Source: Prevotella sp.
Lineage (GTDB): Bacteria > Bacteroidota > Bacteroidia > Bacteroidales > Dysgonomonadaceae
NCBI GenBank assembly: GCA_031285625.1
Contig: JAITVV010000043.1
Location: 1 to 64,000 of the forward strand
Length of the DNA stretch: 64,000 nucleotides
Reading direction: 5' to 3'
Position numbers and translations under genes: made by a program. The notes below the pieces were generated by a model that had not been told where the DNA came from, did no database searches, and saw nothing but the letters and a program-made list of their open reading frames with translations. Positions within the stretch are counted from its first letter, which is position 1; the number at the start of each line of letters is the position of its first letter. Shown piece after piece: positions 1 through 64,000 of the stretch.

Positions 1-74
1 CCTTCATTTAAAACCAGCAGAACCGCTCGTTCGCGATCTGCAATACTAAATTTGTTACGTTTCTTTTTATACAT
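1..74 (-). CDS. Transposase OrfA-like N-terminus (partial)
   Basis: The ATG at 74 opens a frame starting MYKKKRNKFSIADRERAV that runs off the left edge after 24 codons. The basic start followed by a predicted helix resembles the helix-turn-helix N-terminus of IS3-family OrfA proteins, which bind the IS ends. Its place 39 bp inside a TGAACCC tip supports this. The catalytic DDE part would lie in the adjoining sequence outside the window, so the assignment comes from context and a short N-terminus only. Confidence 0.55.
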   Translation of the reverse strand, partial: MYKKKRNKFSIADRERAVLLVLNE

Positions 75-80
75 AAAATA

Positions 81-111
81 AACCCTAAAAGTTTGTCTAA
101 CTTTTAGGGTT
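81..111. repeat. Perfect 13-bp inverted repeat inside IS end
   Basis: AACCCTAAAAGTT at 81-93 is the exact reverse complement of AACTTTTAGGGTT at 99-111, with a 5-nt spacer. It lies between the IS tip and the OrfA start, so it could be part of the transposase binding site or a hairpin that limits read-through transcription into the transposase gene. Confidence 0.7.
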
Positions 112-150
112 CACTTCATCGCGGATAGCCTTTTCAAGATGATTTGTATT

Positions 151-504
151 TTATCTTTGAGTAATAAAATTATTATTTTTATTATCTATTTCCACTCTTT
201 CAATAGCCAATAGCTCATCATCTTTATCATATATATAAATGAGGCATCCAGATTTATCAGCCCATGCATTAGCTCGTTTATTCCATTTCGTATAGGTTAT
301 ATGAGTTACTTTATCAGTATCCCCATAAACATATACATGTTTATTTACATTTCTCCATCCACCTGTCTTCGACCATTCATCTACTGATCTCTCAAGGATG
401 CGCCCATCACTGGCATATACATAATTCTTTTTAGTTACAGGCTCCAAAGTTTCATCATCAACCGTTACATATTCCTTTTTCACTCCTAATTCAGAATTTA
501 CCAC
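151..504 (-). CDS. DUF3836-like small secreted protein, N-terminus probably frameshifted
   Basis: 117 residues read from a GTG at 504. The body has spaced Tyr/Trp/Gly signatures (NYVYASDGRILER, WSKTGGW, YTKWNKRANAW) like the DUF3836 family of small Bacteroidales exported proteins; function unknown. The coding frame stays open upstream to about 564, reading KQLLVFAVNLNARNVK, which looks like a signal peptide remnant but has no in-frame ATG. An ATG at 568, below a good promoter (628-658), is in another frame and stops after 11 codons. Removing one A from the AAA after that ATG would join the two frames. The gene is therefore either frameshifted or starts internally. Its 3' end lies about 40 bp from the IS tip. 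Confidence 0.55.
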   Translation of the reverse strand: MVNSELGVKKEYVTVDDETLEPVTKKNYVYASDGRILERSVDEWSKTGGWRNVNKHVYVYGDTDKVTHITYTKWNKRANAWADKSGCLIYIYDKDDELLAIERVEIDNKNNNFITQR

Positions 505-627
505 ATTGCTGTATACCTTTACATTTCTTGCATTAAGATTTACTGCAAAAACTAATAATTGCTTTCATAATGTATATTTTTAAAGTTATAATTTAATAAA
601 TTAGTGTATTAGATTACTAGTACACTG

Positions 628-658
628 CAAATATAGATTAACTTTTTGAAATAACAAA
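628..658 (-). promoter_or_regulatory. Bacteroidota-type promoter for the DUF3836-like gene
   Basis: On the minus strand TTTG (655-658) is followed after 19 bp by TATATTTG (628-635), matching the Bacteroidota consensus TTTG-N19-21-TAnnTTTG. It points at the ATG at 568. Confidence 0.6.
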
Positions 659-706
659 TACTTCCATCACTTTTCTTGCTAAAAATCTATTTATTTCTTT
701 ATAATA

Positions 707-1405
707 CTACCCCAATTCGAAATCCAGACTAGATTTTCTAAAATCACGAAGAGCAAATTTTTCATCACATAATTGCTTCTCAGCTATACTGTTGATATCT
801 ATTTGAGGTACAACGTTTATATGATCATGCAACCCATAGTTCTTCACAAAGAGCACCAGATTAACATTGGGAGTATACCACTCGCCATCACCTCGTTCTT
901 CACGCCTGCACAAAAAACATAACGTTTGCCCGACTCTTATTTCCAAAGTGATATTAGTGCGGGGGAAATCTGTTATTATATCACCTGTTTCCTGATTCAC
1001 ATCTAAAAGATTAAATCCATATGGAGCAATGCTCTTGAAGTTTACATAAGGCAGTTGTCCCTTATTGCCTTGTATCCCGGTCTTATTACTCGATAACCTC
1101 TCATATCCCTTCTGCCAAACATTATTTTTATCAGGATGCTCGCCAGTGACAGAACAGACAACATTTGTATTTTCTTTAAAGATTTTAGCGCATAACTCAT
1201 CTGGTATACTCTCCGATAAAAAAGGCTTTCCTGAATCATAAGCAATGTATGGAGCAAAATGTCCTTTTGCTTTAGATGGCCCCGTATAAAAAAAAGCATC
1301 ATGAGGTAAGGTAGTTCGTACAGCACCCTTTCCATAAAAACGATATTCACGGACAAAAAACTCTATAAATAAAACTTTACGAGGAAATATTAAAGGTTGT
1401 TTCAT
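707..1405 (-). CDS. Hypothetical protein, 232 residues, family not recognised
   Basis: The ATG at 1405 follows a promoter-like site (1422-1453). The product starts MKQPLIFPRKVLFIEFFVRE; there is no clear signal peptide or membrane segment. It holds one CxxC (CFLC in the segment TLCFLCRREERGDGEWYTP) and several conserved-looking aromatic/Gly patches (FFYTGPSKAKGHFAPYI, PYGFNLLD, KNYGLHDHINVVPQ). The single CxxC is not enough to claim zinc binding. It sits alone downstream of the sigma-factor operon on the same strand, with 60 bp between them. I do not recognise the family and assign no function. Confidence 0.7.
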   Translation of the reverse strand: MKQPLIFPRKVLFIEFFVREYRFYGKGAVRTTLPHDAFFYTGPSKAKGHFAPYIAYDSGKPFLSESIPDELCAKIFKENTNVVCSVTGEHPDKNNVWQKGYERLSSNKTGIQGNKGQLPYVNFKSIAPYGFNLLDVNQETGDIITDFPRTNITLEIRVGQTLCFLCRREERGDGEWYTPNVNLVLFVKNYGLHDHINVVPQIDINSIAEKQLCDEKFALRDFRKSSLDFELG

Positions 1406-1421
1406 TGCAATGTAGTTTGCA

Positions 1422-1453
1422 CAAAATTAGTGATAAATTGAAACAGCCTCCAA
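1422..1453 (-). promoter_or_regulatory. Promoter for the 232-residue hypothetical gene
   Basis: Minus strand TTG (1451-1453), 21-bp spacer, then TAATTTTG (1422-1429), fitting the Bacteroidota promoter pattern. The gene's ATG is 17 bp downstream. This suggests transcription separate from the sigma-factor operon just upstream. Confidence 0.5.
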
Positions 1454-1465
1454 TATTTAGGGTAA

Positions 1466-2026
1466 TTATTCAAGTAACTCGTAATATAAGTCTCTCAATC
1501 GTTCTCGCAGGTGCAAGACTGCATAACGTTTCCGCGAAATAAGGGTATTTACAGTAATACCAGTTTCTTCCGAAATTTCTTTAAAAGAAAATCCCTCCAA
1601 CTCCGTAAGTTCAAAAATCTCACGTTGTTCTATTGGTATTTCAGACAGAGCGTTTTCCAGTTCAATCCAGACTAACGATCTCAAATATTCAGTTTCCGGA
1701 GAGGAATCATCATCCATGAGCAAGCTTGTGATCTCGGCCATAAACAATTCATCATTATCTTCCGTCTTCACATAAGGCATTTCCACCTCTCTATGTTTGC
1801 GGCTACGATCGATAATCTGATTATTAGCTACAGAATACAACCACGCTGAAATCTGCTCTATAGGTCTTTCAATCAGATCGATCTTAGAAAGCTGGTAAAA
1901 GACATTTTGCAGTATATCCTCCCCATCTTCTTTCGATAAGACACGCTTATTGATATAACCTTTTAGCTGATTCCGATATTTGTTGAAGATATCCGAAACA
2001 CTCTGTCCTTTCGGCTCTGTCGTCAT
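1466..2026 (-). CDS. ECF-family RNA polymerase sigma factor
   Basis: 186 residues. Region 2 is at about residues 8-80: the DGEDILQNVFYQL segment of 2.1-2.2 and SAWLYSVANNQIIDRSRKHRE of 2.3-2.4. Region 4 is at about 120-180: IPIEQREIFELTELEGFSFKEISEETGI, a typical sigma-4 helix-turn-helix. The protein would direct RNA polymerase to alternative promoters. Its ATG overlaps the stop of the upstream membrane-protein gene by 4 bp (ATGA), so the two are translationally coupled. No classic FecR-type anti-sigma factor is adjacent, so the signal it answers to is unknown; the coupled membrane protein is the obvious candidate partner (inference). Confidence 0.9.
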   Translation of the reverse strand: MTTEPKGQSVSDIFNKYRNQLKGYINKRVLSKEDGEDILQNVFYQLSKIDLIERPIEQISAWLYSVANNQIIDRSRKHREVEMPYVKTEDNDELFMAEITSLLMDDDSSPETEYLRSLVWIELENALSEIPIEQREIFELTELEGFSFKEISEETGITVNTLISRKRYAVLHLRERLRDLYYELLE

Positions 2027-2427
2027 TCTTCAGTTGTATTGCGATCCTCTTTTGATTCTTTTCTATCATTGCAAAATGCCGCACCGAATCCATTAAATTC
2101 GCGCATGTGACTACGCATATATTCCCGTTTTTCATCGCGTGACATATCTTTCATCTTATCCCGCATCATATGCCACTGACGAAAATCTTCTTTCTTTTGA
2201 TTACCAAAACGTCTATGACCTCCAAACTTTCCAAAGCCTCCAAAGCCTCCTAATAATAAACGGCTAAGTAGCATCAGTCCGGCAGCCTGCCAGTAATTGA
2301 TAGTTGTCCATCCTATGATAGACGGAATCAAAGCGTTCCAAAGCAACATAACAACAGCAATTGCAGCCGCAAAAACAGCAAGGAAAACCAAACCGCCCAA
2401 AAATCTCTTACCTCTAAAATTTTTCAT
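2023..2427 (-). CDS. Small membrane protein coupled to the sigma factor
   Basis: 134 residues with a predicted membrane helix at about 10-32 (FLGGLVFLAVFAAAIAVVMLL) and a second near 42-60. These are followed by a Gly/Phe-rich linker (LLGGFGGFGKFGGHRRFG) and a charged cytoplasmic-type tail rich in Met, Asp, Lys and Arg (KMKDMSRDEKREYMRSHMREF). The stop overlaps the sigma-factor start by 4 bp. Position and topology suggest it could sequester or sense for the sigma factor, but it has no recognisable anti-sigma domain, so this is inference only. It is downstream of a ferredoxin and a 36-residue membrane peptide on the same strand. Confidence 0.8.
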   Translation of the reverse strand: MKNFRGKRFLGGLVFLAVFAAAIAVVMLLWNALIPSIIGWTTINYWQAAGLMLLSRLLLGGFGGFGKFGGHRRFGNQKKEDFRQWHMMRDKMKDMSRDEKREYMRSHMREFNGFGAAFCNDRKESKEDRNTTEE

Positions 2428-2458
2428 ATTTATATTTCTTTTATTATCATTATGTGAT

Positions 2459-2569
2459 TTATAATATGACCCTAAAGTACAAATGTAATATACTTACAGC
2501 AGCCATTATTACAGATGCTATTATTGTAATTACCGGAATAGCAACCTTACTTATATCTCTCTTTTCCAT
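2459..2569 (-). CDS. 36-residue single-pass membrane peptide
   Basis: A short ORF from the ATG at 2569 to the TAA at 2459. It encodes a charged start (MEKRDISK) and then one long hydrophobic stretch (VAIPVITIIASVIMAAVSIL) ending HLYFRVIL. It begins 13 bp after the ferredoxin stop and ends about 30 bp before the next membrane-protein start, filling a gap in what looks like one operon. Codon layout and hydrophobicity are those of a real single-span peptide, but at this length chance cannot be excluded. Function unknown; small membrane peptides often tune a neighbouring membrane complex. Confidence 0.5.
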   Translation of the reverse strand: MEKRDISKVAIPVITIIASVIMAAVSILHLYFRVIL

Positions 2570-2582
2570 CATGATTAATTTA

Positions 2583-2810
2583 TTACACTGTTATCAACTC
2601 AATGGCGTCTGTAGGACATTCCCATGTACAACCACCACATCCCTTACATCTATCCCGATATTCAACAGTCGCATAGCTACGATTATCTTTATAGACCATA
2701 CCTAATACTTTATGGTGGCATCTATCAACACATCTTTCGCACCCAATACACTTACGTTCGAATATTTGTAAAGATATGACTTCCACTTGTCTTCTTTTGA
2801 ACTTAAACAT
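2583..2810 (-). CDS. 2[4Fe-4S] ferredoxin-type protein
   Basis: 75 residues with two complete cluster motifs: CIGCERCVDRC (about residues 21-31) and CKGCGGCTWEC (about 55-65). Both follow CxxCxxCxxxC, although the last Cys of each is not followed by the usual Pro in the first motif (CHHKV), while the second has the usual Cys-Pro (ECPTD). It would carry low-potential electrons between cytoplasmic redox enzymes; no partner oxidoreductase is encoded nearby. It is the first gene of the same-strand run that continues through the small membrane peptide, the Gly-rich membrane protein and the ECF sigma factor, so a redox link to that sigma factor is possible but unproven. Confidence 0.88.
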   Translation of the reverse strand: MFKFKRRQVEVISLQIFERKCIGCERCVDRCHHKVLGMVYKDNRSYATVEYRDRCKGCGGCTWECPTDAIELITV

Positions 2811-3006
2811 TCTTCCATATATTATTCTTTTAACACTCTATTAATTAAGATATATCTTCTACTATTGATGACGAACGAAGGGAAAATATATTTTAATTTT
2901 TTCTCTTTTTTACAGAAAAAACTTTTTACCACACTAATTATCAACCCATAAACAATACATTAAGATAAATTGTTAAATAATCAGTTTACATATCATCCAT
3001 AATATG

Positions 3007-3014
3007 TACTTTTG
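3007..3014 (+). promoter_or_regulatory. -7 promoter element upstream of the 311-residue secreted protein
   Basis: TACTTTTG at 3007-3014 matches TAnnTTTG; TTTA at 2985-2988, 18 bp upstream, is a weak match to the -33 TTTG. The ATG lies 19 bp downstream. Confidence 0.4.
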
Positions 3015-3033
3015 ATGTCCTAAAAAAATTAAA

Positions 3034-3969
3034 ATGATGAAGAAATTTTATTCAATATTAATTATATGTTTGTTTGCCAGTAATGGTTTTGCACAGAAAA
3101 ATAACAAGCAGGAGATAACTATTCCTTATGATAGCACAACTAACTTTCTTGGTAAAAATGTCCAGCAATACACAGGGCAGCAGCTCTATCTGAAAGGTTT
3201 GGAAAAATCATCCCGACAATATGGATACACAGGATTTATTCTCAAATATAAAAAAGACGATGACCTATTGAATGAGGAAAAAAATATATATAAACCAAAT
3301 GATAATTACAGTTCGCGCTATGAAGATTTAGCAGGAAAATATTTTCAGGTATTAGAAGTCATCAAACATCCCAAAGCAAAGAAAAGTACTGAAGATTATC
3401 AGGACGATTACTATCTAAAATTGCAAGAGAAATCAAGTGGAGACATTCTGTATTATAAATATAACACTGATTCGGAGTATACATTTCCGTTTATCACTAC
3501 AGGGTTCTTTATCAAAGAAAAACAACTGCTAAATGGGAAGGAATATGTGATATCTGACGATATTCTGAAAATGTCCCGCAACCTGGCAACAGGAAAAGCC
3601 CTTACATTCACTACCGGACAAACATGGAAATGTGTTGACCTTACAATAGACAATACGAATAGTGAATTGTCACTTATTCTGCAAAATAAAGGAGGAGTAA
3701 AAACAGCTATCCCCTACTCTCTTCTGATCAACGATGGAGGTATAAAGAAAGTTTATACAGCAGCAGAAGCTTCAACACTTACTAAAAAATATAATTCAAA
3801 TAACTTCCGCCGTATTCTGCAAAACAAGATAAGAGTGGGTATGACAAAAGAAATGACCCGCTTGGCCTGGGGTGAACCAGCAGAAATAAAAGAAGGAAAA
3901 ACCGAACAATGGATATATCCTGCCGGAATACTTAATTTTAGGGGAGATAAGATTATAAGCACGAAATAA
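3034..3969 (+). CDS. Secreted protein of unknown function with BamE/SmpA-like C-terminal segment
   Basis: 311 residues. A signal peptide (MMKKFYSILIICLFASNGFAQ) ends in FAQ, a common Bacteroidota signal-peptidase site. The middle is beta-rich and Lys/Tyr-rich with no family I recognise. Residues about 268-300 (KIRVGMTKEMTRLAWGEPAE, then EQWIYPAG) resemble the 'I..GMT..EV....G.P....' pattern of SmpA/OmlA/BamE-like domains, which usually work at the cell envelope. The start could be either of two adjacent Met codons. The stop codon lies inside a strong bidirectional hairpin (3952-3984). Confidence 0.75.
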   Translation: MMKKFYSILIICLFASNGFAQKNNKQEITIPYDSTTNFLGKNVQQYTGQQLYLKGLEKSSRQYGYTGFILKYKKDDDLLNEEKNIYKPNDNYSSRYEDLAGKYFQVLEVIKHPKAKKSTEDYQDDYYLKLQEKSSGDILYYKYNTDSEYTFPFITTGFFIKEKQLLNGKEYVISDDILKMSRNLATGKALTFTTGQTWKCVDLTIDNTNSELSLILQNKGGVKTAIPYSLLINDGGIKKVYTAAEASTLTKKYNSNNFRRILQNKIRVGMTKEMTRLAWGEPAEIKEGKTEQWIYPAGILNFRGDKIISTK

Positions 3970-3984
3970 AATCGTGCTTATAAT
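3952..3984. terminator. Bidirectional hairpin terminator between convergent genes
   Basis: ATTATAAGCACGA (3952-3964) pairs perfectly with TCGTGCTTATAAT (3972-3984) across a 7-nt loop. It contains the stop codon of the plus-strand gene and ends just before the stop of the convergent lipoprotein gene at 3986, so it can end transcription of both. Confidence 0.7.
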
Positions 3985-3985
3985 T

Positions 3986-4420
3986 CTAATTGAAGATACT
4001 TTTATAATATACCAAATACCATTTATTATTAATATTCTGATATTTGGATACAATATCTACTCCAGAATCAGGAATATAAATCCGATGGAACACATCTTTG
4101 GGGTCTTCCTTAATCTCTACGCGATATTCAGTCGTATCAACGTCATATATCGAACCTATTAATAATTCCCAGTCCTCTTTTTCGATCTTATCAGAGATCA
4201 TTCTCCCATCCTCAGATATATCTCCATCTAAGGGAAACTGGATGCGGGATAGCTGAAATGCTCCGTCCTTAAGGAATTTAGTATAAAAAGTTTGAAAATC
4301 CTCTGTTTGCTGTCCATTATACTGGTCTGATACCTTTGCAGCCGTTTCATTACTCTTTTGCTTACAACCAACAAGACCATAAGCAATTACAATACACAGT
4401 AAAACAATGACATTCTTCAT
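3986..4420 (-). CDS. DUF4348-like lipoprotein
   Basis: 144 residues with a lipoprotein signal: hydrophobic start, then GLVGC with the lipid-anchored Cys at 19. The mature part contains FQTFYTKFLKDGAFQLSRIQ, which matches my memory of the DUF4348 family in Bacteroidales (a conserved F-x-x-F-x-x-K-F-x-x-D, F-Q-L-S-R-I block); function unknown. It is convergent with the secreted gene at 3034 and shares its terminator. A TATCTTTG element (minus strand, 4434-4441) upstream of its ATG is a plausible -7 box. Confidence 0.78.
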   Translation of the reverse strand: MKNVIVLLCIVIAYGLVGCKQKSNETAAKVSDQYNGQQTEDFQTFYTKFLKDGAFQLSRIQFPLDGDISEDGRMISDKIEKEDWELLIGSIYDVDTTEYRVEIKEDPKDVFHRIYIPDSGVDIVSKYQNINNKWYLVYYKSIFN

Positions 4421-4457
4421 ATCTCTTTTTTAACAAAGATATCATTTTATAATTTAA

Positions 4458-5285
4458 TCATCCTATAATCAAAGACGTCATACTCAAGGAACCTGCAATT
4501 ACCTTATCGTTAAAAAATCGGACTGACTCATCTTTCCCTTGTAAACCTAATGTATACAACAAAGGAATATAGTGTTCCGGAGTCGGTATTGCCATCAATG
4601 ATGCCGGAATATGCATGTAATCGATCAATGAATAATGATCCCGGCTCAGTATCTTCTCTTTCAGGAAGTTATTTAGCTCAAAAGCCCAGTCATAACCAAA
4701 TTCGGCATTGAAATCCTCCCCGGCAACTTTCACCATTCTCAAATTATGAATCATATTGCCACTCCCTACAATTAACACACCTTTACGGCGCAGAAACATC
4801 AATTCATTTCCCAAGCCATAATGGTACCTCGAATCTTTAAAATGATCAATACTCATCTGTACCACAGGAATATCAGCTTTAGGATAAATATGTTTCAGCA
4901 CGCTCCAACTACCATGATCCAACCCCCATTCATAGTCATCGCGGATATTTACTTTTCTTATTTCCTGCTGCACCATCTTGGCTAACAGGGAAGAACCCGG
5001 AGCCGGATATTGCTGAGCATACAATTCTCCCGGGAATCCATAAAAGTCATGTATAGTCTTAGGTCGATCCATTGCTGTAACAAAAGTACCTTTTGTTTCC
5101 CAATGGGCAGAAATGCAAAGTATGGCCTGAGGTTGCGGAATATCAGTACCCAGCTTTTGCCAGGTTCTAACAAATTCATTATCCTCAATAGAATTCATAG
5201 GAGTGCCATGCCCTACAAAAACGACAGGCATCAAGGGTGTATCAACAAAAGACATAACCTCTTTATGTAAATCTCTAAGTGTCAT
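4458..5285 (-). CDS. ygiD: 4,5-DOPA-extradiol-type ring-cleaving dioxygenase (YgiD family)
   Basis: 275 residues, the usual length for DODA-type class III extradiol dioxygenases. Typical blocks are MPVVFVGHGTPMNSIEDNEF near the N-terminus (metal-binding His), ILCISAHWETKGTFVTA (SAHWE metal site), the LDHGSWSVLKHIYP segment and VLIVGSGNMIHNLR. These cytoplasmic Zn/Fe enzymes open catechol rings; the natural bacterial substrate is often unknown. The gene lies 66 bp downstream of the YceI gene on the same strand, with a hairpin terminator between them, so expression may depend on read-through or on a promoter I did not find. Confidence 0.9.
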   Translation of the reverse strand: MTLRDLHKEVMSFVDTPLMPVVFVGHGTPMNSIEDNEFVRTWQKLGTDIPQPQAILCISAHWETKGTFVTAMDRPKTIHDFYGFPGELYAQQYPAPGSSLLAKMVQQEIRKVNIRDDYEWGLDHGSWSVLKHIYPKADIPVVQMSIDHFKDSRYHYGLGNELMFLRRKGVLIVGSGNMIHNLRMVKVAGEDFNAEFGYDWAFELNNFLKEKILSRDHYSLIDYMHIPASLMAIPTPEHYIPLLYTLGLQGKDESVRFFNDKVIAGSLSMTSLIIG

Positions 5286-5299
5286 ACATCTATATTAAA

Positions 5300-5325
5300 A
5301 TCGGCTTTGGAATACCAAAGCCGAT
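5300..5325 (-). terminator. Hairpin terminator after the YceI gene
   Basis: ATCGGCTTTGG (5300-5310) pairs with CCAAAGCCGAT (5315-5325) over a 4-nt loop; on the minus strand it is followed by TTTTAA. It lies between the YceI stop and the dioxygenase start and may act as a terminator or partial attenuator. Confidence 0.65.
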
Positions 5326-5351
5326 CCTGTAATTTACCGTTATCTGTTAAA

Positions 5352-6008
5352 TTATTTTGTTACTTTAGCGACTATTGTTATTTGCAACTCAATATTATCA
5401 TTCACAATATTTTCTTTCAGATCATCGAACAGTGTTTTAGATCCATATTTTACATTCCACTGTGTACGATCTATAGTAAATGGAACTGTTACAGCCTTAT
5501 ATACATCACCTTCCTTAGTTACTTTAGCCCCAAATGTGATATTCTTTTCTACATCCTTCATTTTCAGGTTTCCGCTTACATTATAATTAATGCTATCTGT
5601 AGCATTAGCAGCTTTTTCCACTTTAGTGATAGTAAAAGTACTTTCGGGATATGTAGCCACATCAAAGAAATCTCCACTTTTCAGGTGATCTGTTAACTGA
5701 TCTTTCAATACCTGTGTAGGAAGATCTTTATCAACTATACTATTCATATCAATTATAAAAGAACCCGATGCGACTTCCTCACCATTAATAGCCAGACTAC
5801 CACTTTTAAGAGCTATAGTACCTACATGCTCTCCGCCTACCTTAGAACCTTTCCATTGTATAGAAGATGATGGGACAATCACGGCAAGCTGTTCCCCGGT
5901 ACCTGAAGCTGCCGCTTGGGCATCAGTTCCTTCTACTTTATTTTTTGTTGTTGTATTGCATGACACTGCAAATAATACGATGGCGATCGCCAATAAATAA
6001 GTTTTCAT
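5352..6008 (-). CDS. YceI-family lipoprotein
   Basis: 218 residues. A lipoprotein signal (MKTYLLAIAIVLFAVSC, Cys17) is followed by a linker and then the YceI domain (about 45-218), with SSSIQWKGSKVGGEHVGTI, the central EKNITFGAKVTKEGD segment, and FTIDRTQWNVKYGS near the end. YceI proteins are periplasmic lipocalin-like beta-barrels that bind isoprenoids such as polyprenol; the substrate here is unknown. It has a well-formed promoter (6051-6081) and is divergent from the LysR gene, which suggests control by that regulator (inference). Confidence 0.9.
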   Translation of the reverse strand: MKTYLLAIAIVLFAVSCNTTTKNKVEGTDAQAAASGTGEQLAVIVPSSSIQWKGSKVGGEHVGTIALKSGSLAINGEEVASGSFIIDMNSIVDKDLPTQVLKDQLTDHLKSGDFFDVATYPESTFTITKVEKAANATDSINYNVSGNLKMKDVEKNITFGAKVTKEGDVYKAVTVPFTIDRTQWNVKYGSKTLFDDLKENIVNDNIELQITIVAKVTK

Positions 6009-6050
6009 TTTATCTTTTATTTTAATTAATTTCTGTTATTAAATACGATA

Positions 6051-6081
6051 CAAAGTTAAGTGACAGTACTTCACCCACAAA
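6051..6081 (-). promoter_or_regulatory. Promoter for the YceI gene
   Basis: On the minus strand TTTG (6078-6081), a 19-bp spacer and TAACTTTG (6051-6058) match the Bacteroidota consensus exactly. It lies in the region shared with the divergent LysR gene, so the regulator could bind over it. Confidence 0.7.
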
Positions 6082-6116
6082 ATAGTTATTTTTATAAATA
6101 ATCATTAAAAATTTCA

Positions 6117-6124
6117 TAGATTTG
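6117..6124 (+). promoter_or_regulatory. -7 promoter element for the LysR-type gene
   Basis: TAGATTTG fits TAnnTTTG and lies 55 bp before the regulator's ATG. No clear -33 box is visible, so the call is tentative. Confidence 0.35.
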
Positions 6125-6179
6125 TACCCACAACACACTATAATAGAATTTTATTACACTAATTACTAGAACAAAAACT

Positions 6180-7091
6180 ATGGTAAACCTGGAATGGTAC
6201 AGAACATTTAAAGCCATCTATCAATTTGGAACATTGACTAGAGCCTCACAAGAACTGATGATATCCCAACCCAACATGAGTATTCAGCTAGCCTCACTCG
6301 AAACCTATATCGGACAACCTCTCTTTGTAAGGATGCCTCGAAAAATGATGCCTACTGAATATGGTAAACAATTATACACCCAAATAGTTGAGTCTATAGA
6401 TAATTTGGAACGCGTAGAAGCTGAATTTAAACGAACTGTATTAAATAAAGCGCCAAGTATACGTTTTGGAACACCATCGGAACTATTCAACAATTATCTG
6501 GCAGAACATATTGGAGAAGAGGATAATTTACATTTAACCGTAGAATATGGCTTAGCAGACAAACTTACAGAAAAGTTGATCAGCAACGATCTTGACATTG
6601 CAATCATTACCCGCCAAAGTAAATCGGACGATTCATTAACGTATGAAACATTATTTACCGAATCGTTCATGATAGTCTGCAATCCAGATACAGATACCAA
6701 TGAATTTGACGGCCATATCAAAGAAAATAATTTATCCGGAGCGGAGAAATGGCTAAAAGGGAAGAAATGGTATGCATATGACAATAATCTACCTTTGATC
6801 AGAAGATTCTGGAGAGAGAATTTCAAAAAACGCCCGATATTGAAACTACATGCAGTTATTCCTGACAATGATGCCATTCTAAAAGCTGTAAAAAACAGTA
6901 ATGGCCTGTCTGTATCATCAGACCTTATTGCAGGCAAAGCCCTTAAAGAAGGTAATGTAAAAGTGCTATGGAAAGGATCAGACACTGCAAATAACACGCT
7001 ATATCTGGCCTATAATAAAAATAAGATACAACCTCAATATCTCGAAAAAGTTAAAGGATTTATATTGAAATATGTTGATTTTCACAAATAA
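6180..7091 (+). CDS. LysR-family transcriptional regulator
   Basis: 303 residues. The N-terminal winged helix-turn-helix (about 3-62) reads WYRTFKAIYQFGTLTRASQE then ISQPNMSIQLASLETYIGQP, the standard LysR arrangement. The remainder is a substrate-binding-like effector domain (about 90-300). LysR proteins usually control a divergent target and themselves. Here the divergent neighbours are the YceI lipoprotein and the extradiol dioxygenase, which are therefore the best candidate targets; the effector is unknown. Confidence 0.92.
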   Translation: MVNLEWYRTFKAIYQFGTLTRASQELMISQPNMSIQLASLETYIGQPLFVRMPRKMMPTEYGKQLYTQIVESIDNLERVEAEFKRTVLNKAPSIRFGTPSELFNNYLAEHIGEEDNLHLTVEYGLADKLTEKLISNDLDIAIITRQSKSDDSLTYETLFTESFMIVCNPDTDTNEFDGHIKENNLSGAEKWLKGKKWYAYDNNLPLIRRFWRENFKKRPILKLHAVIPDNDAILKAVKNSNGLSVSSDLIAGKALKEGNVKVLWKGSDTANNTLYLAYNKNKIQPQYLEKVKGFILKYVDFHK

Positions 7092-7166
7092 TTACAAAAT
7101 CTGCTTATCCGTACAATTTTCCTTCTGATTTACAGAAGTGTCATCGTAAAGATTCAGTTTTTTATG

Positions 7167-7174
7167 TATATTTG
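7167..7174 (+). promoter_or_regulatory. -7 promoter element for the acyl-CoA synthetase gene
   Basis: TATATTTG matches TAnnTTTG at a suitable distance from the ATG at 7203; a matching -33 box is not obvious. Confidence 0.4.
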
Positions 7175-7202
7175 TTGTTATATATTACATATAAAGTGAA
7201 TT

Positions 7203-8858
7203 ATGGAAAATGGAAAATTTCTTTCTCTGATAAAAGACGGTATCTGCGACAACTGGGACCGTCCTGCGTTGACAGACTATAATGGAGAAACATATCTATA
7301 TAAGGATTTTGCAAAGAAAATAGCTCAACTTCATATCCTTTTTGACGATATGGGGGTGCAAAAAGGAGATAAAATTGCTATATGTGGACGCAATTCGTCA
7401 AATTGGACAGTTGCGTTCTTTGCTTCTCTGACTTATGGTGCTGTTATCACAACAATATTACACGATTTTAGTGGCGAAAGTATACACACATTAGTAAATC
7501 ATTCTGAGGCAAAAGTTTTATTTGCTGATGAGTATGTATGGTCTAAAATAGATCCTGTAAAGATACCTACAGTGGAGACAATAATGCTGATTGATGATTT
7601 TTCGGTACAAAAATCACGTTCAGCTAAATTACTAGAGTCTTGTTCGAATCTCGATCATGCATTAAACAAAAAGTTCCCTGATGGATTTACCAAAGAGAAT
7701 GTAACAGTGCATGACGAATCTCCTGAAGAACTGGCTGTATTAAACTACACATCAGGTACGACGAGCAATCCTAAAGGGGTGATGATCCCTTATCGCAGTT
7801 TGTGGTCTAATACACGTTTTGCAATAGATAATATTGAATTTGTAAAGGCTGGAGATGGCATCGTATGTATGCTGCCAATGGCACACATGTACGGACTGGC
7901 TTTTGAAGTATTATTATCAATATGCAAAGGGTGTCATATTCATTATCTGACACGTGTACCTTCGCCTCAAATAATTATGGATGCATTTGCAAAAGTAAAT
8001 CCTACATTAGTGCTGGCAGTACCTCTCATTATCGAGAAAATTATACAGATGCGCGTATTCCCCGAATTTAAGAAACAGCCGGCGAAAACATTATTAAAAA
8101 TACCTTTCTTCAAAAAGAAAATTTACAAGAAAGTAGCCGATAAACTTATACCAATGTTTGGAAATAAACTGGTTGAAGTTGTGATTGGCGGTGCAGCACT
8201 AAATAAAGAGGTCGGTCAATTTTTATCAGACATCAAATTTCCATATACAGTAGGCTATGGAATGACAGAATGCGGACCACTTATCTCTTATGAATACTGG
8301 GAAACATACAAACCAGGTTCTTGTGGACGTGCAGTAGACAGGATGAGTATTCGTATAGAATCGGCAAATCCGGAAACTGAAACCGGAGAAATTATAGTAA
8401 AAGGGCAAAACGTAATGTCGGGCTACTATAAGAATGAAGAGGCTACAAAGCATGTTCTTGACGAGGCTGGCTGGTTACGAACTGGCGATTTGGGAATAAT
8501 AGACCGTGATGGATTCCTGTATATCAAAGGTCGGAGCAAAACAATGATTCTTAGTGGTTCAGGACAAAACATATATCCGGAAGAAATTGAAGATTTTTAC
8601 AACAATTCTCCATATGTCAGTGAAGCATTAATAATAGAAGAGAATGGTAAGTTGATCGCTTTGATATATCCGGATAAAGATTACATGAGGAAAAACAATA
8701 TCAAAGACAGTGAATACTCTGAAATCTTTATCGCAGAAAAAAAAGCTATAAACAAACGTCTTCCGGGATATAGCCAAGTAGCTAATTTCAGGATACAGGA
8801 ACAGGAGTTTGAAAAAACACCCAAACGAAGTATTAAACGATTCTTATATCAGAAATAA
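7203..8858 (+). CDS. AMP-forming long-chain acyl-CoA synthetase / AMP-binding enzyme
   Basis: 551 residues. It carries the adenylation motifs of the ANL superfamily: the P-loop-like YTSGTTSNPKGVM (about 184-196), VGYGMTECGPLISYE (about 350), GWLRTGDLGIIDRDGFLYIKG and the C-terminal lid with the catalytic Lys near the end (EKTPKRSIKRFLY). It activates a carboxylic acid, probably a fatty acid, to acyl-AMP and then acyl-CoA. Bacteroidales homologues are annotated as long-chain fatty acid-CoA ligases; the exact chain length cannot be read from the sequence. A TATATTTG element at 7167-7174 lies 29 bp upstream. The gene appears monocistronic. Confidence 0.88.
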   Translation: MENGKFLSLIKDGICDNWDRPALTDYNGETYLYKDFAKKIAQLHILFDDMGVQKGDKIAICGRNSSNWTVAFFASLTYGAVITTILHDFSGESIHTLVNHSEAKVLFADEYVWSKIDPVKIPTVETIMLIDDFSVQKSRSAKLLESCSNLDHALNKKFPDGFTKENVTVHDESPEELAVLNYTSGTTSNPKGVMIPYRSLWSNTRFAIDNIEFVKAGDGIVCMLPMAHMYGLAFEVLLSICKGCHIHYLTRVPSPQIIMDAFAKVNPTLVLAVPLIIEKIIQMRVFPEFKKQPAKTLLKIPFFKKKIYKKVADKLIPMFGNKLVEVVIGGAALNKEVGQFLSDIKFPYTVGYGMTECGPLISYEYWETYKPGSCGRAVDRMSIRIESANPETETGEIIVKGQNVMSGYYKNEEATKHVLDEAGWLRTGDLGIIDRDGFLYIKGRSKTMILSGSGQNIYPEEIEDFYNNSPYVSEALIIEENGKLIALIYPDKDYMRKNNIKDSEYSEIFIAEKKAINKRLPGYSQVANFRIQEQEFEKTPKRSIKRFLYQK

Positions 8859-8881
8859 GCCCAATAGTTATAAGTTATTCT

Positions 8882-8968
8882 TCTTTGTCATGTTGACTAA
8901 GGAAGTATTCCGTATTTGTTAATAAAAAGTGTAATGATCCTTCATTCTTCAGAATGAAAAATTTCTTC
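8882..8968. repeat. Decayed copy of nested palindromic repeat (family 2)
   Basis: CTTTGTCATGTTGA near the left edge and CCTTCATTCTTCAGAATGA near the right resemble the two arms of the better-preserved copies at 31369-31442 and 47991-48057. The middle is diverged, so membership is tentative. It fills most of the gap between the acyl-CoA synthetase and ettA. Confidence 0.35.
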
Positions 8969-9017
8969 ACAACTTAAAATAGGAAACAAAATATAAATAT
9001 TAATTCACAGTAAAAAT

Positions 9018-10703
9018 ATGTCAGACGATAAGAAGATCATTTTCTCAATGATGGGTGTAGGTAAGATTTACCCACCACAAAAACAAGTATTAAAAAACAT
9101 CTACCTATCTTTTTTCTATGGTGCCAAAATAGGTATTATCGGTCTTAATGGTTCCGGTAAATCTACCTTATTAAAGATGATTGCCGGAATAGATAAAGAA
9201 TATCAGGGAGAGATTATATCAGATAAAGAATACTCGGTTGGGTATCTTGAACAAGATCCAAAACTAGATCCAACCAAAACGGTTAAAGAGATTGTTCAGG
9301 AAGGAGTGCAACCAATTATAGACCTACTGAAAGAATATGAAGGCATCAACGAGAAATTCGGATTACCTGAATATTATGAAGATCAGGACAAAATGGATGG
9401 GCTTTTTGCCCGTCAGGCAGAATTGCAGGATAAGATAGATGCTACCGATGCATGGAATATAGATAATAAACTGGAACGTGCAATGGATGCACTCCGTTGT
9501 CCACCCGAAGATCAGCTGACAGAAAATTTATCGGGAGGTGAAGCTCGCCGCGTGGCTCTCTGCCGTCTGTTACTACAAGAACCGGATGTATTATTATTAG
9601 ATGAGCCTACCAATCACCTGGATGCAGAATCCATCGATTGGCTGGAGCAGCATCTGCAACAATACAAAGGAACAGTTATCTGTATTACCCACGACCGTTA
9701 TTTCCTAGATCACGTAGCAGGATGGATTCTTGAACTCGACCGAGGCGAAGGTATTCCTTGGAAAGGCAACTATACATCTTGGCTCGAACAAAAGACCAAA
9801 CGTATGGAGCAGGAAGAAAAACAAGCCAGCAAACGCCGTAAAACACTCGAACGAGAATTGGAATGGGTGAGAATGGCTCCTAAAGCACGTCATGCAAAAG
9901 GAAAAGCCCGTTTGAATGATTACGAAAAGTTACTGAATGCCGACCAGAAAGAACGTGAAGAAAAACTAGAGATTTTTATTCCGAATGGGCCACGCTTGGG
10001 TAATAAGGTTATTGAAGCACATGGAGTAAGTAAAGCATTTGGTGACAAACTATTGTTTGACAACCTTGAATTCATGTTGCCACCATCTGGTATTGTTGGC
10101 ATCATTGGACCCAATGGAGCCGGTAAAACCACCTTGTTCCGTTTAATTCAAGGCTTGGAAAAAGCAGATAAGGGAACATTCGAAGTAGGAGAAACAGTAA
10201 AAATAGGTTATGTAGACCAATCGCATACCGACATAGACCCTAACAAATCTGTTTATCAGGTTATTTCGGGTGGAAACGAATCTGTTCGTGTTGGAGGTAA
10301 AGATATTAATGCCCGTGCATATCTTTCCCGCTTCAACTTCTCAGGAGGTGACCAGGAAAAGCTTACCGGAGTGTTATCCGGAGGAGAACGTAACCGTTTG
10401 CATTTGGCCCTTACTCTTAAATCGGAAGCAAATGTACTCTTGCTCGATGAACCAACGAACGATATAGACGTTAATACTTTACGTGCGCTGGAGGAAGGAT
10501 TGGAAAATTTTGCAGGATGTGCAGTTGTAATTTCCCACGACCGATGGTTCTTAGACCGTATTTGTACACATATCCTCGCCTTTGAGGGGAACTCAGAAGT
10601 GTTCTTCTTTGAAGGTAGCTACAGCGAGTATGAGGAAAACAAAAAGGTACGGTTAGGAAATGTAGAGCCTAAACGAATCCGCTATCGTAAACTTATTAAC
10701 TAA
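9018..10703 (+). CDS. ettA: Energy-dependent translational throttle protein EttA (ABC-F)
   Basis: 561 residues, the EttA length. It has two ABC ATPase domains in tandem without membrane segments: first Walker A GLNGSGKST with signature LSGGEARRVALCRLL and Walker B DVLLLDEPTNHLD, and second Walker A GPNGAGKTT with signature LSGGERNRLHLAL and LLLDEPTNDID. The basic P-site tRNA interaction linker lies at about 250-310 (RKTLERELEWVRMAPKARHAKGKAR). EttA sits in the ribosomal E site and gates the first peptide bond according to the ATP/ADP ratio. The strong family match rests on the opening (MMGVGKIYPPQKQVLKNI) and the WVRMAPKARHAK linker. Confidence 0.95.
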   Translation: MSDDKKIIFSMMGVGKIYPPQKQVLKNIYLSFFYGAKIGIIGLNGSGKSTLLKMIAGIDKEYQGEIISDKEYSVGYLEQDPKLDPTKTVKEIVQEGVQPIIDLLKEYEGINEKFGLPEYYEDQDKMDGLFARQAELQDKIDATDAWNIDNKLERAMDALRCPPEDQLTENLSGGEARRVALCRLLLQEPDVLLLDEPTNHLDAESIDWLEQHLQQYKGTVICITHDRYFLDHVAGWILELDRGEGIPWKGNYTSWLEQKTKRMEQEEKQASKRRKTLERELEWVRMAPKARHAKGKARLNDYEKLLNADQKEREEKLEIFIPNGPRLGNKVIEAHGVSKAFGDKLLFDNLEFMLPPSGIVGIIGPNGAGKTTLFRLIQGLEKADKGTFEVGETVKIGYVDQSHTDIDPNKSVYQVISGGNESVRVGGKDINARAYLSRFNFSGGDQEKLTGVLSGGERNRLHLALTLKSEANVLLLDEPTNDIDVNTLRALEEGLENFAGCAVVISHDRWFLDRICTHILAFEGNSEVFFFEGSYSEYEENKKVRLGNVEPKRIRYRKLIN

Positions 10704-10711
10704 AAAAAACA

Positions 10712-10719
10712 TAAATTTG
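10712..10719 (+). promoter_or_regulatory. -7 promoter element for the DUF5686 gene
   Basis: TAAATTTG (TAnnTTTG) just after the ettA stop, 115 bp before the chosen start of the next gene. No good -33 match was seen. Confidence 0.35.
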
Positions 10720-10834
10720 TGCAACTAAACAGTAGTTGCATAGTCTTATAAATATAGGAACTGAGAGTAAATACAACAATTATTTACTCTCTGTTTTCCG
10801 ATATAGCGAGACTAAGGATTTCAAGGAAAAAAGA

Positions 10835-13396
10835 ATGGGTGACGCACCACAATATATTATCCAAAGAAGAGTTATATTACTTTCTTTGTTATGCATCCTT
10901 TGTGGTATTGCATACGCCCAATCACTCACGGTTGTACGTGGTAATGTGAGAGATGCTTCCACACGCGAAAAACTCCCTTTTGCAAGTATTACATTCGACA
11001 AAACCTCTTCCGGTACATTTTCGGACGAAGAAGGTGATTTCCGGCTGACTAATAAAGGTCCGCAAACCTCTGTTACGGTCTCTCTCTTAGGATATAAATC
11101 ACAAACATTTACGGTACATCCGGGGGTAATGACGACCAAAGAAGTATACCTGGAACCGGAAGATAAAGAACTGAAAGAAGTCATTGTTCGTCCAAAAAAA
11201 GAAAAATATTCCAAGAAAAATAATCCTGCTGTAGAACTTATAAAGAAAGTAATTGCGCACAAGAACGACAATAATATAACCAGTCTGAATTATTATCAAT
11301 ATGAAGAGTATGAACGTACTGTTCTTGCTCTGAACGAATTTAAACCGGAACAGGCACAATTTAAACGTTACAAGTTTCTACCCAATTACATTGATACATC
11401 CCTTATAGATCAGAAACAGATATTGCCTGTATCCGTTCGTGAGAAGCTGACAGATGTCTTTTACCGAAAAGATCCCAAGGATAGTAAAAGAGTAGTAAAA
11501 GGCTATCATATAGAAGGCCTCGACCAGGTTATAGAAACAGAAGGATTGGATGCTATCATAAAAGAAGTCTTTAAAGACATAAACATTACTGATAATTCTA
11601 TTACATTATTATTTCAGCAGTTTGTAAGTCCTTTGAGCGACCATAGTTCTGTTAATTTCTATCGTTGGTATATATCCGATACGGTGAATATTGATAAGGA
11701 CAGGTATGTAAAACTCGATTTTGCCCCTTTTAATTCACGGGATATCGGATTTACCGGTAATCTGTATATCTCACTGGATAGCATGTTTGCTGTAAAAAAA
11801 GCTGTGCTAAGGACTCCCAAGAAAATGAATATCAATTTTGTAGACGAATTAGTTATACAACTCGATTTTCAAAAAACGGCAGAAAATAAATGGATACCTT
11901 CCCAGGAACGGATGGCCATTGATTTATCGATGCTGGATATGGTAAAATTTTATGTAGATAAAACTAAATCGTACGAAAAATTTGAAATAAACAAACCGAT
12001 GGATCCCATCTTTGTACTGACGGCTCCTGAGGTATTTGAAAAAGATTACCTGAAGAGGGATAAGAACTACTGGGCAATGAACCGCCCTACTGATTATAAG
12101 AAAGATTACAGAATGGATCAGATGATGCAGGATGTAAATAAGGTTGCTTTCTTAAAAGTCTTGTTGCAAGCCGGAAGCATAGTATCTACAGGTGGTTATA
12201 TACCTACATCTACCAATCCTGAAAAGAACAAGCTGGATCTGGGTACATTCCCTACATTTTATAGTTATAATCCGATAGAAGGCAACCGTATACGCCTGAC
12301 AATGGCTACAACTAAGAATTTACATCCACATCTGTATTTTTATGGATATGCCGCTTATGGCACACGTGACGAACAGTTTAAATATTATGGAGAAGCAACA
12401 TGGGCTTTTAATAAGATAAAGAACCATAAAGATGAGTACCCCAAAAACAATCTGACCATTGCCTACAAATATGATATGAATACATTGGGACAAAGGTATA
12501 CCCAGGCAGAAAGAGATAATATATTTATGTCGCTTCGCCGTTCCAGTAATGTAAAAATGACTTACAACAGGCAAACACAGGTTTCATATATCAAAGAATT
12601 TTACGGAGGATTCTCAACAACTTTATCAGGGCAAACATTTGAAGAAAAGCCTGCAGGGAAACTGGTCTTTGAGAAAATGGATGAGAATGGGAATAAATAC
12701 AGTATCAACAAAATAGGTACTACCGAAGCTACATTAGCTTTACGTTACGCCCCTAATGAAAAGTTCTATCAACAACGCCGTCAGAGAAGTTCAATAACAT
12801 CTCCCCGCACTATATACAGTCTATCGCACACTATTGCTTTCAACAATTTTCTTGGAGGAGATTATAATTATAATAAAACCTCAGCCTCTTTTTTCAAACA
12901 AATGTGGATTGCACCTTATGGAAAGCTGACCATATCATTACAAGGCGAAAAAATATGGGGACAGGCTCCATTTCCTTTACTGATCACTCCTAGTGCAAAT
13001 AACTCCTATACCATCCAAAGAGGTAGCTTCTATTTAATAGAACCCCTTGAATTTGTGCACGATGCACAGGCATCATGGGAGATAAACTATCATATGGGGG
13101 GATGGTTATTTAACAGAATACCACTACTCAAAATGCTTAAATGGCGTGAAATATTCGGCTTCCGTGGTTTGATCGGCGATCTAAGCAAAAGAAATAATCC
13201 CCAGTATAATCATGACCTGTTGCTTATGCCTCAGGAAACATATACAACAGGGGATGCTCCATATATGGAGTACAATATAGGAATAGAAAATATTTTTAAA
13301 TTTTTCCGTATCGATTATGTGAGGAGACTAAATTATCTGGATCACCCCAATATTGATAAAGACGGATTCAGGATTTCATTTGATCTTACTTTCTGA
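10835..13396 (+). CDS. DUF5686 outer-membrane protein with carboxypeptidase-regulatory-like N-terminal domain
   Basis: 853 residues from the ATG at 10835, which follows an A/G-rich AAGGAAAAAAGA and opens a proper signal peptide (IQRRVILLSLLCILCGIAYAQ). The frame is open upstream to a TTG at 10736, but that extension would bury the signal peptide. After the signal comes a CarboxypepD_reg-like beta-sandwich (about 30-115: VRGNVRDASTREKLPFASIT, SLLGYKSQ), then the DUF5686 region and a long beta-barrel-like C-terminus ending in a Phe (FDLTF), as outer-membrane barrels do. Function in the family is unknown. The stop (TGA) is contiguous with the stop of the convergent lipid kinase; together they form the palindrome TGATCA. 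Confidence 0.85.
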   Translation: MGDAPQYIIQRRVILLSLLCILCGIAYAQSLTVVRGNVRDASTREKLPFASITFDKTSSGTFSDEEGDFRLTNKGPQTSVTVSLLGYKSQTFTVHPGVMTTKEVYLEPEDKELKEVIVRPKKEKYSKKNNPAVELIKKVIAHKNDNNITSLNYYQYEEYERTVLALNEFKPEQAQFKRYKFLPNYIDTSLIDQKQILPVSVREKLTDVFYRKDPKDSKRVVKGYHIEGLDQVIETEGLDAIIKEVFKDINITDNSITLLFQQFVSPLSDHSSVNFYRWYISDTVNIDKDRYVKLDFAPFNSRDIGFTGNLYISLDSMFAVKKAVLRTPKKMNINFVDELVIQLDFQKTAENKWIPSQERMAIDLSMLDMVKFYVDKTKSYEKFEINKPMDPIFVLTAPEVFEKDYLKRDKNYWAMNRPTDYKKDYRMDQMMQDVNKVAFLKVLLQAGSIVSTGGYIPTSTNPEKNKLDLGTFPTFYSYNPIEGNRIRLTMATTKNLHPHLYFYGYAAYGTRDEQFKYYGEATWAFNKIKNHKDEYPKNNLTIAYKYDMNTLGQRYTQAERDNIFMSLRRSSNVKMTYNRQTQVSYIKEFYGGFSTTLSGQTFEEKPAGKLVFEKMDENGNKYSINKIGTTEATLALRYAPNEKFYQQRRQRSSITSPRTIYSLSHTIAFNNFLGGDYNYNKTSASFFKQMWIAPYGKLTISLQGEKIWGQAPFPLLITPSANNSYTIQRGSFYLIEPLEFVHDAQASWEINYHMGGWLFNRIPLLKMLKWREIFGFRGLIGDLSKRNNPQYNHDLLLMPQETYTTGDAPYMEYNIGIENIFKFFRIDYVRRLNYLDHPNIDKDGFRISFDLTF

Positions 13397-14344
13397 TCAA
13401 ATGGATCCCAGTACTCTCAATAATAGTTCTTGAGGATCTAAAGGATGTTTTTTGGGAGGATCTTTAGGAATAAGCACCTTCAATCCCTGCGGTATTATTT
13501 TCACATGAATCTCCTTGCCCATTTCTACGGGATCACCATCAATATGCATAACTCCTGCTTCTTGCCGCTTGATTGTTACTTCATTTGTTATAAGTTCAAG
13601 CATTTTACTGTTCTCATCTATCTTTTTTGTAAACAACTGTAAAGACGTCTGCGGAACATCTAATATAGAGAGAGGCTTTAATATGGCAACATTCATCATC
13701 CCATCCTGAATATCAGCATGGGGGGCTATATGAGCATTATAACCATATTGGGAAGCATTGGCACATGTAACCACAAAGGCTTTATCCTTTATAGTTCCTT
13801 CGGGGCAAATAACTTCATATTCCTGTGGTTTCTGCTCGAAGAATGTCTCCAACATATTTTTTATATACATCAATGATCCCCGTTTTTTCTGTCCGGATAC
13901 TTTTGCGGCTACTTCAGCATCAAAACCGACACCACAGGTGCAAAAGAAAATCCGGTCATTTACAGTTCCATAATCAATAGATATAACATTCTCTTCCAAT
14001 ATAGTTTCAATGGCTTTTTTAGAGTCGGTAGGAATATTCAAATCTCTCCCCAATCCATTACCTGATCCCATAGGTATAATTCCTAAGGCAGTATCAGAGC
14101 CGACCAAGGCCCCTCCTACTTCATTTACAGTACCATCTCCGCCAACGGCAATAACATACTCTGCCCTGTCTTTTATAGCCAGCCGGGCAATTTCCGATCC
14201 ATGACCGGCATAACCCGTAATGAAAATATGCACATCAAACTTATGTGCATCAAAAGCTTTAGCAATCTTATGTGGCAGGTTTTGCTTGGCTGAAGTTCCC
14301 GACACAGGATTAATTATAACATATACTTTTTTCTTTTGAGCCAT
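13397..14344 (-). CDS. Diacylglycerol-kinase-family lipid kinase (YegS/BmrU-like)
   Basis: 315 residues. The DAGK catalytic fold shows VGGDGTVNEVGGALVGSD (about 67-84; GGDGT is the nucleotide-binding loop) and IIPMGSGNGLGRDLNIP (about 89-105), with the C-terminal beta-sandwich (FDAEVA, then DGDPVE near the end; IDGDPVEM is typical). Such enzymes phosphorylate diacylglycerol or other long-chain lipids at the inner membrane. The gene is convergent with the DUF5686 gene with no space between stops, and has its own promoter at 14366-14397. Confidence 0.9.
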   Translation of the reverse strand: MAQKKKVYVIINPVSGTSAKQNLPHKIAKAFDAHKFDVHIFITGYAGHGSEIARLAIKDRAEYVIAVGGDGTVNEVGGALVGSDTALGIIPMGSGNGLGRDLNIPTDSKKAIETILEENVISIDYGTVNDRIFFCTCGVGFDAEVAAKVSGQKKRGSLMYIKNMLETFFEQKPQEYEVICPEGTIKDKAFVVTCANASQYGYNAHIAPHADIQDGMMNVAILKPLSILDVPQTSLQLFTKKIDENSKMLELITNEVTIKRQEAGVMHIDGDPVEMGKEIHVKIIPQGLKVLIPKDPPKKHPLDPQELLLRVLGSI

Positions 14345-14365
14345 ATAAAGAAATAGTTTGTTTTA

Positions 14366-14397
14366 CAAAAATAGTCTTTTAACACTCATAGACCAAA
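14366..14397 (-). promoter_or_regulatory. Promoter for the lipid kinase gene
   Basis: On the minus strand TTTG (14394-14397), a 20-bp spacer and TATTTTTG (14366-14373) give an exact Bacteroidota consensus; the ATG is 22 bp downstream. Confidence 0.65.
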
Positions 14398-14480
14398 AAT
14401 AAGTATTGAATTATTGGAGTGGATATATTATGGTATAAATTGTCTTATAATAAGTTCTTTGATTTAATGGTACATGCAAG

Positions 14481-14533
14481 GAAAAAGTTACATAAAAAAA
14501 CATACAAAATTGTGTTACTTTTGTCACCTTTTT
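14481..14533 (+). repeat. 53-bp two-armed repeat, copy A
   Basis: Left arm GAAAAAGTTACA (14481-14492), a 20-bp variable AT-rich middle, and right arm TGTTACTTTTGTCACC plus TTTTT (14513-14533). Same arms and length as copy B. It is oriented with the T-rich end toward the cysteine desulfidase gene. Confidence 0.85.
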
Positions 14534-14590
14534 ACAATAAGAAACTATATATTAACCCTTTACAAAAGAACCACATATCTGTATTTTCTC

Positions 14591-14640
14591 TCTTTGTTAT
14601 GTTGAATGAAGTGAAACATCCCGACCTATTTTATCAGGAA
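14591..14640. repeat. Fragment of palindromic repeat family 2
   Basis: TCTTTGTTATGTTGAATGAA followed by GTGAAACATCCCGACC resembles the reverse complement of the right arm of the intact copy at 31369-31442 (the stretch covering GAGATGTTTCACTCC and CAACATGACAAA). It lies between copies A and B of the 53-bp repeat. Confidence 0.5.
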
Positions 14641-14660
14641 TAGAATATTTATAGATTAGA

Positions 14661-14713
14661 GAAAAAGTTACAATTAAAAGTACTATAAAACCTGTTACTT
14701 TTGTCACCTTTTT
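14661..14713 (+). repeat. 53-bp two-armed repeat, copy B
   Basis: Left arm GAAAAAGTTACA (14661-14672), 20-bp variable middle, right arm TGTTACTTTTGTCACC plus TTTTT (14693-14713). The arms are identical to copy A; the middle is not. Confidence 0.85.
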
Positions 14714-14841
14714 GAAATAAATAAACTATATACCAAATATATTCTAAATACAATTATTATTTAAGATGACAAAATGATCAATAAACATCTAAAAGTAGCT
14801 ATTTTAAAGCGTCTTTAACTATAAATTGAAAGAAGAACTCA

Positions 14842-14849
14842 TATATTTG
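14842..14849 (+). promoter_or_regulatory. -7 promoter element for the cysteine desulfidase gene
   Basis: TATATTTG (TAnnTTTG) 30 bp before the start codon at 14879. No clear -33 box at the right spacing. Confidence 0.4.
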
Positions 14850-14878
14850 TACATATTATACGAAATACCTAAAAGACC

Positions 14879-16162
14879 ATGCTGAGCGAATCTGAATGTA
14901 AACAAATTGTCTGCCTAATAAAAAAAGAAGTAGTACCAGCCATCGGTTGCACAGAACCCATAGCTGTTTCATTATGTGTAGCAAAAGCAACTGAAATACT
15001 TGGTGAATTTCCAGATAAAATAAAAGTACTGCTGAGCGCTAACATTCTGAAAAATGCAATGGGAGTAGGCATACCGGGGACAAAGATGGTAGGGTTGCCC
15101 ATCGCAATAGCATTAGGCGCGCTGATAGGTAAAAGTGAATATGGGCTACAAGTACTGAAAGATTTGAAACCTGCAGATGTAGAAGATGGCAAAAAATACA
15201 TTGCGGAAAAACGTATTGAAATAGGACTAAAAGAAAACATAGAAGATAATCTGTATATAGAAGTACTTTGCCAGAAGGACAATGAAGAATCCATCGCAGT
15301 AATAAAAGGGACACATACAAATTTTTCATATCTGGCTAAAAATGGAAATATCCTAAGTAGTGAAGGAAATAATAGTATAAAAAAAGATGAGAATGATGAT
15401 ATCATCTTATCTTTTTCGAAAGTATACGACTTTGCTATCACAGCACCGATAGAAAATATTCATTTTATTCTACAAGCTGCGGAAGTAAATCGCACAGCAT
15501 CCAAATTATCAGCACAAGGCAGCTATGGACATAATGTAGCCAAAACAATGACCGGAACTCTGGGCAAACAGATATTCGGAGACTCGATGCTCTCGCATAT
15601 GATGGCATACACGGCTGCAGCATGTGACGCACGTATGGATGGAGCTATGATACCAGTAATGAGCAACTCTGGCAGTGGTAACCAGGGTATTACAGCCACA
15701 TTACCAGTACTCACATATGCTGAAGACACAGACTGCTCTGAAGAAAACTTAATAAGGGCCCTTATACTCAGCCATTTGACAGTAGTTTACATAAAGCAGA
15801 AGTTAGGGCGTTTGTCAGCCTTATGTGGCTGTGTAGCTGCGGCAACAGGGGCCAGTTGCGGAATTACTTATCTTATGGGTGGGGATTATAATCAAATCAC
15901 ATTTGCTGTAAAAAATATGGTTGGAAATATTACAGGTATGATTTGTGATGGTGCAAAACCCAGCTGTGCCCTTAAAATATCCAGTGGGGTATCCACTGCC
16001 GTACTATCTGCAATAATGGCAATCGAACACAAGGTGGTATCCTCTCTCGAAGGTATTGTAGATGATGATGTGGATAAGACAATCGAAAACCTCACGAGTA
16101 TTGGAGCGGTAGGTATGCAGGAAACAGACAAGTTAGTTTTAAAAATAATGACAAGTAAATAA
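14879..16162 (+). CDS. cyuA: L-cysteine desulfidase family protein (CyuA/YhaM, UPF0597)
   Basis: 427 residues, the normal length. N-terminal VVPAIGCTEPIAVSL (Cys24) and later GCVAAATGASCGITYLMGG carry cysteines that hold a [4Fe-4S] cluster in this serine-dehydratase-alpha-like fold; NSGSGNQGITATLP is another family block. The enzyme breaks L-cysteine into pyruvate, ammonia and sulfide in the cytoplasm. Related proteins were first annotated as serine dehydratase alpha-like, so the exact substrate is inferred. The start is ATG at 14879. A lipoprotein gene follows after 8 bp and shares a terminator, indicating a two-gene operon. Confidence 0.88.
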   Translation: MLSESECKQIVCLIKKEVVPAIGCTEPIAVSLCVAKATEILGEFPDKIKVLLSANILKNAMGVGIPGTKMVGLPIAIALGALIGKSEYGLQVLKDLKPADVEDGKKYIAEKRIEIGLKENIEDNLYIEVLCQKDNEESIAVIKGTHTNFSYLAKNGNILSSEGNNSIKKDENDDIILSFSKVYDFAITAPIENIHFILQAAEVNRTASKLSAQGSYGHNVAKTMTGTLGKQIFGDSMLSHMMAYTAAACDARMDGAMIPVMSNSGSGNQGITATLPVLTYAEDTDCSEENLIRALILSHLTVVYIKQKLGRLSALCGCVAAATGASCGITYLMGGDYNQITFAVKNMVGNITGMICDGAKPSCALKISSGVSTAVLSAIMAIEHKVVSSLEGIVDDDVDKTIENLTSIGAVGMQETDKLVLKIMTSK

Positions 16163-16170
16163 TAATTAGA

Positions 16171-16626
16171 ATGAATAAGAAAATACTATTTTATGCTATA
16201 ATCATATGCGGACTATTCAGTGGATTTTCGGCATGCAACTCTACTAAGAAAGAAGTAAAAAGCGGTGATGAACAGGCTATTGATACAATGAAACTACAGT
16301 TTAATATCGCAAACGTAGATACTATGTCGGTTATCTTTCCGGAGAGTAATGATGTATTCGTAATTAATGAAAAAGACAAGGCAGAGCTTGGGAAGCTAAT
16401 AGCTTTGTCAATAAACGATACATTATGGAATAATAGCGGAATCATGGTAAAGATGGTTGCTCCTGATTATACTATTGTTTCCCATTATAAGGGTCAAAGT
16501 GCTGATAATAACAGCTGGCTAATGATCTGGAAAGAAAACGGAAGAGTAAAATTTGAGAATAAATGGTATTTTCTGGACGAAGCTAAGAAGTCCAGTATAT
16601 ACCAAATACTTGATGCATATAAATAA
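16171..16626 (+). CDS. Lipoprotein of unknown function
   Basis: 151 residues with a lipoprotein signal (MNKKILFYAIIICGLFSGFSAC, Cys22). The mature part (about 23-151) has no family I recognise. It ends with a basic-aromatic region (WLMIWKENGRVKFENKWYFL), suggesting a small beta domain. Only 8 bp separate it from the cysteine desulfidase gene and a strong hairpin follows, so the two are co-transcribed. A link to cysteine metabolism is possible only by position. Confidence 0.75.
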   Translation: MNKKILFYAIIICGLFSGFSACNSTKKEVKSGDEQAIDTMKLQFNIANVDTMSVIFPESNDVFVINEKDKAELGKLIALSINDTLWNNSGIMVKMVAPDYTIVSHYKGQSADNNSWLMIWKENGRVKFENKWYFLDEAKKSSIYQILDAYK

Positions 16627-16631
16627 AACAA

Positions 16632-16655
16632 AAGGCCGTTCAATAGAACGGCCTT
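16632..16655 (+). terminator. Hairpin terminator after the cyuA-lipoprotein operon
   Basis: AAGGCCGTTC (16632-16641) pairs with GAACGGCCTT (16646-16655), 4-nt loop. The 3' T-tract is poor on the plus strand, but on the minus strand TTTTGTTTTAT follows, so it can also end antisense or convergent transcription from the GH97 gene. Confidence 0.6.
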
Positions 16656-16693
16656 AACCTTCGATAACCAAACTGTATTACTTGCCTAATATA

Positions 16694-18916
<2,223 letters not shown>

Positions 18917-19001
18917 TTAATAAATGTTTTCCGTAATACAAAGAAACCATTTTTCTTGCCCAACACTGGGATGGAAAATTAGTAAACATCATAAAAAAGT
19001 T

Positions 19002-19015
19002 TGCAAACGTTTGCA
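19002..19015. promoter_or_regulatory. LacI-type operator upstream of the GH97 gene
   Basis: TGCAAACGTTTGCA is a perfect 14-bp palindrome with the central CG typical of LacI/GalR operators. It lies 92-105 bp upstream of the GH97 start. A near-identical site (TGCAAACGATTGCA) lies upstream of susC at 25317-25330. No LacI-family gene is in the window. Confidence 0.65.
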
Positions 19016-19023
19016 GATAAAAA

Positions 19024-19053
19024 AGAAGAAGCGGAATAAATTCCGCTTCTTCT
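19024..19053 (-). terminator. Rho-independent terminator of the susCDE operon
   Basis: AGAAGAAGCGGAA (19024-19036) pairs perfectly with TTCCGCTTCTTCT (19041-19053) over a 4-nt loop; on the minus strand a TTTTTTA tract follows. It lies 20 bp after the susE stop and separates that operon from the GH97 gene. Confidence 0.85.
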
Positions 19054-19073
19054 GATATGTATTTAATTTCTAA

Positions 19074-20231
19074 TTAAGGCATTTTCTCCTTACGAATAAT
19101 AACATAATGCCCAGTTAAGTCATTAAGAGCTAGGAAATATTTTCCATCCCTCTCTATTTTCAGATTATCACCACCCTGTGTGCCTATACCAAATGGTATG
19201 TCTACAGAGCTGCCGCCCCAATTAATATCCCAACCATCATTAGCCCGGAATTTAATTTCACCACCGACTAATTCGATATCAGTAATAACCCATATATGAG
19301 GTGAAACCTGCTCCATCGCAGTATCACTATCCCAACCTGTTGGTGTAGCGCTACCAATCACTCCAATTCTGCTATATGAATTTGCAGTTTCTGTATAAGG
19401 AATAAAAGAATGAGTAAGAGCATCCAGATCAACAGTTAGTGTATATAATCCACTTGCAGATGGGCCTGGAATATTATCACCATCATTATTAGGACTTAGT
19501 TTTCCATCTTTATATGCGAAAGATGTATCCCAATTACCAGCCTTGGTTATTAATTTAAAGCCACCGGAGGCAAATGAACCTGTATAAGTATATTTTTTAT
19601 TATCAACTTTACTGTTATCTGCAAATAGTACTTGTAAACCTTTTCCTAAAGCAGCGGCATCATTACTCCATGTATCGACACCAGAGATAACATCACCAGT
19701 AAGATATATTGCATCTTTTACTGGAATCTCCGGAACATAAGCCAATACCATCAAAGAGATAATATTAGAATAGAGAGTATCCGGACTATTTATAACACTA
19801 CTACTTTCTAACCTTAGAGTAGCAGCTATACGCATATTCAGGAATACCTCTTTTGCTTCATTGGTTTCTTCATCAAAGCCTCCAAATTTTATAGCCCAAT
19901 TGCTTAGGTCCGTACCCGAAAGAGCTTTAGAATAGACACTATTACCTAGAGAAATTTGATATGGTTCTTTAAATGTTTCAGTAGTATCCATCTCCAATAG
20001 GTATTCAACTACAATATCTTTACCAAAATTAGCCCTTGACCAGTTTAATACACTAGGAAAGGTAGATACAGTTTCTTCTGTCACAATAATATTAGTAGTT
20101 CCTTCTACCGTTACAGTAGGAGCTGTTGCATTCCCGGATTGAAGAGGATACATTTTATCTTCATCTTTTTCACATGCCGAGAAAAGGAATAATGGTAATA
20201 GAATGAGCAGAAATATATTAATCTTCTTCAT
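19074..20231 (-). CDS. susE: SusE-like starch-binding outer-membrane lipoprotein
   Basis: 385 residues. The lipoprotein signal has its Cys at 20 (LFLFSACEKD). The SusE N-terminal domain (about 25-170) contains VLNWSRANFGKDIVVEYLLE and is followed by AYVPEIPVKDAIYLTGD. Two carbohydrate-binding-type beta-sandwich repeats follow, at about 178-285 (IYLTGDVISGVDTWSND, FKLITKAGNWDTSF) and 290-385 (IGVIGSATPTGWDSDTAM, IKFRANDGWDINWGG). SusE binds starch or maltooligosaccharides at the cell surface and helps SusD and SusC. It is the third gene of the operon, 22 bp after susD; no SusF homologue follows. Confidence 0.9.
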   Translation of the reverse strand: MKKINIFLLILLPLFLFSACEKDEDKMYPLQSGNATAPTVTVEGTTNIIVTEETVSTFPSVLNWSRANFGKDIVVEYLLEMDTTETFKEPYQISLGNSVYSKALSGTDLSNWAIKFGGFDEETNEAKEVFLNMRIAATLRLESSSVINSPDTLYSNIISLMVLAYVPEIPVKDAIYLTGDVISGVDTWSNDAAALGKGLQVLFADNSKVDNKKYTYTGSFASGGFKLITKAGNWDTSFAYKDGKLSPNNDGDNIPGPSASGLYTLTVDLDALTHSFIPYTETANSYSRIGVIGSATPTGWDSDTAMEQVSPHIWVITDIELVGGEIKFRANDGWDINWGGSSVDIPFGIGTQGGDNLKIERDGKYFLALNDLTGHYVIIRKEKMP

Positions 20232-20253
20232 AATGTTATGTTTTTCAGTTTGA

Positions 20254-21852
20254 TTAATAATTCGGATTTTGTTTTAAGTTTGGATTTGCCATAATATCAG
20301 TAGAAGGGATTGGATATATGTTATAGTGGCTGCTCACAGAACGTCCATCTTTAGAACCACCTTTCCATGGCCAAACATATTTGGCTGTTGTGAACATTCC
20401 AAAACGGATCAAATCGGTGCGACGATGACATTCCCAATATAATTCTCTTGATCTTTCATTTAAAATTTCGTCCAAGGAAACATTAGCAAAACTTGAATAA
20501 TTTTCAGATGAATTTCCAAAGGCTCTTTCTCTAAGTTTATTCATATAAAGAAGTGCATTAGCATCTGAGCCACCCGTTCCACCTCTCTTTACAGCTTCTG
20601 CATATACCAGATACATTTCAGCTAAACGAAATAGAGGAAAATCATTATCTGCATATCTTGCATGTGAACCACTAGCCCCTGCAACAGATATATTGCGATA
20701 TTTGTAAGTAGCCAATCCCTGACGAAAATTAGTTAAATCATCCATATCCGGAGTGTCTCCAACAAACAGGAAGCGTTTGTCCTTATCTTGGTTAAACCGA
20801 TCAGTCAAACCTGTCGTTGCACGATTTCCACTCCAGGCCGCATTATCAGTAAGCCCATAGTTTAATCCATATTCACTTTCTACAGCTGCATTATAACTAG
20901 AGTTTATCAAAAATGTTGTTCCTGCATAATTCTGAGTATTCACACCATCGTAATTGATAGATAGGATTATTTCATTATTATTCTTGTTATTATCTGCAAG
21001 GAAAAGATGCTCATAATTATCCATTAATGAGAAACCAGCACCGATTACTTTTCCACTATATGTTATAGCATCGGCATATCTTGCTTGTCCAGTATATACT
21101 TCTGCATTCAGATAAATGCGTGCCAGTAGTGCCCAAGCAGCAGCTTTATCCGCCCGTCCATATTCATTACTACGAGGATCTACTAATAAACTCTCTATTT
21201 CAAGAAGCTCCTTTTCTACATAGTTAAACAGATCTTTACGACTTATTTGTTCCGGTAAAGAACCAAATTCAACATTTTCGTCAACAAAAGGAGGATTGCC
21301 ATATACATCCATCATCACCCAATATTCAAAAGCCCTTAGAAAACGGGCCTCTGCCCGAAAATGTTTTATTTCGGTCACTTCGTCAGAAGTAAATCCTTTA
21401 CTATCTATGCTCGCATCTGTAGCATTTCTCAAAAATGCATTTGCATACATAATATGAAGCATACAGCGATTATAAAATCCTCTTGCAAAAGGATTTTCTG
21501 ATGAAAGATTAATATAATTTAATCCTGGGATTCCTTCATCCTGAAGCCAAATACACTTCACTTCATCTGTTGGAACTTCCTGAACATTAAAAAAACCACG
21601 TAAAAAATCAGCATAAGTGCCTTCATCTAATCCTGATATATCAGGACTTCCCGCAGGACCTTGATTCCCAGTCAAAGTATATCCACCATATACTTTGGCC
21701 AATGCACCCTTATACCCGTCAAATGTACTATACACTTCAGTATCTGTACTATCATTTTCAGGGAATCTGTTCAAGTCATCTGTGCACGAAGCCAGCATCA
21801 CAAGAGAGAAGGATGCACAAATAAACTTTTTCAATATATTATTTCTTTTCAT
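20254..21852 (-). CDS. susD: SusD/RagB-family nutrient-binding lipoprotein
   Basis: 532 residues with a lipoprotein signal (SLVMLASCTDD, Cys23). The SusD fold is evident from the helical TPR-like core (HFRAEARFLRAFEYWVMMDVYGNPPF, about 165-190, the hallmark block) and the C-terminal block LAEMYLVYAEAVKRGGTGGSDA and LNERSRELYWECHRRTDLIRFG. It is surface-exposed and delivers glycan to the SusC pore. The gene is 21 bp downstream of susC. Given the SusE and GH97 neighbours the substrate is probably an alpha-glucan. Confidence 0.94.
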   Translation of the reverse strand: MKRNNILKKFICASFSLVMLASCTDDLNRFPENDSTDTEVYSTFDGYKGALAKVYGGYTLTGNQGPAGSPDISGLDEGTYADFLRGFFNVQEVPTDEVKCIWLQDEGIPGLNYINLSSENPFARGFYNRCMLHIMYANAFLRNATDASIDSKGFTSDEVTEIKHFRAEARFLRAFEYWVMMDVYGNPPFVDENVEFGSLPEQISRKDLFNYVEKELLEIESLLVDPRSNEYGRADKAAAWALLARIYLNAEVYTGQARYADAITYSGKVIGAGFSLMDNYEHLFLADNNKNNNEIILSINYDGVNTQNYAGTTFLINSSYNAAVESEYGLNYGLTDNAAWSGNRATTGLTDRFNQDKDKRFLFVGDTPDMDDLTNFRQGLATYKYRNISVAGASGSHARYADNDFPLFRLAEMYLVYAEAVKRGGTGGSDANALLYMNKLRERAFGNSSENYSSFANVSLDEILNERSRELYWECHRRTDLIRFGMFTTAKYVWPWKGGSKDGRSVSSHYNIYPIPSTDIMANPNLKQNPNY

Positions 21853-21873
21853 AATTATTCGGATTTATCAAAA

Positions 21874-24800
21874 TTAGAAATTAAGATTTAAACCTATAAG
21901 GAATGTTCGAGGATTAGGATAGAAATTGTTATCGATACCTCCAGCTATTTCAGGATCTACACCATCATATTTAGTAATTGTAAATACATTTTGAACGGTA
22001 AAGTTTGCTTGAAGATTCATATTCTTAAGTATCCGTCCAAAGTCATAAGTCAATGATATATAATCCATTTTAAGGAATGATGCATTCTGAACATAATAAT
22101 CGGAACGCAAATTCTGATTAACGAAATTAGTATTATTGATATCATTCACTGTATTCGCCAAAAAGTTATTTGGGTTTAAGACTTGCGAATAATTACCTGC
22201 ATCGGAGTATATATTATTATACATATAGTTACCTAAACTTGAACGCAAAGAAGTATTCATAGTCCATTGTTTATACCTGAATGAAGTATTGAATCCCATA
22301 AATACATCTGGCTCTCCTTTTTTATAATGATAACGGTCTTCTTCGTTAATTACACCGTCTCCATTTAAGTCAGCATAAGCACCTTCTATTGGCTTTCCTG
22401 TCTCTTGATCATATAGTTGTTTATAAACATAAAATGCGTTTGGAGCATAACCTACCGAGTGAATTTGGATCGTACCACCTGTTCCTCCTGATATACCTCC
22501 GGTCACAACACCCTTATAAGAGGAATTAGCTCCATCATTAAGTGATAATTTTTCAATCTTAGTCTTATTATATGTTACATTGAATCCCAGATCCCAAGAA
22601 ATATCCTTTTTATCAATAGCTGTAATATTAATACTGGCTTCCAGCCCCCGGTTATTAAGATCACCAATATTCTTTACAATCTGGTTTGTATAATTTGTTC
22701 CACTAGGCAATGGAATTTCATTCAATAAATCTTTGGTTTTCTTATAGTAAAAATCAATTCCTCCAGAAAGTCTATTATTAAAGAAACCATAATCAAGACC
22801 AACATTATATGTCTGAGTCTGCTCCCATTTACGGTCTTTGTCATATCCATTAGGTCGCCACATATGATAGTATTTATCCCCAAACTGAACTTGTGCTGTA
22901 CCTTGACTATATCCATAAGTAGGTATATATCCATAGTTACCTATTTCCTGTTGTCCTGTAACCCCATAACCTAAACGTAATTTTAGAGCAGAAAGCTGTT
23001 CAAAACCTTTCATAAAACTTTCTTCACTCATTCTCCAGGCTAAAGCTACAGAAGGGAAAGTACCCCACCGGTTATCTTCACTAAAACGGGAAGATCCATC
23101 ACGGCGAACGGTCGCAGTTAGCAAATAACGTCCCATTAAGGTATAATTAAGACGTCCGAAATAAGAGATTAGTGTGTTTTGATCTGTTGCTGATGCGAAT
23201 GTAGGCTCTTCAGTTACTGTTCCTGAATATGTTTCTTTAGGATAGTTATAACTTGTCGTTTTCCAATCTTGATATGTATATCCAGCCATCACATCAATAC
23301 GGCTTTGTATTTCTTCTAAATCTTTGGCATAATTCAAATAAAACTCCATTAACAGATTTGTTTTATTTTGCTTAAATTTAGTACGCTCACCACCTTCACC
23401 TTCACCACCATTTGTAAATGATTGAGGTGCCCATTTTTCAACGACAACCCCACCTTTACCCTGAGCTACGTCGTAGCCTAAATTCAGATTAGCTCTCAAT
23501 TCAGGTAAAAAATGCAGCTTATAATCAAGTTGCATATTTCCTATACTACGATAAACATCAGATTTATCATTTCTGCTTTCTAACAATGCCACAGGATTCA
23601 TTGTAGCCAATGAGTTAGGATTTGTATTTCCTCCTGGAGGATACCATGTCCAATAACCATTAAACTGATCAAACCCATCGGCCTTTACCGGCTGAGTTGG
23701 ATCCATACGTAATGCAGCTCCAATAGCAGCTCCATTACCAAATCGTTGATTAGAATAAGTTCCCTTCACATTGAAATTTACACTAAGGTGATCCTGGAAG
23801 AATTTGGGAGATAAGCTAATAGCAGCTGTTGTACGTTGCATATTATCAGTCTTAAGAATACCATCCTGACTAAGGAAAGATACTGATACACGATAAGGTA
23901 AATTCTTCATTGAACCACTTATACTCAAATTATTGTCTGAAGTAAAAGCTGTACGAAAAATTTCGTCTTGCCAGTCAGTGTTTGCCGTACCTAACAAATC
24001 AATATGTCCTTGATTAGCTCTCGGATTATTCATTATTGCCTCACGAAACTGATCGCCAGACATAACATCAACTTTTTTGGCTACCGTGGAAATAGAATTT
24101 TGGGTAGAGAAGTTAATATTTAACTTCTGTCCTGCTTTCCCCTTCTTAGTTGTGATAATAATAACACCATTAGATGCACGTGAACCATAAATTGCTGTTG
24201 CAGAAGCATCTTTCAATACATTCATTGATTCTATATCATTAGGATTAATAAGTGATAAAGGATCTGTTGATCCTGACAAGCTACCATTATCCATAGGCAC
24301 CCCATCTACCACTAAAAGAGGATCATTACTAGCATTCAGTGATGCTCCGCCTCTAATTCTAATACGTGCTCCCGAACCTGCTCGTCCACCATTAGAAACA
24401 ATCTGTACACCAGCGACCTTACCTGTAATCAATTCACTTGGAGAAGTCACAACCCCTTTTTGAAAATCCTTATCAGTTATGGCTGTAATAGCACCTGTTA
24501 AATCATCTTTCTTTACACTACCATAACCAATAACTACAATTTCCTGAAGCATTTCAGTATCTTCCTGTAGGGTTACATTAATAGAAGTTTTTCCGGCAAC
24601 CGGAATTTCCTGAGATTTAAATCCCACATACGTAAATACCAATGTTCCATTTGCAGGAGCACTAATTTCATAATTTCCATCAACATCAGTTACAGTTCCA
24701 ACGGTCGTACCTTTTACAACAACGCTACCACTAATAATAGCTTCACCATTGTTATCTATTACATTACCTTTCACTGTTATATTTCCGCTTTGGGCAAAAA

Positions 24801-24879
24801 TATTGGATGTTGAAACCAGTATTCCCAACATAAAGAGTAGAAATACATTTAGACATCTGTTCTTAATCTTTCTTTTCAT
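21874..24879 (-). CDS. susC: SusC/RagA-family TonB-dependent outer-membrane transporter
   Basis: 1001 residues from the ATG at 24879. The frame extends 8 codons further, but MKRKIKNRCLNVFLLFMLGI is the natural signal-peptide start. After the signal come a CarboxypepD_reg-like domain (about 30-105, ITVKGNVIDNNGEAIISGSV, DVDGNYEISAPANGTLVFTY), the TonB box/plug (GYGSVKKDDLTGAIT, RIRIRGGASLNASNDPLLVVDG, SRASNGVIIITTKKGK), and a long beta-barrel ending in Phe. It imports oligosaccharides across the outer membrane with TonB energy. First gene of susCDE; upstream sits a 733-bp region with a (CT)37 tract and a LacI-type operator. Confidence 0.95.
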   Translation of the reverse strand: MKRKIKNRCLNVFLLFMLGILVSTSNIFAQSGNITVKGNVIDNNGEAIISGSVVVKGTTVGTVTDVDGNYEISAPANGTLVFTYVGFKSQEIPVAGKTSINVTLQEDTEMLQEIVVIGYGSVKKDDLTGAITAITDKDFQKGVVTSPSELITGKVAGVQIVSNGGRAGSGARIRIRGGASLNASNDPLLVVDGVPMDNGSLSGSTDPLSLINPNDIESMNVLKDASATAIYGSRASNGVIIITTKKGKAGQKLNINFSTQNSISTVAKKVDVMSGDQFREAIMNNPRANQGHIDLLGTANTDWQDEIFRTAFTSDNNLSISGSMKNLPYRVSVSFLSQDGILKTDNMQRTTAAISLSPKFFQDHLSVNFNVKGTYSNQRFGNGAAIGAALRMDPTQPVKADGFDQFNGYWTWYPPGGNTNPNSLATMNPVALLESRNDKSDVYRSIGNMQLDYKLHFLPELRANLNLGYDVAQGKGGVVVEKWAPQSFTNGGEGEGGERTKFKQNKTNLLMEFYLNYAKDLEEIQSRIDVMAGYTYQDWKTTSYNYPKETYSGTVTEEPTFASATDQNTLISYFGRLNYTLMGRYLLTATVRRDGSSRFSEDNRWGTFPSVALAWRMSEESFMKGFEQLSALKLRLGYGVTGQQEIGNYGYIPTYGYSQGTAQVQFGDKYYHMWRPNGYDKDRKWEQTQTYNVGLDYGFFNNRLSGGIDFYYKKTKDLLNEIPLPSGTNYTNQIVKNIGDLNNRGLEASINITAIDKKDISWDLGFNVTYNKTKIEKLSLNDGANSSYKGVVTGGISGGTGGTIQIHSVGYAPNAFYVYKQLYDQETGKPIEGAYADLNGDGVINEEDRYHYKKGEPDVFMGFNTSFRYKQWTMNTSLRSSLGNYMYNNIYSDAGNYSQVLNPNNFLANTVNDINNTNFVNQNLRSDYYVQNASFLKMDYISLTYDFGRILKNMNLQANFTVQNVFTITKYDGVDPEIAGGIDNNFYPNPRTFLIGLNLNF

Positions 24880-25033
24880 GCGAAATAATATTAAGATTAA
24901 CATTAATATTGATTAATTTAATTATTGATTACTATATAATTCTCATATCGATATTCTGGATATTACACAAAAAGTCTTGCCCCAAATAGATTAATTACTA
25001 TTTGAGGTAAGTTTTTTTGTAATAATGTATATT

Positions 25034-25110
<77 letters not shown>

Positions 25111-25316
25111 GCAAAACACAGTTAACTCCCAAATTTTCAAGAGAAAAAATGGAAGAAACAAATGTTATATATTGTAAATTTTTCAACATAAATCTTAGTT
25201 CAGATTTAATTTCAGGGATATTCGTATTTTCATGACATCTATGGATTGCTATACAAAGATGATAAGTCCTATCTTGTTTTATGTTATAAGATTTTATAAA
25301 AATCAAGTTTTTGTTA

Positions 25317-25330
25317 TGCAAACGATTGCA
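25317..25330. promoter_or_regulatory. LacI-type operator upstream of susC
   Basis: TGCAAACGATTGCA differs from a perfect palindrome at one position and from the site before GH97 (19002-19015) at one base. It lies 438-451 bp upstream of the susC ATG and about 280 bp upstream of the divergent RND operon, so its target is not certain. Confidence 0.5.
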
Positions 25331-25433
25331 AATAAATTTTAAGATATCTTTTATTATCATCCCTTTTATAATCTTTTATACAAGCATTTAGGTTATTTAT
25401 TAAATGAATGTGCAAATTTTGGTTGTAATTCTT

Positions 25434-25441
25434 TAATTTTG
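25434..25441 (+). promoter_or_regulatory. -7 promoter element for the RND efflux operon
   Basis: TAATTTTG matches TAnnTTTG, 171 bp before the first gene; no good -33 box at 19-21 bp. Confidence 0.35.
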
Positions 25442-25612
25442 TAACAAAATAAAGATCGTTGATAAATAAAACATTGCCCAAAAAGATATTTTTTAACGCC
25501 TAGAAAGCCTATAACTGCATTTCAATAATTACGTGACGCAGATATTATATTGTTATCAAAACAAAAAAAACAGGTTGTTTGTTTATTAAAATCATACCTC
25601 AATTAATCATAT

Positions 25613-26785
25613 ATGAACAATATTAAATGTACTTTAGCTACAACTTTACTATGTGTGCTCCTATTAGGCGCATGTAAAAAAGTGCAAACAGACTCCCCAA
25701 TTGTCGAAGTAGAACCGGCAACTACCGACAACATTGAGATTTATGGAGAATATGTAGGATTAATAAGAGCTTCCCGAAATGTAGAGATACATGCCCGTGT
25801 TGAAGGCTTCTTAGAAAAAATGACATTCAGCGAAGGTAAGGAAGTAAAAGCCGGAGAACCCCTCTTTTATATAAATAATAAGCCATATAAAGCCAGAGTT
25901 GAAAAAGCAAAAGCTCAACTAAAAAGGGATGAAGCAAAAGAACTAAAGGCTGAGAGTGACCTGAAACGAATAGAACCATTATACAACCAGAATGCTGCAA
26001 GTAGATTAGATCTTGACAATGCTGTAGCAGCATTGAATATGTCTAAAGCGGATGTAGCCATGAGTAAGGCTGATTTGGAGCAAGCCGAATTAGAACTTAG
26101 CTATACAGTGGTTCGCTCCCCTCTATCAGGTTATATCAGTGAACGCTATGTCGATATTGGTACTCTGGTAGGAAATTCAAAATCATTGCTGGCTGCAGTT
26201 GTTAAACGCGATACTGTATTAGTAGACTTTAAACTTACATCCTTAGACTATCTGCGCAGCCAACGCAGGAATGTACATCTTGGAGAATTAGATACTACCC
26301 GTTCGTGGCAACCATCTGTTATAGTCACCCTTGCCGATAACTCTGTATATAATGAAAAAGGAATCGTGGATTTTGCATCGCCTCAGGTAGATCCAAAAAC
26401 CGGAACATTCGGAGTCCGGGCAGAACTACCAAATCCGAACCAAGTATTGTTACCCGGTCAGTTTACGCGTGTAAAACTATTACTCGATGTAATGGAAAAT
26501 GTTGTAGTAGTTCCCCGCAAAGCCATTTCTATAGAAAAAGGAGGGGCATTCATTTTTGTAATTCGTCCTGACAGTATTACTGAAAAGCGCTATATAGAAA
26601 CAGGACCGGAACAAGACAATAAAATAGTTGTTACCCGTGGACTGAATGTGAACGAAAACATTGTAGTGGAAGGATATCAGAAATTAACTCATGGACAAAA
26701 AGTGATTCCAAGAACCAGGGAAGAGGAATTGAAAATAGAAGCCGAAACAAAAGCAAAAGAAATAAAGAAGGAGGATAAAAAATGA
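25613..26785 (+). CDS. RND efflux membrane-fusion lipoprotein (AcrA/MexA type)
   Basis: 390 residues. Lipoprotein signal with Cys21 (LLLGACKK). Then the lipoyl/barrel-sandwich halves (VEIHARVEGFLEKMTFSEGK at about 50 and YTVVRSPLSGYISERYVDIG at about 165), separated by a coiled-coil hairpin (about 95-160: KAQLKRDEAKELKAESDLK), then the beta-barrel and membrane-proximal domains (GTFGVRAELPNPNQVLLPGQ). It bridges the inner-membrane pump and the outer-membrane channel. Its stop overlaps the pump gene start by 4 bp (ATGA). The charged tail is rich in Lys/Glu. Confidence 0.94.
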   Translation: MNNIKCTLATTLLCVLLLGACKKVQTDSPIVEVEPATTDNIEIYGEYVGLIRASRNVEIHARVEGFLEKMTFSEGKEVKAGEPLFYINNKPYKARVEKAKAQLKRDEAKELKAESDLKRIEPLYNQNAASRLDLDNAVAALNMSKADVAMSKADLEQAELELSYTVVRSPLSGYISERYVDIGTLVGNSKSLLAAVVKRDTVLVDFKLTSLDYLRSQRRNVHLGELDTTRSWQPSVIVTLADNSVYNEKGIVDFASPQVDPKTGTFGVRAELPNPNQVLLPGQFTRVKLLLDVMENVVVVPRKAISIEKGGAFIFVIRPDSITEKRYIETGPEQDNKIVVTRGLNVNENIVVEGYQKLTHGQKVIPRTREEELKIEAETKAKEIKKEDKK

Positions 26786-29700
26786 AGCCCGGATTTTTTA
26801 TAGACAGGCCTGTATTATCCACTGTATTATCTTTATTGATAGTTATTATCGGTATAATCGGACTGATATTACTCCCAATCGAGCAATATCCCCAGATCAC
26901 CCCCCCGGTAGTAAAGATCAGTGCATCCTATTCGGGAGCAAATGCCACCACAGTATCTCAGGCTGTAGCTACGCCAATAGAACAGGAACTGAATGGTACT
27001 CCGGGTATGATTTATATGGAGTCCAGTAGTTCCAATTCCGGAGGGTTATCTATTACCGTTACATTTGATGTAAATACCAATGCTGATCTTGCTGCCGTAG
27101 AAATACAAAACAGGGTAAAACTTGCTGAAAACCGCCTTCCGGCTGAAGTTCTACAGAACGGTATCACTGTGGAAAAGCAGGCTCCGGGACAATTAATGAC
27201 CATAGCCTTAACTTCTGACGATCCCAAATATGATGAAATATATCTGAGTAATTATGCAACAATAAATATATTAGATGTGATCAGACGTATCCCCGGTGTT
27301 GGACGCGTATCGAATGCCGGTAGCCGCTATTATGGGATGCAAATATGGGTATATCCTGATAGACTCGCCAGTTTCGGGCTAACCATCAAAGACCTACAAG
27401 ATGCCCTAAAAGATCAGAACCGTGAGTCTGCCGCCGGAGAATTAGGAAAGCAACCGATAGTTAATGTGGATGTATCTATGCCAATAACAGCCCAAGGCCG
27501 GTTGTCTACAGTTAACGAATTTGAAGACATTGTTGTAAAAGCCAATAATGATGGGTCTTTTATCCGGATGAGAGACGTAGCACGCGTTTCATTGGAGGCA
27601 TCATCATACAGTACTGAGAGTGGATTGAATGGTAAATATGCCACAATGCTAAGTATCTATCTGCTCCCGGGAGCAAATGCTATGGAAGTAGCAGAAGAGG
27701 TAAAATCAGCAATGGTGCAAATCAAACAAGATTTTCCCGAAGGATTAGATTATCTTGTTCCATTCGATATGACTGAATACATTGGAGAATCAATACATGA
27801 AGTATATAAAACATTATTCGAAGCTCTAGCTTTAGTAATTATAGTTGTATTCCTTTCTTTACAGAACTGGCGTGCAGCAATGATACCAATCGTGGCAGTA
27901 CCGATTTCACTCATAGGAACTTTCGGGTTCATGTTAATGATGGGATTTTCACTCAATATGCTTACATTGCTAGGATTAGTACTAGCTATTGGTATTGTAG
28001 TAGATGATGCCATTGTTGTCGTCGAGAACGTTGAGCGTATTATGGAACAGAAAGGAGTGAATGCCAGAGAAGCAACACACAGAGCAATGAATGAACTTGC
28101 TGGGGCTCTGATTGCAACATCATTAGTGCTCGCCGCCGTATTTGTTCCGGTTAGTTTCCTGGATGGTATCACAGGAGCTCTATACAGACAATTTTCAGTG
28201 ACGATAGTAGTATCTGTACTAATATCAGCTGTAGTTGCTTTAACCCTAAGTCCTGCCATGTGCGCCCTTATTCTCCGGCCATCAAAGAAGAAAAAGCATT
28301 TTATATTCCGGAAAATAAATATATGGCTTGGAAAAGGGAATAAAAAGTATGCCAGCATCTTACTGAAAGTAATAAATAATCCTCGCCGCACTATGGCAGC
28401 ATTCGGCATGGTATTGGTATTTATATTTGTATTAAATAAAATTGTACCCACAAGCTTCATTCCGCAGGAAGATCAAGGCTATTTCACTGTAGAATTGGAA
28501 ATGCCGGAAGGTACAACGCTGGAACGTATGCGTACTGTTACAGACAGAGCCATTACGTATTTAGATACACATGATGCTGTTGAATATGTGCAAAATGTGA
28601 CAGGATCAAGTCCTCGTGTAGGGACTAATCAGGGACGAACAACACTTACTGTCATACTAAAATCGTGGAAAGAAAGAAGTGTGGGTGTGGACGAAGTGAT
28701 GCGTGAAGCACAGAAAGAGTTTTATAATTATCCGGAAATCAGGGCATTTGTCAGTCGACCACCCGCTATCCCCGGATTAGGTTCGGCTGGAGGAGTAGAG
28801 ATGAAGCTACAAGCACGATCTGATGCAAAATGGGAAGATCTAGTGGCTGCTACAGATACATTTATGTATTATGCCAATAAATCCAAATCTATGTCGAATG
28901 TATCATCATCCCTACAATCTGAAATACCCCAACTATATTTTGACGTAGATAGAGATCAAGCGATGCTATTGGGAGTACCGATGTCAGATATATTTTCTAC
29001 AATGAAAGCTTATCTGGGTTCTGTATATGTAAATGACTTCAATATGTTTAACCGTATATATAAAGTATACATACAAGCCGACCAGTCATACAGGGCAACA
29101 GCCAATGATATAAATCTGTTTTTTGTGAAGACTAAGAATGGAGAAATGGTACCATTAACAGCTTTGGGTAAAACCAGCTACACAACCGGTCCCGGTAATA
29201 TTACCCGCTTCAATATGTATACTTCTTCCTCGATGCAGGTTACTCCGGCTGCAGGGCATAGTTCCGGACAAGTAATGAATGATATAGTAAGTATTGCTAA
29301 TGAACACTTACCATCCAATATTGGGATAGCATGGAGCGGATTATCTTTCCAGGAACAAAAAGCCAGTGGACAAACAGGTGTTGTACTAGCACTGGTCTTT
29401 ATATTTGTATTCCTCTTTCTTGCAGCATTATATGAAAGCTGGACAGTACCCATTTCGGTTATCTTATCCTTACCAATAGCTGCATTAGGAGCATTCGTGG
29501 GAATATGGATACTAGGCTTGGATAACGATGTGTATTTTCAGATTGGGTTAGTAACCCTGATCGGGCTCGCAGCTAAAAATGCTATTCTGATTGTAGAATT
29601 CGCCAAGATACAGGTAGATGCAGGTATGCAACCTATTTTTGCAGCGATGCAGGCTGCAAAATTACGTTTCCGCCCTATTTTGATGACCTCACTGGCCTTC

Positions 29701-29931
29701 GTTCTCGGTATGCTACCAATGGTTATTGCATCTGGTCCGGGTTCAGCCAGCAGACACTCTATAGGTACAGGAGTATTTTTCGGTATGATTGTAGCCATTA
29801 CTTTAGGAATTATACTAGTACCATTCTTTTTTGTAATGGTGTACAAAGTGAAAAATAAGCTCAAAATACCGGAACTAAGTTTTCCTAAATTCCTGAAGAT
29901 TAAAAAACTTATAAAAAGAGATGAGAAGTAA
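26782..29931 (+). CDS. RND multidrug efflux pump, HAE1 family (AcrB/MexB type)
   Basis: 1049 residues, standard length. Twelve membrane helices are expected. The opening MKPGFFIDRPVLSTVLSLLI and the porter-domain start (LPIEQYPQITPPVVKISASYSGANA) are typical. The proton-relay Asp pair is present in GIVVDDAIVVVENVERIM (about 405-422). PAMCALIL, GLAAKNAILIVEFAK and the Gly-rich GPGSASRHSIGTGVFFGMI mark the second half. It extrudes hydrophobic drugs, bile salts or similar compounds from periplasm or membrane in exchange for protons. Middle gene of a three-gene operon. Confidence 0.96.
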   Translation: MKPGFFIDRPVLSTVLSLLIVIIGIIGLILLPIEQYPQITPPVVKISASYSGANATTVSQAVATPIEQELNGTPGMIYMESSSSNSGGLSITVTFDVNTNADLAAVEIQNRVKLAENRLPAEVLQNGITVEKQAPGQLMTIALTSDDPKYDEIYLSNYATINILDVIRRIPGVGRVSNAGSRYYGMQIWVYPDRLASFGLTIKDLQDALKDQNRESAAGELGKQPIVNVDVSMPITAQGRLSTVNEFEDIVVKANNDGSFIRMRDVARVSLEASSYSTESGLNGKYATMLSIYLLPGANAMEVAEEVKSAMVQIKQDFPEGLDYLVPFDMTEYIGESIHEVYKTLFEALALVIIVVFLSLQNWRAAMIPIVAVPISLIGTFGFMLMMGFSLNMLTLLGLVLAIGIVVDDAIVVVENVERIMEQKGVNAREATHRAMNELAGALIATSLVLAAVFVPVSFLDGITGALYRQFSVTIVVSVLISAVVALTLSPAMCALILRPSKKKKHFIFRKINIWLGKGNKKYASILLKVINNPRRTMAAFGMVLVFIFVLNKIVPTSFIPQEDQGYFTVELEMPEGTTLERMRTVTDRAITYLDTHDAVEYVQNVTGSSPRVGTNQGRTTLTVILKSWKERSVGVDEVMREAQKEFYNYPEIRAFVSRPPAIPGLGSAGGVEMKLQARSDAKWEDLVAATDTFMYYANKSKSMSNVSSSLQSEIPQLYFDVDRDQAMLLGVPMSDIFSTMKAYLGSVYVNDFNMFNRIYKVYIQADQSYRATANDINLFFVKTKNGEMVPLTALGKTSYTTGPGNITRFNMYTSSSMQVTPAAGHSSGQVMNDIVSIANEHLPSNIGIAWSGLSFQEQKASGQTGVVLALVFIFVFLFLAALYESWTVPISVILSLPIAALGAFVGIWILGLDNDVYFQIGLVTLIGLAAKNAILIVEFAKIQVDAGMQPIFAAMQAAKLRFRPILMTSLAFVLGMLPMVIASGPGSASRHSIGTGVFFGMIVAITLGIILVPFFFVMVYKVKNKLKIPELSFPKFLKIKKLIKRDEK

Positions 29932-31303
29932 ACTTATATATATAGCAACCATTTTACTGGTCTTATTTTCATCATGTAAAATAGGGCAAAAATATAAGCA
30001 ACCCGAAATGGATATTCCTCAGACATTTGAATCGAGAGGAATGGTAGAGGGAAATGCTTCTGATATAGGATGGAGTACGCTCTATCAGGATACTGTCTTG
30101 CAAGGCCTGATTACAAATGCTCTCGATCACAACAAGGATATGCTCGTTGCTGCCGCCCGTATAAAAGAAATGGCGGCAAACAAACGAATCTCCTTCGCAG
30201 GTTTATTTCCAGAGATCGGAGGAGAAGTAACCGGACAAAAAGAATATCTAAACTATGGCGGAGATAATAAAACTTATGATCCGGAGTTCAGGGCAAACCT
30301 GAATATAGGATGGGAACTCGATATTTGGGGGAAACTGCGATGGGCTAATGAAGCAGGTATTGCCGCATATATGCAAACAGTGGAAGCACAGAGAGCAATG
30401 CATCTTACTATTGTGGCACAAGTAGCTCAAGTCTACTTCGAGCTGAAAGCACTGGACAGGGAGCTCGAGATCGTAAAACAAACCCTGGAAGCCAGACGCG
30501 AAGGTGTAAGGTTTGCAAAGCTTCGCTATGAAGGTGGATTGACCTCTGAAATTCCTTATCGCCAAAGTCTTGTAGAATTGGCACGTACTGAAACAATGAT
30601 CCCAAACCTGGAAAATGAAATAAAGCTGAAAGAAAATGATTTGTTTGTACTGGTAGGGGAATTTCCGGTTGGAACAATACAAAGATCCGGAGGAGAAGAC
30701 ATAAGTCATCAACAGATACCGCAAAACCTCCCGGTAGACTTACCTTCGTCACTATTAAAACGCCGTCCTGATATGATACAGGCAGAGCAAAAGCTAATAG
30801 AAGCAAATGCAGAGGTAGGTATCGCACATACAGAGATGTTTCCTTCGCTCAGGCTGACTGGCAGGTTAGGTCTCGAAAACGATGAACTAACAGATTTTAT
30901 CAAAAGTCCTACGTGGTTTATTTCCGGCATATTAACCGGTCCGATATTCAATATGGGAAAGAATAAAGCCAAGCATAACGCAGCGAAGGCAGCCTATGAA
31001 CAAGAAGTTTATACATACGAAAAATCTGTATTGAATGCATTTAAAGAGGTGAATAACTCAATCAATACTTTCAATAAGATGAAAGAAGTATACCGTTCGC
31101 AGGAGGCTCTATATAACTCTGCAAAATCATACCACGAACTAGCTAAATTACAGTATGTAAACGGAATCGTAAGCTACATTGATGTATTAGATGCTCAGCG
31201 TCAGTTATTTGATGCAGAAATAGCCTTAAATACTGCAATACTGAACGAGTTGACATCTGTAGTATCTTTATACAAAGCTTTGGGCGGTGGTATCATAAAA
31301 TAA
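29921..31303 (+). CDS. RND efflux outer-membrane factor (OprM/TolC-like lipoprotein)
   Basis: 460 residues. Lipoprotein signal with Cys19 (LVLFSSCKIG), as in the NodT/OprM branch. Two repeated helical OEP halves (about 60-250 and 265-455) contain NIGWELDIWGKLRWANEA and LLKRRPDMIQAEQKLIEANAEVGIA, and the closing VNGIVSYIDVLDAQRQLFDAEI is diagnostic. It forms the trimeric exit duct. It overlaps the pump gene by 11 bp. The operon is followed by the nested palindromic repeat 31321-31479, which may end transcription. Confidence 0.94.
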   Translation: MRSKLIYIATILLVLFSSCKIGQKYKQPEMDIPQTFESRGMVEGNASDIGWSTLYQDTVLQGLITNALDHNKDMLVAAARIKEMAANKRISFAGLFPEIGGEVTGQKEYLNYGGDNKTYDPEFRANLNIGWELDIWGKLRWANEAGIAAYMQTVEAQRAMHLTIVAQVAQVYFELKALDRELEIVKQTLEARREGVRFAKLRYEGGLTSEIPYRQSLVELARTETMIPNLENEIKLKENDLFVLVGEFPVGTIQRSGGEDISHQQIPQNLPVDLPSSLLKRRPDMIQAEQKLIEANAEVGIAHTEMFPSLRLTGRLGLENDELTDFIKSPTWFISGILTGPIFNMGKNKAKHNAAKAAYEQEVYTYEKSVLNAFKEVNNSINTFNKMKEVYRSQEALYNSAKSYHELAKLQYVNGIVSYIDVLDAQRQLFDAEIALNTAILNELTSVVSLYKALGGGIIK

Positions 31304-31320
31304 GATCTTCTAAGAATAAG

Positions 31321-31479
31321 AAAGAGGGTGTGTCAAAAGTAAAACAGCGCTATCAAAGTGTTAGCCTCTTTGTCATCCTGAGTGTAACGAAGGATCTCGA
31401 CTCTCCATACACGAGATGTTTCACTCCGTTCAACATGACAAAAAGAAAGTGAAAATTACTTTTGACACAGCCTCTTTTT
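31321..31479. repeat. Nested palindromic repeat (family 2), intact copy, possible bidirectional terminator
   Basis: Outer arms: AAAGAGGGTGTGTCAAAAGT (from 31321) pairs with ACTTTTGACACAGCCTCTTT (to 31477) with two mismatches. Inside lies a second imperfect palindrome (31369-31442): TTTGTCATCCTGAG and GAAGGATCTCG on the left, ACACGAGATGTTTCACTCC and CAACATGACAAA on the right. It occupies the gap between the convergent efflux and AsmA genes. Related but less complete copies occur at 47951-48090 and 53249-53320. Confidence 0.8.
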
Positions 31480-31495
31480 CCTATCACAAAATAAT

Positions 31496-34150
31496 CTATT
31501 GATTATCAGCTTCTAATTTCTTTATTTGCTCTTCTGCTTTATCTCTTAAATTTTGTCCCTGCTTTTTAGATTCATCTACTATCTTCTTACCAGCCGCCTC
31601 AGCAGCTTTCTTAGCAATAGGATTACTTCCTGCCTTTTCAACTAAAGCCTTGGACTGCTTTTCAGCTTCGGCCTCCAATTTCTTTGCAGCCGCATCCGCT
31701 TCTGTTCTCAGTTTCTCGATCTGCTTTGTTTTTTCTTCTGATAGTTTAGCTGATACATCCCCTCTTTTTTCACCACCTAACAGTTCATTTACAACTGATG
31801 AAGCAGCACCGGATACCAGCGATTTTGTATCCACTCCGATCTTAGGACTCGTAAATGTACCGCCAATAGTGATAGGCACAGCATTCACATAGTTATTTGC
31901 CATAGATTTAGGTAGAGTAACAGTACCCTTATAGTCGATGCTCTGATCCAGTCCTGTAGAACCTTCAAGCTTCATAACACCGCCATCTCCAAAATTCACA
32001 TTAAATGGTTTTGTATTTAGTTTTCCATTGTCAATAGAGAAAGGTAGGTTCAGATCTTTAGTAGAAAATGATTTTAAAGCATCTGTCTTCAATGCTGAAG
32101 ATAGTGCGGTCAGAGCCTCAACACCTTCAATTTTAAGATCATTTGTTTGTATAGCGCCACTACCTGTCAAAGCAGCCAGGGTTTGCATGATACTTTCTCC
32201 CAATGAAGTATTGAATTTCAAATTCATAGAATATGTGCCTGCTAGCTTCTCAAATATAGGGGCAAATTTCTGTACAGATTCAACAGACTTGAATGTCTCC
32301 GCAAAAGAAACTTTTGACAAAGCCAGGTCAAAGTCCACTTTAGGATTCTGTGGGTCAGAGGTATTGTATGTACCACTCACTTTACACGAGCCACCTAATG
32401 CATTAGCACCTACATTATTCAAAGTAAGGATTCCATTCTTAACAGTCATATTCCCGGCCATATTTGTGATGTTCATCTTACCGTACACTATCTGGCTTAG
32501 AGCTGCGCTCAGCGTAAAATCTATATTCTTAGGTATTATTATATCCTCGGATGTTGTGGTCTCTGTTTCTTCCGTTCCGGCAGTCTCACTACTTATAAAA
32601 TCATTTGCATTCAGATAAGTTGATTTAATATTCAATTGTCCCTTCAGCGTCTGATCTTTCAATGCATAAGCAATAAAGTTCTCTAAACGCCCTGTTGCCG
32701 AGATATCGTTTTTGCCGATCTTTACATCCAGAGCCGGTAAGTTCACATAACGTGGAGTAAATTCCAAAGAAGCATTATTAATCAATACTTCGGGCATATC
32801 TGTAGCCTTATATACCATACTACTCAACTTAAGGTTACCCGAAGCGGATACATTCTCGTATTGTTCTTTTTCTATCGCAGACATTCTGGTTGCGATATTT
32901 ATATCGGCACTAATTTTACCATTCAACTCTGTACCCTTCTCCAGTGGATAAACTTCCTTGATCATACCCAGATCGATAGTACCGTTTGCATGTGCTTTCA
33001 GGTTAGGATCACTCATCGGAGTAGTGATATTCAGATTTCCACTAAACGGATTTCCAGCCAGATTAAACCCGAATTTGTTAATGTCAACTATCATATTATC
33101 AAGGGAACCACCTTTGCTGGCTATAGCCATATTAACATTGATATTATTAACCGATTTAGGCAAAGAGGGATATTGAAACATTGCATCGTTTACAATTATT
33201 TTCACATCAAATGCAGGATAATTATCTCCTTGCATCAGCCCTTTAATATATGCATCCAAAGAAGCCGTCCCGGATGTTTTTACATCTTTAAAATCAGAAG
33301 TATACATTGCAGGAACGAGTGACAATATATCTTTAAATTCGGTATTCGGAGCATTTAATTTCAAATCGAAATCCATGTCTTCATAATCTTTCCCGACCAT
33401 TGCAAAAGTTCCGTCTATGGACGCCTTCAAATCATTCAACTGTAATTTGCTTTCCTTAAAAGTAAATTTCATGTTATCCAGATTTGCACTGATTGACGCA
33501 TCTGCAATACCCTGAATTTTATTCAGATATGGAATTCCATCCATAATGAAGGTAACTTCGCCAATAGTGGAACTTGTATTCAATGTAGTTTCACTTGCTG
33601 AAAAATCTCCGGATATTTCACCATTCCATTTACTCAGCATCATCTTCATCTTCGTCGAATCATTCTGATAAATAACATTACAGTCATTTAATGATATCTT
33701 TTTCAGACTCATCTTAAATGGTGAAGATGCTTCAGTATCTGTTGTAGTTGTCGAATCGGCTTTCATTATATCCCAGTTAGTACGGCCGTCGGCCAAGACC
33801 TTAGCCAAAACGGATGCCTTATCCAGGTTTATTTTAGAAATGTTGTATTCACTACCAAACAAGCTCATCAGATCAATTGTTACACTAGCTGATTTAGCCT
33901 GTAACAATGTGTCTTTCTCAAAATCTCCAATCCCGACAACTGTTGTATTATCTAAAGAAAGTGTTGCATTAGGGAAGTTTGAGAATAAATTCAGCCCGAA
34001 ATCCTGAATATTTACCGTTGCATTTAATTGTTCATTTGCTGCATTCACTACAGCCGTTTTAATTTTGTCCTTAAAAATAAAAGGAACGGCAATCATTGCT
34101 ACTATCACAATAACAATAATAACACCAATAATGGTAAGTAGTTTTTTCAT
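31496..34150 (-). CDS. AsmA-family inner-membrane-anchored protein
   Basis: 884 residues. One N-terminal membrane helix (about 4-27, LLTIIGVIIVIVIVAMIAVPFIF) is followed by KTAVVNAANEQLNATVNIQD and SLFSNFPNATLSLDN-type segments, the AsmA N-terminal signature. A long repetitive beta region follows (about 60-780), and a strongly helical Lys/Glu/Ala-rich tail (about 790-884: KTKQIEKLRTEADAAAKKLE) predicts coiled coil. AsmA-like proteins span the periplasm as lipid-transfer bridges and affect outer-membrane biogenesis. The coiled-coil tail is an addition I cannot assign to a partner. Likely monocistronic. Confidence 0.88.
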   Translation of the reverse strand: MKKLLTIIGVIIVIVIVAMIAVPFIFKDKIKTAVVNAANEQLNATVNIQDFGLNLFSNFPNATLSLDNTTVVGIGDFEKDTLLQAKSASVTIDLMSLFGSEYNISKINLDKASVLAKVLADGRTNWDIMKADSTTTTDTEASSPFKMSLKKISLNDCNVIYQNDSTKMKMMLSKWNGEISGDFSASETTLNTSSTIGEVTFIMDGIPYLNKIQGIADASISANLDNMKFTFKESKLQLNDLKASIDGTFAMVGKDYEDMDFDLKLNAPNTEFKDILSLVPAMYTSDFKDVKTSGTASLDAYIKGLMQGDNYPAFDVKIIVNDAMFQYPSLPKSVNNINVNMAIASKGGSLDNMIVDINKFGFNLAGNPFSGNLNITTPMSDPNLKAHANGTIDLGMIKEVYPLEKGTELNGKISADINIATRMSAIEKEQYENVSASGNLKLSSMVYKATDMPEVLINNASLEFTPRYVNLPALDVKIGKNDISATGRLENFIAYALKDQTLKGQLNIKSTYLNANDFISSETAGTEETETTTSEDIIIPKNIDFTLSAALSQIVYGKMNITNMAGNMTVKNGILTLNNVGANALGGSCKVSGTYNTSDPQNPKVDFDLALSKVSFAETFKSVESVQKFAPIFEKLAGTYSMNLKFNTSLGESIMQTLAALTGSGAIQTNDLKIEGVEALTALSSALKTDALKSFSTKDLNLPFSIDNGKLNTKPFNVNFGDGGVMKLEGSTGLDQSIDYKGTVTLPKSMANNYVNAVPITIGGTFTSPKIGVDTKSLVSGAASSVVNELLGGEKRGDVSAKLSEEKTKQIEKLRTEADAAAKKLEAEAEKQSKALVEKAGSNPIAKKAAEAAGKKIVDESKKQGQNLRDKAEEQIKKLEADNQ

Positions 34151-34262
34151 AATTTTGTTTGTTTATGTAATTTGTCATTTGTCCTTACATTGTAAACGAA
34201 TTGTTCACAACTTTCTTATGTATGTGTTAAGAATAAGATGGAAAATATTATAAAAAGTTTAA

Positions 34263-35156
34263 TCACGATCTTATAAACCGGGCATATACACTTAGTGGCA
34301 GGTGCTTCCCCGACCTGTCCGGTACGATCAATTCGCCATACTGGCAATTATTGACATCCGGAAAATAATCTTTTATAAGATTTTCAGCAATTACAGCAGA
34401 GAAGCCCATCGAATATAAATTTAAAATAAGGAATGAGTGGGCTTTTTCCAGAAGTTCACCACAAAGGGACATCAACTCTGCTATATTCTCTTCCAAAATC
34501 CATTTTTCACCATCAGGACCTCGTCCATATGCAGGCGGATCAAGAATAATTCCGTTATACTTTTTACCTCTCTTCACCTCACGGCGGCAAAATTTCAATG
34601 CATCCTCTACAATCCAGCGTATATTATCTAAGCCGGATGTTTCCATGTTTTCACGTGACCATGTAATCACCTGCTTCACAGAATCGACATGAGTTACATC
34701 CGCACCTCCGCTTTTAGCTGCAATAGAAGCGCCACCTGTATATGCAAAGAGATTTAATACTTTCGGCTCCGGTGTATTCAGGTTTTGTATTGTATCATAT
34801 ATAAAATCCCAGTTTTCAGACTGCTCCGGGAAAATACCGACGTGTTTGAAAGAAGTTAATCCCAGACGAAATTTAAGCTTCATTGCCTTGTAGTGGTAAT
34901 CAATAAACCACTGGTCGGGCATTCCTTTCTTCTGTATCCATACCCCTTTGTCGTTTCCGTCTTGTGATACCTTTCCTTTCTCTTTCTTGAAAGCAGCATC
35001 CGCCCTCTCCCATTCTGCCTCGGACAATGACTTGCGCCATACAGCCTGAGGCTCCGGACGACGGATAACGTATTTACCAAAACGTTCCAGTTTTTCGTAA
35101 TCACCCGAATCTATCAGTTCATAATCCTTCCAATGTTGCGGCTTGAGTAGTTGCAT
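34263..35156 (-). CDS. Class I SAM-dependent methyltransferase, RlmI/RlmK-like
   Basis: 297 residues from the ATG at 35156. The frame reaches a TTG at 35183, but that codon falls inside the -7 promoter box (35181-35188), so ATG 35156 is preferred. Features: Rossmann-fold motif I VLNLFAYTGGASIAAKSGGADVTHVDSVKQ (about 130-158), catalytic-site NGIILDPPAYGRGPDGEKW (about 205-223), and a basic start. No PUA domain is present, unlike E. coli RlmI. The family methylates 23S rRNA cytosines or related RNA; the exact target is inferred. It has a consensus promoter whose -33 box overlaps copy C of the 53-bp repeat. Confidence 0.85.
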   Translation of the reverse strand: MQLLKPQHWKDYELIDSGDYEKLERFGKYVIRRPEPQAVWRKSLSEAEWERADAAFKKEKGKVSQDGNDKGVWIQKKGMPDQWFIDYHYKAMKLKFRLGLTSFKHVGIFPEQSENWDFIYDTIQNLNTPEPKVLNLFAYTGGASIAAKSGGADVTHVDSVKQVITWSRENMETSGLDNIRWIVEDALKFCRREVKRGKKYNGIILDPPAYGRGPDGEKWILEENIAELMSLCGELLEKAHSFLILNLYSMGFSAVIAENLIKDYFPDVNNCQYGELIVPDRSGKHLPLSVYARFIRS

Positions 35157-35180
35157 TTGATCTTGTATTTTATTCGACTG

Positions 35181-35212
35181 CAAATTTAAGATGATTATAC
35201 TGAATAATCAAA
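35181..35212 (-). promoter_or_regulatory. Promoter for the methyltransferase gene, overlapping a 53-bp repeat copy
   Basis: On the minus strand TTTG (35209-35212), a 20-bp spacer and TAAATTTG (35181-35188) match consensus. The -33 TTTG is formed by the end of repeat copy C (35210-35262). Confidence 0.65.
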
Positions 35213-35262
35213 AAGGTGACAAAAGTGACACTTTCCAGTACATTATTAAATGTTACTTTTTC
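35210..35262 (-). repeat. 53-bp two-armed repeat, copy C
   Basis: Read on the minus strand: GAAAAAGTAACA, 20-bp variable middle, TGTCACTTTTGTCACC plus TTTTT. Same 12+20+21 layout as copies A and B. It is upstream of the methyltransferase gene and overlaps the stop codon region of the HerA-like gene. Confidence 0.85.
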
Positions 35263-36754
35263 ATTTCTTTTTAAGAAAAGCGCTAAGCAATTGTTTAGCA
35301 ATAGGTGCTAAAACCGTTGTAGCCATTCTGCTCCAAAAACGTTTATTCTCAGTTGCATTTTTCTGATCTATCTTTGCCTGCGCTTTTTGCGCCCTTTCAG
35401 CTTCTTTTTGAGCTTTAGCCTGCTCCTTAGCTTGTGCTGCCTGCTCTTTTTCGCTCAAAACACCTTGTAAACGCTCCGTGAGAATTTCGTATGCCGATTC
35501 CCTGTCGATAGCCTGAGCATAATGCCTGTACAGAATTGAACTTTCTGTCATCTTTGTTCGCTCCGATGCATCAAGCGGTCCTATCTGCCCTTCAGGAGGC
35601 AAAATATACGCTCTTTCAACCATATTCGGACGTCCTTTTTCATCTAAGAAAGAAACCAACGCTTCACCTGTTCCAAGATCAGAAATAGCCTGCTCAGTAT
35701 CAAACTTAGGATTAGCCCGGAAAGTTTGTGCTGCAACTTTCACAGCTTTCTGATCCTTTGGTGTATAAGCACGTAATGCATGTTGTACACGATTACCCAA
35801 CTGCCCTAATACAGAATCAGGAATATCAGCCGGAGTCTGAGATATAAAATAAATTCCAATCCCCTTTGAACGGATAAGGCGAACAACCTGCTCAATCTTT
35901 TCCAATAAAGCTTTTGGAGCATCTGTAAATAATAGATGAGCCTCATCAAAGAAGAATACCAGCTTAGGTTTATCCGGATCTCCCACTTCAGGCATTACTT
36001 CAAATAGTTTGGTCATCAGCCACATCAAGAATGTAGTGTATACCCTCGGGGAATTCATTAACTTATCTGATGCCAGTATATTTATTACCCCTTTCTCGCC
36101 TACAGTCTGTATAAGGTCATCTATATTCAAGTTAGGTTCTCCAAAGAAATTATCTGCACCATCATGTTCCAAAGCGATCAAGCCACGCTGAATAGCTCCG
36201 ATACTAGCTGTAGAAATATTTCCATAACTTGTAGTAAACCGACTGGCATTATTCCCCACATATTCGAGTAGTTTTTGTAAATCTTTAAGGTCAATAATCT
36301 CTAGTAATTCATCTTTCGCTATTTTGAATATAATAGTTAATACAGCCGACTGGGTATCATTCAACGACAAAAGGCGGCTTAACAGAAGTGGCCCCATATC
36401 GGCTACTGTAGCCCTGATAGGTGCCCCTTGCTCTCCAAATACATCCCAGAACTGAACGGGAAAAGCCTGAAATTTAAACCCTTTATCACTTAACTTATAC
36501 GATTCAACACGCTGTGTCACACTTTCTTTATTGCCTCCTATTGCGGCCACACCTGACAAATCACCTTTAACATCAGAAGCAAATACAGGCACTCCCATCT
36601 CGCTAAAGGTCTCAGCCAGCGTTTGCAATGTCACAGTTTTACCTGTTCCGGTTGCCCCTGTTATAAGTCCATGGCGATTAGCCATTTTAGGGACTAAACA
36701 GACTTCCTCTTCTGCCGAGATAGCTACAAAAGCCCTTTTTTCATTATCAAACAT
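35261..36754 (-). CDS. HerA-like ATPase (DUF853 family)
   Basis: 497 residues. Walker [13 protein letters not shown] (about 33-44) and Walker [14 protein letters not shown] (about 258-270) lie in the HerA/FtsK-type P-loop fold with [20 protein letters not shown], a sensor-type block. The C-terminal 80 residues are Ala/Gln/Lys-rich ([21 protein letters not shown]) and predict coiled coil, ending in a hydrophobic segment ([13 protein letters not shown]). DUF853 proteins are annotated as putative ATPases; a role in DNA processing is inferred from HerA and not shown. Repeat copy D lies 130 bp upstream of its ATG. Confidence 0.88.
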
Positions 36755-37061
36755 TGGATTGTATTTTTAAGTTTGTTTTTATATAAATTATAACAGTAAA
36801 TAAGCAAAAAGGTTACAACTTTATCTTTATTCACCCAACAAAATAAGATTCTAATTTTAAGCAACATACAATTAATAAAAGATAAAAAGGTGACAAAGGT
36901 GACACTTATAATATACTTTTATACTGTTACCTTTTATTGATATCTTATATCTTTATATAAGACAATTATAATAAATATTCGCGATAGAACATCTACGAAA
37001 TCAGCAACAAAAATAATGATTTATTGTAATTGTATTGAATAGAATCTGATAAAGCTTAACT
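36755..37061. other. 307-bp intergenic region with repeat copy D
   Basis: Separates the divergent HerA-like and glycosyltransferase genes. Contains copy D of the 53-bp repeat (36884-36936), a half-like element (AAAAAGGTTACAA, 36806-36818) and the glycosyltransferase promoter (37034-37064). No coding sequence is apparent. Confidence 0.65.
36884..36936 (-). repeat. 53-bp two-armed repeat, copy D
   Basis: Read on the minus strand: TAAAAGGTAACA, 20-bp middle, TGTCACCTTTGTCACC plus TTTTT. It shares with copy C the GTAACA / TGTCAC arm variant, while A, B and E have GTTACA / TGTTAC. Confidence 0.8.
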
Positions 37062-37064
37062 TTG
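37034..37064 (+). promoter_or_regulatory. Promoter for the GT-C glycosyltransferase gene
   Basis: ATTG (37034-37037), 19-bp spacer, TAACTTTG (37057-37064). The -7 box overlaps the TTG at 37062, so that codon is unlikely to be the translation start. Confidence 0.55.
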
Positions 37065-37079
37065 ACAAAAAATAATCTG

Positions 37080-38387
37080 TTGATTACAAAAAATAATATA
37101 TGGGCGTGGGCTATAGACAACCCTGTGAAAACAATAATTATCGCAGGGGTAATTATCCGTTTAGTTCTGGCAATGGTGTATCAACATATAACTTTATATC
37201 CTGATTCCGAAGATTATTTTGTATTAGCTAAGAGGTTATTGGCTTCTGATCTGTCGGGTTATGAAGGCCAGCGTTCACCGGGATACCCTGTCTTACTCGC
37301 TATAAGCAATCTTTCACCAACCATTATTATTCTATTGCAGGGATACTTTGGTATCCTCACTCTTATTCTTTTCTATAAAACTTGTCTGACTTTAGATATA
37401 AGTAAAAAAATATCACTGATCGTTACATTGATACTAGCATTTTATCTCCCGACTATATTTTTCGAATTTTCGTTGTTATCTGAAACCTTAACGCTACTGT
37501 TTACCATATTGGTTTTCTATCTTTTCATCAACATATGGAAAAATAAATCGACCCATTATTTGCTACTCGGATTATCCTGCGGATACCTTGTATTAATTAA
37601 GCCTTTCTATATTTTTTTACCCACTATATTATTCATCCTTTTTTTCTTAAAAAACCTCTCGAACAGAAAACACTTACTTAGAGCAATATATATATTAATA
37701 ATTCCGGCTATTGTGTTTCTAGGCTGGTCTTATGTAAACAAAACAAATACAGGATATTTCACATCGACCACCTTCTATGGATTTAACCTTGCTCAGAACT
37801 GTGTTAGCTTTGCCGAGAAGACTACTCCCGAATATACCGAAATAGGAGAAATATATGCTAAATACCGGGATAACAGGATATCGGATAAAGAGATCGCAAT
37901 GACAATATGGCAAGCCTATCCCGAACTGGAAGAAAAAACAGGATTATCATTTCCTGACCTATCAAAAAAATTATATGATTATAGTATTACCACTATTAAA
38001 GAAAATCCAAGAGAATATATAAAGCAGGTATTTATCTCATGGCGCGATTTCTGGAAGACTTCTTTATATTGGGAATATGATAGCGTTGCTCTACCCTACG
38101 CAAATGATATCATACTCTATATTTGTTATGCTGAAAGGATTTTGCTTCAATTTGTGAAAATAATGTTTGTGCTGCTTATCCCATATAATATTATACGAAG
38201 TATCAGGAAGTGCAAATTAACAACTGCAACAATTATCTCACTGATTGTACTCATAGCTTCTGTTTTACAGGCACTTGCCACCTATGGCACAAATTCCAGG
38301 TTCAGCTTTCCTTTTGAAGTAGTGATTGTATTATCCGTTTTACTAAATATTATCGAATACAGAAAAAAATTGGCCATACATAATTGA
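37080..38387 (+). CDS. GT-C-type membrane glycosyltransferase (GT39/ArnT-like)
   Basis: About 435 residues with some ten predicted membrane helices. The first periplasmic loop holds LYPDSEDYFVLAKRLL, an acidic motif like that of lipid-linked sugar transferases, followed by GYEGQRSPGYPVLLAI. Such enzymes transfer sugars from polyprenyl-phosphate donors to protein, lipid or polysaccharide. No ATG opens the frame; a TTG at 37062 overlaps the promoter, so TTG 37080 is chosen, with GTG 37125 as an alternative. The stop abuts the stop of the convergent lipoprotein gene. Acceptor unknown. Confidence 0.75.
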   Translation: MITKNNIWAWAIDNPVKTIIIAGVIIRLVLAMVYQHITLYPDSEDYFVLAKRLLASDLSGYEGQRSPGYPVLLAISNLSPTIIILLQGYFGILTLILFYKTCLTLDISKKISLIVTLILAFYLPTIFFEFSLLSETLTLLFTILVFYLFINIWKNKSTHYLLLGLSCGYLVLIKPFYIFLPTILFILFFLKNLSNRKHLLRAIYILIIPAIVFLGWSYVNKTNTGYFTSTTFYGFNLAQNCVSFAEKTTPEYTEIGEIYAKYRDNRISDKEIAMTIWQAYPELEEKTGLSFPDLSKKLYDYSITTIKENPREYIKQVFISWRDFWKTSLYWEYDSVALPYANDIILYICYAERILLQFVKIMFVLLIPYNIIRSIRKCKLTTATIISLIVLIASVLQALATYGTNSRFSFPFEVVIVLSVLLNIIEYRKKLAIHN

Positions 38388-38864
38388 TTATTCAGCCTTT
38401 AAATCTTCCACAGGATTCAACCCTACCTTCTCCATATATTTGAGTTGCTCGGCCAACATTTCATTTGAAATATCTATTGACTTATTATAAATCTGCGCTG
38501 CTACGTGTATTATAGAATCTTTCTTTTCCAGACGATCCAGATTTTGGTAATTAATAAATAAATCGGAAGCCTCCCCGCCTATAAGTGTAAAGTATTCATT
38601 TGCCTTTCTGTGAAATTCCTTTGCGGCATCACTCACTTCAAGACTATTCATATTTCCCATAACACGGGCTGTATTTTCTTTCAGGTTTTGAGGGCTTTGA
38701 TCAATCATATTACCCTTCAGCATACTTTCATATACTTTTTCATATTGCCTATTTATATCAAAAAAGTTTGCAGCGACTCTTTCATTATATGCATACTCTG
38801 GATTACCCGAACAAGCAGTTAGAATAACAACACTTAGAATAATGAACAAAGATTTGATTCTCAT
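38388..38864 (-). CDS. Small lipoprotein, unknown function
   Basis: 158 residues from the ATG at 38864, which starts a proper lipoprotein signal (MRIKSLFIILSVVILTAC, Cys18); the frame extends 10 codons further without a signal-like sequence. The mature part is helical with alternating charge (FFDINRQYEKVYESMLKGN, EKKDSIIHVAAQIYNKSIDI), perhaps a four-helix bundle. I recognise no named family. Divergent from the CPBP protease gene, with 63 bp between them. Confidence 0.75.
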   Translation of the reverse strand: MRIKSLFIILSVVILTACSGNPEYAYNERVAANFFDINRQYEKVYESMLKGNMIDQSPQNLKENTARVMGNMNSLEVSDAAKEFHRKANEYFTLIGGEASDLFINYQNLDRLEKKDSIIHVAAQIYNKSIDISNEMLAEQLKYMEKVGLNPVEDLKAE

Positions 38865-38927
38865 TTTGTGATTTATAATAACAATATGCGACAAATATAG
38901 GAAAAAGATAACTCAATCGACACTAAT

Positions 38928-39884
38928 ATGAAACATTTAGAATTTGCACTAGGTAAAGATAACCAGTTCTGGAAATACATCGTTGTCCTGATTACGACTC
39001 TTCTTGCATCTAATTTTATCGGTATCCTGCCATTTGTTATTACAGCATTTATTATAGGCACATCGAATGGACTGAGTATAATGGAAATCTCAGAAAATAT
39101 AATGAATGCCGAATATTTGGGAATGTCTTCCAATCTTAGCCTTTTCCTTATGCTAATAGCTTTTGTTATTGCATTTTTAACCCTTGTCATTTTAGTTAAG
39201 TTGCTGCATCGTCAATCGATATCCGAAATAATAAACGGAACAAAGAAAATACGCTGGAAGCGCATCTTCTGGGGAGCCAGTATATGGATCACAATATCAG
39301 CTATTTCGCTGGCAATTAGCTATATTTCAGATCCGGACAATTTTGTTCTGCAATTCGATATTGCTTCATTTATACCCTTATTTTTCATTGCTGTGATATT
39401 GATTCCCATCCAGACTTCATACGAAGAATTTTCTTTCAGGGGATATCTTGCACAGGGGATTGGCCGTATAACTAAAAACCGCTGGATAGTAATTATTATA
39501 CCATCAGTATTATTTGCACTTATGCATTTGACAAATCCGGAAGTGAAAGAATACGGAGTTCTGGTAATGATGCCTAATTATCTTATTGTTGGATTATTAT
39601 TCGGCTTGGTCAGTGTTTTGGATGATGGTATAGAATTGGCTTTAGGAATGCATGCAGCTAACAATGTATTTCTCGGACTTACAGCAACACATGCTTCATC
39701 AGCCATACAAACTCCTGCCATATTCAGTCTCAAAGAAGCCGATCCTATCTACGGTATAATAGAAATAACGATTTTCAGTCTTATTGTTATTGCTTTTTTC
39801 TACAAAAAATACAACTGGAACTTCTCTGTATTGAATAAAAAAATAGAATTAGATAAAACCGAACAGGATACAATATCTATGTAA
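38928..39884 (+). CDS. CPBP-family intramembrane metalloprotease
   Basis: 318 residues, about eight membrane helices. The family motifs are in place: TSYEEFSFRGYLAQGI (EExxxR glutamates, about 164-180), SVLFALMHLTNPEVKEYG (second motif His, about 195-212) and GMHAANNVFLG (third motif His and Asn). CPBP/Abi proteases cut substrates inside the inner membrane; in bacteria they often relate to peptide immunity or protein processing. No bacteriocin genes lie nearby, so the substrate is unknown. Confidence 0.9.
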   Translation: MKHLEFALGKDNQFWKYIVVLITTLLASNFIGILPFVITAFIIGTSNGLSIMEISENIMNAEYLGMSSNLSLFLMLIAFVIAFLTLVILVKLLHRQSISEIINGTKKIRWKRIFWGASIWITISAISLAISYISDPDNFVLQFDIASFIPLFFIAVILIPIQTSYEEFSFRGYLAQGIGRITKNRWIVIIIPSVLFALMHLTNPEVKEYGVLVMMPNYLIVGLLFGLVSVLDDGIELALGMHAANNVFLGLTATHASSAIQTPAIFSLKEADPIYGIIEITIFSLIVIAFFYKKYNWNFSVLNKKIELDKTEQDTISM

Positions 39885-39943
39885 TGTAAACCTCTAATGA
39901 TCGAAATTACAGGATAAATACAAATAAATGCAGTTAAATTAAC

Positions 39944-39951
39944 TACTTTTG
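39944..39951 (+). promoter_or_regulatory. -7 promoter element for the ABC-F operon
   Basis: TACTTTTG fits TAnnTTTG and lies 17 bp before the predicted start at 39968; no -33 match was seen. Confidence 0.35.
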
Positions 39952-39967
39952 CATGTATAAAAAATAA

Positions 39968-41911
39968 TTGATTGTGATTTCAGTAGAAGGACTGACAGTA
40001 GAATTTGGAGGTTTCACCCTCTTTGATGATATTTCATTTGTTGTAAACAAAAAGGAAAGGATTGCCCTTGTAGGAAAAAACGGAGCAGGGAAATCGACCA
40101 TGCTTAAAATATTTGCAGGACTACAACCTCCTACCCGTGGAAATGTTGCAGCCCCCAAAGATACAACTATAGGCTATCTGCCACAGCATATGACTCTTAA
40201 AGAGGGAAATACAGTTTTTGAAGAAGCATCATTGGCTTTTGCTCATATTCAGAAGCTGGAAGCAGAACTTGATTATGTGAATAAACAACTGGCAGAAAGA
40301 ACTGACTATGAATCTGAAGCCTACCATGACCTGATAGAAAAATCAAGTTATCTGAACGAACAATTCATGATGTCTGGAGGGAATAACTTTCAGGCAGAAA
40401 TAGAAAAAACATTAACCGGATTGGGTTTCAAGCGTACCGATTTTACTCGTCCGACAAGTGAATTCAGTGGTGGATGGCGAATGCGTATTGAGCTGGCAAA
40501 GCTTTTACTACAACGTCCGGATGTACTGCTTCTTGATGAACCGACCAACCATCTGGATATAGAATCTATACAGTGGCTCGAAACATTCCTTGCTACCAGA
40601 GCCAACGCTGTAGTATTGGTCTCTCACGACCGGGCATTTCTTGATGCGGTTACACAACATACTATAGAAATCTCGCTTGGGCGTATCTACGATTATAAAG
40701 TACCATATACTAAATATGTGGAACTACGAAAGGAGCACCGCGAACAACAAATGCGTGCTTTCGAGAACCAGCAGAAGCAAATACAGAAAACAGAAGAATT
40801 TATTGAACGCTTTCGTTACAAAGCGACCAAAGCAGTGCAGGTACAATCCCGTATAAAGCAGCTTGATAAACTGGAACGGCTGGAAGTAGACGATGAAGAT
40901 AATGCTATGCTTAATCTTAAATTTCCACCAGCACCCCGTTCAGGATCCTATCCTGTAATTGCAGAAAATGTAGAAAAAAGCTATGGAGATCATCTGATAT
41001 TTAAAAATGTAACCCTTACAATTCACAGGGGTGACAAAGTAGCTTTTGTAGGGAAGAACGGAGAAGGTAAATCAACTCTGGTGAAATGTATAATGAATGA
41101 AATAGACTTCAAAGGAAAGTTGGAGTTAGGGCATAATGTCAAAATAGGATACTTTGCACAAAATCAGGCTCAGCTATTAGATGAAAATCTTACTGTTTTT
41201 GACACAATAGATTATGTAGCTGTAGGCGACATTCGTACTAAGATAAGGGATATTCTCGGAGCATTTATGTTCGGCGGTGAAGCTTCTGACAAAAAAGTAA
41301 AAGTACTTTCCGGAGGAGAACGCAGCCGCCTGGCAATGATACGTTTATTGCTTGAACCTGTAAACCTGCTTATTCTCGATGAGCCCACAAATCATCTGGA
41401 TATGAGATCTAAAGATGTGCTAAAAAAAGCCATAAAAGAATTCGATGGAACTGTAATTGTGGTATCGCACGACCGTGATTTTCTCAATGGATTAGTAGAC
41501 AAAGTATATGAATTTGGGAATCAACAGGTAATAGAACACCTCGGCGGTATCTATGAGTTTCTGGAAAGAAAAAAGATGGATAGTCTGAAAGAACTGGAAG
41601 TCCCGGTAAATACTGCGAGTAAAGATATAGATAAGACGCCGGAAGAACCATTAAATAAACTCACCTACGAAGAGCGTAAAGAACTTAGTAGACAAATCAA
41701 ACGAGTAGAGAAACAAATTTCTGAAATTGAGCAGGCCATAGAAAATAAAGAATCTGAAATAGCCGATATTGAAGTAAAATTAGCCACTCCGGAAGGGTCA
41801 GCAGATACGTCTCTATTTGAAAAGCATGGGATAATGACCAAAGAGTTACAAGAGGACATGAATCGTTGGGAAGAGTTGACATTAGAACTGGAAAATCTAT
41901 CGAACTCCTAA
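39968..41911 (+). CDS. ABC-F family ATPase (Uup/YfmR-like)
   Basis: 647 residues with two ABC domains and no membrane segment: Walker A VGKNGAGKSTMLKIF, signature FSGGWRMRIELAKLLLQRPD, Walker B LLLDEPTNHLDIES; second Walker A VGKNGEGKSTLVKC, signature LSGGERSRLAMIRLL, DEPTNHLDM. A positively charged linker is at about 260-300, and a C-terminal helical domain (about 560-647, ERKELSRQIKRVEKQISEIE) is like the coiled coil of Uup. ABC-F proteins act on the ribosome to rescue stalled translation or give antibiotic protection; which one is not clear. The start is TTG or the GTG two codons later. It heads a three-gene run with the SGNH and M13 genes. Confidence 0.9.
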   Translation: MIVISVEGLTVEFGGFTLFDDISFVVNKKERIALVGKNGAGKSTMLKIFAGLQPPTRGNVAAPKDTTIGYLPQHMTLKEGNTVFEEASLAFAHIQKLEAELDYVNKQLAERTDYESEAYHDLIEKSSYLNEQFMMSGGNNFQAEIEKTLTGLGFKRTDFTRPTSEFSGGWRMRIELAKLLLQRPDVLLLDEPTNHLDIESIQWLETFLATRANAVVLVSHDRAFLDAVTQHTIEISLGRIYDYKVPYTKYVELRKEHREQQMRAFENQQKQIQKTEEFIERFRYKATKAVQVQSRIKQLDKLERLEVDDEDNAMLNLKFPPAPRSGSYPVIAENVEKSYGDHLIFKNVTLTIHRGDKVAFVGKNGEGKSTLVKCIMNEIDFKGKLELGHNVKIGYFAQNQAQLLDENLTVFDTIDYVAVGDIRTKIRDILGAFMFGGEASDKKVKVLSGGERSRLAMIRLLLEPVNLLILDEPTNHLDMRSKDVLKKAIKEFDGTVIVVSHDRDFLNGLVDKVYEFGNQQVIEHLGGIYEFLERKKMDSLKELEVPVNTASKDIDKTPEEPLNKLTYEERKELSRQIKRVEKQISEIEQAIENKESEIADIEVKLATPEGSADTSLFEKHGIMTKELQEDMNRWEELTLELENLSNS

Positions 41912-41927
41912 ATAAGACATATACCTT

Positions 41928-42596
41928 ATGAGAACTATATTATTAATATTTTTGTTATTTATCTCAATGTGTTTGACCGCTCAGGAAATAGATGAAAATA
42001 TACTTGAGAATAAGACCTATATAGAAAGAATGGCTTATTTCAAAACCAATCCTCTAAAAAAAGGACAGATTGTCTTTTTAGGCAACAGTCTGACTCAAGG
42101 AGGTAAATGGGACAAATTCTTTCCAACACAAAGTCCGGCAAACAGAGGAATTGCCGGAGACAATACATTGGGGATGTTGTACCGCCTACCTGAGATTATC
42201 ATTGCACAGCCACGCAAATTATTCCTCTTGGCTGGTATAAACGATATATCGCTGAACAGGTCGAACGAAAAGATAATGACAGGGATCAGATCTATTGTTT
42301 ATCAGATAAAAGCCGGTTCACCTTCTACCAGAATATATGTGCAAAGCTTATTCCCTATCAATAATGAGCCAAACAGATATAAACGAATGTTGGATAAAGA
42401 AAAGCAGATTGAAGAGTTAAATAAACAACTTCAAAAATTCTGTGCACAGGAAGGAATCATATTCATAAATATCTATCCAGCCTTTCTGGGAGGAAGCCTG
42501 AAAATGGATGCTAAATACACTACAGACGGTCTGCATCTGAATGATTCAGGATATAGTGTATGGGTAGATCAGATAAGGCAGTATGTTGAAGAATAA
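41928..42596 (+). CDS. Secreted SGNH/GDSL-family hydrolase
   Basis: 222 residues with a signal peptide (MRTILLIFLLFISMCLTAQ). The four SGNH blocks are visible: FLGNSLTQGG (block I, catalytic Ser), ANRGIAGDNTLGM (block II Gly), LLAGINDISLN (block III, GxND) and DGLHLNDSGY (block V, Asp and His). Members of this fold are esterases; periplasmic forms often deacetylate sugars or peptidoglycan. 16 bp after the ABC-F gene and 19 bp before the M13 peptidase gene, so probably in the same transcript. Confidence 0.9.
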   Translation: MRTILLIFLLFISMCLTAQEIDENILENKTYIERMAYFKTNPLKKGQIVFLGNSLTQGGKWDKFFPTQSPANRGIAGDNTLGMLYRLPEIIIAQPRKLFLLAGINDISLNRSNEKIMTGIRSIVYQIKAGSPSTRIYVQSLFPINNEPNRYKRMLDKEKQIEELNKQLQKFCAQEGIIFINIYPAFLGGSLKMDAKYTTDGLHLNDSGYSVWVDQIRQYVEE

Positions 42597-42615
42597 CTTA
42601 ATATTTATATAATGT

Positions 42616-44676
42616 ATGAACAAGATCTTTTTTTATTTACCGATTGCCGCTCTGGCTATTACGCATATGAGTTGCAAACAGAAGGCAACCGCACAGGATT
42701 CGAAAGCTGATATGGAAAATGCTACAGCAAAATTTGATATTGCCAATATGGATACAACAGCCATAGCTGGCAACGATTTCTATCAGTACGCAACAGGAGG
42801 ATGGGCTAAAGCTAATCCGATCAAAGATGAGTATGCACGCTATGGTTCTTTCGACCAGTTGGCAGAAAGGAATCAGGAACAGGTAAAAGGACTTATTGAG
42901 GAACTGGGAAAAACAGAACACAAACAAGGTTCTATTGCACAAAAAATTGGTGACCTTTTTGCTCTGGGTATGGATAGTACCAAACTTAATACAGATGGGG
43001 TAAAACCGTTACAGGCACAATTGGATAAAATAAAAAATGCTTCAACAATTACCGATATCGTAAAACTGACCGGGGAACTCAGGAGGTATGCAAGATCGCC
43101 TTTCTTCGGACTATATGTAGGTGCTGATGATAAAAACAGTTCTATGAATATAGTTCAACTTTATCAGGGAGGCCTTGGTCTTGGCGAGCGTGATTATTAC
43201 ATTGCTAAAGATTCTACATCTGTAGCTCTTCGTAACGGTTACCTTAATCTTATAAAAACTCAATTTGTAAATGCCGGTTATACAGAAGCCGATGCACAGA
43301 AATCTGCTGATGCTATCTTGAAAATAGAAACAGCTCTGGCTACTGATCACTTCAAAAAAGAAGATACCAGAAAGCCCGAGTTGAATTATCATAAGATGAA
43401 GGTTAAAGACCTGAACAAATCGGTAGCAGGCTTCGAATGGGATGTATTCTTCGATGCAGCCGGAGCTAAAGGCTTTACAGACATAAATGTAGCACAGGTA
43501 AAACCAGTTGCCACAGCCATAAATCTCATACATTCTCTTCCTATCGATGAAAGCAAAGCATATCTTTCATGGTGCCTGATCAATTCTGCAGCATCTTATC
43601 TGAGCGACAGCTTTGTGAATGCCAACTTTAATTTTTATGGTAAGCAGCTAAGTGGACGTAAAGTATTGCAACCTCGTTGGAAACGTACCGTAAGCACTGT
43701 TGACGGAGCATTAAGCGAAGCAGTAGGACAAATGTATGTTGAAAAATATTTTCCTGCTGAAGCCAAAGAAAGAATGTTGGATCTGGTAAAGAATCTACAG
43801 GTAACATTAGGGGAACGCATCAATAATCTTTCATGGATGAGTGATGTTACAAAAGCTAAAGCTCAGGAAAAATTGAATTCATTTACTGTAAAAATAGGTT
43901 ATCCGGACAAATGGAAAGACTATACCAGCCTGGAAGTAAAAAAAGATTCTTATTGGGAAAATATCGTTCGTGCAAATGAATTCGACTATAATGAAATGAT
44001 CAATAAGATCAATAAACCTGTAGATAAGAGTGAATGGCATATGCCTCCACAAATGGTAAATGCATATTACAACCCTACAACGAATGAGATATGCTTCCCT
44101 GCAGGTATTTTACAGCCACCATTCTTCTATCTTAATGAAGACGATGCTGTGAATTATGGAGCCATAGGTGTTGTTATCGGTCATGAAATGTCTCACGGAT
44201 TTGACGATCAAGGTTCTCAATACGATAAAGAAGGAAACCTGTCTAACTGGTGGACTAAAGACGACTCTAAGAAATTCAACGAAAGAGCACAAGTGTTGGT
44301 TCAACATTTTAATAAGATTGAAGTTCTTCCGGGAGTATTCGGAAATGGAGAATTTACTTTAGGTGAAAATATCGGTGACTTTGGTGGTTTGCAGATCTCA
44401 TATAATGCATTTGAGAAAACCGAAGAAGCTAAGAAAGGTGAGAAGATAGACGGCTACACTCCTGAACAACGATTCTTCCTTTCTTATGCCGGAGTATGGG
44501 CAGGCAACATACGTGATGCAGAAATACTTCGCCGTACGAAGACTGATCCTCACTCATTAGGCAAATGGCGTGTAAATGGTGCATTACCTCATATCGACGG
44601 ATGGTACAAAGCCTTTAACATTACAGAAGACAATTCTCTTTATATACCAAAAGAAAAAAGAGCTGATATCTGGTAA
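42616..44676 (+). CDS. pepO: M13-family zinc metallopeptidase (PepO/neprilysin-like) lipoprotein
   Basis: 686 residues. Lipoprotein signal with Cys20 (ITHMSCKQK). The catalytic zinc site HEMSH is at 523-527 within VIGHEMSHGFDDQGSQYD, and the third ligand region reads LGENIGDFGGLQIS (ENxGD). The substrate-binding NAYYNPTTNEICFPAGILQP and the C-terminal block end at W (KEKRADIW) as usual in M13 enzymes. It degrades peptides on the cell surface or in the periplasm. It is the last gene of the ABC-F operon and is followed by a strong terminator. Confidence 0.94.
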   Translation: MNKIFFYLPIAALAITHMSCKQKATAQDSKADMENATAKFDIANMDTTAIAGNDFYQYATGGWAKANPIKDEYARYGSFDQLAERNQEQVKGLIEELGKTEHKQGSIAQKIGDLFALGMDSTKLNTDGVKPLQAQLDKIKNASTITDIVKLTGELRRYARSPFFGLYVGADDKNSSMNIVQLYQGGLGLGERDYYIAKDSTSVALRNGYLNLIKTQFVNAGYTEADAQKSADAILKIETALATDHFKKEDTRKPELNYHKMKVKDLNKSVAGFEWDVFFDAAGAKGFTDINVAQVKPVATAINLIHSLPIDESKAYLSWCLINSAASYLSDSFVNANFNFYGKQLSGRKVLQPRWKRTVSTVDGALSEAVGQMYVEKYFPAEAKERMLDLVKNLQVTLGERINNLSWMSDVTKAKAQEKLNSFTVKIGYPDKWKDYTSLEVKKDSYWENIVRANEFDYNEMINKINKPVDKSEWHMPPQMVNAYYNPTTNEICFPAGILQPPFFYLNEDDAVNYGAIGVVIGHEMSHGFDDQGSQYDKEGNLSNWWTKDDSKKFNERAQVLVQHFNKIEVLPGVFGNGEFTLGENIGDFGGLQISYNAFEKTEEAKKGEKIDGYTPEQRFFLSYAGVWAGNIRDAEILRRTKTDPHSLGKWRVNGALPHIDGWYKAFNITEDNSLYIPKEKRADIW

Positions 44677-44694
44677 TAGAAAATCATAGATAAT

Positions 44695-44732
44695 AATAAG
44701 AGGCCCATTTTATTGGGCCTCTTATTTTTTAT
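44695..44732 (+). terminator. Rho-independent terminator after the M13 peptidase gene
   Basis: AATAAGAGGCCCA (44695-44707) pairs with TGGGCCTCTTATT (44714-44726), 6-nt loop, followed by a T run to 44732. Confidence 0.9.
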
Positions 44733-44865
44733 AATACCATATCATTTATTTACACCCACTTATATTATCTCTAACCCCTTAGCGACAAAAGAAATGGAGT
44801 TTTACATATTGTATTTATAGCCCATTCATCAATGTAAGGCACTGTTACTGTGTTGATTTATTGAT

Positions 44866-44873
44866 TATATTTG
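44866..44873 (+). promoter_or_regulatory. -7 promoter element for the 414-residue lipoprotein gene
   Basis: TATATTTG (TAnnTTTG) 27 bp before the ATG at 44901, after the terminator of the upstream operon. No -33 match. Confidence 0.4.
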
Positions 44874-44900
44874 GCTATCCTGAATCAATTATAAATACTT

Positions 44901-46145
44901 ATGAAAGCTTCTAACATTTTATTATCCGCCTCAATCCTATTATCCATCTTTCTATCCTGTACCAATAGAACTGAGAAAACATACTATCTCGATGGAGAAG
45001 GAATATCCAAAGAGGCGTTAAGCAACTATCTGGACAGATCGATCACCATGGTATACTTCCTGATGCCGGACAAACCTGAAGGAAGAAGAACCTATCCATA
45101 TCACGAAGATGATATACGAATGGTGAAAGACCTTAAAGCTAAGTTTATCGGACGATCTATTTACCGTTGGGGAGGAGAATCTTTACTCAATACCCAAGCC
45201 TTCTGGAAAAAAGCCAAGACGCTGATAAACGAAATGCATTCATTCGATTCCGATATGATCTTCCAGGCATGTATATTCGAAGTTATTACACAGGATGTAG
45301 ATAGTGTGAAAATTCCAGATTGGGTATTCCATGATTTCAACCTTCCTATAGAAAACCGTCATTTTTCTTATATGGATATGCTCAATGATGAAGGAAAACT
45401 GGTCGACCACTGGCGCAAAGGCAGCAGTGTACCCGATGTAAGTAAGCTGGAAACCCAACTTTGGTTTTATTATCTGGCAGGCTCCTATATCAGCCTGGGA
45501 TGTGAGGCCATACATATAGGGCAGGTCGGACTAATCGGAATGAATGACCCGGAACTTGAGTCATGGGACAAAACACTGAAAAAGATCCGCAAATATGCAC
45601 AAAAAAATGCAAGACGAAACTGGGTACTTATCGATGCTCATGTACCTACGGGAGGCATGGTAAAGGATGGTATCAGTTTACTTGACTTTAACTCATTTCC
45701 TTTGAGGATAAAAGAGATACCTGAAAAACCATATGAAGGCATATTAGAAGTTGGATATCAGGATGCCATATACACTAAAAGCAAAGGTTGCATATCACCC
45801 AGCGGATGGGAATGTGAGCACCTCCCCTATCTGGTTGAGTTTGATAACTATGGAAGAGGAAAAGATGCAAACATAGCAGATCATGAGAGTCACTACGTAT
45901 GGGGATGGGACGAAATATCATGGCTATCGCTACAACCCGAGGAATACCGCAATGAATGGATAAAATATGCTTATAACTGGCTGAAAGATACCGACTCTGC
46001 CGGACACCTTGAAATGCCAGGATTCAGAATGATTACCTGCCCCAACGAAACAGAGAACAGCTATAGAGCAAATACTAAAAGCGAAGATTGTCCTTTCGGA
46101 TATTCCCAGGAGGAAACTATAAAAAAATTATGGACTAGTGATTAA
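44901..46145 (+). CDS. Secreted lipoprotein, possible TIM-barrel glycosidase-like protein
   Basis: 414 residues. Lipoprotein signal with Cys20 (LLSIFLSCTNR). The mature protein has a pattern of barrel strands ending in acidic or aromatic residues: ITMVYFLMPD, KFIGRSIYRWGGES, MIFQACIFEVITQ, GCEAIHIGQVG, NWVLIDAHVPTGG, GILEVGYQDA and HYVWGWDEISWLSLQPEEYR. This suggests a glycosidase-like TIM barrel, but I cannot name a family or a catalytic pair, so the role is inference. Monocistronic, between two terminator-bounded units. Homologues in Bacteroidales are, to my knowledge, hypothetical. Confidence 0.7.
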   Translation: MKASNILLSASILLSIFLSCTNRTEKTYYLDGEGISKEALSNYLDRSITMVYFLMPDKPEGRRTYPYHEDDIRMVKDLKAKFIGRSIYRWGGESLLNTQAFWKKAKTLINEMHSFDSDMIFQACIFEVITQDVDSVKIPDWVFHDFNLPIENRHFSYMDMLNDEGKLVDHWRKGSSVPDVSKLETQLWFYYLAGSYISLGCEAIHIGQVGLIGMNDPELESWDKTLKKIRKYAQKNARRNWVLIDAHVPTGGMVKDGISLLDFNSFPLRIKEIPEKPYEGILEVGYQDAIYTKSKGCISPSGWECEHLPYLVEFDNYGRGKDANIADHESHYVWGWDEISWLSLQPEEYRNEWIKYAYNWLKDTDSAGHLEMPGFRMITCPNETENSYRANTKSEDCPFGYSQEETIKKLWTSD

Positions 46146-46219
46146 ATCCTTTTCTCCCTATTGCTAATAAATAACTTCTTTACAATAAGATAATTTTCAA
46201 AAAAAAAGATAAAGACCAA

Positions 46220-46957
46220 TTATACTTCTTTCTGTATTAATTTATCAAATTCTTCCCGACTTCCAACAAAGGCGTTAAGATCAACAACAGTACTAATACC
46301 ATCAATCCGTCCTCTGTTAGTATATTGCCAGAATAACCAATTACGACCATCAGGCAATTTGGGCTTTGATAATATATCCCGTATCCATATGGGATTATCC
46401 GGAAACTGACCGATAAGATAATTCTTATAGAACTCGTTTGTAGTATATATAAGTACCTTTCGTTGATAGTGGTTTTCTGTAATTTCCATATATTTAGCTA
46501 TCTCGGCAATAATATCTTCTTTTCTGTTTGCTTCTTGACAATTACCACCATACTCCAGATCTATAATCGGGGGTAGATCTATACTATCTTTAGGAACATA
46601 ATGAATATAATTACGTGCCTGAACATCACCATCTTTGCAGAACGTAAAAAAGTGATATGCTCCCACTGGGATATTATTGCGTATAGCTTCCCGCCAATTA
46701 TCCTGAAAAAGTGAATCTTTGTGATTACCTCCCTCTGTAGCCTTAATAAAAGCAAACTGTACAGCATTCCGATCCAGCCTGTCCCAGTCTATTTTCTGCT
46801 GATGATGAGATACATCTATACCCTGCACCGGATACTCTTCATAAGAAGGATAGTTCATACGAATATAACCTTTATTATATGCATAATACAGGTAGCCACC
46901 AACCCCGATGACCAGTGCAGCTGCAATAAAAGAAAATAAAACTAACCTCTTTTTCAT
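46220..46957 (-). CDS. Glycoside hydrolase family 25 lysozyme
   Basis: 245 residues from the ATG at 46957 (MKKRLVLFSFIAAALVIGVG). The longer frame to 47008 adds 17 residues with no signal-like value. An N-terminal membrane anchor (about 4-27) is followed by the GH25 barrel: VQGIDVSHHQQKIDWDRL (catalytic-site Asp), VQFAFIKATEGG, PVGAYHFFTFCKDGD, PPIIDLEYGGNC (D-x-E pair) and NWLFWQYTNRGRIDG near the end. It cuts the beta-1,4 bond between MurNAc and GlcNAc in peptidoglycan, probably for wall remodelling or recycling. Divergent from the CD225-like gene. Confidence 0.92.
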   Translation of the reverse strand: MKKRLVLFSFIAAALVIGVGGYLYYAYNKGYIRMNYPSYEEYPVQGIDVSHHQQKIDWDRLDRNAVQFAFIKATEGGNHKDSLFQDNWREAIRNNIPVGAYHFFTFCKDGDVQARNYIHYVPKDSIDLPPIIDLEYGGNCQEANRKEDIIAEIAKYMEITENHYQRKVLIYTTNEFYKNYLIGQFPDNPIWIRDILSKPKLPDGRNWLFWQYTNRGRIDGISTVVDLNAFVGSREEFDKLIQKEV

Positions 46958-47038
46958 ACGGAGATTAAAGTTAATAGATAATATCATTTTAATTGAGATA
47001 ATAGTCACAATTTTCTTTCAGAATGTGGAAATTATCTT

Positions 47039-47046
47039 TATTTTTG
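47039..47046 (+). promoter_or_regulatory. -7 promoter element for the CD225-like gene
   Basis: TATTTTTG (TAnnTTTG) 31 bp before the ATG at 47078; the -33 match is poor. Confidence 0.35.
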
Positions 47047-47077
47047 ATAAAAATTATTAATCAAAAAAGGAATAGCT

Positions 47078-47490
47078 ATGTCAGAATTTAATCAAGAGAA
47101 TCAGAATTATCAATCTCAAGGTTATCAGTCTACCCCTTATCAGGCAAATAATCTGGACGATTTTTCAAAACCGCTCAAGCGGCTAATAATCTAGCTTTAT
47201 CAATTGTAGCAACTGTACTGAGTCTTATCACATGTTGCGGATGGGTAAGTTGTCTTGGTGTCATATTAGGTATTATTGCAATTGTGTTCTCTACACAAGT
47301 AGATTCAAAATATGCACTAGGCGATTATGCTGGTGCTGAAAATGCTGCAAAATATGCTAAAATATTATCATTAGTAGCTATCGGAACAATTGTTCTTTCT
47401 ATAGTTCTTATCATTGTTTCTGTAATAGTTGGAGGAGGAATAGATGCCTTCATGAACAGTTATAAAGAAGCGTTGGAGCAATACAGTTAA
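47078..47490 (+). pseudogene. CD225/dispanin-like membrane protein, frameshifted
   Basis: The ATG at 47078, after AAAAAAGGAATAGCT, opens MSEFNQENQNYQSQGYQSTP and ends at a TAG after the run of five T (47161-47165). The -1 frame from that T run continues as FFKTAQAANNLALSIVATVL, then SCLGVILGIIAIVFSTQVDS, YALGDYAGAENAAKYAK and a second hydrophobic segment to 47490. The joined product is a Gln/Tyr-rich N-terminus plus two membrane segments with the KYALGDYAGAENAAKYAK loop typical of bacterial CD225/dispanin-like proteins. One extra T would restore it. It may be a true mutation, a sequencing error or slippage; the distal part alone is open from 47284. Confidence 0.7.
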
Positions 47491-47512
47491 TCAACTCTAT
47501 TCACATTATATA

Positions 47513-47547
47513 GAAAGGTAATTTTGCGGAATTACCTTTCATTTTTT
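47513..47547 (+). terminator. Hairpin with T run abutting the DUF2752 start
   Basis: GAAAGGTAATT (47513-47523) pairs with AATTACCTTTC (47530-47540) over a 6-nt loop, followed by ATTTTTT directly before the ATG at 47548. It looks like a terminator or attenuator placed in the leader of the next gene. Confidence 0.65.
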
Positions 47548-47955
47548 ATGAAAAAATATATCCTCATTATATTAGCAATCCTGCTTCCCATTGTTATCTT
47601 TTTAGTATATTATTTCATTTATAATATATCCGAAAACAATGGTTTATGCTCATTCAAAGAAATTACAGGACTCGAGTGTCCGGGATGTGGCGGACAGCGT
47701 AGCATATACTACTTATTACATGGAGATATATTGCAGGCATTACATTATAATGCCTTCTTTATACTAGCTGCACCATTCCTCCTGTATTTCTACTATCTTG
47801 GAGTAAGAGTATATATACTGAAGCAAGAGAGATATTTAAAAAGCTTCGTATTTTCATCATATTTTGCATATTCCCTGCTAATTTCTGTGGTTGTATTCTT
47901 TATCCTAAGGAATATACCTATATCTCCTTTCACTTATCTGGCTCCCCCTCAATAA
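47548..47955 (+). CDS. DUF2752 membrane protein
   Basis: 135 residues from the ATG at 47548 (MKKYILIILAILLPIVIF). The frame extends upstream to a TTG at 47524, which lies in the hairpin loop and is not credible. The DUF2752 signature is clear: LCSFKEITGLECPGCGGQRS (about 31-51, CPxCGG) followed by YYLLHGDILQALHYNAFF. Three predicted membrane helices. Function unknown; in Bacteroidota it is often next to a CD225 or TM2 gene, as here. Confidence 0.88.
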   Translation: MKKYILIILAILLPIVIFLVYYFIYNISENNGLCSFKEITGLECPGCGGQRSIYYLLHGDILQALHYNAFFILAAPFLLYFYYLGVRVYILKQERYLKSFVFSSYFAYSLLISVVVFFILRNIPISPFTYLAPPQ

Positions 47956-48090
47956 GAGGCAAAAGTCGAAATAGCCTATTAAATTATTACTTTGTCATGT
48001 AATGAAGAATCCCGACCCTCCGGACACGAGATGTTTCACTCCGTTCAACATGACAAAGAGATAGTAAAAATTACTTTTGGGACAACCTCA
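47951..48090. repeat. Palindromic repeat family 2, partly decayed copy
   Basis: The inner unit (47991-48057) is TTTGTCATGTAATGAAGAAT, a short centre, then GGACACGAGATGTTTCACTC and CAACATGACAAAG; its right arm matches the copy at 31369-31442 almost base for base. The outer right arm TTACTTTTGGGACAACCTCAT (48071-48091) is preserved while the left is eroded. It spans the gap between the convergent DUF2752 and argD genes and includes the argD stop. Confidence 0.75.
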
Positions 48091-49209
48091 TAGTACTTTT
48101 TTAAATCTCTCCAAAAATATTTTGGATTCCTCAATAGTCAGGCATAATGGTGGTAACAAACGGAAAACGTGTGTCCCTGTGGCTCCTGTAAATACTTTCT
48201 CTTCAAAAAGCAATTTAGATCTCTTCTCTTTAATCGGCTCGTCAAATTCCATTCCGATCATCAGGCCTCGTCCTCTGACCTCTTTTATCTGAGGGAATTT
48301 CTTCAATTCATTCATAAGAAACTCACCTACATTATACGCATTCTCTACCAGTTTTTCCTCTTTCATTATATCCAGTACTGCAATAGCAGCTGCACATGCC
48401 AAATGATTACCTCCAAAAGTAGTACCTAATTGTCCATAAACAGCCTTAAACATTGGATTTATCAATACTCCTGCCATAGGAAAACCATTTCCTATACCTT
48501 TTGCCACAGTTATCAGATCAGCCTTAATATCAGCATATTGGTGGGCAAAGAATTTACCGCTACGACCATATCCCGATTGTATTTCATCAAGAATCAGTAT
48601 TGTACCGGTTTGGGTACAAATTTCACGAAGTTCCTTCAGGAAGCTATCATAAGGGATCTGTATTCCGGCAACCCCCTGAATACCTTCGATTATTACAGAG
48701 CAGTATTCTTTAGTTTCCAGTTCCTTCTTTACAAACTCTATATCATTGAACGGAGCAAATACATAATTAGGATTATGATTTACAGGAGCAGAATAGCTGG
48801 GGATATCTGTCGCCGCTACTGTTGCCGATGTACGACCATGAAAAGCCTTATTAAATGCTAAAACTTTCTTGCGTCCATTATGGAAAGAGGCAAGCTTTAT
48901 TGCGTTCTCGTTTGCTTCAGCACCCGAGTTAATAAGGAAAAGGAAGTAATCAGGATAGCCACATTGCTCTCCGAGCTTCTGAGCCACCTCGATCTGTAAT
49001 TTATTAATCACAGAATTTGAATAAAATCCAAGCTTATTTAGCTGGTCTGTCAGTTTTTCTACATAATAAGGGTGCGTATGCCCAACAGATATTACAGCAT
49101 GTCCCCCATAAAGGTCAAGATATTCGTTACCTTTTTCATCATATACATAGCATCCCTTCCCTTTTACGACATTTATATCGAATAATGGAAATACGTCAAA
49201 TAATTTCAT
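48088..49209 (-). CDS. argD: Acetyl/succinylornithine aminotransferase
   Basis: 373 residues, class-III PLP aminotransferase. FLINSGAEANENAIKLA (phosphate-binding and cofactor), HGRTSATVAATD, ILILDEIQSGYGRSGKFFAH (Asp208 binds the pyridine N), and the Schiff-base Lys237 in TVAKGIGNGFPMAG. It converts N-acyl-glutamate semialdehyde to N-acylornithine; in Bacteroides the arginine route uses succinylated intermediates, so the substrate is probably N-succinyl-glutamate semialdehyde (inference). It is last in a run that begins with argR but is separated from argC by a glycosyltransferase and two MutS-like genes. Confidence 0.93.
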   Translation of the reverse strand: MKLFDVFPLFDINVVKGKGCYVYDEKGNEYLDLYGGHAVISVGHTHPYYVEKLTDQLNKLGFYSNSVINKLQIEVAQKLGEQCGYPDYFLFLINSGAEANENAIKLASFHNGRKKVLAFNKAFHGRTSATVAATDIPSYSAPVNHNPNYVFAPFNDIEFVKKELETKEYCSVIIEGIQGVAGIQIPYDSFLKELREICTQTGTILILDEIQSGYGRSGKFFAHQYADIKADLITVAKGIGNGFPMAGVLINPMFKAVYGQLGTTFGGNHLACAAAIAVLDIMKEEKLVENAYNVGEFLMNELKKFPQIKEVRGRGLMIGMEFDEPIKEKRSKLLFEEKVFTGATGTHVFRLLPPLCLTIEESKIFLERFKKVL

Positions 49210-49221
49210 TTCAAGTTTATA

Positions 49222-50550
49222 TTAGTTATTAATTTCTTTTATTACTTCTATCAATCTTTCTTGTTCCAATATATATGTTCCAAGCCTGTCTTCCGAAATT
49301 CCATCTTTTAACTTATAAGTATATTCGGGAAATCCATTCTGTTTTATAATCTCTAGATACTTAAACTGAATATTAGATATACTCACAAGCTGCGACGTAA
49401 TCTCAATAATATGGGTTGATACGGCAAAACAAGAGTTACGAACTTCCGAAAAAGCCGATATAACAGCCAAAGACCCGTCATAAGCATCTTTGACATTAGT
49501 ACCTCTGAATAGCTCATCAAATATGACTAACAAATTATTAACCTTAAGTCTTTCTGCTATATATTTTATTCTTAATACTTCTGAGTAAAAGTGACTATAT
49601 CCTGAATTTAAGCTATCAGATAGATTTATAGTAGTATACAATCCTGAAAACAGACTAAAGCACATACTTTTTGCCGGAACAGGGAAACCGGCATGAGCAA
49701 GGAAAACAGCTATACCTAAAGACTTTAGAAACGTTGATTTCCCAGCCATATTTGGTCCTGAAACGAAAAGAAGATTCTTATCGGGATTAAAATCAATATT
49801 ATTCTTTACAGGGTCCTTCAGGAACGGATGGAACAAGCCCTCAATCCTTATCATATTTTTCTCCGGCGAAACCTCAGGAAATGACAAACTATATTTTTCT
49901 GCAGCTTTAGACAACGACATAAAGACATCATATTCATACATCAAGTCTAGAAGAAAGTTTATCTGAGCTTTATGCGTATAACGAAATAAATAATCGTATT
50001 GTGCAGTTTTATATGCACTTATTTTCTCTAAACTTTTTATTTCCGATATTGCAGCATATTCATCCTGAGAAAACAATTTAGATATTTTTTCATTGTTTTT
50101 TTCAATTAAATCCGGACATCCTTTTTCCTGCAAATCTAAAGACAGCTTGTATAAAGAATTTATTAAATCAAGCGTATAATCTACCCCCCTTTCGATAATA
50201 TAATAATCATTATTAGGACTCAGTTTGTTCAAAAATCCTTTTTCAATAGCAGCAAACCTTGAAGGGGGCTGTGTAGGGTAATTACCCAAAGTCAGGTAAT
50301 GCTCTATAAAATCAAGAGAATTTTTATCTATATCTACTGTTATTTTTGAATTCTTAAAAAAGGCTATTGCATCTACTCTTTGACGGATATCATCGAAATT
50401 ATCCAATGGTGAGTTTAAAAAGTCATACAGTTTATTTTTTCCACCAAGACTACGCGTAAAATTAAACAGATCAAAAATAGACTTACTATTCTTAACCGTT
50501 TTAAAAATTTCTATGTCTTTCAATGTCTGACTATCAAACTCAAAACTCAT
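49222..50550 (-). CDS. MutS-like ATPase, paralogue 2
   Basis: 442 residues. The N-terminal helical part corresponds to MutS core domains (about 20-260), and the C-terminal ATPase has Walker A SGPNMAGKSTFLKSLG (about 275-290), the Walker B segment VIFDELFRGTNVKDAYDG and the STHIIEITSQL switch. The mismatch-recognition N-terminal domain (F-x-E) and the connector are absent, and no Smr endonuclease domain follows, so it is neither canonical MutS nor MutS2. It starts 12 bp after the first paralogue and shares its start (MSFEFDSQTLKDIEIF). Such short MutS-like proteins are common in Bacteroidota; function unclear. Confidence 0.85.
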   Translation of the reverse strand: MSFEFDSQTLKDIEIFKTVKNSKSIFDLFNFTRSLGGKNKLYDFLNSPLDNFDDIRQRVDAIAFFKNSKITVDIDKNSLDFIEHYLTLGNYPTQPPSRFAAIEKGFLNKLSPNNDYYIIERGVDYTLDLINSLYKLSLDLQEKGCPDLIEKNNEKISKLFSQDEYAAISEIKSLEKISAYKTAQYDYLFRYTHKAQINFLLDLMYEYDVFMSLSKAAEKYSLSFPEVSPEKNMIRIEGLFHPFLKDPVKNNIDFNPDKNLLFVSGPNMAGKSTFLKSLGIAVFLAHAGFPVPAKSMCFSLFSGLYTTINLSDSLNSGYSHFYSEVLRIKYIAERLKVNNLLVIFDELFRGTNVKDAYDGSLAVISAFSEVRNSCFAVSTHIIEITSQLVSISNIQFKYLEIIKQNGFPEYTYKLKDGISEDRLGTYILEQERLIEVIKEINN

Positions 50551-50562
50551 TTACACTGACTT

Positions 50563-51903
50563 TTACAATGAGATATTATTTATCAATTCTATCAATCCTT
50601 CTTTCTTTATAATATACATGCCCAGCCGGATATCGGTAACTCCTTCTTTCAGCTTATATGTATATACCGGATGACCGTCTTCTTCTTTGATATCGAAATA
50701 GCAAAATTTTATATTTTCATTGGATTGCAACTCTCTGGCAACCTCTACAATATGCGAAGAAATAACAAAAAATGAAGTCTTAATCTTTGCAAAAGCAGAT
50801 ACAACAGATAGCGTACCATCATAAGCATCTTTCACATTAGTCCCCCGGAATAATTCATCAAAGAGAACCATCATATTATTATTTTGCTGCAATTTATTGG
50901 CAACATCTTTGATCCTCATCACCTCAGCATAAAAGTGGCTGTATCCCGAATTCAGATTATCAGAGATATTAATCGTAGTCGATAACCCGGACAGTATACT
51001 AAGTTTCAGCTTGCTGGCAGGAACAGGAAAACCGGCATGAGCCAGATAGACAGAAACTCCCAAAGCTTTCAGAAATGTAGATTTTCCCGCCATATTAGGA
51101 CCTGATACAAATAACAAATTAGATGAGGCTCCAAAACTCACATCATTTGCTACCGCATTCTCTACAAAAGGATGAAACAGACCTTCTATCTCAAGACAAT
51201 TTTCATTATCTGACACCATTTCAGGATATGAGAAATCATACATCTCGGCAGCTTTAGCTATCGACCTGAAAGCATCGTATTCATAGATAACATCCAGAAA
51301 GAACCTAAGATAATTTTTATCCGCATACCGAAATAAATAATCGTAGGTAGTAGTTTCTGTTGTTTTCACTTTCTTATGCTTTATAATATCAGCATAATCA
51401 GGTTCGGAAAGTATCCTGATCACCTCATTACTATTCCTTAAAAGTAATTTCGGTATATATTCATTTTTCGATCTGTCAATTAAAGTTTGAGAAAATAGAT
51501 GAAGTGTTTTTAATAGATCTATTGCTGCACCAACTCCGTTTTTAATCAAATAATAATCATTATTCGTGCTCAGTTTATCCAGCAAAAATTTCTCAAAGGC
51601 CATGTACCGGGAGGGAGATTTCGTCGGATAATTAGCATGTCTGAGATAATACTCTGTAAAGTCAAGAGAATTTTTATCCACACTCATACCTGCTGGACAA
51701 TGTTTCTGAAAAAAGGCAATAGCTTCTTTTCGCTCTGTAATCTCATCCAGATCAGTTGAAGGAGAAGCCAGAAAACTATGTATTTTCTTTTTTCCCCCAA
51801 AACATTTGGTATGATCGAACAAATCAAATACAGATGTTCCGTTACTGACTGTATTAAATATCTCGAGATCTTTCTTTGTTTGACTATCAACTTCAAATTT
51901 CAT
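50563..51903 (-). CDS. MutS-like ATPase, paralogue 1
   Basis: 446 residues from the ATG at 51903 (MKFEVDSQTKKDLEIF), chosen because it aligns with the start of paralogue 2; ATG 51912 and GTG 51927 are alternatives. Same layout: helical core, then SGPNMAGKSTFLKALG, VLFDELFRGTNVKDAYDG and SSHIVEVARELQ. The two proteins align throughout, so they are a tandem duplication. No mismatch-binding domain. A copy of the 53-bp repeat (E) lies about 70 bp upstream. Confidence 0.85.
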   Translation of the reverse strand: MKFEVDSQTKKDLEIFNTVSNGTSVFDLFDHTKCFGGKKKIHSFLASPSTDLDEITERKEAIAFFQKHCPAGMSVDKNSLDFTEYYLRHANYPTKSPSRYMAFEKFLLDKLSTNNDYYLIKNGVGAAIDLLKTLHLFSQTLIDRSKNEYIPKLLLRNSNEVIRILSEPDYADIIKHKKVKTTETTTYDYLFRYADKNYLRFFLDVIYEYDAFRSIAKAAEMYDFSYPEMVSDNENCLEIEGLFHPFVENAVANDVSFGASSNLLFVSGPNMAGKSTFLKALGVSVYLAHAGFPVPASKLKLSILSGLSTTINISDNLNSGYSHFYAEVMRIKDVANKLQQNNNMMVLFDELFRGTNVKDAYDGTLSVVSAFAKIKTSFFVISSHIVEVARELQSNENIKFCYFDIKEEDGHPVYTYKLKEGVTDIRLGMYIIKKEGLIELINNISL

Positions 51904-51973
51904 ATTTTCCATATTATAAGATTCCACCTATTCTTTTATAATATAGATGAAATATGAGATTATATTCCATAAG

Positions 51974-52033
51974 AAAAAGTGACAAAAGTGACAAAAGTAA
52001 CAGGTATTGTGTATTTTCTAATGTAACTTTTTC
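51974..52033 (-). repeat. 53-bp two-armed repeat, copy E (extended to 60 bp)
   Basis: Read on the minus strand: GAAAAAGTTACA, a 19-bp middle, then TGTTACTTTTGTCACTTTTG with TCACTTTTT. The right arm carries one additional TTTTGTCAC unit compared with copies A-D. It lies between the glycosyltransferase stop and the first MutS-like gene, toward which it points. Confidence 0.8.
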
Positions 52034-52078
52034 ATCTTATCCAAAACTCGATACCTCTTATTATAAGATAATATTAGC

Positions 52079-53209
52079 CTATAATTCTCTCATATAACCT
52101 ACAATTGTCTTCATCGCAGTACCCCAGTTTAACCGCGTCTCAAAATCGTTATATGCAGATAAGGCAAGTTCATTGTAGTATTCCTTATTATTAAATATCT
52201 TATAAATCTGTTCTGCATAATCCTTTGGCGCCACATCCGGACTAAGGATTATTCCGTTTGTATCGTTCACAATAGATGGAATTCCCCCTGTAGCGGCAGA
52301 TATACAGGGAACACCGTATGACATAGCTTCTGAAAATACAATCGGAGTACAATCTGCCCGCGATGGAATAAACAGGAAATGGCTTTGTAAGATCAAGTCC
52401 TCCACTTTTTTCATTCCTTCGGGAGTAGCCTTACTTATCCGTCCATGATTAATGATATATGGAGGAAGGTTTTCCACTACCAGATCGTCTATGCCAACTA
52501 TATGCAGTTCCACCGGCTGATGCAACTCTTCATTTAAAAATTTAACAGCCTCAATGGTTATATCACCACCTTTGCGAAACCACTCTACGCCAAGAAAAAG
52601 TATTTTACATACATTCGGGTCTCTCCTTTTTACTGCATCTTTTATTTCATCTAAAGATAATTGCCTGGTAGAAATATTTGCTCCGAAAGGTACAATCTTT
52701 ACTTTGGCAGGATCAGTGTTATAATCTTTAATAGCACTATCTGCAGCCCACTGTGAACTATAAATAGCCAGACTCGAAGTATCTAATGATAATTGCTCCA
52801 TCTGCGTCCCCTCTTTGATATATAGTTCACTAAGGTTTGTAAAATAGTTATAATAATTAATCATAGAGGCAAACGTGGCATCCGTATAGATTACTTTATG
52901 CTTACTGGTTTTCAGGTAAGACATCAGAGTAGAACTATGTGAAAACAGGATATCAGTTGCAGGATTTAATCGTGCCGATATTTGCTTAGCATAATTTTTC
53001 CCAAATTCAGGCGAACGATCAGCCCTGTATATCTTATTTCTTCCATATAACCTATTCTTTACTTTAAGAGAGAATGTCCAGTCCTCATGCAGATCTGTGA
53101 TATAATCTACGTGGGCATATTTTGCAAGGCTGGTCGCTTGAAAATGAACAGTACCTGACCAATGCTTTATATCAATCGATGGAAAATTAGTTACATAAGT
53201 TACATTCAT
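52079..53209 (-). CDS. Family 4-type (GT-B) glycosyltransferase
   Basis: 376 residues. GT-B fold: the N-terminal half ends near VKIVPFGANIS, a common hinge; the donor-binding half has ILFLGVEWFRKGGDITIEAV (about 178-197), VELHIVGIDDL and the EX7E-like segment FIPSRADCTPIVFSEAMSYGVPCISAATGGIPS (about 282-314). It transfers a sugar from a nucleotide-sugar donor in the cytoplasm; acceptor unknown. It sits between argC and the MutS-like pair in the disrupted arginine cluster, with a family-2 palindromic repeat just upstream. Confidence 0.9.
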   Translation of the reverse strand: MNVTYVTNFPSIDIKHWSGTVHFQATSLAKYAHVDYITDLHEDWTFSLKVKNRLYGRNKIYRADRSPEFGKNYAKQISARLNPATDILFSHSSTLMSYLKTSKHKVIYTDATFASMINYYNYFTNLSELYIKEGTQMEQLSLDTSSLAIYSSQWAADSAIKDYNTDPAKVKIVPFGANISTRQLSLDEIKDAVKRRDPNVCKILFLGVEWFRKGGDITIEAVKFLNEELHQPVELHIVGIDDLVVENLPPYIINHGRISKATPEGMKKVEDLILQSHFLFIPSRADCTPIVFSEAMSYGVPCISAATGGIPSIVNDTNGIILSPDVAPKDYAEQIYKIFNNKEYYNELALSAYNDFETRLNWGTAMKTIVGYMREL

Positions 53210-53248
53210 TGTCTATTCTTTTTTAAGTAAAGATAAGGTTTATTTTTA

Positions 53249-53320
53249 TGTCATTCTGAACGAAGTAAAGAATCTCATGGTTAATAAGACACGAGATGCT
53301 TCGTTCCTCAACATGACAAA
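53249..53320. repeat. Palindromic repeat family 2, inner unit only
   Basis: TGTCATTCTGAACGAAGTAA and AGAATCTCATG on the left, ACACGAGATGCTTCGTTCC and CAACATGACAAA on the right, forming an imperfect palindrome. It lies in the 131-bp gap between the argC stop and the glycosyltransferase start. Confidence 0.7.
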
Positions 53321-53340
53321 AAAACATACACAATACTACT

Positions 53341-54309
53341 CTAAAAAGCTGATGCCTTCAATTTTAACCCTACAGTCTCTTCCAGACCAAAGATCAGGTT
53401 CATATTATGAACAGCCTGACCGGAAGCACCTTTCACTAAGTTATCTATACATGAGAGAATGAGAAACTTATTACCATGCTTTTCGAGATGCAAAACACAC
53501 TTATTAGTATTTACTACCTGCTTCAGATCAATATTCTTATCTGAAACAATAACAAATGGACTATCTTTATAAAAGTCTTTATATATTCTTTCAGCATCTT
53601 CTATCGTCCCATCATAGTTAAGATACGTAGAAACAAAAATACCTCTGGTAAAATTTCCGCGTACAGGTATAAAATTAATTTCGGATGCGAAATTTGCCTG
53701 TAATTGGGTCAATGACTCACCTATCTCTTGCAGATGCTGATGTTCGAAAGCTTTATATACCGATATATTATTTTCACGCCAACTAAAATGAGATGTTGCG
53801 GAAGGCTTCACTCCTGCCCCTGTAGATCCGGTAATAGCATTTACATGAATTTCTGTATTCAGCAATCCTGCATTGGCCAATGGTAATAGGCCTAACTGTA
53901 TAGCTGTAGCAAAACAACCCGGATTAGCAATATAAGAAGTATTTTTTATTTTCTCTTTGTTTAGTTCAGGCAGTCCATATACAAATTTATTACCCTCTGC
54001 TTTGTGGCGATAATCTGTAGACAGGTCAATTATTTTCAAGTGACCAGGTATCTGGTTTGCTTCCAGAAACTTTTTAGTATCTCCATGAGCCGTACAAAAG
54101 AACAGAACATCAATCTTCTCGTAAGGTAACTGATCTGTAAAAGACATATCTGTCTCGCCCAAAAGTCCTCCATGAACGTCTGTTAACTTATTTCCCGCAT
54201 TACTGGTACTGTTTACAAATACCAGTTCCACTTGTGGATGGTTGAGTAAGATTCTTATCAGTTCTCCCGCCGTGTAGCCTGCGCCACCTATTATTCCTGC
54301 TTTTATCAT
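53341..54309 (-). CDS. argC: N-acetyl-gamma-glutamyl-phosphate reductase
   Basis: 322 residues, the short type. N-terminal NAD(P)-binding GIIGGAGYTAGELIRIL (about 5-21), DLSTDYRH, and the catalytic Cys132 in IANPGCFATAIQLGLLPL; SGTGAGV-like stretch STGAGVKPSATSHFSWRENN and PVRGNFTRGI follow. It reduces N-acyl-glutamyl phosphate to the semialdehyde. In transcription order it follows argG, but a GxxExxY cassette has been inserted between them. The catalytic machinery looks intact. Confidence 0.95.
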   Translation of the reverse strand: MIKAGIIGGAGYTAGELIRILLNHPQVELVFVNSTSNAGNKLTDVHGGLLGETDMSFTDQLPYEKIDVLFFCTAHGDTKKFLEANQIPGHLKIIDLSTDYRHKAEGNKFVYGLPELNKEKIKNTSYIANPGCFATAIQLGLLPLANAGLLNTEIHVNAITGSTGAGVKPSATSHFSWRENNISVYKAFEHQHLQEIGESLTQLQANFASEINFIPVRGNFTRGIFVSTYLNYDGTIEDAERIYKDFYKDSPFVIVSDKNIDLKQVVNTNKCVLHLEKHGNKFLILSCIDNLVKGASGQAVHNMNLIFGLEETVGLKLKASAF

Positions 54310-54325
54310 TACAATATATTTATTG

Positions 54326-54357
54326 AAACACAGAGTAAGAAGAGTAGAAAAGAGTTT
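54326..54357. repeat. Inverted repeat arm, argC side
   Basis: 32 bp; reverse complement of 54733-54764 with a single mismatch. Includes two bases of the GxxExxY stop codon TAA (54356-54358). Confidence 0.85.
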
Positions 54358-54730
54358 ATATTGAATATCTTTTTATTCCGTCTCTCAATGATTTCACATT
54401 AAAATTAATCAAATATCCGATTTTACATCTGGAAAGTTTTAGATATGTAAATAATTGCGCTATATGAAGCGGATGTAGTTCTGCTACTGCTTTCAATTCA
54501 AGAATAACCTTGTTCTCTACTAATAAATCTACCCTGTATCCAGCTTCGATTTCGATACCTTTGTATTCAATAGGCATTTCTTCTTGGCGTGTCACGCGTA
54601 AACCACTTTCTGCTATTTCATAGAAAAGACATTCTTCATATACTCTCTCAAGTAATCCCGGTCCAAGAGCAGAATGTACATCATATGCGCATCTTAATAT
54701 TTCTCCTGTTAATTTTTGCTCTTCAAACAT
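54356..54730 (-). CDS. GxxExxY protein, PD-(D/E)XK nuclease-like
   Basis: 124 residues. The name motif is Gly25-Leu-Leu-Glu28-Arg-Val-Tyr31 (GPGLLERVYEECL). A PD-(D/E)XK-type active site is visible: Asp68 (YRVDLLV) and Glu78-x-Lys80 (ILELKAV). The C-terminus LHPLHIAQLFTYLKLSRCKIGYLINFNVK is typical. The family is found in many Bacteroidota genomes; its function is unknown, although the fold suggests a nuclease. It is embedded between inverted repeats inside the arginine operon, and pairing of the arms in mRNA would cover its ribosome-binding region. Confidence 0.92.
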   Translation of the reverse strand: MFEEQKLTGEILRCAYDVHSALGPGLLERVYEECLFYEIAESGLRVTRQEEMPIEYKGIEIEAGYRVDLLVENKVILELKAVAELHPLHIAQLFTYLKLSRCKIGYLINFNVKSLRDGIKRYSI

Positions 54731-54732
54731 AA

Positions 54733-54764
54733 AAACTCTTTTCTACTCTTTTTACTCTGTGTTT
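54733..54764. repeat. Inverted repeat arm, argG side
   Basis: 32 bp; begins AAACTCTTTTCTACTC. On the transcribed strand it is the 5' arm and contains the A/G-rich GAAAAGAG just upstream of the GxxExxY ATG. Confidence 0.85.
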
Positions 54765-54774
54765 AATACAATTA

Positions 54775-55974
54775 TTACTTTCCGTTTTTCTTCTGTACAC
54801 TATGATATATCTTATTAGTCATAGCATATATCTTGGTAAACCCTTTTGCATCATCCGATGTCCATGCTTTGTTCATTTCACCATATTCACCAAAATCGGC
54901 TTTCATCAGGTCAAATTCACTTTCTATGCCCACAAGTGTATAATGATATGGTTTCAGTTCAACAATAACCTTTCCTGTTACATTTCGTTGCGAACTGTCA
55001 AGCATAGCTTCGATATCACGCATTACAGGCTCAAGATACTGAGCTTCATGCAAAAACATGCCATACCAGTTACCCACCTGATCTTTCCAGTATTGCTGCC
55101 ATTTAGTAAGCGTATGTTTTTCCAGCATCTTATGCGCGTTAATAATTACAAGCGGAGCAGCTGCTTCAAAACCTACACGACCTTTTATTCCTATAATAGT
55201 ATCACCTATATGCATATCACGACCTATAGCATAAGCCGATGCTATTTCTTCTATTTTTTGTATAGCTTTTACTTTATCTGTATATTTTTCGCCATTTACC
55301 GCTGAGATTTCTCCTTCCTTAAAATCAATAGTCAACGTTTCTGAGCCTTGTTTCTTCAGTTGGGAAGGGTATGCATCCTCGGGTAAGGTCTGATCCGACT
55401 TCAATGTTTCTTTTCCGCCGATACTTGTTCCCCAAAGACCTTTATTAATAGAATACTCCATCTTTGTGAAATCGGCTTCATAGCCATGTTCTTTCAGGTA
55501 ATTGATTTCGTATTCACGGGTAAGTAGCATATCACGTGTAGGGGTGATAATCTCAATACCGGGAGCAAGCACATCGAAAGTAAGGTCGAAACGCACCTGA
55601 TCGTTGCCAGCACCTGTACTGCCATGAGCTACCGCATCAGCACCAATTTCCTTTGCATAATTAATAATAGCGATTGCCTGAAAAATACGTTCGGAGCTTA
55701 CAGATATAGGGTATGTACCATTACGCAATACATTACCAAAGATCATGTATTTTATACTCTTCTCATAATATTCTTGCGTAATATCAAGACTAACATGCTT
55801 TACTGCACCTAATTTATAAGCCTTTTCTTCAACAACTTTCAGTTCTTCGGGCGAAAAGCCTCCGGTGTTAGCTATTGCCGTGTAAACCTCATAACCAAGA
55901 TCAGCTGATAAATATTTGGCACAAAAAGATGTATCTAATCCTCCACTGAATGCTAAAACGACTTTCTTTTTCAT
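54775..55974 (-). CDS. argG: Argininosuccinate synthase
   Basis: 399 residues. The N-terminal PP-loop AFSGGLDTSFCAKYL (about 8-22) binds ATP. Further typical segments are VAHGSTGAGNDQVRFDL (about 115-131), ITPTRDMLLTREYEINYLKEHG and NKGLWGTSIGGKETL. It joins citrulline and aspartate to argininosuccinate using ATP. Second enzyme gene after the regulator and GNAT in the arginine run; a GGGTCTGAGACCC palindrome lies 17-29 bp upstream of its ATG. Confidence 0.95.
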   Translation of the reverse strand: MKKKVVLAFSGGLDTSFCAKYLSADLGYEVYTAIANTGGFSPEELKVVEEKAYKLGAVKHVSLDITQEYYEKSIKYMIFGNVLRNGTYPISVSSERIFQAIAIINYAKEIGADAVAHGSTGAGNDQVRFDLTFDVLAPGIEIITPTRDMLLTREYEINYLKEHGYEADFTKMEYSINKGLWGTSIGGKETLKSDQTLPEDAYPSQLKKQGSETLTIDFKEGEISAVNGEKYTDKVKAIQKIEEIASAYAIGRDMHIGDTIIGIKGRVGFEAAAPLVIINAHKMLEKHTLTKWQQYWKDQVGNWYGMFLHEAQYLEPVMRDIEAMLDSSQRNVTGKVIVELKPYHYTLVGIESEFDLMKADFGEYGEMNKAWTSDDAKGFTKIYAMTNKIYHSVQKKNGK

Positions 55975-55990
55975 TTCTTCAATTGCTTTT

Positions 55991-56003
55991 GGGTCTCAGA
56001 CCC
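55991..56003. repeat. 13-bp palindrome in the argG leader
   Basis: GGGTCTCAGACCC is a perfect odd palindrome flanked by A/T runs, 17-29 bp upstream of the argG start. As RNA it gives a 5-bp GC-rich stem with a 3-nt loop close to the initiation region. Confidence 0.5.
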
Positions 56004-56069
56004 TTTTATTTTCTATATTGATATTCTAAAGTAACTGTTAGGAATTTTATAATAACTTATATTCTGCAT

Positions 56070-56702
56070 TTAAAGCTTACCTTTTTCAATCTTCTTTATT
56101 ATTGCTTTTACTTCTTTCTTATCCTTTTGTTTTTCAGGATCGAAAAGCATGGCCGTGCATATACAGTATTTTCTCTCGGTACGGGTAAGCACATCATAAT
56201 TCACACACCCCTGACAACCTCGCCAAAATGCCTCATCATCAGTCAACTGTGCAAATGACACCGGTACATAACCAAGTTCTGTATTTATTTTCATTACAGC
56301 AGCTCCCGATGTTAACCCAAATACTTTTGCTTCAGGAAACATGGCTCTGGCCAGAGAAAAAGCATGTTGCTTGATCTTTTTAGCCAAACCGTGTTGTCTA
56401 AATTTCTCAACTACAATAAGTCCTGAGTTTGCAACATATTGCTTGTTACCCCAGGATTCGATATAGCAAAAACCGGCAAATTCATCTCCCATAAGAGCGA
56501 TAATAGCTTTTCCTTCCTTAATCTTGAGTTCAAGATATTCGGGCGAACGTTTTGCAATACCTGTACCGCGAACTTTTGCCGCAGCTTCTATTGTATCCAA
56601 TATGGTCTGCACATAGCTAAGATGCTGCTCTCCTGCTATCTGTATAGTGAGTTGTTGTTGCTCCATGGGTTTTTCTACCACTAGTTCTTCTACGTTGTTC
56701 AT
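56070..56702 (-). CDS. GNAT-family N-acetyl/succinyltransferase in the arginine operon
   Basis: 210 residues from the ATG at 56702; the frame extends 16 codons into the argR end without support. The GNAT core has LIVVEKFRQHGLAKKIKQHAF (acyl-CoA-binding motif A region, about 105-125) and GLTSGAAVMKINTELGYVPV. The C-terminus is Cys-rich: FWRGCQGCVNYDVL and RKYCICTAML, giving CxxC and CxC pairs that could bind a metal. Located right after argR and before argG, it is the best candidate for the first step, acylation of glutamate. As Bacteroides ornithine transcarbamylase uses N-succinylornithine, the acyl group may be succinyl (inference). Confidence 0.8.
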   Translation of the reverse strand: MNNVEELVVEKPMEQQQLTIQIAGEQHLSYVQTILDTIEAAAKVRGTGIAKRSPEYLELKIKEGKAIIALMGDEFAGFCYIESWGNKQYVANSGLIVVEKFRQHGLAKKIKQHAFSLARAMFPEAKVFGLTSGAAVMKINTELGYVPVSFAQLTDDEAFWRGCQGCVNYDVLTRTERKYCICTAMLFDPEKQKDKKEVKAIIKKIEKGKL

Positions 56703-56712
56703 TGTTATTGTT

Positions 56713-57168
56713 CTATTGAATATTGGGTATAAATGCAGATAATGAGTCAATAACTTCCTCTCTGCTTATATTTTCTCTTGGTATCAGCAAGATGGTATCA
56801 TCACCTGCTACTGTACCTAATATATATCCGGATGCCTTATTATCTATTTCACCTGCTATTGCCATTGCATAACCGGGACGAGTCTTCATTACGGCTAATT
56901 GGCCTGAAAACTCAATACTGACAAAACCGAAAGAAGATAAAGGATTTTCATCCTGAATAGTAGCTATATTTTCGGAGAACTGATAGATGTAACTTCCCTG
57001 TGATGTCGGCACTTTTACTATTTTCAGTTCCTTTATGTCACGCGACAGTGTAGCCTGAGTAAGCTCAAAGCCTCTTTCTATCAACATCTTAAGAAGCATA
57101 TCCTGACTATTTATTTCACTCGTCTGAAGCACTTCCTTTATTATTTTATGTCTGAATTTTTTAGTCAT
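56713..57168 (-). CDS. argR: Arginine repressor
   Basis: 151 residues from the ATG at 57168 (MTKKFRHKIIKEVL); the frame extends 13 codons further without good support. The N-terminal winged helix (about 1-65) has LLKMLIERGFELTQATLSRDIKELKIVKV, with the TQATLSRDI recognition helix of ArgR. The C-terminal oligomerisation/arginine-binding domain (about 80-151) ends GTVAGDDTILLIPRENIS, with the GD-D of the arginine site. It represses arginine biosynthesis genes when arginine is plentiful; here it is first in the operon and probably autoregulated through the half-sites at 57179-57222. Confidence 0.93.
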   Translation of the reverse strand: MTKKFRHKIIKEVLQTSEINSQDMLLKMLIERGFELTQATLSRDIKELKIVKVPTSQGSYIYQFSENIATIQDENPLSSFGFVSIEFSGQLAVMKTRPGYAMAIAGEIDNKASGYILGTVAGDDTILLIPRENISREEVIDSLSAFIPNIQ

Positions 57169-57178
57169 ACACGTATAA

Positions 57179-57222
57179 ATATGCAAAAACAATGCAAAAA
57201 TATACATTATATTGCATATTTA
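57179..57222 (-). promoter_or_regulatory. Candidate ArgR operator and promoter of the arginine operon
   Basis: Three TGCA half-sites (57182-57185, 57193-57196, 57213-57216) in an AT-rich context, with ATGCAAAA and TTGCATAT arms. A TATTTTTG -7 box (minus strand, 57195-57202) lies inside the cluster, so bound repressor would cover the promoter. Operator identity is inferred from position and symmetry. Confidence 0.5.
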
Positions 57223-57249
57223 AAAGTTTAGATATATAAAAATTACAAA

Positions 57250-57290
57250 ATAAAGGAGGAGACAACTCCCTTTATTGTCTCCTCCTTTAT
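57250..57290 (-). terminator. Rho-independent terminator after the GH3 gene
   Basis: ATAAAGGAGGAGACAA (57250-57265) pairs perfectly with TTGTCTCCTCCTTTAT (57275-57290) over 9 nt; on the minus strand TTTTGTAATTTTTAT follows. It isolates the long upstream operon from argR. Confidence 0.88.
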
Positions 57291-57311
57291 GTACAGTTGA
57301 TTATTTGATAT

Positions 57312-59648
57312 CTATAAAGATAATTTTTCCTGTAATTTTATATTATCAGAAGAACTTCCCACCATAATTGTAAAGTCACCATTTGGCTCTACAATTTCAT
57401 TCATCTTTTTGTCTATAATAGAAAAGACAGTTTTATCCAGAATAAATCCAATCGTTTTTGTCTCTCCTTTTTTCAGGGTTACCCGCTCAAAAGATTTTAA
57501 TTGCATAATAGGTTGCACCGTGGAAGCCCTATTATTTCTGATATAAAGCTGAACCACCTCATCACCTTCAAAATCTCCTGTATTCTGAATCGTTACCGAA
57601 ACTTCAATTTTGTCATCTCCACGCCCCATAACTAAATCTTTATATTCAAAAGTTGTATAACTAAGTCCATAGCCAAAACTATATAATGGCTTACTTGACA
57701 TTTCCACATAGTCATGACTTGCCGGATTTCGTCTATTATAGTATACAGGTAACTGACCTACCGATTTAGCAACAGATATCGGCAAGCGACCTGCAGGATT
57801 ATATTCTCCAAATACTATATCGGCAATAGCATTACCACCTTCTTGTCCGGGGTACCACGCAGACAACAACGCATCGGCGTTTTCCGAGGCCCAGTTCATA
57901 TTTAGTGGACGACCTTGTATATATACAACTATAATTGGCGTTCCTGTAGCTTTCACAGCTTTTAATAACTCGAGTTGTTTACCCATAAGATCCAAAGAAG
58001 CCCGGTCAAAACCTTCTCCACTTTCCATATCACTAACACTATTTTCATCGGCCACAGCTGCACCGGTTTCAATATACTTTGTTTTAAAGTCGCGGGCACT
58101 TGAACCACCAACAACAATTATCGCAACATCAGCCTGTTTGGCTACCGTTACAGCTCTATCTATCTCAAGGTTCGTCGTGTCCCTGATCGCACAACCTTTT
58201 ACATATTCAACCTGTGACGAATTCAGCTTTGACCGTATACCATCCAACACCGTTTTAATGTTACTTTCATCTTGCGGTGCAGTATAATCGCCTAATTGGT
58301 TATAAATATTATCAGCATTAGGCCCAATCACTGCTATTTTTTTTATTTTACTTTTATCAAGAGGTAAAGTATTCTTTTTATTTTCGAGCAGTACAACCGA
58401 TTCTCTGGCTACTTGTCTTGCCAAAGTAATATTTTCAGCTGTCCTTACCTGAAGTTTAGCTCTACTTTCATCCACATATGGATTTTCAAATAATCCCATA
58501 TCAAACTTAAGTTTCAAAATCTTATAAACGGCAGAATCGATTAGTTCCTCTTTTACCAAACCTTTTTTCACAGCATCAGATAAATTAAAGAATGCATTCC
58601 CCCCAAGATCACAATCCAGTCCGGAAGAAAGTGCCAATATAGCAGCATCATGTATAGTAGAGACAACATGATGGCTACCTTTTAATCCCTCAACACTCCC
58701 CAGATCGGAAACAGTAAAACCTTTGAAACCCCATTCTTTACAAAGAACATCTTTCAACAGATAATCATTCGATGTACATGGTATTCCATCTACAGAATTA
58801 TAAGCAGTCATAACAGAAAGTGCCCCGGCTTGCACAGCCTTTTTGAAAGGTGGTAAGTAATTTTCTTTCAGATCACGCAACCCAACACTATTGCTATTTC
58901 CATTGTGTCCACCCTCGGGCACACCATAGGCAACGAAATGTTTCAATGTTGAAATCAGGCTATAAGGTTTCGACAAATCTCCATTACCAAAACCCGAAAC
59001 AAAAGCCTCTCCCATTCGTGATATTAGTATTGGATCTTCGCCATATGTTTCTTCCACTCTCGACCATCTTGGTTCCCTGGCAAGATCAAGCACCGGACCA
59101 TATCCGATATGAGAGCCCTGCAAACGCGCCTCTTGAGATATGGTAGAAGCCATCCGCCGGATAAGTTCGGGATTCCATGTTGCGGCTTGCCCTATTGCGG
59201 TAGGGAAAACGGTTGTGCCTATTGCCATATGTCCATGCGGGCATTCTTCGGCAATAAACACTGGGATACCCAAACGGGTATTTTCAATTATATACCGTTG
59301 TAAGGCATTTCCTGCTTTTGCGGCCAATTGGGGATTCAGTCCGTTTTCCAGTGTCTTTTTAGTCCATGGATCAGCCCTGAATGTAGCCCATAACATACCT
59401 ATATGCCTTTGTTGAACATATTCTTCGAATTTCTTCGAGTGCGTAACTTTATCCCCGCTTTTTTCATACATTTCCCATCCCAGAGGGCATAGCAACTGAC
59501 CAACCTTTTCCTCTAATGTCATATAGCTTATGAGATCGAGTGTTCTCTCACTGCTACTCAGATTCCGGTTTTTATATCTATACTCTTGTTGGGCATTAAC
59601 TGCCTGAAATAACAATAATGCAAGAATGCTTAGTGTAATATGTTTCAT
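57312..59648 (-). CDS. bglX: Glycoside hydrolase family 3 beta-glucosidase (BglX-like)
   Basis: 778 residues with a signal peptide (SILALLLFQAVNAQ). Order: GH3 N-terminal barrel (about 40-385) with LKHFVAYGVPEGG and the nucleophile Asp315 in GFTVSDLGSVEG; GH3 C-terminal domain (about 415-650) with RESVVLLENKKNTLPL and VVGGSSARDF; fibronectin-III-like domain (about 690-770). The nucleophile motif reads SDLG, less common than SDWG or SDYG. It would release glucose or xylose from beta-linked oligosaccharides in the periplasm. It begins 2 bp after the birA stop, an unexpected operon partner. Confidence 0.93.
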   Translation of the reverse strand: MKHITLSILALLLFQAVNAQQEYRYKNRNLSSSERTLDLISYMTLEEKVGQLLCPLGWEMYEKSGDKVTHSKKFEEYVQQRHIGMLWATFRADPWTKKTLENGLNPQLAAKAGNALQRYIIENTRLGIPVFIAEECPHGHMAIGTTVFPTAIGQAATWNPELIRRMASTISQEARLQGSHIGYGPVLDLAREPRWSRVEETYGEDPILISRMGEAFVSGFGNGDLSKPYSLISTLKHFVAYGVPEGGHNGNSNSVGLRDLKENYLPPFKKAVQAGALSVMTAYNSVDGIPCTSNDYLLKDVLCKEWGFKGFTVSDLGSVEGLKGSHHVVSTIHDAAILALSSGLDCDLGGNAFFNLSDAVKKGLVKEELIDSAVYKILKLKFDMGLFENPYVDESRAKLQVRTAENITLARQVARESVVLLENKKNTLPLDKSKIKKIAVIGPNADNIYNQLGDYTAPQDESNIKTVLDGIRSKLNSSQVEYVKGCAIRDTTNLEIDRAVTVAKQADVAIIVVGGSSARDFKTKYIETGAAVADENSVSDMESGEGFDRASLDLMGKQLELLKAVKATGTPIIVVYIQGRPLNMNWASENADALLSAWYPGQEGGNAIADIVFGEYNPAGRLPISVAKSVGQLPVYYNRRNPASHDYVEMSSKPLYSFGYGLSYTTFEYKDLVMGRGDDKIEVSVTIQNTGDFEGDEVVQLYIRNNRASTVQPIMQLKSFERVTLKKGETKTIGFILDKTVFSIIDKKMNEIVEPNGDFTIMVGSSSDNIKLQEKLSL

Positions 59649-59650
59649 TT

Positions 59651-60382
59651 TTATAGTATATATTTAATTTCTTTGAAGGCGAAGCGCTTTATTTTATTTT
59701 CTTTTGTTCTTAAAACAAGTAATCCTGAAGGTTCTATATCATCTATTTGGGCAAGAAACTGTGATTTACCATCATTATACAAATGATATCCTTCTTTTCT
59801 GAAAAGAGATTCCTTGTATCTATTTACAATGAATTGGACATTACCATCTTTTATTAGTTGGTAATAGTTACGAATATTATAAATGACTTCTCTGAGAATA
59901 TTTTCAATATTATATTCTTCCCTCGTGATTTGTTTTAATGAAACCGGATTTGGAGCATTACTCCAAAATTTCTCCTGATTGATATTAATACCTATTCCTG
60001 CTACCGACTGGCCAATCCTATCTTCTATTATAGTATTTTCCAACAAGATTCCACAAATCTTTTTCTCCTGCCAATAGATATCATTAGGCCATTTTATTGA
60101 GATATTTTCTGCATAATTTTTCAGACAATCAGCAACAGCAAGTGAAACAATCTGTGAAAGAATGAATTGTTTCTCAGCACTAATAGTATCTGGATAGAAT
60201 ACTATACTGAAAAGAAGATTTTTTTGGTTTTCAGATTCCCATCCATTTCCCCGTTGTCCTTTTCCTGCCAATTGGAAATCGGACCAAACTACAGTACCTT
60301 CTTCAACATTTTGTTTTATCAGAAGTTCCTTCAGATAATTATTCGTTGAATCAGTTTCTTTTATATGGATTATTGCTGACAC
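59651..60382 (-). CDS. birA: Biotin-[acetyl-CoA-carboxylase] ligase
   Basis: 243 residues, the short form without a DNA-binding domain, so it biotinylates but does not act as repressor. Motifs: FQLAGKGQRGNGWESENQKN (biotinyl-AMP binding, about 36-55), ISIKWPNDIYWQEKKICGILLE (about 96-117; KWPNDI) and VAGIGININQEKFW. It attaches biotin to the carrier domain of acetyl-CoA or related carboxylases. Starts with ATG at 60382, just 3 bp after the yjbR gene. Confidence 0.92.
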   Translation of the reverse strand: MSAIIHIKETDSTNNYLKELLIKQNVEEGTVVWSDFQLAGKGQRGNGWESENQKNLLFSIVFYPDTISAEKQFILSQIVSLAVADCLKNYAENISIKWPNDIYWQEKKICGILLENTIIEDRIGQSVAGIGININQEKFWSNAPNPVSLKQITREEYNIENILREVIYNIRNYYQLIKDGNVQFIVNRYKESLFRKEGYHLYNDGKSQFLAQIDDIEPSGLLVLRTKENKIKRFAFKEIKYIL

Positions 60383-60385
60383 CTG

Positions 60386-60757
60386 TTAGCTGTTTGGCAG
60401 ATTTTTATATTCAGTTTGTTTTACCTTTGGCAACTTCTTTATAACCTCATCTACCGAGTGCTGAATGAGTTCTTTAATAAGATTATCAGGGACATCGCTC
60501 TCCAACACAATGGTATTCCAATATTTCTTATTGGAATGATATCCAGGCAACACACCAGTGTACAGTTCGCGCAATTCGATTGCTTTTTCGGGATCACATT
60601 TCATATTTAGCCAGAACTCTCCATCTTTGGATTCCAGTCCCATATATGCAAACATTTTATCCATCACTTTATAAACCAATGTATCATCTCCGAATGGAAA
60701 TGACTCTGTTGCTCCTTTTATGGAGATGCAAGCTTCACGTGCTTCTTCTATATTCAT
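60386..60757 (-). CDS. MmcQ/YjbR-family protein
   Basis: 123 residues. The family layout is clear: MNIEEAREACISIKGATESFPFGDDTLVYKV, then KMFAYMGLESKDGEFWLNMKCDPEKA and LPGYHSNKKYWNTIVLESDVPDNLI. This is the CyaY-like/double-wing fold of the MmcQ/YjbR proteins, suggested to bind DNA but without an established role. The gene lies 17 bp after yraN and 3 bp before birA. Confidence 0.88.
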   Translation of the reverse strand: MNIEEAREACISIKGATESFPFGDDTLVYKVMDKMFAYMGLESKDGEFWLNMKCDPEKAIELRELYTGVLPGYHSNKKYWNTIVLESDVPDNLIKELIQHSVDEVIKKLPKVKQTEYKNLPNS

Positions 60758-60774
60758 AATATTCCGGGTTATTT

Positions 60775-61140
60775 CTAATTTACAGGCGCTAAAAATGCAT
60801 CATCAATATGATCTATCTCAAAGCCTTTTCCATTCCAGATTGCTGCAACAACATCAAAACGGGCAGGCAACTCAATATCATACTCTTTTAAATAAAAATC
60901 TGCAGTCTCTACTATTCGTCTGATTTTTCCTTTTGATACCGCTTCTTCCGGATTTCCCCAATAATTGGAACTTCTTGTTTTTACTTCTGCAAAAACAATA
61001 AATTCTTCATTGCGGGCAATAATATCTATTTCGTATTTCTCATTAGTCCAGTTCCTCTGAATAATCTCATAACCATTCTGCTGAAAATAATTTACAGCTG
61101 CATCTTCTCCTTTTCTACCTAAATCATTATGTTCAGCCAT
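60775..61140 (-). CDS. yraN: YraN/UPF0102 family nuclease-like protein
   Basis: 121 residues. Typical start LGRKGEDAAVNYFQQNGYEI (Glu12), followed by the PD-(D/E)XK-type core YEIDIIARNEEFIVFAEVKTRSS with Asp39, Glu52 and Lys54, then ISKGKIRRI-like AVSKGKIRRIVETADFYL. The fold resembles Holliday-junction resolvases; the cellular role is not established. Fits the usual ~120-residue length. Part of the kdsA-birA run. Confidence 0.92.
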   Translation of the reverse strand: MAEHNDLGRKGEDAAVNYFQQNGYEIIQRNWTNEKYEIDIIARNEEFIVFAEVKTRSSNYWGNPEEAVSKGKIRRIVETADFYLKEYDIELPARFDVVAAIWNGKGFEIDHIDDAFLAPVN

Positions 61141-61151
61141 AAATACAGGAC

Positions 61152-61862
61152 TTAAGGATTTAAGACTTTTCTTACTTTATCATAAACAGGAACCAGATTA
61201 ACTGTATCTTCTGTCAGGCAATATTCTACTGAGTCTTGCAGATTATTTGCTTCCAAACGCTTGATATGTTCGGTACGATTAATATAACTACGGATATTAG
61301 GTAAGGCCTCCGCCCACACAGACAGAGCTACCTGTACAGCATCTGAGGCAACAGAGTAACCTCTTTCAATCAGTCTTGCAGCCAGCGCCCCTCCAAAAAG
61401 TGTATCCTCAATATTGAAACGATTATTCCATCCGGCGCAAAGTATCATTACATCTTTTTGTTTCTTAATACAAAAATCAGTTAATGCACTTATGTTAGAG
61501 AAAGCACCGATGGTAAGAATGTCTGCCCCGCTTGCAGCATCAATAGCCTGAGTACCGTTCGTGGTTGTGAATACAACTTCTTTACCTTCTATCTTTTCTT
61601 TTGTATAATCAAATGGAGAATTTCCAAAATCAGCGAAATCACACCGTTTCACATTCCGTTCTGCACCCACCAGATACCCTTTAGCTTTGTAAGCCTCAGC
61701 CTCCTCAATTGAAGCTACAGGAATAATACATTCAGCTCCATTATTCAAGGCAGCACACATAGTGGTAGTGGCTCTGAAAACATCTACGACCACAACTATA
61801 TAGTCATTACTGTCAGCATAATAAGGATATAAAGCGGGAGAAAAACAAATATCTACTTTCAT
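61152..61862 (-). CDS. comB: 2-phosphosulfolactate phosphatase family protein (ComB)
   Basis: 236 residues. The N-terminal VVVVDVFRATTTMCAALNNGAE (about 24-45) with the acidic VDVFRAT motif and FTTTNGTQAIDAASGAD (about 97-113) are ComB signatures; LCAGWNNRFNIEDTLFGGAL follows. In methanogens ComB makes sulfolactate for coenzyme M; a bacterium of this group has no such use known to me, so the true substrate is likely another small phosphate ester. The gene overlaps no neighbour: 2 bp after kdsA and 11 bp before yraN. Confidence 0.88.
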   Translation of the reverse strand: MKVDICFSPALYPYYADSNDYIVVVVDVFRATTTMCAALNNGAECIIPVASIEEAEAYKAKGYLVGAERNVKRCDFADFGNSPFDYTKEKIEGKEVVFTTTNGTQAIDAASGADILTIGAFSNISALTDFCIKKQKDVMILCAGWNNRFNIEDTLFGGALAARLIERGYSVASDAVQVALSVWAEALPNIRSYINRTEHIKRLEANNLQDSVEYCLTEDTVNLVPVYDKVRKVLNP

Positions 61863-61864
61863 AT

Positions 61865-62659
61865 TTATAGTGCAGCTTTTATTCTCACCAGTTTTTCCAT
61901 CAGGCCTTCAAGCTGATCGAGCGGAAGCATATTAGCCCCATCAGATAATGCATTGGCTGGATCAAAGTGTGTCTCAATGAATAATCCATCTACACCTGTA
62001 GCTATGCCAGCCTTACACATTGTTTCTATCAGCTTGGGCTGTCCACCGGTAACACCTGATGCCTGATTTGGCTTTTGCAAACAATGAGTAGCATCCAAGA
62101 CTACCGGAAAACCAAATTCTTTCATTTCAGGTATTCCCCGAAAGTCAACCACAAGATCGGAATACCCGAATGATGTACCTCTGTCTGTTATAATAACATT
62201 ATTATTTCCTGAATCTACTACTTTCTGCGCGGCAAATTGCATTCCATTCGGCGCAAGAAACTGTCCTTTTTTGATATTTACGATCTTTCCAGTTTTAGCA
62301 GCAGCAATTAACAGATCCGTCTGACGACATAAAAATGCAGGAATTTGTAATACATCGACATATTCGGCTGCCATAAGGGCATCATGAGTTTCGTGTATGT
62401 CCGTCACTGTAGGGATACCAAATGTTTCGCCTACTTTACGAAGTATTTTCAATGCTTTTTCATCACCTATCCCTGTAAAGGAATCGACTCGTGAGCGATT
62501 TGCTTTCTTGTATGAACCCTTAAAAACATAAGGAATATTTAATCTATCGGTGATAGTCTTAACTTTTTCGGCAATACGAAGTGCCATCTCTTCCCCCTCT
62601 ATAACACAAGGTCCCGCAAGCAAGAAGAAATTATCATTTTTCAAGTCTGTTATATTCAT
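61865..62659 (-). CDS. kdsA: 3-deoxy-8-phosphooctulonate (KDO-8-P) synthase
   Basis: 264 residues. Barrel motifs: LLAGPCVIEGEEMALRIAEK (about 13-32), YVFKGSYKKANRSRVDSFTG (about 49-68), TDIHETHDA, LDATHCLQKPNQASGVTGGQ and FIETHFDPANALSDGANMLP (about 229-248). It condenses phosphoenolpyruvate and arabinose 5-phosphate for the KDO sugar of lipopolysaccharide. It is the first gene of the operon running through comB, yraN, yjbR, birA and GH3, with a TATCTTTG -7 element upstream (62689-62696). Confidence 0.95.
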   Translation of the reverse strand: MNITDLKNDNFFLLAGPCVIEGEEMALRIAEKVKTITDRLNIPYVFKGSYKKANRSRVDSFTGIGDEKALKILRKVGETFGIPTVTDIHETHDALMAAEYVDVLQIPAFLCRQTDLLIAAAKTGKIVNIKKGQFLAPNGMQFAAQKVVDSGNNNVIITDRGTSFGYSDLVVDFRGIPEMKEFGFPVVLDATHCLQKPNQASGVTGGQPKLIETMCKAGIATGVDGLFIETHFDPANALSDGANMLPLDQLEGLMEKLVRIKAAL

Positions 62660-62688
62660 TTCAATTATATATTTTACTTACTATTCTT

Positions 62689-62696
62689 CAAAGATA
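62689..62696 (-). promoter_or_regulatory. -7 promoter element for the kdsA operon
   Basis: On the minus strand TATCTTTG (TAnnTTTG), 30 bp upstream of the kdsA ATG and after the terminator of the preceding gene. No clear -33 box. Confidence 0.45.
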
Positions 62697-62734
62697 CAAA
62701 TATTGAGCCATAGTGAGATGAACAGAATAATATT

Positions 62735-62777
62735 TACAATAAAAAAACCGACTAAATTAGCCGGCTTTTTTATTGTA
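62735..62777 (-). terminator. Rho-independent terminator between the window-edge gene and kdsA
   Basis: Long imperfect inverted repeat centred near 62756 with a CCG/CGG core and outer TACAATAAAAAA / TTTTTTATTGTA arms; the minus strand has a T-rich 3' side. It lies 10 bp after the stop at 62787. Confidence 0.75.
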
Positions 62778-62786
62778 AGGTTTCTC

Positions 62787-64000
62787 TTAATTAATCGTAA
62801 TATCTTTAAATACAGCATTACATAATTTGTTTCCGTTATGAGACGTGACAGCCATACCGGCATATACCTTATCGGACATAAATATTATTTGAGAAGAACC
62901 GATTTGTGTCCATTGGGAATTATCTGTTGAGTAATAGGCAGTAAATAAACTACCCGACTTCTTAATTCGTACCCACACATTATTATTCTGAACCGAAGCC
63001 ACTGTAGCTGAAGTGCCCCATCCGTCTATACTTCTTCTCTGAAATGTAACCTTCGATGATGGAGTAATTGCTACCATTACATTTTTAGAATTTACATTTA
63101 GACCCGAACGAATCATAAGACCTGCTTTTGCCCAATCATTTGTATTATCCAAGCCTACGACCTTAGCTGTAATTGTCATATTTCCGGACAACTGCTGATA
63201 GGTAAAATTAAACTGATCGCTCGAACCTTCAATATCTGTTCCGGAACCAGCTATTTGATACTGCTTTAGTTCCGTATTAAACGAAGAAGTTCCAGCTATA
63301 TTAACACTTCCTACATCCAGTTTTTTCCAAGGAGCAAGCGTTGACTTGAATTTCTTAACAGTAACATCACTAAATACAGCTTTTGTTGCCTGATTTACAT
63401 CATGGGATGTAACAGCCATTCCTATATAAAATTTATCAGATATATCTACCGTCTGATCAAGACCTATTTGTATCCAGTTTTTATTATCGGTAGAGTAAAA
63501 AGCACTAAAACTATCATTCTCCTTACGAACCTTGAGCCAAACCGGAGCTTTTATATTATTTGCCAATTTAGCTGATGTGCCTCCACCATTAGTTGTTCTA
63601 TACTGAAATGAAACTCCATTTGATGGTGTCATAGCAACCATAGCATTACTTGAGTTATTTACTAAAGAAGAACGGATCATAAGTCCTGCCTTAGTCCATG
63701 CATTAATTGCGTCCACACTATTTATTTTTGCAGAGAACTCTACATCGCCTTCCAGCTCCTGATATACATAACGGAATTCATCTTTTGTGCCCTCAATATC
63801 GGCACCTGCAGCTTCGATACTGAACTGAGATGTTGTTGCATCATAACTGGATTTACTATCAACAAGGAGTTTACCTATATCGCTTCTCATCCATGGCTCC
63901 GGCCAGATATTAGCAGGATTTTCAGATGCTTTAACGCGTATCACAACAGAAGCATGAGGTCTCAAAGCAATATTAAACGATTTCATATCACCTAATTCTT
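62787..64000 (-). CDS. Secreted carbohydrate-active protein, C-terminal part with two concanavalin-like repeats (5' partial)
   Basis: The frame is open to the right edge, so the true start is outside; the first Met in the window is at 63986. The first residues (ELGDMKSFNIALRPHASVVI) look like the closing strands of a glycosidase beta-sandwich domain, as in alpha-galactosidase-type enzymes. Two repeats of about 180 residues follow, each with an IEG...F.Y.YQ.L.G, W.KAGLMIRS, A.TPS..V.FQ.R and AFYSTDN..W.QIG pattern (DUF1349-like, LamG/concanavalin fold). Such domains usually bind carbohydrate. Likely a modular exported glycosidase; the catalytic family is not visible here. Confidence 0.75.
   Translation of the reverse strand, partial: ELGDMKSFNIALRPHASVVIRVKASENPANIWPEPWMRSDIGKLLVDSKSSYDATTSQFSIEAAGADIEGTKDEFRYVYQELEGDVEFSAKINSVDAINAWTKAGLMIRSSLVNNSSNAMVAMTPSNGVSFQYRTTNGGGTSAKLANNIKAPVWLKVRKENDSFSAFYSTDNKNWIQIGLDQTVDISDKFYIGMAVTSHDVNQATKAVFSDVTVKKFKSTLAPWKKLDVGSVNIAGTSSFNTELKQYQIAGSGTDIEGSSDQFNFTYQQLSGNMTITAKVVGLDNTNDWAKAGLMIRSGLNVNSKNVMVAITPSSKVTFQRRSIDGWGTSATVASVQNNNVWVRIKKSGSLFTAYYSTDNSQWTQIGSSQIIFMSDKVYAGMAVTSHNGNKLCNAVFKDITIN

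Follow-up and report, generated by a model that had tools for sequence, protein, structure and literature searches.

A GxxExxY gene enclosed by inverted arms lies between argG and argC in the window, by which we mean the whole 64,000-nucleotide stretch of DNA analysed here, and the same architecture recurs at GxxExxY genes across phyla. We put at about an even chance the proposal that this cassette is a member of a widespread family of selfish DNA that resembles REPIN/RAYT systems, employs a different nuclease and acts on DNA. The architecture and its links are solid, and it is from these that we infer the mechanism.

The initial annotation had placed a GxxExxY gene between inverted repeats at the argG-argC junction, and the open reading frame, the arms and both neighbours bear this out (Table 1), argC being called by TIGR01850 (298.9 bits against a cut-off of 233.6) and argG by TIGR00032 (270.4 bits against 268.2). 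The arms had been drawn as 32 nt long and matched at 31 positions, with the upstream one ending 2 bp before the ATG and the downstream one including the stop codon. Both the match count and the upstream boundary hold for the arms so drawn; the 32-nt downstream arm covers two bases of the stop codon, and the whole codon is included when the arms are extended to 36 nt. At this length the arms are 94% complementary and are separated by 367 nt. On the gene strand the upstream arm reads AAACACAGAG-TAAAAAGAG-TAGAAAAGAG-TTTTTAT and contains three cores at spacings of 9 and 10 bp, one of them complete (CACAGAG) and two worn (AAAAGAG); with a single complete core and two halves in each arm, the cassette is a worn version of the arrays described below. 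Its flanking inverted-repeat score is 66, whereas the highest among 600 shuffled draws was 29, and a score of 30 was reached by just 21 of 1123 real control genes; the inverted arms of the window exceed chance. Elsewhere in the window, two adjoining ORFs occupy positions 49222-51927 on the minus strand, of which that at 50563-51927 scores far under the cut-offs of the MutS-family models it matches and the other is similar by eye.

Table 1. The GxxExxY cassette and its operon neighbours, in window coordinates.
Feature	Position	Strand	Remark
GxxExxY gene, 124 aa	54356..54730	-	PD-(D/E)XK-type set E28, D68, E78-x-K80, Q92-x3-Y96
Upstream arm	54729..54764	-	Points at gene
Downstream arm	54326..54361	+	Inverted copy of upstream arm (34/36), includes stop codon
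Whole cassette with extended arms (~49 nt each)	54312..54776	-	From a wider inverted-repeat scan
argG	54775..55974	-	Operon neighbour upstream of cassette
argC	53341..54309	-	Operon neighbour downstream of cassette

The window protein matches the GxxExxY family model TIGR04256 (E = 4.4e-45, 152.8 bits against a cut-off of 35) and PF13366, PDDEXK_3 (E = 4e-43, 146.9 bits against 22), the latter being its sole Pfam match up to E = 1. Among 168 relatives, E28 (96%), D68 (98%), E78 (97%), K80 (97%), Q92 (95%) and Y96 (98%) are conserved together with Y31, the whole set ranging from 95 to 99%; Asp68, Glu78 and Lys80, singled out by the initial annotation, are retained in 97-98%. The order E..D..ExK..QxxxY is what we take to be the signature of Cas4/RecB nucleases, and as judged from its sequence the GxxExxY protein keeps this PD-(D/E)XK signature in full. 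The Pfam Cas4 model was weakly matched by 31 of 47 family members at E ≤ 1 (best 7e-4), and no sequence relative was found in the PDB at E ≤ 1. These findings support the earlier description of the locus as a self-contained nuclease-like cassette. The pipeline of one study reported a GxxExxY domain where a cas4 gene was expected (PMC8934634). Between argG-argC copies, dS was finite in 11 of 21 pairs, though mostly saturated, and dN/dS ranged there from 0.05 to 0.19; it was 0.06 and 0.09 in the two pairs of copies from genome G048 described below, ratios that indicate purifying selection on the protein. GxxExxY genes were detected in 152 of 296 sampled genomes (E ≤ 0.001), about half, of the phylum, which we take to be Bacteroidota from the nearest named relatives. 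A phage gene, a plasmid gene and an anti-phage defence family were considered as identities and rejected: the window protein has no match among 50,697 phage records and 8 matches among 72,556 plasmid records (E ≤ 1e-5), and PADLOC gave three weak matches (best 0.008) and PHROGs a best value of 0.25. A haptophyte-alga virus is annotated with a GxxExxY protein (PMC12085832).

In the relatives, each arm repeats in tandem a degenerate 7-nt core, CRCNRAK (most often CACAGAG), read towards the gene. The core variants include CACAGAG, CACGGAG, CGCAAAG, CGCAGAT, CACTGAT and others, and they are spaced 8-11 bp apart, with spacings of 8, 9, 10 and 11 bp counted 42, 96, 104 and 33 times. Of 117 GxxExxY genes, 49 have inward arrays on both sides and 95 on one side or more; for 1126 other genes at these loci the counts are 2 and 69. 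In 68 of the 117 they are not on both sides. Flanking inverted repeats at other GxxExxY genes, a prospect raised from the window alone, were also found in a sequence-blind test, in which 100 of 168 such genes reached a flanking inverted-repeat score of at least 30, against 21 of 1123 controls, and 68 scored lower. The loci were chosen by similarity or score, the named ones being the best 80 of 565 confirmed stretches rather than a random sample and the 40 phylum loci being hand-picked from the upper part of the match list; with this selection, the score was reached by 46 of 78 named, 25 of 39 phylum and 29 of 51 relative genes (controls 11/722, 9/390 and 1/11). All 80 named loci had the gene, as did 39 of the 40 phylum loci and 51 relative loci, of which 78, 39 and 51 were scored after those with too-short flanks had been dropped, and four loci without a tblastn match were left out of the comparison of relatives. 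The arms match each other beyond the core, for example at L147 and L230. Named contigs contribute 78 of the 117 genes and are labelled Bacteroidota, Planctomycetota, Verrucomicrobiota, Acidobacteriota, Pseudomonadota, Chloroflexota, Spirochaetota, one Methanosarcinales MAG and others. MAG contigs make up most of the 80 named loci, so single labels among them may be binning errors.

Arrays also form hairpins without a gene, in which the pattern TTAACCACAGAG-n-CACAAAG-nn-CACAGAG is followed by a loop of ~10-100 nt and then by its inverse. In G309, seven of the eight close inverted pairs found with a three-core pattern have letter-identical 27-nt arms, and all seven arm sequences differ; the arms are therefore matched within each hairpin and variable between hairpins. 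The loops are mostly unrelated to one another. Dispersed, putatively extragenic inverted doublets that form hairpins are thus present. The window's genome contains a single GxxExxY gene and one further arm-like place, a gene-less, hairpin-like site on another contig (C14, ~58795) that reads AACACAGAGTAAAAGGAGTAACACGGAG...ACTCCGTGGAACTCTGTGAGACTCCGTGTT. The arms of this site (L006, 2790-2940) are related to those of the window cassette, a GACTTTT/AAAAGTC symmetry runs past them, and the neighbours of the site are a large ORF that looks carbohydrate-active and another that resembles a transporter, both named by eye. Two kinds of array are nested in G005 (L422, ~1440-1580), where a CGCAAAG-type hairpin encloses a CACGGAG-type half-arm; an empty site for this gene-less hairpin was not found in relatives, in which the downstream DNA differs. 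At L319 (G206, contig C12) and at L313/L316 (G317), arrays lie within long tandem duplications, with an offset of 168 bp at L319.

Array number is associated with the gene across genomes. Over 295 phylum genomes (the 296 minus the window's own), a two-core pattern gave 683 matches, 663 of them in the 151 genomes that carry GxxExxY. Gene and array occur together in 94 genomes, 14 have the array only, 57 the gene only and 130 neither (odds ratio 15, Fisher p = 4e-22; this and the other associations are not fully corrected for shared ancestry). Because the reversed pattern yielded ~39 matches over all 296 genomes, the 20 matches in gene-less genomes are at about chance level. Among the 41 genomes with at least four matches, 40 carry GxxExxY, the exception being G167, with five arrays and no gene detected. 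Setting aside two matches per gene as possible own arms removes 385 of the 663 and leaves 278; 57 of the 151 gene-bearing genomes have no array match. The excess is also seen inside six of the seven families compared, each with only 2-7 gene-less genomes, and the seventh, f42, has almost no arrays. In the window's genus, where the array pattern was run with two mismatches allowed (reversed control, 15 matches in 25 genomes), matches number 3, 42, 1, 21, 53, 5, 32 and 16 in the eight genomes that carry this gene lineage and 0-8 in the other 17, some of them with other GxxExxY clades (Mann-Whitney p = 0.004, the groups having been chosen after the counts were seen); G024, G000 and G005 have the gene and few arrays. 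The four-helix-bundle protein (TIGR02436) was considered as the driver of the arrays and rejected, since genomes without GxxExxY have 0.14 arrays each with four-helix-bundle genes and 0.13 without them. This model matches 222 of the 296 phylum genomes, and no such gene was detected in the window's genome.

Arm type tracks the clade of the predicted nuclease. On a tree of 100 proteins, arm class (core ending in AG, AT or other) changes 12 times against a shuffled mean of 21.9, and none of 200 shuffles gave as low a number. At 89 loci with a score of at least 34, AG-type arms accompany 60 of 69 proteins with an NFN motif and none of the nine with NFG, the remaining 11 having neither motif as searched. 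Both kinds co-occur in G048 (L048 and L042), so the pairing of arm and enzyme does not reflect host ancestry alone. Moreover, gene arms and gene-less hairpins within 10 kb of each other share spacing and type at 11 of 14 loci (null 5.0; 0 of 5000 permutations), and local duplications may account for part of this agreement.

One clear unit-sized duplication was found, in the G048 assembly. A 481-bp unit of gene plus arms is present there twice (L054 and L056), on different contigs, at 91% identity and between unrelated flanks, and the identity spans the whole unit, with both arms included up to their outer ends. A second pair in this genome (L044 and L045) is similar, one of its copies stopping at a contig edge. 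Since the assembly is fragmented (~700 contigs) and its estimated contamination is 3%, the copies could come from two organisms. The target duplication that junction comparison had been expected to define was not definable: in the one usable pair (L054/L056) the flanks are inconsistent, TAAA/TAAA in one copy and AG/AG in the other. Across 65 loci in eight multi-copy genomes, the two G048 pairs are the only recent ones; the other within-genome copies have 64-80% DNA identity or no match and are mostly too old to define ends, so movement is rare. Family f30, in which several genomes share the gene in syntenic DNA, also speaks against frequent movement. Several multi-copy genomes (G296, G115, G263, G192, G254 and others) hold a number of GxxExxY copies with in-frame stops or as fragments only, as expected of decaying selfish elements.

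The argG-argC site itself is polymorphic. When junctions with and without the cassette were compared within the genus, as had been proposed from the window, the gene was present at 7 of 21 readable junctions, and at least four others carried half-arms or a palindrome. These gene-less scars are a half-arm in G017 and G011 and a short gene-less palindrome in G014 and G015. G019 has a hairpin of another type (CGCAAAG arms) at this position and G003 an array piece, CTCCCTGTG..CTCCGTG, without CGCAAAG; no clear arms were seen in the remaining gene-less gaps, and that of G012 has another ORF. In the ArgC tree, whose 'none' group includes G022 and G007 with unreadable junctions and in which G019 and G003 are grouped together, gene-bearing G018 is sister to the scarred G017 and G014 (97/93). 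G001 carries a gene of this lineage at another place, with unrelated genes on either side, and is the sister of gene-bearing G020 (99/94). Together, the copies and the patchy sites point to mobility of the cassette.

Binding and cutting of the arrays by the protein is, we infer, what drives their spread. The Cas4/RecB-like PD-(D/E)XK protein would most likely recognise the arrays, probably as a hairpin or cruciform, and the predicted nuclease would cut DNA at the arrays so recognised. Cutting would lead to the copying or re-insertion of gene-plus-arms units in cis and of gene-less hairpins in trans, in both cases into intergenic DNA, as has been proposed for RAYT transposases with REPINs. Thereafter the units would pass down vertically and disappear through deletions, with half-arms or a bare hairpin left behind. 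The unrelated loops of the gene-less hairpins count against reading them as selfish units, because they are unlike fresh copies of one mobile unit.

The gene could instead spread among hairpins that are already in place, the nuclease cutting gene-less hairpins and arm recombination with a gene-bearing copy repairing the break. Such homing would fit the argG-argC junction, which has a gene-less palindrome in some congeners and the cassette with its gene in others (G015 versus G000, and others). It would also fit the junction of G005 (L008/L069), where the gene is followed by a complete gene-less hairpin with near-identical arms, making three arms in a row, as well as the full hairpin on each side of the gene at L045 and the hairpins nested in hairpins at L422. 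However, nothing in the unrelated flanks of the L054/L056 unit hints at a prior hairpin, and the scars may equally be losses, with G017 and G014 standing beside gene-bearing G018; we regard homing as unlikely.

The initial annotation had raised the idea of an element acting at the RNA level, in which the two arms would pair once transcribed, mask the ribosome-binding site and be cleaved by RNase III, the insert thereby leaving the mRNA as a 23S rRNA intervening sequence does. The part concerning the start region has support, in that the segment has a predicted RNA fold with z = -4.3 (100 shuffles) whose long stem covers and pairs it. Fold-out and RNase III cleavage as the driving principle have little: among arm mismatches at the 89 loci with a score of at least 34, no excess of G.U was found on the gene strand (G.U:A.C 54:57, 27:37 and 36:37, over 1550+876+1311 arm columns), and we rejected an RNA stem under strand-specific selection on this account. 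A search of Rfam with 11 sources (L001 and ten other loci) returned no match. Cassettes do lie mostly in line with neighbouring transcription, 74 of 102 being co-directional with both neighbours, which fits the earlier reading, but this bias resembles that of ordinary genes (59%). Similar arms at four-helix-bundle genes, which belong to the protein family of intervening sequences, would also suit an RNA element. Against this, the window insert lies outside rRNA, and the arm words are conserved in sequence across phyla, are linked to nuclease clade and exist in gene-less copies, which together favour recognition of DNA. An element driven from the RNA level is, in our estimate, improbable.

Alternatively, the arrays might serve as binding sites for a resident nuclease that works for the host, for example in repair or defence, in which case the gene would be autoregulated, the dispersed arrays secondary and mobility absent. 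The repeated 7-nt cores do resemble protein-binding sites, the purifying selection on the protein would follow naturally, the window protein is unmatched in the phage records, and in family f30 the gene lies in syntenic DNA in several genomes (L239, L246, L248, L249 and L250). Operators alone would hardly account for arms that match beyond the core, for the G048 unit duplication, for patchy presence with scars or for the in-frame-stop and fragment copies of multi-copy genomes, and we consider a purely regulatory role quite improbable. Least probable of all is that template switching at imperfect palindromes keeps correcting the arms of a site that the gene merely tolerates: the letter-identical yet mutually different arms of G309, the mostly unrelated loops and the strand symmetry of the mismatches would suit it, but the array flanking of the GxxExxY family across phyla, the genome-wide association and the clade-following arm type would be left unexplained, and such correction may rather act on top of the main explanation.

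A bolder reading, which we put at somewhat less than an even chance, goes further. In many bacterial phyla and on one archaeal MAG contig, a lone small Cas4-like nuclease would spread itself and gene-less palindromes of tandem 7-nt cores, with no known transposase, recombinase or reverse transcriptase of its own; enzyme and core would co-evolve into lineage-specific pairs, and four-helix-bundle genes would be a second cargo with this architecture. In the open-access literature we found no description of a role for GxxExxY or of the arm words as repeats, and nothing on PDDEXK_3 with an inverted repeat. The combination of the gene with scattered gene-less arrays suggests an undescribed kind of mobile DNA. 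Should GxxExxY genes drive the dispersed hairpins, a large uncharacterised gene family would gain a testable function, a common intergenic repeat that the open-access search found undescribed would gain a cause, and REPIN/RAYT would gain an independent counterpart whose nuclease has another fold. Since enzyme and 7-nt word are paired lineage by lineage, recognition could be assayed directly on short synthetic DNA.

Several known systems invite comparison. A classical MITE or insertion sequence would be recognised by a target-site duplication and by an interior common to its copies; the one usable pair here gave no consistent duplication, and the loops of the gene-less hairpins are mostly unrelated. 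PD-(D/E)XK homing endonucleases are likewise small nuclease genes in compact inserts that may use flanking homology, but the insert studied here is intergenic, between its own repeat arrays, rather than in an intron or intein. Cas4/RecB-type nucleases share the motif order and the weak Pfam Cas4 matches noted above, whereas the GxxExxY protein is small (~125 aa), no cas gene is among its named neighbours and no solved relative was found by sequence. Four-helix-bundle genes (TIGR02436) resemble the cassette in their flanks: of 20 high-scoring genes sampled, 10 lie between inverted arms, compared with 3 of 210 controls, and many of these arms are short tandem repeats with a period of ~9-10 bp (L087-L116, L266-L285). 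They differ in their cores, such as GTTGCTAAGATGCTGAG or AGTATTGAG, and in encoding an unrelated protein, and their presence does not predict CRCRRAG arrays.

The intervening sequences of 23S rRNA, as portrayed in PMC4990558, have a short ORF with complementary borders in a transcribed region, and are called selfish elements that are patchy and vertically kept. The window cassette, in contrast, lies between argG and argC rather than in rRNA and encodes GxxExxY, which is unrelated to the S23/four-helix-bundle protein; it has gene-less dispersed relatives, and RNA excision is unsupported by the G.U test. Since four-helix-bundle genes too have inverted arms, the comparison drawn by the initial annotation may point to a shared architecture.

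In the way it would work, the system is most like REPIN/RAYT, in which REP doublets go with REP-associated tyrosine transposases (PMC3116915). Both have dispersed extragenic hairpins built from inverted words in pairs, a nuclease gene in low copy close to those words and a hairpin type matched to the enzyme lineage. The enzyme here is assigned to the PD-(D/E)XK type (PF13366), whereas RAYT is a Y1/HUH tyrosine transposase. Relative to REPINs, each arm here is a tandem array of 7-nt cores spaced 8-11 bp, matched arms enclose the gene itself, and the arms match within each hairpin and differ between hairpins. Because enzyme and words differ, the cassette is not a member of the REPIN/RAYT group, and the likeness is one of how the two systems would work.
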